DNA of 26,890 nt from IMG/VR virus record IMGVR_UViG_3300048036_000457, positions 1 through 26,890 of that record; one strand, written 5' to 3'. This DNA comes from a virus. Position numbers and translations under genes: made by a program. Numbering within the stretch: position 1 is the first letter of the stretch; each line of letters opens with the position of its first letter. This document shows, in pieces, positions 1 to 26,890 of this stretch. Under the pieces are notes generated by a model. It was not told where the DNA came from. It searched no databases and worked only from the letters and a program-made list of their open reading frames with translations.

Positions 1-431
1 TTAATTGCAAGTCTATTACGTACTGCAAATCCCATATTATCGAGAGTCTTTATTGATTCTCTATAAAATTCAACTTGATTTTCTAACTGAGATAAAATCA
101 TTTTATCATCTGCTAATTCAGCTTCTAGAAATTGTGCTTTTATTTTATCAGTTAATTTATAATCATAGTTGTAATATCTTATCCAGGCCTCTTTCCATTT
201 AATGTCAACTTGTTTTTTCTGCTCTTTTGTTTTAAGCTGCACATACATTAACTGTTCTACCATTAATTGTCTTGTATGTAAAATATCACCAATAACAATT
301 TCCATTCCACTTAATGTCTTAATACCATGTGCAAGTGCAGTTATCTTTTTAGTCCATCTATCTCTTTGTACTCCAAGTTTTTCATCTAACTTTAATATCT
401 TACTTGCCTTTGTGTCTTTTTGTTGTTCCAT
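1..431 (-). CDS. uvsY: UvsY-like recombination mediator (3' end cut by window edge)
   Basis: Reading the minus strand from ATG 429-431 gives an open frame of 143 codons with no stop before the window edge, so the C-terminus is missing. The product is highly helical and charged. Its visible end, around residues 130-143, reads NMGFAVRNRLAI; T4 UvsY has a comparable SRGFAIKHIQDM near its own C-terminus, and T4 UvsY is 137 aa, so little is probably lost. UvsY is known to help load the phage RecA-type recombinase UvsX onto gp32-coated single strands. The start overlaps the stop of the 66-aa gene as TAATG, which implies translational coupling. An AAAGGA element about 11 nt upstream is one of the few Shine-Dalgarno-like signals in the window. 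The position in an operon with gp32 and primase supports the call. Alternative: another small helical replication accessory protein. Confidence 0.72.
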   Translation of the reverse strand, partial: MEQQKDTKASKILKLDEKLGVQRDRWTKKITALAHGIKTLSGMEIVIGDILHTRQLMVEQLMYVQLKTKEQKKQVDIKWKEAWIRYYNYDYKLTDKIKAQFLEAELADDKMILSQLENQVEFYRESIKTLDNMGFAVRNRLAI

Positions 432-631
432 TAAAATAGTCCTTTCTTATTACTTTTTATAAACGTCGATGTAGTCAATTTCTTTTTAAATTTAGGCTGA
501 CTCATCTTAATACCTTTACCTTCAAAATCTTCTTTGTTAAATTTAAAATCTAACATTTTCTTTAAATTTTTAAACCTGTTTTTATCTCTATAAAACTTGT
601 CTAATTCCTCATCCATATCTATATCAAACAT
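431..631 (-). CDS. Small hypothetical protein between primase and UvsY (66 aa)
   Basis: A 66-residue, lysine-rich protein with an acidic N-terminus (DIDMDEELDKF) and a basic middle and C-terminal half. It has no membrane segment and no cysteines. The start overlaps the last 8 nt of the primase gene, and its stop overlaps the uvsY start as TAATG, so it is embedded in a coupled operon and very likely translated. An alternative start at Met6 is possible. I do not recognise the family. In T4, small proteins with clamp-binding C-termini (gp33, gp55) and the helicase loader gp59 are encoded near replication genes. The C-terminal KKGLF could be a short hydrophobic clamp-binding tail, but this is speculation. 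The length is well below T4 gp33 (112 aa) and gp59 (about 217 aa), so I do not assign either. Confidence 0.7.
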   Translation of the reverse strand: MFDIDMDEELDKFYRDKNRFKNLKKMLDFKFNKEDFEGKGIKMSQPKFKKKLTTSTFIKSNKKGLF

Positions 632-1706
632 ATCTCATATCAAGTTTATCGTTAGTAAAATAATCGTCTAACTCTGACAGAGATATTTTTATTTTTTCAT
701 TATAACAAACCTTTACAAGGTCGTTTAAATCTTTTATAGTATATTTATCCATTTTTTTATCCTTTAGATATTTAGTCCACATAAATACCTTTTTACCTGA
801 TTTAAGTTTTTCAATGGATTTTTTAAGGCCGGCTTCATCATTATCTAACATATATCTACTACTATCAATATAGTCTAATTTAGTAGTATCTCTTCCAACT
901 GTACATAATGCAATTGAGTTTCTCATAAACATTGCATCTAATGGGCCTTCGAATATTGTGACTGGGTTTTGGAAATTTACACGTAATGCTCCAAACAATG
1001 TAGATACGTTATTAAATTGATGGCGAGTTTCTTCATCCATTTCAAATGGCTTATTTAATAAGGCTTCATGTATTTTACTCAAATCATAAGTTAAATATCT
1101 TGAACCTTTTCCTTGCATTCTTCTACATTGTGCACCTATTATTTTATCGTCAATTGATTTATTTAATATCCAAAGTCTTTTATCTTTAGGATTAAATAAA
1201 AAGCTATCTAATTTTTTATGTAGAAGTCTTTCTTTTAATTTAAACCATATCCAATCTCCGATTTGAATTGGCTTTGCACCAGTTGCTTTTGAAAAGTCTT
1301 CTACACTTACTGATAGTTCTAATATTTTTTCATATACGAATGGTGTAAACTTTTCAGAGGTGTCTATTGTATTTTTTCTACTTTTAACATAGTCAATCAA
1401 TGTTATAGCATCCATTTTATCTGGCATTTGAATACCGAAATCTTTTAAAAAATAATAGATATTTGTATGATATTCACAATTAAAACAATGATACTGTAAT
1501 GTGCTCCAAAATAAATTACCTCTCTTTGCAGAATCATCTCTGCTTGAATCACCACAATAGGGACATGCCAGATTTAATCTATCTGACATATCCTTTATCA
1601 TGTGCTTAGAGTGGTTAGAATGAGATTTTACTACTATTTCTTTTACTAGTACTTTAATCTTTTCCTTTAATTCTAATGTTAATTCTGTATTAGAGTTCGA
1701 GATCAT
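624..1706 (-). CDS. 61: T4 gp61-like DNA primase
   Basis: This 360-aa protein has the full primase layout. A zinc-binding module has Cys48, Cys51, Cys74 and Cys77 in a CPYCGDS...HCFNCEYH context, very close to the T4 gp61 finger. A TOPRIM-type catalytic part follows, with the glutamate motif FEGPLDAMF (residues 252-260, Glu253) and the metal-binding DxD at Asp288/Asp290 (YMLDNDEAG). The late VFMWTKYL...KDLNDLV segment (307-331) also matches the gp61 C-terminal pattern. gp61 makes the short RNA primers for lagging-strand synthesis together with the gp41 helicase. The length is near the 342 aa of T4 gp61. The start at 1706 lies inside the last codons of gene 32 (17-nt overlap), and the gene overlaps the next one by 8 nt, so it is translationally coupled. 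Met36 is a possible later start but would leave only 12 residues before the zinc module. Confidence 0.95.
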   Translation of the reverse strand: MISNSNTELTLELKEKIKVLVKEIVVKSHSNHSKHMIKDMSDRLNLACPYCGDSSRDDSAKRGNLFWSTLQYHCFNCEYHTNIYYFLKDFGIQMPDKMDAITLIDYVKSRKNTIDTSEKFTPFVYEKILELSVSVEDFSKATGAKPIQIGDWIWFKLKERLLHKKLDSFLFNPKDKRLWILNKSIDDKIIGAQCRRMQGKGSRYLTYDLSKIHEALLNKPFEMDEETRHQFNNVSTLFGALRVNFQNPVTIFEGPLDAMFMRNSIALCTVGRDTTKLDYIDSSRYMLDNDEAGLKKSIEKLKSGKKVFMWTKYLKDKKMDKYTIKDLNDLVKVCYNEKIKISLSELDDYFTNDKLDMRYV

Positions 1707-2616
1707 TCAAAAAAGATTCTAAATCATCACCGCCAGCTGGTGTAGCTTCAATTTCATCTTTAGTAATTGAAGAAGGCTTTTCAGCTTTAGGAGTTGAAGT
1801 AGTCTTTTCAGCTTTAGGAGTTGGAGTGCTTGCTTCAAACTGATTAGTTACAGCATCCATTGCGTCACCAGGATTTAAATACATTTTAATTACGCTATTT
1901 ACGAAATTTCTTGTTTCTTCATCCCATGGTCTGTATTCAAATTGCTTCATTGAAGGAGCTCCTTCTAATTCAGTTTTAATAGCATCCATATCTTCTTTAG
2001 TTCTTTCAGCTGCTTTACCATTAATTGTAACAGCAGAAGTTGAAGATGAAAATTTAGAAGTATCGTAATTATTATAATCATTTTGTCTTGTAATTACTAA
2101 CTCAAAGTTTTTACCTTCAAATAAATCAAATACTTGAGTTGGCTCACCAAAATTAGGCTTTAATTCAGCATCAATTTTTTCTTTGATTTTGTAACCGAAC
2201 TTAAATACTTTATAAGTACCTTCTAAATCAGGTTGTTGAGGGTCTTTGATAATTTTTACAAGAGCAACATAAGATTCTCTTCTTTTTAATTTATCAGACG
2301 CTTTTCTATCAACTGCGCTTTCTGATTTTCTTAATCTAAAAAATGCATCAGAAACTGGACAGTGTTCACCAATTGTACTTGGAGAATCAACTAACTTAGA
2401 CTCACCATTTGGTCCTGTTAGCCAGTTTACATATTTTTTGATTAATGAATTCCTTGGGTTTTCAATATTAGGAACGAATCTAATTAATGCTTTATACGTT
2501 CCGTCTTTGCCGTCATCGGCAGAAGGCTTATACATCATGTTTCCAGTTGTATTTACCTCTTGTTCATGTGTGTTGATGTCTTCGACACCAATGCTAAAAA
2601 TGTTAAAATCTTCCAT
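1690..2616 (-). CDS. 32: T4 gp32-like single-stranded DNA-binding protein
   Basis: This 308-aa protein follows gp32 from end to end. The core includes LIRFVPNIENP (44-54), the STIGEHCPVS segment (80-89), the basic KLKRRESY stretch (109-116) followed by LVKIIKDP, the FKFGYKIKEKI segment (138-148) and YNNYDTSKF (181-189). A low-complexity linker repeats TPKAEK (266-271 and 275-280). The acidic tail ends in DDLESFLNDLEL, which in T4 docks partner replication proteins. gp32 coats single strands in replication, recombination and repair. Two T4 hallmarks are absent: only one cysteine (Cys86) remains where T4 has a zinc site, and the N-terminus is acidic and lacks the basic-Ser/Thr LAST motif, although the internal KRRES may serve as one. 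It is the first gene of the operon and has a 337-bp regulatory region upstream. Confidence 0.93.
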   Translation of the reverse strand: MEDFNIFSIGVEDINTHEQEVNTTGNMMYKPSADDGKDGTYKALIRFVPNIENPRNSLIKKYVNWLTGPNGESKLVDSPSTIGEHCPVSDAFFRLRKSESAVDRKASDKLKRRESYVALVKIIKDPQQPDLEGTYKVFKFGYKIKEKIDAELKPNFGEPTQVFDLFEGKNFELVITRQNDYNNYDTSKFSSSTSAVTINGKAAERTKEDMDAIKTELEGAPSMKQFEYRPWDEETRNFVNSVIKMYLNPGDAMDAVTNQFEASTPTPKAEKTTSTPKAEKPSSITKDEIEATPAGGDDLESFLNDLEL

Positions 2617-2673
2617 AACTTTAATTTACTTTTAATCTTTAATTTACTTTAATTTACCGTTTATACTTTAAAC
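2617..2673 (-). promoter_or_regulatory. gp32 mRNA leader: hairpin plus UUAAA repeats (candidate autogenous operator)
   Basis: Directly before the gp32 start codon the minus strand carries four UUAAA units in about 40 nt, within a repeated GTAAATTAAAG unit. They are preceded at 2659-2673 by a perfect 5-bp hairpin, GTTTA/TAAAC with loop AAGTA. The hairpin lies 43 to 57 nt upstream of the ATG. T4 gene 32 is known to repress its own translation: gp32 nucleates on a pseudoknot some 40-70 nt upstream and spreads over an unstructured leader containing UUAAA-type repeats. The similar layout suggests the same control here. I see the hairpin but no clear second helix for a pseudoknot. There is no Shine-Dalgarno sequence. 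Confidence 0.6.
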
Positions 2674-2677
2674 TTAT

Positions 2678-2708
2678 AATATTATATAGTCAACTTTAAA
2701 ATAGTTTC
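2678..2708 (-). promoter_or_regulatory. Proximal promoter of the gp32 operon (copy 2 of a tandem pair)
   Basis: On the minus strand this reads GAAACTATTTTAA, 7 bases, then TATATAATATT, with TATAAT at 2681-2686 as the -10 hexamer. The same two blocks with the same spacing occur at 2832-2862. The expected start point is near 2674, so the transcript would begin at the leader hairpin. The upstream block lies around -34 to -22, the position of an activator site such as the MotA box of T4 middle promoters, but its sequence is different. I infer a middle-type or host-type promoter; the class is unknown. Confidence 0.55.
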
Positions 2709-2827
2709 ATAATATGAACCTTGTTTGCGCGTCTAACCGACTTAGTTTGTGCTATTGCACCTATGTTTGCTTCAGACAGGGTCCGATAATTAGTGTTCAA
2801 ATATGAACTTAGTTTATCGTTTTCCAT
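2696..2827 (-). CDS. Possible leaderless small protein (43 aa) upstream of gp32
   Basis: An open frame runs from ATG 2825-2827 to TAA 2696-2698, starting MENDKLSSYLNTNYRTLSEA and ending HIMKLF. The predicted start of transcription from the distal promoter falls about one base before the ATG, so the message would be leaderless. The central part is far richer in G and C than its surroundings, which argues for function either as a peptide or as RNA. Against it: there is no ribosome-binding site, the frame is short, its end runs through the proximal promoter's upstream block, and I recognise no family. It could equally be a structured leader or small RNA. Confidence 0.3.
   Translation of the reverse strand: MENDKLSSYLNTNYRTLSEANIGAIAQTKSVRRANKVHIMKLF
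2704..2719. promoter_or_regulatory. Palindrome overlapping the proximal promoter box
   Basis: The plus strand reads gtttcataatatgaac, an imperfect inverted repeat. Its left arm is part of the conserved upstream block of the proximal promoter. A related palindrome occurs at 2795-2808, and both contain GTTCATATT on the minus strand. This could be an operator for a dimeric regulator; no regulator gene is visible in the window. Confidence 0.35.
2795..2808. promoter_or_regulatory. Palindrome downstream of the distal promoter
   Basis: The minus strand reads GTTCATATTTGAAC, with 5-bp arms GTTCA/TGAAC around TATT. It would sit about 20 to 33 nt after the predicted distal start point, either as a DNA operator or as a hairpin in the transcript. 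It is related to the palindrome at 2704-2719. Confidence 0.35.
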
Positions 2828-2831
2828 ATAC

Positions 2832-2862
2832 AATATTATATATCTCTATTTAGAATAGTTTC
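2832..2862 (-). promoter_or_regulatory. Distal promoter of the gp32 operon (copy 1 of a tandem pair)
   Basis: The minus strand reads GAAACTATTCTAA, 7 unrelated bases, then TATATAATATT. Apart from the spacer it differs from the proximal copy by one base in 24. TATAAT lies at 2835-2840, giving an expected start near 2828, one base before the ATG of the 43-codon frame at 2827. Conservation of both blocks with a variable spacer of fixed length is what a promoter would show. Confidence 0.55.
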
Positions 2863-2910
2863 AACCAAATAAACTAAAAAACTTTTTTTAATTTTTTTTT
2901 ATATTTTCTG

Positions 2911-2953
2911 AAACAAAAGAGAGAACGGGCTATATAACTTAAGTATTTAAGCC
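2911..2953 (-). terminator. Weak terminator-like hairpin after the late block
   Basis: Right after the stop codon of the RuvC-like gene the minus strand can fold GGCT (2950-2953) against AGCC (2928-2931); alternatively CTTAA pairs with TTAAG inside the same stretch. A pyrimidine-rich run, CGTTCTCTCTTTTGTTTC, follows. It marks the end of the virion block and precedes the gp32 promoters. The stem is short and the U-run interrupted, so termination would be partial at best. The next 40 bases (2870-2910) are long A and T tracts with no clear function. Confidence 0.3.
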
Positions 2954-3610
2954 TCAGGGAAGATTAGGTTCTAAGGTTCTCATTAAGGAGTTTAAGTAGA
3001 AAGCGTCTACAAGATCATCAAAGGGTTTTGGGATAGATTTACCGAATTCAACGGTTTTAGCGAACTTCCAGAAATTTGTCTCCTCGAGAAATTTTTCACC
3101 TGTAGAATTATTTATAAAAACTTCCCATAAAGCAAGCTTATTCATATTACCTTTACCCGCATGTTTTTTAATTGTTGAAGGAGCAATTGTTAAAATGTCT
3201 TCGGGTTTAAAGTATTTGAGAAGTTTAATTTTAAGAATAGATGCAGCTGCTGCCATATCAATAATATTATTAGTACCAGCAGAACTACCATAAGATACCC
3301 CTTCAAATGCTATCTTAAAAGAGTCTTCTTTATCTATATGTTTTGTAATTAGTTCGATAATATCATTTGACATAATATCATATCGCTTAATTTTTGCAAG
3401 CTCAACACTAGAATAATCAACATGCGTTTCCCAATCTGGTTGAAAGACAAGAGTAACACCTTCTATTAAGGCTAAGTCTTCTTGCATTTTAATAGCCTTC
3501 TTTGTACCTGTCTTTTTTAAATAAGAAATAAAATAATATTGTTTTGTATTGCTATTAAAAACACAAATACCTGGAGAATTTAAAGAAAAATCAATTGTGA
3601 TAAAATTCAT
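2954..3610 (-). CDS. RuvC-like (RNase H fold) Holliday junction resolvase
   Basis: A 218-aa protein with the acidic residues of the RuvC/RNase H fold in the expected order. These are Asp7 in the first strand (FITIDFS), Glu103 in AFEGVSYGS, and Asp198/Asp199 with Asp202 in a final helix (KPFDDLVDAF). A basic segment with IAPSTIKKHAGKGNMNK (142-158) matches the usual RuvC pattern before the last acidic pair. Such enzymes cut branched DNA. In a phage this would resolve recombination or replication branches before packaging; T4 itself uses the unrelated endonuclease VII (gp49). I chose the ATG at 3608-3610 because the first strand then begins at residue 3 and only one base separates it from the previous stop. 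An upstream ATG at 3655 would overlap the previous gene by 44 nt. It is the last gene of the late block. Confidence 0.75.
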   Translation of the reverse strand: MNFITIDFSLNSPGICVFNSNTKQYYFISYLKKTGTKKAIKMQEDLALIEGVTLVFQPDWETHVDYSSVELAKIKRYDIMSNDIIELITKHIDKEDSFKIAFEGVSYGSSAGTNNIIDMAAAASILKIKLLKYFKPEDILTIAPSTIKKHAGKGNMNKLALWEVFINNSTGEKFLEETNFWKFAKTVEFGKSIPKPFDDLVDAFYLNSLMRTLEPNLP

Positions 3611-3611
3611 A

Positions 3612-3980
3612 TTAAAAACCTTTACCCATTGAAGCCCCGATTGCAGTTCCAACAAGTCTTGAAGTTAATAAATCATATAGAATACCCTTTTGAACACCTA
3701 ATACCTTAGCTATCATTTTACCCATAGACTTTCCTAAAGCAAAACCAGTAAGACCTCCAATAATAGAACCAAATAAACCTTCATTTGTCATTTCGTTATT
3801 AAATCTATTAATATCTAGATTTCCATCCTCATTTCTATATTCATTTAAAAAAGAATCTACTGCTTGATCTACTTTTTCTTCTAATTCAGGAGTCCATTCT
3901 TGTTGAAGTCCTTCTGTTAAAAGCTGCATCTCTTTTTCAGTAACTCTGTTTTCTTCTAAATATTCTATAAATGTTTTCAT
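3612..3980 (-). CDS. Putative capsid-targeted internal protein with glycine zippers
   Basis: A 122-aa protein. The N-terminus MKTFIEYLEE matches position by position the pattern of the T4 internal-protein capsid-targeting sequence as I recall it (MKTYQEFIAE). An LTE/G site (residues 21-24) fits the Leu/Ile-X-Glu cleavage rule of the T4 prohead protease gp21; LEE at 8-10 and 33-35 are further candidates. A charged helical middle follows. The C-terminal half contains a perfect GxxxG ladder, Gly71, 75, 79, 83 and 87, and a second one, Gly111, 115 and 119, both in hydrophobic, lysine-dotted helices. Such glycine zippers pack membrane helices and pore-forming proteins. My inference is a protein packed in the head and delivered with DNA, or acting on membranes. 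It could instead be a holin-like or membrane-anchored protein. Context: between a tail-tube-like gene and the RuvC-like gene. Confidence 0.6.
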   Translation of the reverse strand: MKTFIEYLEENRVTEKEMQLLTEGLQQEWTPELEEKVDQAVDSFLNEYRNEDGNLDINRFNNEMTNEGLFGSIIGGLTGFALGKSMGKMIAKVLGVQKGILYDLLTSRLVGTAIGASMGKGF

Positions 3981-3994
3981 AAGTTATATATCTT

Positions 3995-4546
3995 TTAATC
4001 TACGTCAATTTTAATATGAAATTTGTTATAATAAAAATTTAAATCAAATGTATTAAATTCAGCAACGTTTTCTGCCATGTTTAAATTTAGTTCACTTATT
4101 TGATTTAAGATTGGCTTTTCAAATGTAATGTTAGCAAGTACTAAATCTTCAGCATCTAATATACCTAATTTTAAATCAGTAATATGTTTCTGTTTAGTAG
4201 TAGGCGCATAATAATATAACAAAATATCTGTCATCATCCAGTAGTTAATATAGCCATCCATTAATTGCATAGTTACGGTAAATTGTCTTTCAATTGTATT
4301 TTGAATAGGTACTTTTCCTCTAAAATAACGAACAGTTCCATCGTTATCTGCTTGACTCACAGGATCAAATGTAATTCCTGGTAAATTAATAGATTGAATT
4401 CCGTAATTAATAAAATCAATAGGGTCTTCGAATAAATTACCTGGAATTTTATTTAAATAAGGCTTATACTTATCTATAATATCTTGAGGTATAAATTTTC
4501 TAGGAAACCTAAAATCAAATGAATTATTTCTGCTATCTAAAATCAT
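3995..4546 (-). CDS. Tail-tube-like protein (gp19/gp54-type fold)
   Basis: A 183-aa protein with the layout of contractile-tail tube proteins and their baseplate paralogues. After a proline-rich N-terminus come an INLPGITFDP strand (about 54-63), a YFRGKVPIQNTIERQFTVTMQLMDG hairpin region (about 74-98), a helix NYWMMTDILLYY and a long C-terminal strand pair ending in FDLNFYYNKFHIKI. T4 gp19 shows the same order: a LPA/LPG strand, an RTFDDWTVTVMND-like strand, a helix, and closing strands. The product could be the tube subunit, the tube initiator gp54/gp48, or the terminator gp3; the sequence alone does not decide. Its start overlaps the stop of the upstream gene as ATGA, showing translational coupling. 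It would act in the tail tube or at its junction with the baseplate. Confidence 0.5.
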   Translation of the reverse strand: MILDSRNNSFDFRFPRKFIPQDIIDKYKPYLNKIPGNLFEDPIDFINYGIQSINLPGITFDPVSQADNDGTVRYFRGKVPIQNTIERQFTVTMQLMDGYINYWMMTDILLYYYAPTTKQKHITDLKLGILDAEDLVLANITFEKPILNQISELNLNMAENVAEFNTFDLNFYYNKFHIKIDVD

Positions 4547-6534
4547 ATTGCCGAGTATTCACCTTTAAATACCATAGTTTCAGTGCTACCGTTATCTATT
4601 GAAATATAGTACTTTTTATTATTTAAACCTTGTAATTTAGCGGCATTAGCTTTGTCTATTTTAAATAATACTTCACCTTTAGATAAATCAACATCTTTAA
4701 AACTTGTAATATTGTTAAAGTAAATTCCATCAGCAAAATTAAGTCTAACGTTTTTTAAGTTAGTAAATGAAATAGTTTTTCTATCCCCTCCTTCTATTTT
4801 TGAAACGTTAAATTTAATATATGTATCAAATGGAGATATTTCTAAACCATTACTATTATTAATAGATGTAATTTGGCCATCGTCAATAGTTACATTACCA
4901 ACATTTACAACAACGTTTAATCTTTCAACAAACGCAGGTGCATATTTTACCTGAGCTTTAGGTAAACTAGAATTAACTACCTGCGCAACATTTCTTGTAG
5001 CTTGTAAATTCGGAAGAGTATTATAAACTCTAGTTAAATTAGCACTCGATGCTATATTTACTCTCATTAACCTCTTACCATATTTAGGAGCGTTGTTACC
5101 AATTAAACTTCCTCTTTTTACAATTTGAGTATTATCCGTTTGATTGTAAATTCTCATTGTCACATCAATCATAAAACTTGCAGCATTATTTGCATTTTTT
5201 ATAATTGGTCTAAATTGAATTGGCTCTTCAAAATCTTGAGTCTGTGTAATTGAAGTCGCATAAGTCTCTATAAAACTTGTACCTATTTGTTCATTTACTA
5301 TAATATCAAATATAACTGAAATATCATCAGAGCTTGTTGCTATTCTATTAATAATATAAGCCTCAAAATCAGCAGCGCTATTGTCTTTTTCACCATATAT
5401 TTCAAAATAGTCCCCGTCAGCTGCCTCTTCTACAACAACTGTAAAATCTTGGAATTCATCTTCTTTAGCAACTATAAAATTAGTTTCTTCTCCTGTGTAA
5501 ATATAATCAATCCCTGCTGTATCTTCTATGCTGTCAATTAACTTTAAAGAAATATCATAATTTGAAGTAGTATCTAAATCACTAGCACCCGCTCCATTGT
5601 CATAAAATAAATCTTCAAAATCACTGTATTGACTTTTTAATGTAGGTAATTTAATTTCTATAAAATTACTATATAAAGTTTCACTTAAAATAAAAGGTCT
5701 AGGGTTTTTAATTTCAAAACTTGATGTGTTTAAATAAACGGCTTGTGTTAAGAAGTTTTGAACTCCTGAAGTTCTATTAGTTTTTACTTCGAATAAAAAA
5801 CCTTCATAACCTCTTGCTGCAAAACTAAAGCCGCTTCTTAAATGAAGTCTTACTTTGTCGTATTTAATTGTATTAACAACATTAGTCGCATTAGTTTGAC
5901 TAGTTAATAAATCTGCTGAATCTGAACCATTCCACTCAACACTATCTATAAATATGTCTGTACTATCTAAAAGAGCGTATTTGTTTTCATGAACCTTTAC
6001 TGCATGGTATCTTTCAATACTGCCAGAACCCGTTACTATACTGTTTCCAGTTTCTTCATCGGGTGTAGCAAATAATGGATTTGCTACATTGCCAACTGTA
6101 ATTTTACCACCTTTATAATTAGTTAATTTATATTCATAACTACCTGTATTTGCAGGAATATAAACAAACGTTGTTCCAACTAAACCAGCACCATTGTTAG
6201 TACCTGTAATTGAAAAATCAGATGGAGTAGAAAGTGCACTTAAGTTAAATTTATAAGTTTTACCAGCTTCTAATAATAAAGTTCTTGCGGCAAATCCTTC
6301 AACAGCAACGTACGCACCATCTTCGGTTACATCAAAATTTACTACTAAACTACCAAGTTCATGTATAAGATGTCTTGTTTGAGTTGAATCTCCTTGGACG
6401 GTATCTAATATTTTTATCTCACTACCATTATCATCTACTTCTATTTCATAAGAAGAAGGATCAGATTGATCGTGATAGATAACCTCTAAGAGTATATCAT
6501 TATCAATTTTATAATATCTTGAACTTTCTGCCAT
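4543..6534 (-). CDS. Large beta-rich virion structural protein (663 aa)
   Basis: I do not recognise the family. The 663 residues are rich in Thr, Ser, Asn and Ile/Val strand patterns, with very few Cys or Trp and no membrane segment or signal peptide. This is typical of phage baseplate, fibre or neck decoration proteins. The N-terminal 60 residues and the C-terminal 100 residues look like separate compact beta domains; the latter reads like a small Ig-like or carbohydrate-binding fold (SKIEGGDRKTISFTNLKNV...KYYISIDNGSTETMVFKGEY). The gene is coupled by an ATGA overlap to the tail-tube-like gene and starts 3 nt after the upstream spanin-like gene. The leader carries AGATAAATAAATT but no Shine-Dalgarno element. 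Product location in the virion is an inference from its neighbours. Confidence 0.7.
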   Translation of the reverse strand: MAESSRYYKIDNDILLEVIYHDQSDPSSYEIEVDDNGSEIKILDTVQGDSTQTRHLIHELGSLVVNFDVTEDGAYVAVEGFAARTLLLEAGKTYKFNLSALSTPSDFSITGTNNGAGLVGTTFVYIPANTGSYEYKLTNYKGGKITVGNVANPLFATPDEETGNSIVTGSGSIERYHAVKVHENKYALLDSTDIFIDSVEWNGSDSADLLTSQTNATNVVNTIKYDKVRLHLRSGFSFAARGYEGFLFEVKTNRTSGVQNFLTQAVYLNTSSFEIKNPRPFILSETLYSNFIEIKLPTLKSQYSDFEDLFYDNGAGASDLDTTSNYDISLKLIDSIEDTAGIDYIYTGEETNFIVAKEDEFQDFTVVVEEAADGDYFEIYGEKDNSAADFEAYIINRIATSSDDISVIFDIIVNEQIGTSFIETYATSITQTQDFEEPIQFRPIIKNANNAASFMIDVTMRIYNQTDNTQIVKRGSLIGNNAPKYGKRLMRVNIASSANLTRVYNTLPNLQATRNVAQVVNSSLPKAQVKYAPAFVERLNVVVNVGNVTIDDGQITSINNSNGLEISPFDTYIKFNVSKIEGGDRKTISFTNLKNVRLNFADGIYFNNITSFKDVDLSKGEVLFKIDKANAAKLQGLNNKKYYISIDNGSTETMVFKGEYSAI

Positions 6535-6537
6535 AAT

Positions 6538-7335
6538 TTATTTATCTCTTTTAAAATTAAACAATTTTGGTGTATATGTTAAAAACACTCCAACTTGTGG
6601 TCCATGATATACTAAATTGCCAGTAGTAAATGTTAAACCATAACCTACACCTAAGCCTAATCTAACCCTACTTTTATTTTCTTCTTTTGCTTTATTTATC
6701 TCATCTTCAATGAGGCTAATTCCTTCAATATTACTAAATGTTAAACCTGGATATTTTGTAGCAATACTAATTTTTTTAATTCCTTCAACTTCTTCGACAC
6801 TTGAGTATAATTTAATCCCTTGTTCATAACTAAAACTGTTTAATGCTCCGGTTAATTTATTATCTTTTTCAAATAAACTAATTTTACTATTCCATTTTCT
6901 CCAATTCCCATCTCCATAGTCAGTAGAATCATTAAAATATAAAACTGAATCGCTTTCAATAAATGCATAAACGGTATCAGTTTCTTTAATACTAATTTCA
7001 GCACTTAACAGTTGATTTACTTTTTTAAGTTTTTTAATATCCCCTAAAGCATCTTCGTATTTTGCATATAAATCATTTGCATTATTTTTTAGTTCTTCTT
7101 CTGTAAATTCATATCCACTTATTTCACTAACTAAATAATCATTTTTATTTTTATAATATTTAATACTATCTTGGCTTGCGACAATGTTTGCTTCGACTCT
7201 CTCTACTTTTTTCTCTAAACCACCGTTTATAGCTTTTATTTTAGCAGTTCTGTTACATTGATGCATTAACAAAAGAATAAGTACTAAAATAACCGATATA
7301 AAATGAATTGGTTTTATTTCTAAGCTTTTAAACAT
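6538..7335 (-). CDS. Membrane-anchored coiled-coil protein, candidate spanin
   Basis: A 265-aa protein. Residues 10-26 form one hydrophobic transmembrane segment behind a short basic N-terminus. Cys27 follows the segment, but MHQC is not a proper lipobox. Long charged helices with heptad-like spacing span about 36-115. The C-terminal 45 residues form a glycine-rich, amphipathic beta region (LGLGVGYGLTF...GPQVGVFLTYTPKLF) like outer-membrane strand proteins. One inner-membrane anchor, a periplasm-spanning coiled coil and an outer-membrane-seeking end is the architecture of a spanin, which fuses the two host membranes at lysis. I associate this layout with Rz-like proteins of Bacteroidota phages, from memory only. 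No endolysin or holin is recognisable next to it, and it sits among structural genes, so a tail-associated role is the main alternative. Confidence 0.5.
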   Translation of the reverse strand: MFKSLEIKPIHFISVILVLILLLMHQCNRTAKIKAINGGLEKKVERVEANIVASQDSIKYYKNKNDYLVSEISGYEFTEEELKNNANDLYAKYEDALGDIKKLKKVNQLLSAEISIKETDTVYAFIESDSVLYFNDSTDYGDGNWRKWNSKISLFEKDNKLTGALNSFSYEQGIKLYSSVEEVEGIKKISIATKYPGLTFSNIEGISLIEDEINKAKEENKSRVRLGLGVGYGLTFTTGNLVYHGPQVGVFLTYTPKLFNFKRDK

Positions 7336-7350
7336 TTAATTTTTTATTTT

Positions 7351-9801
7351 TTAAGTACCTTGAGACAATGTTATGTTTTTGTTGTTATAACCACTTGCAG
7401 TAAACGTAACAGTGAAGTCTCTCTTGTTTTGAACAGTATTAGTTTTAGCAACAATTTTATACCTATACCAAAGTCTGGTTCTATTATCAGAATTCCAAGT
7501 ATTATCCTGAGTATCATCATAACACACTGCGTTGTCAAAAGTTATCGCATTACTTGCGCTTGGTGCAATTGGCCATGGCGGAGTTTGTGAATCAAGAGTA
7601 TCGATATTTAAATTACAGTGAGGAGGTACGTTAACCCAAATAAAACTCATCCCATGATTCTCCGGTACTGTATAATTACCCGAAGTGTATGAGTTGGCAG
7701 CATTCGTTCTAAAATAACTTTGCTGATTACCTGCAGCCCAAGTTGACATTTTATCAAATCCATCATTTGTGGCACTAGGAAGATTTATATCTCCAGTATG
7801 TGCGCTTCTAACTTGAATATTTTCATTAAATGATGGAGCAGCATAAATGCTATTTATCTGATTTCTATTGGAGCTCGAAGATATACTAGTATATGAATTA
7901 AATTTACTTAACATATTAAACGAAAATTCCATACTAATAGATTGTGAAGGGCCCGGAGAATTTGTAGCATCCCATTGTCTTACAAAATCAGCAGGTACAA
8001 GTGGCACTTGAAACGCAGCAGTTTCTCCAGCAAAATCTCTTTTTACTGTTTTAAATAAATAAACAACGTTAGAGTTATTATATATTCTACCAAATATGTT
8101 ATATGAACCTACAGTTGCAGGTAAATAACCATTCTCTATATCTCTTCCATTAAAATAGTCATAACTGTATCCGCCCTGTGTTCTCTCTCCACTTGAACTA
8201 ACTGTACCAAACTGCATGTTGAATTGAGTTCCTATATTTATTGGAAATGTTACCACCGATCCACCATCATTCCTATAAGGAAATTTTAAAGGATTAAATC
8301 TAAAACACATTTGATTTTTTGCGAGATTTCCACTTAAACCATATGTTGCCCAAATAGGGTGCGTTCTAATTTTTAAAGAAGTATTAACAAAAACAGTACT
8401 TCCTATTTTAGAAACAGTAGTTTTTTCCATTTCAAATCCATTGCTGCTTCCGCTAGCGCTTCTTAGTTTATAAAAACTTTCCATTCCAGTCGTATATTGA
8501 GGATTAGCGTTTATTGCTGGAACACTTGTTGGATTAGATATATTAAGTCTAAGGGCATCCTCTAACGCGAAGTCACTATAATAATCAGATAATGTCTTTT
8601 CTTGAAGATTAGTACTTTGTGATTTTTCAGTATATAATCTAGTTGCAGCTTGTCCGTTAGATATTATACTTTCATCCACGTCTAATCCGTCTTTAAATCT
8701 TATACCATAACCTGTATCGAAGGCTGAACTATTTGCAACTTTACCTTCTTGATTTAATGAGTTTATATCTCCATTTATTGCAATTCCTTGAAATAAAACA
8801 TTATTACCGGAAGTAGTCAAATCCGACTCAATGTGTAATTTATTATGAGTATTATTTGAATTTGTTCCAGCTATTCTAATTAATAAATGTTCTTCTGCCA
8901 CTATTAAATGTTCTCCTCCTTGCTGAGATGAATTTAAAAGAGAATATTGTGTAGTGTTATTAGCACTAGACTCAAGAACAGATGTTGCAGTTATATCGAT
9001 TCTGTCAGAAGAATTTAAAGTCAAATCAGATGCTGCTGATAATGTAACAGAATCAGATGCTTGTAGATTAAACGTTTCTGTTAAAACCTCTGTCTGAGCG
9101 CCACTATCTATAATAAGATTATTGCTATTTTTAATTTTTGAATTGTCTCCATCTAATTCTATATAATTAGACTGTAATTTAATATCATTTGGAATTGAAA
9201 TTAATAAATTTGTTTTTTCACCTAATGCAGCGGCTAATGCACTTAAAGTAAATGTAGTCCCATTATTATTACCTGAAGTATAAGATGTCGCCATCTTAAA
9301 TTCCTTTGGATTACCACTCTCGTTATTTGCAAATATAATTTGAGCAGTTACATCGTTATTAATAACAGGTGGATTTATTAAATTTAATAAACCATTTGGA
9401 GTACCTGTTAGTGTATTAGGTTCTAATGGGTCTGCATATGTATTTTGACCTAAAATTAATCTACTTCTTCTACCTTCTGGTATATTGTTTGGATCAGTGT
9501 TAGGTTCTGGATCAACGTCGTATGGTCTAAGTATTCTTACATCATATCCATTAATTCCTATGACGTCACTGTCCCATAAACTAGATGAAGCTCCTGCATC
9601 ACCTTTAGGTCCTACTTCTCCTTTGCTCCCTTTATCACCACCTGTTCCTTTTTGACCAACTGGTCCTACTATGCCTGGATTTCCTTTAAGGCCAGTTGCA
9701 CCACCGCCGTTAGCTAAAACTTGATCAAAGTTATAATTTATTTTATCAACTTTAATATTTTCCGCATCAGCATCGAATAATTCCTTTATATTAATTGCCA
9801 T
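7351..9801 (-). CDS. Tail fibre-like protein with collagen-type repeats (816 aa)
   Basis: The N-terminus KVDKINYNFDQVL (18-30) resembles the short IN-x-NF helix that begins many phage tail fibre and baseplate-adaptor proteins; the 178-aa protein encoded at 20200-20736 has a similar one (LNDNFTSL). Eleven uninterrupted Gly-X-Y triplets follow at residues 37-70, which should form a collagen-like triple helix and so make the protein a trimer. The rest (about 75-816) is Asn/Ser/Thr-rich beta structure of the kind found in receptor-binding fibres. The C-terminal 100 residues contain several Trp and a final strand set (RLWYRYKIVAKTNTVQNKR, then TVTFTASGYNNKNITLS). I infer a trimeric fibre or fibre-adaptor; no enzymatic motif is visible. 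Its leader shares an exact 15-base string with the leader of the 912-aa baseplate gene. Confidence 0.7.
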   Translation of the reverse strand: MAINIKELFDADAENIKVDKINYNFDQVLANGGGATGLKGNPGIVGPVGQKGTGGDKGSKGEVGPKGDAGASSSLWDSDVIGINGYDVRILRPYDVDPEPNTDPNNIPEGRRSRLILGQNTYADPLEPNTLTGTPNGLLNLINPPVINNDVTAQIIFANNESGNPKEFKMATSYTSGNNNGTTFTLSALAAALGEKTNLLISIPNDIKLQSNYIELDGDNSKIKNSNNLIIDSGAQTEVLTETFNLQASDSVTLSAASDLTLNSSDRIDITATSVLESSANNTTQYSLLNSSQQGGEHLIVAEEHLLIRIAGTNSNNTHNKLHIESDLTTSGNNVLFQGIAINGDINSLNQEGKVANSSAFDTGYGIRFKDGLDVDESIISNGQAATRLYTEKSQSTNLQEKTLSDYYSDFALEDALRLNISNPTSVPAINANPQYTTGMESFYKLRSASGSSNGFEMEKTTVSKIGSTVFVNTSLKIRTHPIWATYGLSGNLAKNQMCFRFNPLKFPYRNDGGSVVTFPINIGTQFNMQFGTVSSSGERTQGGYSYDYFNGRDIENGYLPATVGSYNIFGRIYNNSNVVYLFKTVKRDFAGETAAFQVPLVPADFVRQWDATNSPGPSQSISMEFSFNMLSKFNSYTSISSSSNRNQINSIYAAPSFNENIQVRSAHTGDINLPSATNDGFDKMSTWAAGNQQSYFRTNAANSYTSGNYTVPENHGMSFIWVNVPPHCNLNIDTLDSQTPPWPIAPSASNAITFDNAVCYDDTQDNTWNSDNRTRLWYRYKIVAKTNTVQNKRDFTVTFTASGYNNKNITLSQGT
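9592..9693 (-). repeat. Collagen-like Gly-X-Y repeat region
   Basis: The codons for residues 37-70 of the fibre protein spell eleven consecutive Gly-X-Y triplets, with Pro and Lys common in X and Y (for example GEVGPKGDAG at the end). Phage collagen-like segments form stable trimers without hydroxyproline and are found in fibres. The repeat is short and close to the N-terminus, suggesting a trimer nucleation stalk at the attachment end. Confidence 0.9.
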
Positions 9802-9802
9802 C

Positions 9803-12800
9803 TTATGTTTTTATTTTTACTAAAGGTCTAATCTCATAAGAGAAGCCTAATCTTTTATTATATATTAATCTAAAATTTAGAGGGTTTTTAGGATCTTTTT
9901 TAAACGAATAATTATTGTCTAAGACATATCCTCCACTTGATATAATAGAAGAACTTTCAACACTACTAACATTCGTATTTATATTCTTAGACTCTAACAC
10001 ATATAGATCTATTAAAGAAACGGTATATAACTTAATTATGTTTTCAGAAATATATCCCTCTATGTCATCATCTAAGGTATCTATTCTTCCAAAGCTATTT
10101 TCAACATTTACATATTTGCTAATCGTTTTTCTTACCCCTTTATTATCTAAAAATTTAATAAAATTTCTAATTAAATAAAAGTCCATAATAACTTCTGTTT
10201 CAGTTTCTATAAAGTTAATGTCGTATGAAGTATTGTTAGAAGATTTAATATCGTTTAATTCTTCTATATTATTAAATAAGTTAGTTGTAAAATTAAATAA
10301 ATCATAAGAATCTCCTGTTTTTATAACGCTAGATGCTCCATAACTTTTTTCTTCAATTATATTTTTTGTACCCGGCTGTAAGTTAATTTCACCCCCGTTT
10401 AAACTTCTTACATAATAATCATTTTCCCACCTAGACTTGAAAACGTTCTTGTCTTTTTTATCAATAGCTATTTCATTTATCAATTGATACTTAGGAAGTA
10501 AATCATCAGTTGTAGATAATTTTATAACACCCTCTGTATCTATTTCATTTACTTTATGAAAGAAATGATTTTTAATAATTCCCCAGCTTTCATCATGACT
10601 ACGGTCTTTTATTTCACCTACGTTAAAAAGAACTCCGCAATTATTTAGTTTTTTGTAAAGGGCTGCGGTTAAATTATTTAAATCAATACTACTAGTATCA
10701 TAATTATAATAAAGACTTGAATATGCCTCATTAGTCCAATCTGTTTTTATTTTATGCATACTAAAGGGCTCACTAAATGTAATTATAGGATTCATATCCA
10801 CTGTGTAGTTTCCATTATGCCTAGTTAAAAATGCAAAATATTTAGATCTTTCTTGTATATCATAACCTATTACTTCATTAGATAGTTTAAATGATTTTGG
10901 TTTATTAATATCTATTTCAGGATAAAGGCTAGATGTTTTAACTAATTCAACTCCATCTTCAATATCTAAAATAAGTCTATTATTAGTTATAGAACCATCT
11001 AATTCTACTGTAATATATTCAACATTAGACCCTTTTAATATTTCATTTATTTTAGAAGGGTTTAATTGATTTAAAAGTTCTCTATGTGCAAATATACCTC
11101 CATTTTTATATCCATAACTTGCTAGTTTATAATCATTTTCACTATAATATGAAGTAGGCTGATTAACTCCTTCTATCATCATTCCTCCAGAAATTAATAA
11201 TTCTGAATCGTTGTTTACACTACTAACTGCAAGTTCATATGTTAATTCACCAATTGTTATATTTATCGAACCATATGAACCAGTATTTGGATCTTTAAGT
11301 ATTTGAGTAGTAAATTGAGGAATTGATCCATTAGCAGCAGGCACTCCTTTTACAGTAGTAAAACCTCCAATTTGTAAATCTGCTGAATTTAAATCTAAAG
11401 AACCAGATAATATTGAATCAGAGAAAACACCATTTTTAGTTTTGTGATCTAATTCATACAATAATTTTCTATTTAAATAATCATAACTATCATCGCTTAT
11501 GTTAATTTCTAAAACTAGTGTTATGTTTTTAAAAGTTTTATTTTCTATTACGTGAACTTTTAAATAATTTGGAATAGCGTTATTAAAATTAGTTTTTAAA
11601 CATGTTGAAAACTTATAACCATTAAATTCAGATGTCTTTACAAACTCTTTAGTAATATTATTTCCAATTCTTTTTCTTAATTTAGGCGTAAATTTTAATC
11701 CTTTAAATATTGTAGATGAAAAGCTTTGTGAATTGCCTCCATCAATTAATGTATATTTTTTTAAAGGTTTAGTTTTAGCAAAAACACCAGCAGAAGTCAT
11801 ATATCCTTTACTTAAAAAATAAGATTGAAAATAATCAAAATTAATATCTTTTAAAAGATTTAAATTAAACCCAACGTTTTCTAAAGGGTTTACATAACTA
11901 AAGGCAGAGTTTATATTTTTTTGATCGAAATATGTTGGTAATTTGTCTAGATAAAACCATTCATGTGTCATTTTATCCTTATCAGTTCCGTTTACGTCCA
12001 TGCTTGGTGAAAAATTAGTTTCACCAAAAGATTCGTCACAGTTTAAATAGTATGGATTCTCTCTAACGTTTTTAGAATCTTTTAAACACCATTTATTTAT
12101 AGTAGGTATAATCCTAGAAAGAGTAGCAAACTGTGTAGTATAATTTTCCTGTAAACGATCATATTCATTATAGATTTTTTCAACTTCTCTTTCTTCAGTA
12201 GTTTCATCGTTTAATATAGGAATAAGATTTGCAAAATAAGATTCAGCGCTTTCTTGTATTGCTTCAATATTTTCATATGCTGCTTTTTTTCCTTCATCGG
12301 GATCTCCTTCTACATTACTGTTTGGCCAAGTATTAACATACTCAATATCTTCTAATAATAATTCCTTTAAATTTGAATTTGAAGTATCATAAAAATCAAA
12401 ATTAAAGTCATAAATATCATACGCACTAAACATTCCCCATTCTAGTCTAAAATCAGAATATAAATTAATGACGCCTTCCAAGTTTTTATTTTTATCTTGC
12501 AAAATAAGCATATTAAATTCCTCATACTTATCTATTATTTTATTAAAAGAACCGTCATTGTTAAGTAAGTATTCTCCAATATTTACTTGATTAAAATCAT
12601 CTGGTTTTGTATAAACTGACTCGTTTTTATTACTACCTCCTTTTAATAAATAAGCTTTATTTAAACTAAGAACATATGAACTTATATTTAAACTATTTAA
12701 AACATCTTCGTTTTCATTTATTTCTAAAAATCTACTAGAATTTTTTTTATACAAAAACACTTCTTTATTTCTATTATAACCCTTTATGGGGGTTCTTAAA

Positions 12801-14521
12801 TAAATTATAGATCCATCTTGCTCTGTTAAAAACCTAGTTTTATTTTCTATAGCCTCACAAATAGAATTACTTACGTTTTCTAAAGTTCCATTTCCTGAAA
12901 ATCTATTATCAATGAATTTACCTTTATCAATTGAGTTATCACAAATAAATGTATTTTCATTTATCTCCATTGGAGTAAATGTCCTTTCTATTTTCACAAT
13001 AGATGCGTTTGCAGTTTGAATAAAGCTAAAACTATGTCTATTATCAAAGTTGTATTCCTTTTCTATTAATTGTATCTGATATTTTCCACTCTTATTACTT
13101 TCTAACTCTAAAGAATACTTGCTAAAATTCCAATTATTAATTATGTTTTCTAGTGTTTCTTTTTCAGTAGCGCCAGAATTTACAGATGTTTGAGACCCAT
13201 TTTCATCTTCTATTATAATACTACTTCCACTAATATTAGTAACTATGGATATAATAAATCTTTGTTTTTTAAGAGAATATATTCCAAACTCGTCACCGTT
13301 GAGAGGATTAGCTACTAAATTTAATTTTAAATAATCTCCAACCCCTTCTTCGTTTTTAAAAATTTCTATATTTTTATTTGTTTTTTTAATTCCTAAAAAA
13401 TTATTTAAATCTTTATTATTAGAATCAATTTTAAGCTGCATTTTAGAATAGTCCCAATCAGCTCCATTTTTAACATTATGGTAGTTTACAGAGTTTTTAA
13501 CCCATCCTAGCATCGGTGATTTTTTATAAAAATCAGAATTAGGTATTGAAAAATAAGCGTCACTTCCATTTAAGTCTAAGTTGTGACTTACCTCAGAAAA
13601 AGTTATTAAATCGTTTTTAATATCATCTACAATTCCACTTCCTATTGAATGATCATCGACATAAATACCAAAATATCTATTTATAGAAAATTCTTCAGCA
13701 GTTTCATCATTAAATAAAAACTCTAAATTAATTAAATTGGCGCACACCATTGAGTTTCTTTTAAATCCATTGCTTATAAACTCATTATATTCTATTAAAG
13801 GTTTATCAATATCTAAAGTGTCTTTATATTGAAATTCTCCCCTACTTACAAATCCTCCTTTTTCTAAATCTACTCCATTATAAAAAACCTTTTCATCTTT
13901 ATTAAATGAAACAGTAATAGGAGATTTAGGAAAGTTTTCATCTGCCACATAGTTTCTTAAATATTTTCCGACTTTGCTTTTAATAGAAAGATCTACAGTT
14001 TTTATTAAGGTTGATTTAGAAAGAATATTATTAATTCTATCAACGCTATTTAAAGAAACAGGATCCACAGGATCTAATACCCTATAGATTAAAAATTTTT
14101 TAGGAATATTTTTATCTAACCATATAGGAGCAAACATTCTATAGCTATAGTCATATATTTTAGAGTAATTAACAGATGTTCCATACGAATAAGATTCCTC
14201 AAACTGTTTATTATAACTATCCAATACTGAAAAGTCAGAATATTCCCTTTTGACTTTAAATGCTAAATCTAATGGGGTTGAATTAAGCCTCCAAAATTTA
14301 GAAAGATCATATGAATATGATCCACTTTCCTTAACAAGATACTTCTTATAATTAGAACTCATTAAAAGACTAGAAGAATCTATGCTTTCTAAATACATAT
14401 CATCATCAGTTACTATTAGTTTAATATTAGTAGAAAGAATAGGATTAGTCCTAAAAATAGGCTTAGACAAGTTATTAACCTTGCCGTTATTTTCTATATC
14501 GGTTCTAATACTTCTAGACAT
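9803..14521 (-). CDS. Very large virion structural protein (1572 aa), unknown family
   Basis: This is the longest gene here. The protein is rich in Asn, Ser, Lys, Tyr and Ile, has few cysteines, and shows no signal peptide, membrane segment or enzyme motif. The N-terminal 150 residues include YRMFAPIWLDKNIPKKFLIYR (127-147), a compact aromatic-rich segment that looks like a conserved core. Most of the chain reads as beta domains. A helical stretch at about 740-812 is followed by WCLKDSKNVRENPYYLN, the only cysteine-rich aromatic patch. The C-terminal 200 residues are mixed. Length, composition and place among baseplate and fibre genes suggest a baseplate-peripheral or fibre-network protein. 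It begins after a 66-bp gap with a possible promoter and ends 1 nt before the collagen-repeat gene starts. I cannot name a family. Confidence 0.8.
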   Translation of the reverse strand: MSRSIRTDIENNGKVNNLSKPIFRTNPILSTNIKLIVTDDDMYLESIDSSSLLMSSNYKKYLVKESGSYSYDLSKFWRLNSTPLDLAFKVKREYSDFSVLDSYNKQFEESYSYGTSVNYSKIYDYSYRMFAPIWLDKNIPKKFLIYRVLDPVDPVSLNSVDRINNILSKSTLIKTVDLSIKSKVGKYLRNYVADENFPKSPITVSFNKDEKVFYNGVDLEKGGFVSRGEFQYKDTLDIDKPLIEYNEFISNGFKRNSMVCANLINLEFLFNDETAEEFSINRYFGIYVDDHSIGSGIVDDIKNDLITFSEVSHNLDLNGSDAYFSIPNSDFYKKSPMLGWVKNSVNYHNVKNGADWDYSKMQLKIDSNNKDLNNFLGIKKTNKNIEIFKNEEGVGDYLKLNLVANPLNGDEFGIYSLKKQRFIISIVTNISGSSIIIEDENGSQTSVNSGATEKETLENIINNWNFSKYSLELESNKSGKYQIQLIEKEYNFDNRHSFSFIQTANASIVKIERTFTPMEINENTFICDNSIDKGKFIDNRFSGNGTLENVSNSICEAIENKTRFLTEQDGSIIYLRTPIKGYNRNKEVFLYKKNSSRFLEINENEDVLNSLNISSYVLSLNKAYLLKGGSNKNESVYTKPDDFNQVNIGEYLLNNDGSFNKIIDKYEEFNMLILQDKNKNLEGVINLYSDFRLEWGMFSAYDIYDFNFDFYDTSNSNLKELLLEDIEYVNTWPNSNVEGDPDEGKKAAYENIEAIQESAESYFANLIPILNDETTEEREVEKIYNEYDRLQENYTTQFATLSRIIPTINKWCLKDSKNVRENPYYLNCDESFGETNFSPSMDVNGTDKDKMTHEWFYLDKLPTYFDQKNINSAFSYVNPLENVGFNLNLLKDINFDYFQSYFLSKGYMTSAGVFAKTKPLKKYTLIDGGNSQSFSSTIFKGLKFTPKLRKRIGNNITKEFVKTSEFNGYKFSTCLKTNFNNAIPNYLKVHVIENKTFKNITLVLEINISDDSYDYLNRKLLYELDHKTKNGVFSDSILSGSLDLNSADLQIGGFTTVKGVPAANGSIPQFTTQILKDPNTGSYGSINITIGELTYELAVSSVNNDSELLISGGMMIEGVNQPTSYYSENDYKLASYGYKNGGIFAHRELLNQLNPSKINEILKGSNVEYITVELDGSITNNRLILDIEDGVELVKTSSLYPEIDINKPKSFKLSNEVIGYDIQERSKYFAFLTRHNGNYTVDMNPIITFSEPFSMHKIKTDWTNEAYSSLYYNYDTSSIDLNNLTAALYKKLNNCGVLFNVGEIKDRSHDESWGIIKNHFFHKVNEIDTEGVIKLSTTDDLLPKYQLINEIAIDKKDKNVFKSRWENDYYVRSLNGGEINLQPGTKNIIEEKSYGASSVIKTGDSYDLFNFTTNLFNNIEELNDIKSSNNTSYDINFIETETEVIMDFYLIRNFIKFLDNKGVRKTISKYVNVENSFGRIDTLDDDIEGYISENIIKLYTVSLIDLYVLESKNINTNVSSVESSSIISSGGYVLDNNYSFKKDPKNPLNFRLIYNKRLGFSYEIRPLVKIKT

Positions 14522-14557
14522 TAATCTTTTTATTTTTTGATAATATAATCTTTAGAA

Positions 14558-14567
14558 TTATATATCT
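14558..14567 (-). promoter_or_regulatory. Possible internal promoter before the 1572-aa gene
   Basis: The 66-bp gap 14522-14587 is the largest inside the virion block and almost pure A/T. Its minus strand holds AGATATATAA, also present in the distal gp32 promoter (2836-2845) and before the 122-aa gene (3984-3993). A -10 element here would give a start point near 14551 and a leader of about 30 nt. The string also occurs by chance inside a coding region near 20911, so support is weak. Confidence 0.25.
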
Positions 14568-14587
14568 TATTTAATTTAAATGAATTA

Positions 14588-17500
14588 TTAATCTAGAGAT
14601 TTTAGAAGTCTAACCTTTTTAGTATTGTTTAAGTTATATCCTCTAGGCTTATATTTTGCAAATACTTCTAAATCAAAAGAAAATTGATTATCATTCGAAT
14701 CAAAAATATCAAGTCCTATTTTTTTAGAATAAGTTAAATTAGTAATAGGGTTTGTATATAATCCTCCTAACTTACCATCAGATGTATCAACTCCTCCCGT
14801 TGCAGTTACACCAAAATAATCTGTCATTCTATATTGAAAAACAACATCAACTGTAATATTAGGCGCCTTAGAAGCCGTTGAGTTTACTTGTTTAGAATCT
14901 ACCTTGCCAATTCTCCTTTTACCAAACTTATTATCTCCATCAACCGATAAGCTTCCAATTCTAGTAGGACTTAAAAACAAATAAGCTCCACAAGACTTAC
15001 CTCCCAATAAATATTGATCATTATCCTCAAATGACATCTTCATACCTCTTAAATATCCTCCTGACTTTTCAAATCTGTATGCTGTTTGTAAATCAGCATG
15101 TGAGTCACTACCATATTTTAAACTAGCAAAATTATCAGCAGATGTCCATGTTACAGGTAGTGTAACAGATTGTCTTCCATTTGAATCAGTTTGAAGATTA
15201 CCATTAGCATCTAATATAGGTGCTCCATTAACACAATTATAATGATCTTTGTGTAAATATAATCCTTCGTCATATTCAGTCGATGTAAAATTACCGTCTA
15301 ATTTAATTAAACGAGGAGTTCCATCCGCATCATATTCACCAGACCATATAAAGTCCTCATTACTACCTGCAGTTCCTGTTGCTATTTGACCATAACATTC
15401 AAATTCACCAGGTCCATTAACGATTGCATTAGCCCCTGCTGTGTCTCCAGCATCAATTAGTTTTAAATAAGAAAGAGGTGCGGTCGCATACATTGGATTT
15501 TCACCAGCAACATCCATGTATCTGGCATATATAAACTGTCCTTTTCTTTGAGCAGATTGAAAAGGGGCTCTACTATTAAATATCTCAGCTCTATCATTAT
15601 TAGAAACATTTTGATATTGTATAGGAACTAAGTCATATTTACCCTCAACTGTATAATATGTGTCGTTTTGGATTCTGCTATCTATTATAGGAGCAGTGCT
15701 TATAGCATAATCATGTGTTCCCATTTCAAACGTAGTCTCTGTTCCAGTTGCCGAAGAAGGCTGTACAGATTCGTTTCGGTTTCCTATCATTCTAGCCATT
15801 AATTCTAAATCAGTGGCCTTACTATTTTCTAATAATAGTTTAAATGTTTTTGTAACAATATGTCCCTTTTTAATATTTAAATCTGCAACCTCATCTACGT
15901 AATACCCTGCGAATATCTTAGTTGTACTGTTTGCATTAATAGAAGTAGCTGTCCCTTCTTCATCTATTAAAGATACCACTAATTCTCCTTCTGCATTTTC
16001 TAGTTGTTCCCTTAAATTGTCAACTTCTTTTTGTAAGTCTATTAATTTATCAAATAAACTAATTGGAGTTTGTTCATCTGATAAAAAACCAGAAGCTATC
16101 GCAGCTGCACCGTGTACAAAATATTTTTCATTAGCACTAAAACTATCAGCAATGTGTGTATAAACTCCTTTAGAATCTAATTCCTCAACAAGTTTTACAT
16201 AAGTAGTTTCTTTACTGTTTTCATCTACCAAATTAATAATATCACTTGTATCTAATAAACCTTCTGGAAATTGAACTAAAATAGTTTCACTCCAGTCAGA
16301 AGTTATAGGATTTGAAGGATAACCTGCTTCTGAAACTGCTTTCATTCTAATTTCAACATTTTCACCAAGATTAATAGGAAGGTCTAATTGATTAAAATTT
16401 ACTTCTTGACCATCTTCAACGCTTTCTGTTATCCAAACATATTTACCGGTTACTACATCTCTTTGTCTCTTTCTAGTTGGAGTGTCTAATTGATTCCAAT
16501 TAGAAAAACTTGCAGTTGTAGTTCTATTATCTTGTGTAAATGGAATTTGTTCAATATTACTTGTTTTACCGCTTGCAGAAACATATCTATATTGAATACT
16601 AAATTTAACAATTTCTTGTGGAAGTGTATCTGCATTTGTTTTTGCTTCGGGCACTTTCCAAAAACCTCTAACTCTAAATTTAGGCTTAATATCCTTTACA
16701 TTTTGATCTGTACTAATACTTTGAATTTGATTTACAATAGAAGAATATAATTGAGCCTCTCCACTTCTTTTTTCAATTAAAGTATTTAAGTTGTTTTTAT
16801 CTTTACTTTTTTCAATTTCAGATTTGTACTTTTTAGTGGCAACCTCGCTTCTTTTACTTGTAATATTATCATCTAATTTCTTAATATTTTCACTAATAGT
16901 AATTTTATCGTTGTTTAATTTCTTTATGTTATCAAATGCATCATTCTCAGTTAAGTGAGTATTTATTTGTACTACTTTGAAATTAGCAGCATCTAATAAT
17001 ACTGGATCTGGCGTAATACCAACGGTTGCTGGTGGAATAAAATCTTCTTTTAATGATTTAATAAATTGACCAAAATCAGCAACGCTATCTCTATAAAATG
17101 CAGATAATGTTTGAGTTCCACCAGTTTGACTTTCAATTGTTAAATCGTTAGAATAAAAACCAACACCAGGTGACCAATTTTCTGCAATAATTTTAGAATC
17201 AGGATCTATTGCCTTAAAGAATACAACCTGTCTCTCATCGAAACCCACGTTAATGCTAAGATCTACTTTATTTTCAAGTGATTTATAAATTCTAACTTGA
17301 TCTGCTCCAATTTTAATACTGTCAAATCCTTCTATTAACCTAAGCTCTACTTGACTAGTCCCATTGTAAATGTTTTCAACTTTGTATCTTGTATTATTAT
17401 TACCGCTATTTACCAACAGTTCATCTCCAATTGAAATAAACTCAGTATCTTTTAAGGATTTTGCACCATCAGTATATGTTAGTTTATTTAAAGTATATAG

Positions 17501-18232
17501 TTTAACTGATCTTAATACTGGTTCTCCATCTACAATAAATTCTCTTTCAGCATTTTCAACAGCCAATACATCAAAGCCTCCATAATACTGTGTTGCTTTA
17601 AAAGGAAGGTCTCTAACTTGTTCATCTATTGTAGCATTTGCGCCGCTACTTACTAAGCCTTCGACAAATGTTTGATAATCTATTTCATCTACGTTTATAT
17701 AATTATCTTCAAAATATGACGCAGCAAATTCATCATTTGCTTGGAAAATATATCTTTTTACTAAAACCCTTTCAGTATCAACAGCGATTTGATTACTAAC
17801 ATCAAATTTAACAGTTAATAATGGATTTAAATAATCTTCAAAAAAGTCATTATCTGTAGTTACAAATTGCGTAGGTAATGCGATTGAAGTTAAATCGTTT
17901 GCGGGAGTTTTAAGTTTTCTTGCAATAATCTTTTTAAAACTACCATCTGGCATTTGAACAGTTGCGTCTGCAGTTCCAACACCGCTTAGCGCTTTAATAT
18001 TATTTTCTAGTCTTTTTATTTCTCTATCTAAAAAACCAAAGGATGGTATTTGATATGTCTTAATGGTAGTTACACCGTCGTCGTCTGGCGTGCCGAATAA
18101 ATCGACAGAAACTGTAATGGCATCTTTTTCACTTGTTATTGCCTCGTTAATACGTTCGAAAGTTTCTAACGCATTAGCATTCATCTGTGTGAATTGCTTG
18201 ATTATTCCAGAAAATGAGTTTTGTGTGTCCAT
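14588..18232 (-). CDS. Large virion structural protein with coiled coils and an FN3-like domain (1214 aa)
   Basis: The N-terminal 85 residues carry two helical stretches (about 8-36 and 67-85). A beta-rich part follows to about 420. A long charged coiled coil covers roughly 430-510. Residues 517-655 look like a fibronectin type III-type domain pair: a VRGFWKVPEAK opening, a VKFSIQYRYVS strand, a VEIRMKAVSEAG strand and a closing TSDWSETILVQFP. A short second coiled coil (about 726-750) leads into a beta-rich C-terminal part of about 460 residues. FN3 domains and coiled coils in this arrangement are common in phage fibres and baseplate arms. It starts 3 nt after the stop of the 648-aa gene, so the two are coupled and may form one complex. 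Exact role unknown. Confidence 0.8.
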   Translation of the reverse strand: MDTQNSFSGIIKQFTQMNANALETFERINEAITSEKDAITVSVDLFGTPDDDGVTTIKTYQIPSFGFLDREIKRLENNIKALSGVGTADATVQMPDGSFKKIIARKLKTPANDLTSIALPTQFVTTDNDFFEDYLNPLLTVKFDVSNQIAVDTERVLVKRYIFQANDEFAASYFEDNYINVDEIDYQTFVEGLVSSGANATIDEQVRDLPFKATQYYGGFDVLAVENAEREFIVDGEPVLRSVKLYTLNKLTYTDGAKSLKDTEFISIGDELLVNSGNNNTRYKVENIYNGTSQVELRLIEGFDSIKIGADQVRIYKSLENKVDLSINVGFDERQVVFFKAIDPDSKIIAENWSPGVGFYSNDLTIESQTGGTQTLSAFYRDSVADFGQFIKSLKEDFIPPATVGITPDPVLLDAANFKVVQINTHLTENDAFDNIKKLNNDKITISENIKKLDDNITSKRSEVATKKYKSEIEKSKDKNNLNTLIEKRSGEAQLYSSIVNQIQSISTDQNVKDIKPKFRVRGFWKVPEAKTNADTLPQEIVKFSIQYRYVSASGKTSNIEQIPFTQDNRTTTASFSNWNQLDTPTRKRQRDVVTGKYVWITESVEDGQEVNFNQLDLPINLGENVEIRMKAVSEAGYPSNPITSDWSETILVQFPEGLLDTSDIINLVDENSKETTYVKLVEELDSKGVYTHIADSFSANEKYFVHGAAAIASGFLSDEQTPISLFDKLIDLQKEVDNLREQLENAEGELVVSLIDEEGTATSINANSTTKIFAGYYVDEVADLNIKKGHIVTKTFKLLLENSKATDLELMARMIGNRNESVQPSSATGTETTFEMGTHDYAISTAPIIDSRIQNDTYYTVEGKYDLVPIQYQNVSNNDRAEIFNSRAPFQSAQRKGQFIYARYMDVAGENPMYATAPLSYLKLIDAGDTAGANAIVNGPGEFECYGQIATGTAGSNEDFIWSGEYDADGTPRLIKLDGNFTSTEYDEGLYLHKDHYNCVNGAPILDANGNLQTDSNGRQSVTLPVTWTSADNFASLKYGSDSHADLQTAYRFEKSGGYLRGMKMSFEDNDQYLLGGKSCGAYLFLSPTRIGSLSVDGDNKFGKRRIGKVDSKQVNSTASKAPNITVDVVFQYRMTDYFGVTATGGVDTSDGKLGGLYTNPITNLTYSKKIGLDIFDSNDNQFSFDLEVFAKYKPRGYNLNNTKKVRLLKSLD

Positions 18233-18235
18233 CTA

Positions 18236-20182
18236 TTATCTTATAATATCTATTTCAAACTCGAAAGTTGCAGAATTTGTACAAACTATTTCAAAATATG
18301 GATTGTTACCAGTAATTGCTGCTGATACGCTTCCAATAAGTTTGTTAAATCCATCCTTCCAATTTGTATAAACGTTAATATTATTACCGTTTAAGTCTAA
18401 ATTTTCAAAAACAATCTTATAACTTTGACCATCTTGCCATTTTATAAGTTTGTCATCTATGTATATATTAATATTATTATCAGCCGCCTGAGTAGTAGTT
18501 TTACCCGCAAGTCTCAGTTGGTTAGAAAATTCTTTAAGCCTTGTCCAAATACCAAAGCCAGTTGCGTTAGCAGGGTTATATTGATTAGCACTTGTGATTT
18601 CATTATAAACCGTTAAGGTACTTTCATTCCATAAAAAAGGTTTGCCAAAAACATAAGTTTTTAGATCATTTTTAATTTTAATTTTGTTAGGAACAGTTTT
18701 ATCAACTATAATTCCAGGTCCATTAAAAAGAACATCAACGTTGTATTGTACTTCTGACGGGATAGTACCATCTATAAGTTGATTAATTCTTTGATTTGCA
18801 TTTGTGATTAATTGTAAAAGGCTATTGCTATCTGCTAAATTAACAGATGTGTTTTGAAATTCTGTTTCTAATTGAGTTATTCTACTAAGTAATTCAGTAC
18901 TTGAATCCATCGACATTACTAAGTTTTCTAAATCATCAACTCTACTCTTAATTCTACTGTATCTTGCATTTGCATCTGATAATAATTTAGCTGCATTTTC
19001 TAAGGCGCTTGTCGTATCCATGAATAAATCCATAGAGAATGTAGTAAAGTCGTTAATATTAACTTCAACTCCTACGTTATCAAGAGATGAATTAAATTTA
19101 ATATTTAATTTAAGACCGAATGCATTTCCATTTAAGCCAGTAATTTCATTTGGCTTATATTTAATAAGTTCAGGAATATAAGAACTGTTTGCTGCACCGG
19201 GATTATCTTGAGGATTGTCTAATATTAATATACCATATAGATTAGTTTCTCTATTTGCTGGCACAGATTCACTATATAAATCATAATAAACAAGAATTGC
19301 ATTAAATCTAAAGTCTCCACCTTGCTTAGCATAGTCCTGTAAAGTATTAAGATCTGAATTAGTCGCAATACCATGATAGTCGCCTGCAGTCCAGTCAATT
19401 CCAAAATTAGGAGTTGAATTTACATCAATATCATAATAAGGAATTAAGTTTTGTGGATCAGAAGTATCTACTGTATCAACTAAAGTTTCTAAATTCATGT
19501 TAACATCTGGATGTGTCTGTCCGTTTCTACCACTAATTGTTGCCTCAGGATAAATCTTGTTAGCCGTGGTGTTGTATGTTTTAGAATTAAATAAAACAGT
19601 TGGCGTGTAGCCAATGGATGACGGTACGTTAATGTATACTTCATGATAGGCGTTGCCTTTATATTGAATATCGTTACCGACATCAATACTTCCTAAGTAT
19701 TTAACTACTCTATCATAATCGGTACCAGTTCCAGTTGCATTTAATTCTTCAGTGGCTAAACCAGATTGAGTAGTTTCGGTTGAATCTGCGGTTTTAAACC
19801 TCATAGCACCTAATTTATGTAACCATTTAAAGAATATTTTTTCAGCATCTGATCCATATAATGTACTATCAAAGTCATCATCTTGTAATAGCTCTTCTTC
19901 TAAGTTAAGAGCATAATTTTGAAATGTAATTGCAAAGTCGTGTCCAGCATTTCCAACTGGAGAATAAGCCACATTACTATAGTCTAACATTTGATCAAAA
20001 TCAACTGTATTTTTGCCATTTACAGGCTCTTCAAAATTTGGAATATCTAACAGAGCATATTTACTAAATTCAAATTTAATGTCTGGATTTTGAAAAGCTC
20101 GAGTCAAATCTCTTGTACCACTTGCAAAAGCGTACATTGTTCCTCCCTGTATTTGCGGCGTTCTAACTAATGGTGTAGCCAT
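18236..20182 (-). CDS. Virion structural protein with central coiled coil (648 aa)
   Basis: Residues 1-130 form a compact domain with several aromatic and acidic patches (DFAITFQNYALNLEEELLQ at 84-102, IFFKWLHKLGAMRF at 116-129). Residues 130-385 are mostly beta. A long helical stretch with heptad spacing spans about 388-472 (ARYSRIKSRVDDLENLV, then LLSRITQLETEFQN), and a beta-rich C-terminal domain ends in FEFEIDIIR. The layout of a head domain, trimeric or dimeric stalk and distal beta domain suits a baseplate arm or fibre-base protein. I do not recognise the family. It lies 17 nt after the 178-aa fibre-like gene, and its stop (AGATAA) is only 3 nt from the next ATG, so translation of the two large proteins is probably linked. 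Confidence 0.8.
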   Translation of the reverse strand: MATPLVRTPQIQGGTMYAFASGTRDLTRAFQNPDIKFEFSKYALLDIPNFEEPVNGKNTVDFDQMLDYSNVAYSPVGNAGHDFAITFQNYALNLEEELLQDDDFDSTLYGSDAEKIFFKWLHKLGAMRFKTADSTETTQSGLATEELNATGTGTDYDRVVKYLGSIDVGNDIQYKGNAYHEVYINVPSSIGYTPTVLFNSKTYNTTANKIYPEATISGRNGQTHPDVNMNLETLVDTVDTSDPQNLIPYYDIDVNSTPNFGIDWTAGDYHGIATNSDLNTLQDYAKQGGDFRFNAILVYYDLYSESVPANRETNLYGILILDNPQDNPGAANSSYIPELIKYKPNEITGLNGNAFGLKLNIKFNSSLDNVGVEVNINDFTTFSMDLFMDTTSALENAAKLLSDANARYSRIKSRVDDLENLVMSMDSSTELLSRITQLETEFQNTSVNLADSNSLLQLITNANQRINQLIDGTIPSEVQYNVDVLFNGPGIIVDKTVPNKIKIKNDLKTYVFGKPFLWNESTLTVYNEITSANQYNPANATGFGIWTRLKEFSNQLRLAGKTTTQAADNNINIYIDDKLIKWQDGQSYKIVFENLDLNGNNINVYTNWKDGFNKLIGSVSAAITGNNPYFEIVCTNSATFEFEIDIIR

Positions 20183-20199
20183 TTATAATAAGTTTATTT

Positions 20200-20736
20200 T
20201 TAAGCAATAGTTGCACCATAAGAACCAATAATGTACCAACTAGTACCATCAGATCTTAAAGTTAATGTTCCGTTTTGTGTTAAAGTAATTGAAGCTGCAC
20301 CTGCAACATTTGTCGCTTCAATATCTCCACTTACCTGTGCTATTAATGTTATTTCTTGTCCAACTATTGTACTCACTGCTAATGCAATTTGCGCAGTAGC
20401 ATCAACAAAATAAGTTGAATGAGCTAATGTAGCTGGTAATGCAGTTAAACCAGCAGAACTTGTTCCACTAATTCCTGATTTAATAATACTAGCATCTAAT
20501 GTTAAATTAGCACTAATAGTAGTTGCAACTCCAATAGTAGCAGATGAAGTGCCTAACACGCTTGAACCTACTGTGAGTTGGCTTGTTGATACTGTAACTC
20601 CAGTAAGAGTTAAAGCAGATGGATCTAAATATCCCTTTAAATTCGATATCTCATCCTCTAAAGATGTGAAATTATCATTTAGAGTAATTCTTGATGATGA
20701 AAGAGAATCAGTTCCTAAAATTTCTATAACCGCCAT
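20200..20736 (-). CDS. Short tail fibre-like protein (178 aa)
   Basis: The N-terminal segment SSRITLNDNFTSLEDEISNLKGYL (about 13-36) is a helix of the IN-x-NF type common at the attachment ends of phage fibres. The middle is a low-complexity Ala/Ser/Thr/Leu repeat-like region that should form simple beta strands or a beta-helix. The C-terminus LRSDGTSWYIIGSYG (about 159-173) resembles the SDGTxWYxIG ending I know from many phage tail proteins. A short trimeric fibre, or an adaptor between baseplate and a longer fibre, is the likely role. It is placed directly after the gp7-like wedge gene, where T4 also carries baseplate-peripheral and short-fibre genes (8 to 12). No enzyme motif is seen. Confidence 0.7.
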   Translation of the reverse strand: MAVIEILGTDSLSSSRITLNDNFTSLEDEISNLKGYLDPSALTLTGVTVSTSQLTVGSSVLGTSSATIGVATTISANLTLDASIIKSGISGTSSAGLTALPATLAHSTYFVDATAQIALAVSTIVGQEITLIAQVSGDIEATNVAGAASITLTQNGTLTLRSDGTSWYIIGSYGATIA

Positions 20737-20749
20737 AGTTTTATTTTTT

Positions 20750-23488
20750 TTATTTTACAATTATCATATTTCTTTCGACAATATTAGTATTGCCATTAGT
20801 ATCTTCAACTTCGGCCGAAATTCTATAAGAACCCGCCTCCTTAAAAATGTATGTCAACCACATATTATCATAATATATATCATGTTCTTCTTGACTACTA
20901 TCTTTATATATCTTCCACACAGGTCTTTTAATACCTGCCATTTCAGTTTTATCCAACGAAAAAGTAATATGTGTTGATCTTTCCACTTCTGCACATCCGT
21001 TTATAATTCTAACAGTATCTGCAGTAGGATTATAATTTACATAGTTTACTTTTCCATATATATTACCATTAGTTAATTCAACCTCTTTAAAATCGTATGT
21101 TCTAGAATACCCTTTACCAACTGCTAAAATAAACAAAAAGGTATCGTTATTTCCATCATTATTGGTGTCCTCAAATACTGGGTTATAATTAAACTTACTT
21201 ATAATTGGATGAGTCGATGCGTTTAATTCATCTGCTATATTTTCCCAATCTTGTAAAGTAGAAGGAGTTTGTGAGTTTATAACATGTGAACCCGTTTCAA
21301 TTATATTACTTTTAGCATTTTCATGAACTATAGTTAAAATACTCCCTTGTTGTATATTATTAATTTTAAAACTACTTACTAAATCTCCACCAATCCTAGT
21401 AGCATTCCACCAATTATGCATTCCATCTTTCCACCTCACAGTATCCATTTCATCCCATACATAAGGACCTGTAGATTCTTTATATCCTATTAAATTAGAA
21501 GGATTGTTATCTTTAAAACGCCGTACTGTACTAAATCTTTTACCTTGGCTTTCATCGTGTAAATAATTAGCCCTATCCATTGTTAAGTATAAAGATTGAA
21601 AACTATCTTCAACTTTTTGTAAATTTTCAGAAGGTATGTTCCAATAGCCTCCAGTTTTATTCCAAGCAGTTTTCCAATCTTTCCATTTATTATCTTCTTT
21701 CCATTGATATATTCCATATATTTCAAGAGGTTTTACCTTAACATTAAAAAAGTCAGACTCTTTCCTAAAACTCATAAACCCTTGAAGATCATACATTCTT
21801 AATTCTACACTATAGTCCCCCTCAAATGGCACAATCATTGGAAACCTTAAATATCCAGGATGGAATGTACTATCAATTTCATAGTAACCAATACTACCTC
21901 TAAAACTTTGTGAATATCCTTTAGGTCCAGTAACTACCCATTCCAATTCATATACATGTTGCTTCCACCAATCATTCCAAGTAACTGTAGGATCAATTGC
22001 ATCAAACCAAGTAAAATTAGCAAATTCCCATTCATGTGGAAGAGATGTACATTCTAAAATTATAGGAGCTCCTACTGGAATTGAGTGACCTCCATCTGTA
22101 TCATTGTTAAATGTATACTTTTTATTTATATAATAATTATTATAAAATGTTTCAAAGTCAGACAATAAAGTTTCATGTTCGGTATTATTTAAATCACCAA
22201 ATCCACTTAATTTTATTGGTTTAAAATCTATGTCATTTATAATAATATTACTATTTGAAATTAAAGCATAGTCTTCAATATAAAGTTGTTTATTTTCAGG
22301 ATATACTTTAAATTCAACATCTTTACCTTCATTAAACGATGCAATTGGTTGTTGATTATTCCAAACATTTAAATTCTTTTGATCAAAATAACTTCCTTCT
22401 CCTGTAATATCTACAATCTTTGCTTGAAGCGGAAGATACTCTCTTTGAAGTTTATTTTTAAGACCATATAATTTAATTAAAATCTCTTCAGGTGTAAAGT
22501 CAAATACTTCATCAACGTTAGGAATATCCCAATAGTCAAATGTACCATTAGGCTCGTTTAATTTGTAAACTAAAGAAAAACGACTTGTTTTCTTCATTGT
22601 AGTCGAAGGCAAATTAAATTGCTTTCTTTTCTTATAACTAAATCCAGCATTTTTATCTGGAACTGAAACTGCTTTTAATTTTCCAAAACTATCACTGTCT
22701 TGGTTTATATTTAGCCAATATTCTTTAAGTGTAATATTATTATAACCGAAAAAATCAATTGCATTTAATACAGCTTTATAAGTTCCAATGAAAGGTTTAA
22801 TATTATGTAATTCTAAAAGTAGTTCTTTTCTCTTTTTATTCATGAGCATCCAATCGATTCCCATCTCATTAATATCATGCTCTTTAAAAATTATAAAATC
22901 ACCATCATCAAGAGTAGCACCTAAATTTTGTAGTAGGTCTCTCATTCTTTCGTCTTCTCCTACAGTCTCTCCATAAATTATTATTTCAGCAACTATATGG
23001 CCATCGCTATCATCTGTAATTATTAAAGTTCTTTCATGTCTTTTTTCAGACTGAGATGAAAGAGCAATATTTGCTTGAATTGCATTGTTTGTAAAATCAT
23101 TTACTGTTTTTAAACCAGCAACGACTGAAACAACGTCTGTATGATCTAAGACTTGAATATTTAAACCATCTAAATTTTGTACCTTTACAACGTTATCTTC
23201 TAATTGTGTTCCATAAATAAAAATATCTTCACTTGAATATCTGTCAGCTTTCCAACTAAATTTAAAATTACTACCATTACTATTTTCAGAAACAGGTCTA
23301 CCATATACAACATAACCTGTAGGATCTACAAGCTCTTCTAATATAAATAAGTTAAAAGTCTCATATAAGCCTACTGATACTTCAGGTAAATATACAACAC
23401 CACTCCATCTTTCATTAGTAGTATCATAGTCGAGATTTAATTCATTCTCAACTCCATTAAAAAACCTTAAATATGAGTATTTTGACAT
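20750..23488 (-). CDS. Baseplate wedge protein, gp7-like, with PKD/Ig-like domains (912 aa)
   Basis: It occupies the place of gp7, after gp25 and gp6. Residues 213-258 contain a helix-strand block (KELLLELHNIKPFIGTYKAV, then DFFGYNNITLKEYW). This resembles the STKGIEASYKFLFKVLY-type segment of gp7 and the tail protein I family, where a helix lines up the wedge. Further on are two Ig/PKD-like modules: one around 545-610, with LEWVVTGPKGYSQSF and GDYSVELRMYDLQG, and a clearer one at the C-terminus, with WLTYIFKEAGSYRISAEVEDTNGN. The protein is rich in Trp, unlike its neighbours. T4 gp7 is 1032 aa. The gp7 assignment rests on position, length and one local resemblance, so another wedge or arm protein remains possible. 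Its start is coupled to the 89-aa gene by a 1-nt overlap. Confidence 0.55.
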   Translation of the reverse strand: MSKYSYLRFFNGVENELNLDYDTTNERWSGVVYLPEVSVGLYETFNLFILEELVDPTGYVVYGRPVSENSNGSNFKFSWKADRYSSEDIFIYGTQLEDNVVKVQNLDGLNIQVLDHTDVVSVVAGLKTVNDFTNNAIQANIALSSQSEKRHERTLIITDDSDGHIVAEIIIYGETVGEDERMRDLLQNLGATLDDGDFIIFKEHDINEMGIDWMLMNKKRKELLLELHNIKPFIGTYKAVLNAIDFFGYNNITLKEYWLNINQDSDSFGKLKAVSVPDKNAGFSYKKRKQFNLPSTTMKKTSRFSLVYKLNEPNGTFDYWDIPNVDEVFDFTPEEILIKLYGLKNKLQREYLPLQAKIVDITGEGSYFDQKNLNVWNNQQPIASFNEGKDVEFKVYPENKQLYIEDYALISNSNIIINDIDFKPIKLSGFGDLNNTEHETLLSDFETFYNNYYINKKYTFNNDTDGGHSIPVGAPIILECTSLPHEWEFANFTWFDAIDPTVTWNDWWKQHVYELEWVVTGPKGYSQSFRGSIGYYEIDSTFHPGYLRFPMIVPFEGDYSVELRMYDLQGFMSFRKESDFFNVKVKPLEIYGIYQWKEDNKWKDWKTAWNKTGGYWNIPSENLQKVEDSFQSLYLTMDRANYLHDESQGKRFSTVRRFKDNNPSNLIGYKESTGPYVWDEMDTVRWKDGMHNWWNATRIGGDLVSSFKINNIQQGSILTIVHENAKSNIIETGSHVINSQTPSTLQDWENIADELNASTHPIISKFNYNPVFEDTNNDGNNDTFLFILAVGKGYSRTYDFKEVELTNGNIYGKVNYVNYNPTADTVRIINGCAEVERSTHITFSLDKTEMAGIKRPVWKIYKDSSQEEHDIYYDNMWLTYIFKEAGSYRISAEVEDTNGNTNIVERNMIIVK

Positions 23489-23757
23489 TATCTTATGTTT
23501 TTATCATCTTTGTTTGTTGTGTAATTTTTCCAGTTTTTCATTACACGAATTTGCTTAATTGTATTGTAAAAATAGTCTGTACAAAATTGCACAAAATCTG
23601 ACATCGTTTGATTTCTAATAATATGCCTAGAAACTCTATTTGTTATTAAATCATTTTTATAATCGTAACCTAAATGTTTTTTATTATCCTTTGCAGTTTT
23701 TCTAACATCGTAGATTTTTATTCTCTTATATCTATATAAATCGTCGTACAGTCCCAT
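23488..23757 (-). CDS. Small basic protein in the baseplate operon (89 aa)
   Basis: The protein is lysine-, arginine- and tyrosine-rich, with no membrane segment. It starts MGLYDDLYRYKRIKIYDVRK and has a helical C-terminal half (SDFVQFCTDYFYNTIKQIRVMKNW). It overlaps both neighbours by one base (TAATG junctions) and lies between gp6 and the gp7-like gene, so it is almost certainly translated with the wedge proteins. T4 makes the wedge from gp11, gp10, gp7, gp8, gp6, gp53 and gp25. A reduced gp53-like wedge piece is possible, but the protein is less than half the size of gp53 (196 aa) and I see no convincing motif. I leave it unnamed. Confidence 0.7.
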   Translation of the reverse strand: MGLYDDLYRYKRIKIYDVRKTAKDNKKHLGYDYKNDLITNRVSRHIIRNQTMSDFVQFCTDYFYNTIKQIRVMKNWKNYTTNKDDKNIR

Positions 23758-25610
23758 TATCTTGCTCTTCTATTTCCTGCCTGAACTCTACTATAAATTG
23801 TTCTTGGCACTGGAGGGTTATCAAAGTAAACTGACAATGAAGCCATTTCTCCAATTGCTGGCTCATCTTTTACTAGTTCTCCATCTCTATCTTCCCATCC
23901 GCCTCTAAATATTGCTACTTCTTGTTTATCTAAAATAATATCTCCATATTTATCAAGTCCTATTTTATTATACCAATCTTTTATTGCCTGTTCACCAGTC
24001 ACTGGTACTAATAATTCAGGATTGTCTAATATTACTTTCTTAGTTTCTTCAGTTCTCTTAAAAAATACAAGTCTCTTTTGATCTCCATCTGCTCCTTCTA
24101 ATTCTGGAGTTGACGGCGTTACAGTAACTTGATTATAAGTATAATATCCATCTTTTCTTGCTTGCTCTTCGATGCTCGATACAAATTGTACATTTACCGC
24201 ATCTACGCCTTCAATACCTTCTATAATTGCAATAATATCACTCTTAGGTAGTTTGTCTCTACGTACAATTTTTATTAAATATTTTGAAATAGCCGCTCTA
24301 ACATCATTAAAAATATCTTGTTGCTTAAATCCTTCAAACCATCTAATAGAAACATCCATTCTGTATTTAACAGCTTCTGGCTCTACAAAGATTGCTTCAC
24401 TTGTGACCATTTGCTGACCACTATCTTCAATTACACCAAGCATTCTATCAGTCTCATCTTTTCCAAAGAAAAACTCACTTTCATCAACTGAAAAATAGTC
24501 AGTTCCACTTAATAATCTTTTCTCTAAATTTGGAATTGCAAAAATATAAATTACATTGTCATCATCTAAATATCCATCATCTGTAGTATTATATGCATCT
24601 AAATAACTGAATTGTGCATATCTACTTAAAAAATATTCATAAGCATCTGGATTTGCAAGTACAAAACTTTTACTTGCCAATGGCGCCATTAATTTTGTAA
24701 ATTCAGGCGTTTCAGGATTTGCACCCATAAAAGGAGCCGTTGAAGTTTCAGTCTCTAATAATTCATTTAAATCATGAGTATCTCCTGTTGAGTCTTTACC
24801 TTCACCAATCCATTTAAATGTTAGGTCTCCAGCTTGATTTAAGTTACCTTCTGCTCCATCACATTTAATATATTCAACTTCAATTGCAGCACCGTTTGCT
24901 GGTACAATTCCAAAATTACCAGTTCCAAAATAAATGTCTAACCCACCGCTAATTCCAGTCTTTACTAAATAACCTTTATCACTCGCTAACATTTCATATA
25001 ATGAATTAAACTTAGTCCATTGTTCACCATTGACACTAACCTTTACTAAATTATGATCTGTAGTACCTTTTGTTTGTATATTAAAACTTTGCATGCTTTC
25101 TCCATTACTTGTAAGACTTTGCAATTCAAGCGTTCCTTGTATAATATTTGCTCTAACCCAGTCATTGCTGCTTTTTGGTAATAAAAACTCATCTTTATCT
25201 GTTCTTAAAAAATAAGTTAAACCATTATTGTCATATGTTATTTCTGTATTTGGATCAATAATTAAATTACCACCTGCGACATCGTCACCTGCACCGGGCT
25301 TCCATCTAAAACGGATTTCACCAGTTGCTGCGAAGCCTCTAGTTGCATCATGCCCAGCAAGTCTTGCAAGTCCATGAATTGATTCAGGCTGTTGAGCTGT
25401 ATAAATATTCTGTTCAACAGTAGAGTCCTCTATATAGAACAAGAGCATCTCATTCATTTCAGCCATTACCTCAAGGATTTGAGAAAATGGACTTGCCGTT
25501 GTAAAATAGTTTCCGGCTTTCTTATAAACTCTACTTAAATAAGACCTTGTGTCAGATACAATGTCTCCCGCAGTAGCTCTAGCCTTATCTAAAAATTTAA
25601 AATCTGCCAT
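23757..25610 (-). CDS. 6: Baseplate wedge protein gp6 (baseplate J family)
   Basis: This 617-aa protein has the strongest gp6 signature at residues 39-98. It runs from ASPFSQILEVMAEMNEMLLF to EDSTVEQNIYTAQQPESIHG and LARLAGHDATRGFAATGEI. That string is the conserved N-terminal block of T4-like gp6 proteins. The C-terminal third includes EAVKYRMDVSIRWFEGF and a following helix-strand block (to about 475, ending in EGIEGVDAVNVQFVS), the baseplate J-type domain. gp6 dimers form the inner ring that joins the six wedges around the hub. T4 gp6 is 660 aa, so the length fits. Order gp25-gp6 is as in other contractile injection systems. It ends in AGA TAA, which overlaps the next start as TAATG. Confidence 0.93.
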   Translation of the reverse strand: MADFKFLDKARATAGDIVSDTRSYLSRVYKKAGNYFTTASPFSQILEVMAEMNEMLLFYIEDSTVEQNIYTAQQPESIHGLARLAGHDATRGFAATGEIRFRWKPGAGDDVAGGNLIIDPNTEITYDNNGLTYFLRTDKDEFLLPKSSNDWVRANIIQGTLELQSLTSNGESMQSFNIQTKGTTDHNLVKVSVNGEQWTKFNSLYEMLASDKGYLVKTGISGGLDIYFGTGNFGIVPANGAAIEVEYIKCDGAEGNLNQAGDLTFKWIGEGKDSTGDTHDLNELLETETSTAPFMGANPETPEFTKLMAPLASKSFVLANPDAYEYFLSRYAQFSYLDAYNTTDDGYLDDDNVIYIFAIPNLEKRLLSGTDYFSVDESEFFFGKDETDRMLGVIEDSGQQMVTSEAIFVEPEAVKYRMDVSIRWFEGFKQQDIFNDVRAAISKYLIKIVRRDKLPKSDIIAIIEGIEGVDAVNVQFVSSIEEQARKDGYYTYNQVTVTPSTPELEGADGDQKRLVFFKRTEETKKVILDNPELLVPVTGEQAIKDWYNKIGLDKYGDIILDKQEVAIFRGGWEDRDGELVKDEPAIGEMASLSVYFDNPPVPRTIYSRVQAGNRRAR

Positions 25611-25621
25611 TCTTTAATCTT

Positions 25622-25978
25622 TTAATTTACATAAACACCAACTAAATATTTAGTGTCTACTTCTATGTTTATTTGGGCAATATCTCTAACTTCTCCTCTT
25701 GTAAATTCAACATCGACTTTAGTGCCATATTTATTTGCAAGTGGACAATATATTTCTATTTGATCTTCTATTGCCTTTTTAACTTCAAATTCATTAAAAT
25801 TAAAACTGTATATCATTTTTTCAAGGTCTGCTCCAAATCCACTCTGTCCTAAAACATCTCCTTTATTTGTAAAAAGAAGAGTCTCAATCTGAATTAAAAG
25901 TTGACTTAATTCATTTTCAACATCAACTCCTTTTGCATCAAAGTTTGGATCGCCTATTGTCTTTATATACAGTTCCAT
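25622..25978 (-). CDS. 25: Baseplate wedge protein gp25 (lysozyme-like fold family)
   Basis: This 118-aa protein carries the family pattern: an N-terminal helix (ENELSQLLIQIETLLFT, 21-37), the turn KGDVLGQSGFGADLEKMIYSF (39-59) equivalent to the RPFDPEFGCDLSDQLFEN block of T4 gp25, a helix and a two-strand end (TKVDVEF, AQINIEVDTKYLVGV). gp25 clamps the sheath to the baseplate inner ring, and homologues occur in type VI secretion (TssE) and R-type pyocins. The family's EPR motif, expected near residues 78-82, is replaced by YCPLANKY. T4 gp25 is 132 aa. It sits directly upstream of gp6, its structural partner, with an 11-nt gap. The identification is firm despite the missing EPR. Confidence 0.85.
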   Translation of the reverse strand: MELYIKTIGDPNFDAKGVDVENELSQLLIQIETLLFTNKGDVLGQSGFGADLEKMIYSFNFNEFEVKKAIEDQIEIYCPLANKYGTKVDVEFTRGEVRDIAQINIEVDTKYLVGVYVN

Positions 25979-25997
25979 TAATTATTTATCTGTTTTT

Positions 25998-26843
25998 TTA
26001 TGAGTGCATCATCCAATCTACACCTTCATCTCCTTTAATCTCTTCAAGTACTCTTTCCATTTCCTCATCTCCCATGGATTTAATACCATCATAATCAATC
26101 TCTACGCCACCTGGTAAAGAGAATTTAAAGACTCCTAATTTAGCACCAACTGCCTGTTTTACTTTAGCTGAAACATATCTAAAAAATATTTCATCATTAT
26201 ATAATGCACAGTTCTCAATGCTTTCATAACACTCAATAATTACATCTCCCTTTGGAGTATCTCCCATAAATTTAAGCTGACCTGTTAATTGTGAGTAATT
26301 AAAACTTAAAGGATTCTCTAGGATTTGACGAGCCATATCAAAATAACTTTGATTAATTACATAATATTGAAGTTCTTCTGCAGATTCAGCAGCTCCTGTT
26401 CCAGCAAATGTATTACTAAAAAACATTTTTTCAATATTAAAATCTGCACCACTAGTAAATCTTAAATCTAAACTAGTACCACCTGTATTCCAACCAGATG
26501 CTAAATCATATACTCCATATATTGAAAATACTTCTCCTGCTCCTGTCGTTGCATTTTCTTTAGGAAAGTTTAAAGTTCTCGTTGTCTTAAAACTTTGACT
26601 ACTAAAAACTCCATTAGGTACATGAAAATAGTTTTCTCTAAGACTATATTCGTAATTTTTTCTGAACCATTTAACGGCTCTTTTTATAACGTTTATTATT
26701 TCAGCTTGTGGCAAATTAAGAGGTATCATACATGCTCCTGTTATTTCTGAACCAATTTCATTTAAGAATTCAGTTAAACAATCAGTACCATAATCTCTAC
26801 CTTGACTTAAATCTATATTATCGCCGCTTCTAATATCACTCAT
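25998..26843 (-). CDS. 13: Neck protein gp13 homologue
   Basis: A 281-aa protein. The N-terminal helix NLPQAEIINVIKRAVKWFRK (43-62) corresponds to the [21 protein letters not shown] helix of T4 gp13. Residues 187-203 (TGQLKFMGDTPKGDVIIE) match the NEQLKVMGN...DLIIVE strand pair, and YNDEIFFRYVSAKVKQ (215-230) with KFSLPGGVEIDYDGI (240-254) matches the AYNNRWVKDYATALAK...MMLPGGVTIDG block. The end is an acidic helix, as in the family (T4 gp13 is 309 aa). gp13 with gp14 completes the neck so that a tail can join the filled head. Placement of a neck gene directly before gp25 and gp6 differs from T4. Alternatives are other head-completion proteins of the same group. Confidence 0.75.
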   Translation of the reverse strand: MSDIRSGDNIDLSQGRDYGTDCLTEFLNEIGSEITGACMIPLNLPQAEIINVIKRAVKWFRKNYEYSLRENYFHVPNGVFSSQSFKTTRTLNFPKENATTGAGEVFSIYGVYDLASGWNTGGTSLDLRFTSGADFNIEKMFFSNTFAGTGAAESAEELQYYVINQSYFDMARQILENPLSFNYSQLTGQLKFMGDTPKGDVIIECYESIENCALYNDEIFFRYVSAKVKQAVGAKLGVFKFSLPGGVEIDYDGIKSMGDEEMERVLEEIKGDEGVDWMMHS

Positions 26844-26845
26844 TT

Positions 26846-26890
26846 TTAATTAATTTTTTTACTTGTTATTATTTCAGTACCATCAAATTC
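26846..26890 (-). CDS. C-terminal end of an upstream gene (partial)
   Basis: On the minus strand one frame is open from the window edge to TAA at 26846-26848 and reads EFDGTEIITSKKIN. The two other frames close sooner. It ends 2 nt before the gp13-like start, in the same tight spacing as the rest of the block, so it is probably the tail of another virion gene. Fourteen residues are too few to identify it. Confidence 0.45.
   Translation of the reverse strand, partial: EFDGTEIITSKKIN

Follow-up and report, generated by a model that had tools for sequence, protein, structure and literature searches.

A conserved phage glycine-zipper protein with a T4-like capsid-targeting start is a candidate internal head protein

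The internal proteins IPI, IPII and IPIII of phage T4 begin with a capsid-targeting tag of the form MKT[FY]xE[FY][IL]xE, which ends in an IxE or LxE cut site. To our knowledge, the exact core partner of this tag has not been pinned down, the T4 internal proteins are not known as glycine-zipper proteins, and no cleaved tag is known on the T7 protein gp14. The crossing of the inner membrane by myovirus DNA and packed proteins is still poorly understood. Mutational work on T4 IPIII assigns targeting mainly to residues 4 and 7, and processing to residues 8 and 10 (PMC9026906). The pore protein gp14 of T7, which is small and packed in the head, localises to the outer membrane and mostly has four to five predicted transmembrane (TM) helices (PMC8954989). 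In Salmonella phage SPN3US, the essential gp47, a candidate ejection protein, has a predicted TM helix and a targeting-type propeptide that is cleaved off (PMC5694885). Tde1, an Agrobacterium T6SS effector with an N-terminus similar to phage tape measure proteins, contains GxxxG runs that make the inner membrane of E. coli permeable, an activity lost on G-to-L changes (PMC10240207).

The window (the whole stretch of DNA analysed here, 26,890 nucleotides) is a 26.9 kb virus record that carries T4-type baseplate genes, a tail-tube-fold gene and the gene of a 122-aa glycine-zipper protein (Table 1), and that further encodes a RuvC-like resolvase, a single-strand DNA-binding protein and a primase. 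It is a fragment without protease, portal and major head genes, and those discussed below come from relatives, among them G001 (205 kb). The glycine-zipper protein starts with MKTFIEYLEE, has an L-T-E/G site at residues 21-24 (the slash marks the candidate cut) and contains glycine ladders at residues 71/75/79/83/87 and 111/115/119; the first-pass annotation had described the same reading frame, decamer, site and ladders, and each was recovered exactly. F4 and Y7 fall on the targeting positions of T4 IPIII, and L8 and E10 on its processing positions.

Table 1. Coordinates of the glycine-zipper gene, its parts, its neighbours and the protease genes of relatives (window positions unless another sequence is named)
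Feature	Position	Strand	Basis or remark
Glycine-zipper internal-head-protein candidate, 122 aa	3612..3980	-	ORF and family searches
Capsid-targeting-like decamer MKTFIEYLEE, residues 1-10	3951..3980	-	T4 IPIII comparison, alignment
L21-T22-E23/G24, candidate prohead-protease cut	3909..3920	-	[LIV]xE/[GSNQ] at this place in 75/75 distinct sequences
Acidic middle region, residues 24-67, net charge -9 (family mean -11)	3780..3911	-	
N66-E67/G68, nearly invariant, possible second cut bordering the conserved hairpin	3777..3785	-	
Basic glycine-rich helical hairpin (predicted), residues 68-122, net charge +5	3615..3779	-	
First GxxxG ladder, Gly71/75/79/83/87	3720..3770	-	alignment
LLTSRLV block, residues 104-110	3651..3671	-	L105-V110 invariant in IMG/VR alignment
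Second GxxxG ladder, Gly111/115/119	3624..3650	-	alignment
Upstream neighbour, tail-tube fold	3995..4546	-	closest structures are T4 and Klebsiella phage baseplate/tail-tube chains, Z 12-13
Downstream neighbour, RuvC-like Holliday junction resolvase	2954..3610	-	starts a few bases past the glycine-zipper stop
Prohead protease with scaffold-like repeat region	L055:9645-11543 (= G001 85645-87543); G009 93458-95458; G008 76340-77698		

Like T4, the relative G001 encodes a gp21-type protease together with a T4-type portal and major head protein. Unlike the fast-varying internal proteins of T4, the glycine-zipper gene is conserved and syntenic, and no similarity to them was seen beyond the tag; in a protein search of a phage collection, no T4-like record appeared in the organism counts, the T4 internal proteins sharing mainly the tag even among themselves. 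With T7 gp14 and P22 gp7 the window protein would share small size, packing in the head and membrane action on ejection, a likeness in manner of working only. SPN3US gp47 offers a cleaved N-terminal propeptide, with an inferred targeting role, together with a predicted membrane helix, but it is much larger, its propeptide is long, and no glycine ladder has been described in it. Tde1 has a GxxxG run in common with the window protein, and uses it during contractile injection to cross the inner membrane of a target cell (PMC10240207); its zipper is, however, attached to a DNase and does not belong to a phage head protein, and we claim no homology. Each half of the window protein has precedent among the T4 internal proteins, T7 gp14, SPN3US gp47 and glycine-zipper effectors. 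The first-pass statement that no described protein has both features is not quite right, since SPN3US gp47 and T7 gp14 come near. A limited open-access search found no paper on the tag in this clade, on its scaffold copies or on a tagged glycine-zipper protein, and virion proteomics for the clade did not turn up either.

A protein search returned 45 IMG/VR relatives at 60-100% identity, and a profile search extended the set to at least 280 IMG/VR loci. The 462 kb uncultured huge phage LR756500 encodes a full-length match (44% identity, E 5e-25), and in Prevotella Lak phages the match is confined to the C-terminal half (E 4e-6; hhalign probability 97.8 over residues 63-121). Judged by these similarities, the glycine-zipper protein family is real and widespread. 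A scan of a genome-contig collection found no relative, and we therefore assign no host; PHROGs offered no usable family. A weak match to a Rhizobium phage baseplate protein (E 0.04) and Vibrio matches (E about 1) were set aside as chance, and YppG and other Pfam matches to residues 24-62 were discarded as chance similarity of acidic helices.

Conservation is concentrated in the features named above. Across 75 distinct homologues, twelve glycine columns (68, 71, 75, 76, 79, 83, 87, 95, 99, 111, 115 and 119) are each occupied in 75/75, and within the decamer the counts are 75/75 for F4, 71/75 for an aromatic residue at position 7, 75/75 for an aliphatic residue at position 8 and 64/75 for E10. 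E23 is likewise present in 75/75, always with L, I or V at P3 and with G, S, N or Q at P1', and W29 is invariant too, with positions such as 12, 16 and 19 highly variable. Because the twelve glycine columns, F4 and E23 never vary, the decamer and the ladder are co-conserved in the IMG/VR clade; the first-pass annotation had proposed looking for exactly this pairing among homologues, and the outcome that it named as refuting, homologues with neither the decamer nor the glycine spacing, did not occur. On the window sequence alone, with the composition of residues 61-122 taken into account, P for a chance five-glycine ladder is about 0.008; the strong evidence is therefore the conservation across the family, rather than the single sequence.

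Farther afield, LR756500 retains all ladder glycines and carries its tag displaced, as KTFNSFVNE/N at residues 15-23. The Lak homologues have the hairpin, an LFE/G near the start and part of the ladder only, without the decamer; the LLTSRLV block is retained in them as SRLV or SKLV. The hairpin of the window protein is identical to that of LR756500 at 39/55 positions (71%) over residues 66-120, and adjacent proteins mostly show 27-50% identity, so that nothing else in the neighbourhood is as constrained as the hairpin. The gene order is also fixed: among loci with room to show the neighbour in question, the tail-tube-fold gene lies upstream in 93/93 and the RuvC gene downstream in 91/91.

The tag is not confined to this protein. 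We counted the motif [FY]x[EQDNSTK][FYW][ILV]xE starting within the first 20 residues, with the expected number taken from the motif rate in the remainder of the same proteins. Motif-bearing proteins numbered 13 against 1.2 expected in G001 (p 7e-10), 9 against 0.65 in G007, 5 against 0.52 in G008, 8 against 0.64 in G009 and 20 against 1.4 in LR756500 (p 1e-16); the pattern was phrased after reading G001 and already fixed for the other four, and relatedness among the five genomes means that the tests are not fully independent. In T4, used as a control, the matches were IPII, IPIII and one chance match, an ORF covering gp61.4. Typical tagged starts are MKTYEEFINE, MKNIKLFEEFINE and MKYILEYEEFLLE, compared with MKTYQEFIAE in both IPII and IPIII. 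A strict T4-like start proved too narrow a test, with MKTYEEFINE the one clear further case in G001 besides the glycine-zipper protein; the informative version lets the motif start a few residues further in. Each genome of this uncultured phage group, which extends to the huge phages, has 5-20 tagged proteins that are candidates for injection.

Two groups of tagged genes are recorded here as separate observations. In G007, eight clustered genes (23723-34006; L136) encode products starting with the same targeting-like motif (MKHIKLYEQFVSE, MKPVKLFESFINE and similar), a candidate cassette of head-packed cargo. In G001, three tagged proteins (54283-56241, 63327-63782 and 176438-176848) have weak Pfam peptidase matches (S41, C25 and zincin MPTase-PolyVal), all below cut-off, and could possibly be injected proteases.

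The head genes of the relatives offer a possible explanation for how the tag is read. G001 encodes a gp21-like protease (phrog_207), a portal and a gp23-like major head protein, and between portal and protease lies the gene of a 114-aa protein that carries the motif and a gp67-like acidic tail, in the place of T4 gp67/gp68. Its portal-adjoining relatives in G008 and G009 also bear the motif (113-123 aa across the three genomes). The protease gene itself runs into a long C-terminal region of tandem motif repeats, mostly at 14-residue spacing, such as YVKYVAE, YSEYLAE, YAEHIAE, YTEHIAE and YSNYIAE. Motif copies in this region number seven in G001, five in G008 and five in G009 (about 0.1 in shuffled sequence), and LR756500 has three. 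The region would represent the scaffold, and the tag may dock by mimicking it; the repetition of the tag within the scaffold supplies a direct hypothesis for tag docking. The window protein is very probably head-targeted, as first proposed from its start alone: the genome-wide enrichment, the gp67-like carrier, the scaffold repeats and the T4 control all point this way.

Trimming by the prohead protease, also proposed at first pass, is backed by the conserved [LIV]xE site and by the encoded gp21-type protease. All IMG/VR family sequences (75/75) have L/I/V-x-E/G/S/N/Q at residues 21-24, with variable residues before it, and the protease probably cuts at E23. E10, present in 64/75, makes a second LxE site, as in T4. 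The E67-G68 junction reads I-N-E/G in LR756500 and V-D-E/G in the Lak phages, whose homology begins there, and could be a further cut that frees the hairpin alone, although in most members P3 before this junction is Thr, against the T4 rule.

What the hairpin does is less evident from its sequence. The best 19-residue Kyte-Doolittle mean is 1.11 in the window protein and 1.1-1.6 in the family, against a usual TM threshold of 1.6, because K84, K88, K92 and R108 lie within the helices; the search for two TM-grade hydrophobic helices by hydropathy found none in the window protein. AlphaFold2, run on a 53-sequence family alignment, gave helices at low confidence only (pLDDT 59), too low for a fold search; a PDB profile search returned no match. 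Pfam Gly-zipper_Omp (PF13488) weakly matches 13/18 members (best E 6e-5), and the window protein scores 17.3 bits against it, under the curated cut-off of 25; GxxxG spacing is shared with PF13488 and PF05433, both under their curated cut-offs here, and we do not claim membership. The earlier proposal of a membrane- or pore-acting protein stays conjectural: neither a confident TM segment nor a confident fold emerged, and the Pfam glycine-zipper scores are sub-threshold. Membrane action of the hairpin after ejection is plausible but somewhat less likely than not, and could be of a peripheral or amphipathic kind. The GxxxG run of Tde1 is the closest demonstrated precedent that we found for crossing of a bacterial inner membrane by such a sequence.

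Seen in the sequence are the tag, its co-conservation with the hairpin, its use across genomes, the tag-like repeats in the scaffold and the protease gene; from these we infer that the window protein is probably packed, cut and ejected, and that it may be active at a membrane. In the reading that we tentatively favour, it is a T4-type internal head protein that is trimmed and ejected and that eases entry at the host membrane. Its N-terminal decamer would dock on the scaffold core during prohead assembly, and the gp21-like phage protease would cut after E23, with E10 or E67 as a possible further site. Either the rest of the protein or the basic glycine-zipper hairpin alone would enter the head with the DNA and, on ejection, the host cell; there, several copies could assemble via their glycine faces at a membrane and ease the passage of DNA or other packed proteins. 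Being small and conserved, the glycine-zipper protein is a testable candidate for the membrane step. Against this reading stand the sub-threshold hydropathy, the Lys and Arg residues inside the helices and the poor AlphaFold2 model, as well as the Lak homologues with a partial ladder and no decamer. The gene also sits amid tail genes, not head genes, and a likely tape measure protein (G001 105547-108720, a guess from length and hydrophobic segments alone) could cross the membrane unaided.

The strongest rival reading has the hairpin inserted in the producing cell's inner membrane, with the tag gripping the scaffold core; head assembly would start at the membrane, and cutting between tag and hairpin would free the finished prohead, resembling the membrane-associated head initiation of T4 by gp40 and a membrane-bound portal ring. 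T4 proheads do begin at the inner membrane and leave it on proteolytic maturation (PMC9026906; PMC5694885), the cut sites of the window protein sit between tag and hairpin, and its gene, highly conserved and syntenic, belongs to the core set, in contrast to the variable T4 internal proteins. We nevertheless consider such a tether unlikely: the tag is directed at the core, within the shell, and the membrane lies outside, so that bridging would be possible only at the portal vertex, and hydropathy is weak.

The glycine faces could instead pack helices in a soluble bundle, in a core- or DNA-associated head protein that fills or organises the core without membrane action, like T4 IPIII or gp68. 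A basic mature hairpin (+5), as in the basic T4 internal proteins, hydropathy under the TM threshold and near-absolute conservation, which fits a structural role, are all consistent with this. Regular glycine ladders are, however, more typical of membrane-associated helices, and together with the 13/18 Gly-zipper_Omp matches they render a soluble role similarly unlikely.

An injected protein for host takeover or superinfection exclusion, like T4 IPI or Alt, would bear the same kind of tag, and T4 alt lies close to gp54 much as the present gene follows a tail-tube-fold gene. T4 internal proteins are, however, poorly conserved (PMC9026906), in contrast to the twelve invariant glycines, fixed synteny and Lak reach seen here, and we regard this reading as improbable. 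For a core gene so conserved and syntenic, a general step in entry or assembly is likelier than host-specific takeover, and the superinfection block suggested at first pass is unsupported and fits such a gene poorly. A tail-tip, baseplate or holin-like lysis membrane protein, with the decamer an ordinary helix start, would suit a gene that immediately adjoins the tail-tube-fold gene downstream of baseplate genes, but is most improbable in view of the genome-wide motif enrichment, the scaffold and gp67-like anchors and the conserved protease-type sites.

The entry reading could be extended to the clade as a whole. The tag, matching the 14-residue repeats of the phages' own scaffold, would load many proteins into the head, and the zipper protein, as the conserved member of this cargo, would lose its acidic half to the protease and then form an inner-membrane opening for DNA and the other cargo. 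We consider this wider scheme speculative and, taken whole, rather unlikely.

Several neighbouring genes merit description in their own right. In LR756500, an extra gene (L048:10416-11267) lies between the glycine-zipper and RuvC genes, and its 283-aa product has a Gly/Ala-rich hydrophobic stretch (VAIGTGVVAGAGLGVAAL). Adjoining the Lak homologues on the opposite strand are genes for proteins of 416-417 aa with long hydrophobic Gly-rich segments (L049:8476-9726 and L050:8485-9738), possibly a second membrane-acting virion protein. In the window, a tail-fibre-like protein (7351-9801, minus strand) shows collagen-like G-x-x over a short stretch close to its start (GLKGNPGIVGPVGQKGTGGDKGSKGEVGPKGDAG), and a 265-aa protein encoded among the tail genes (6538-7335, minus strand) combines an N-terminal hydrophobic helix with a coiled coil and weakly matches Rz-like spanins.
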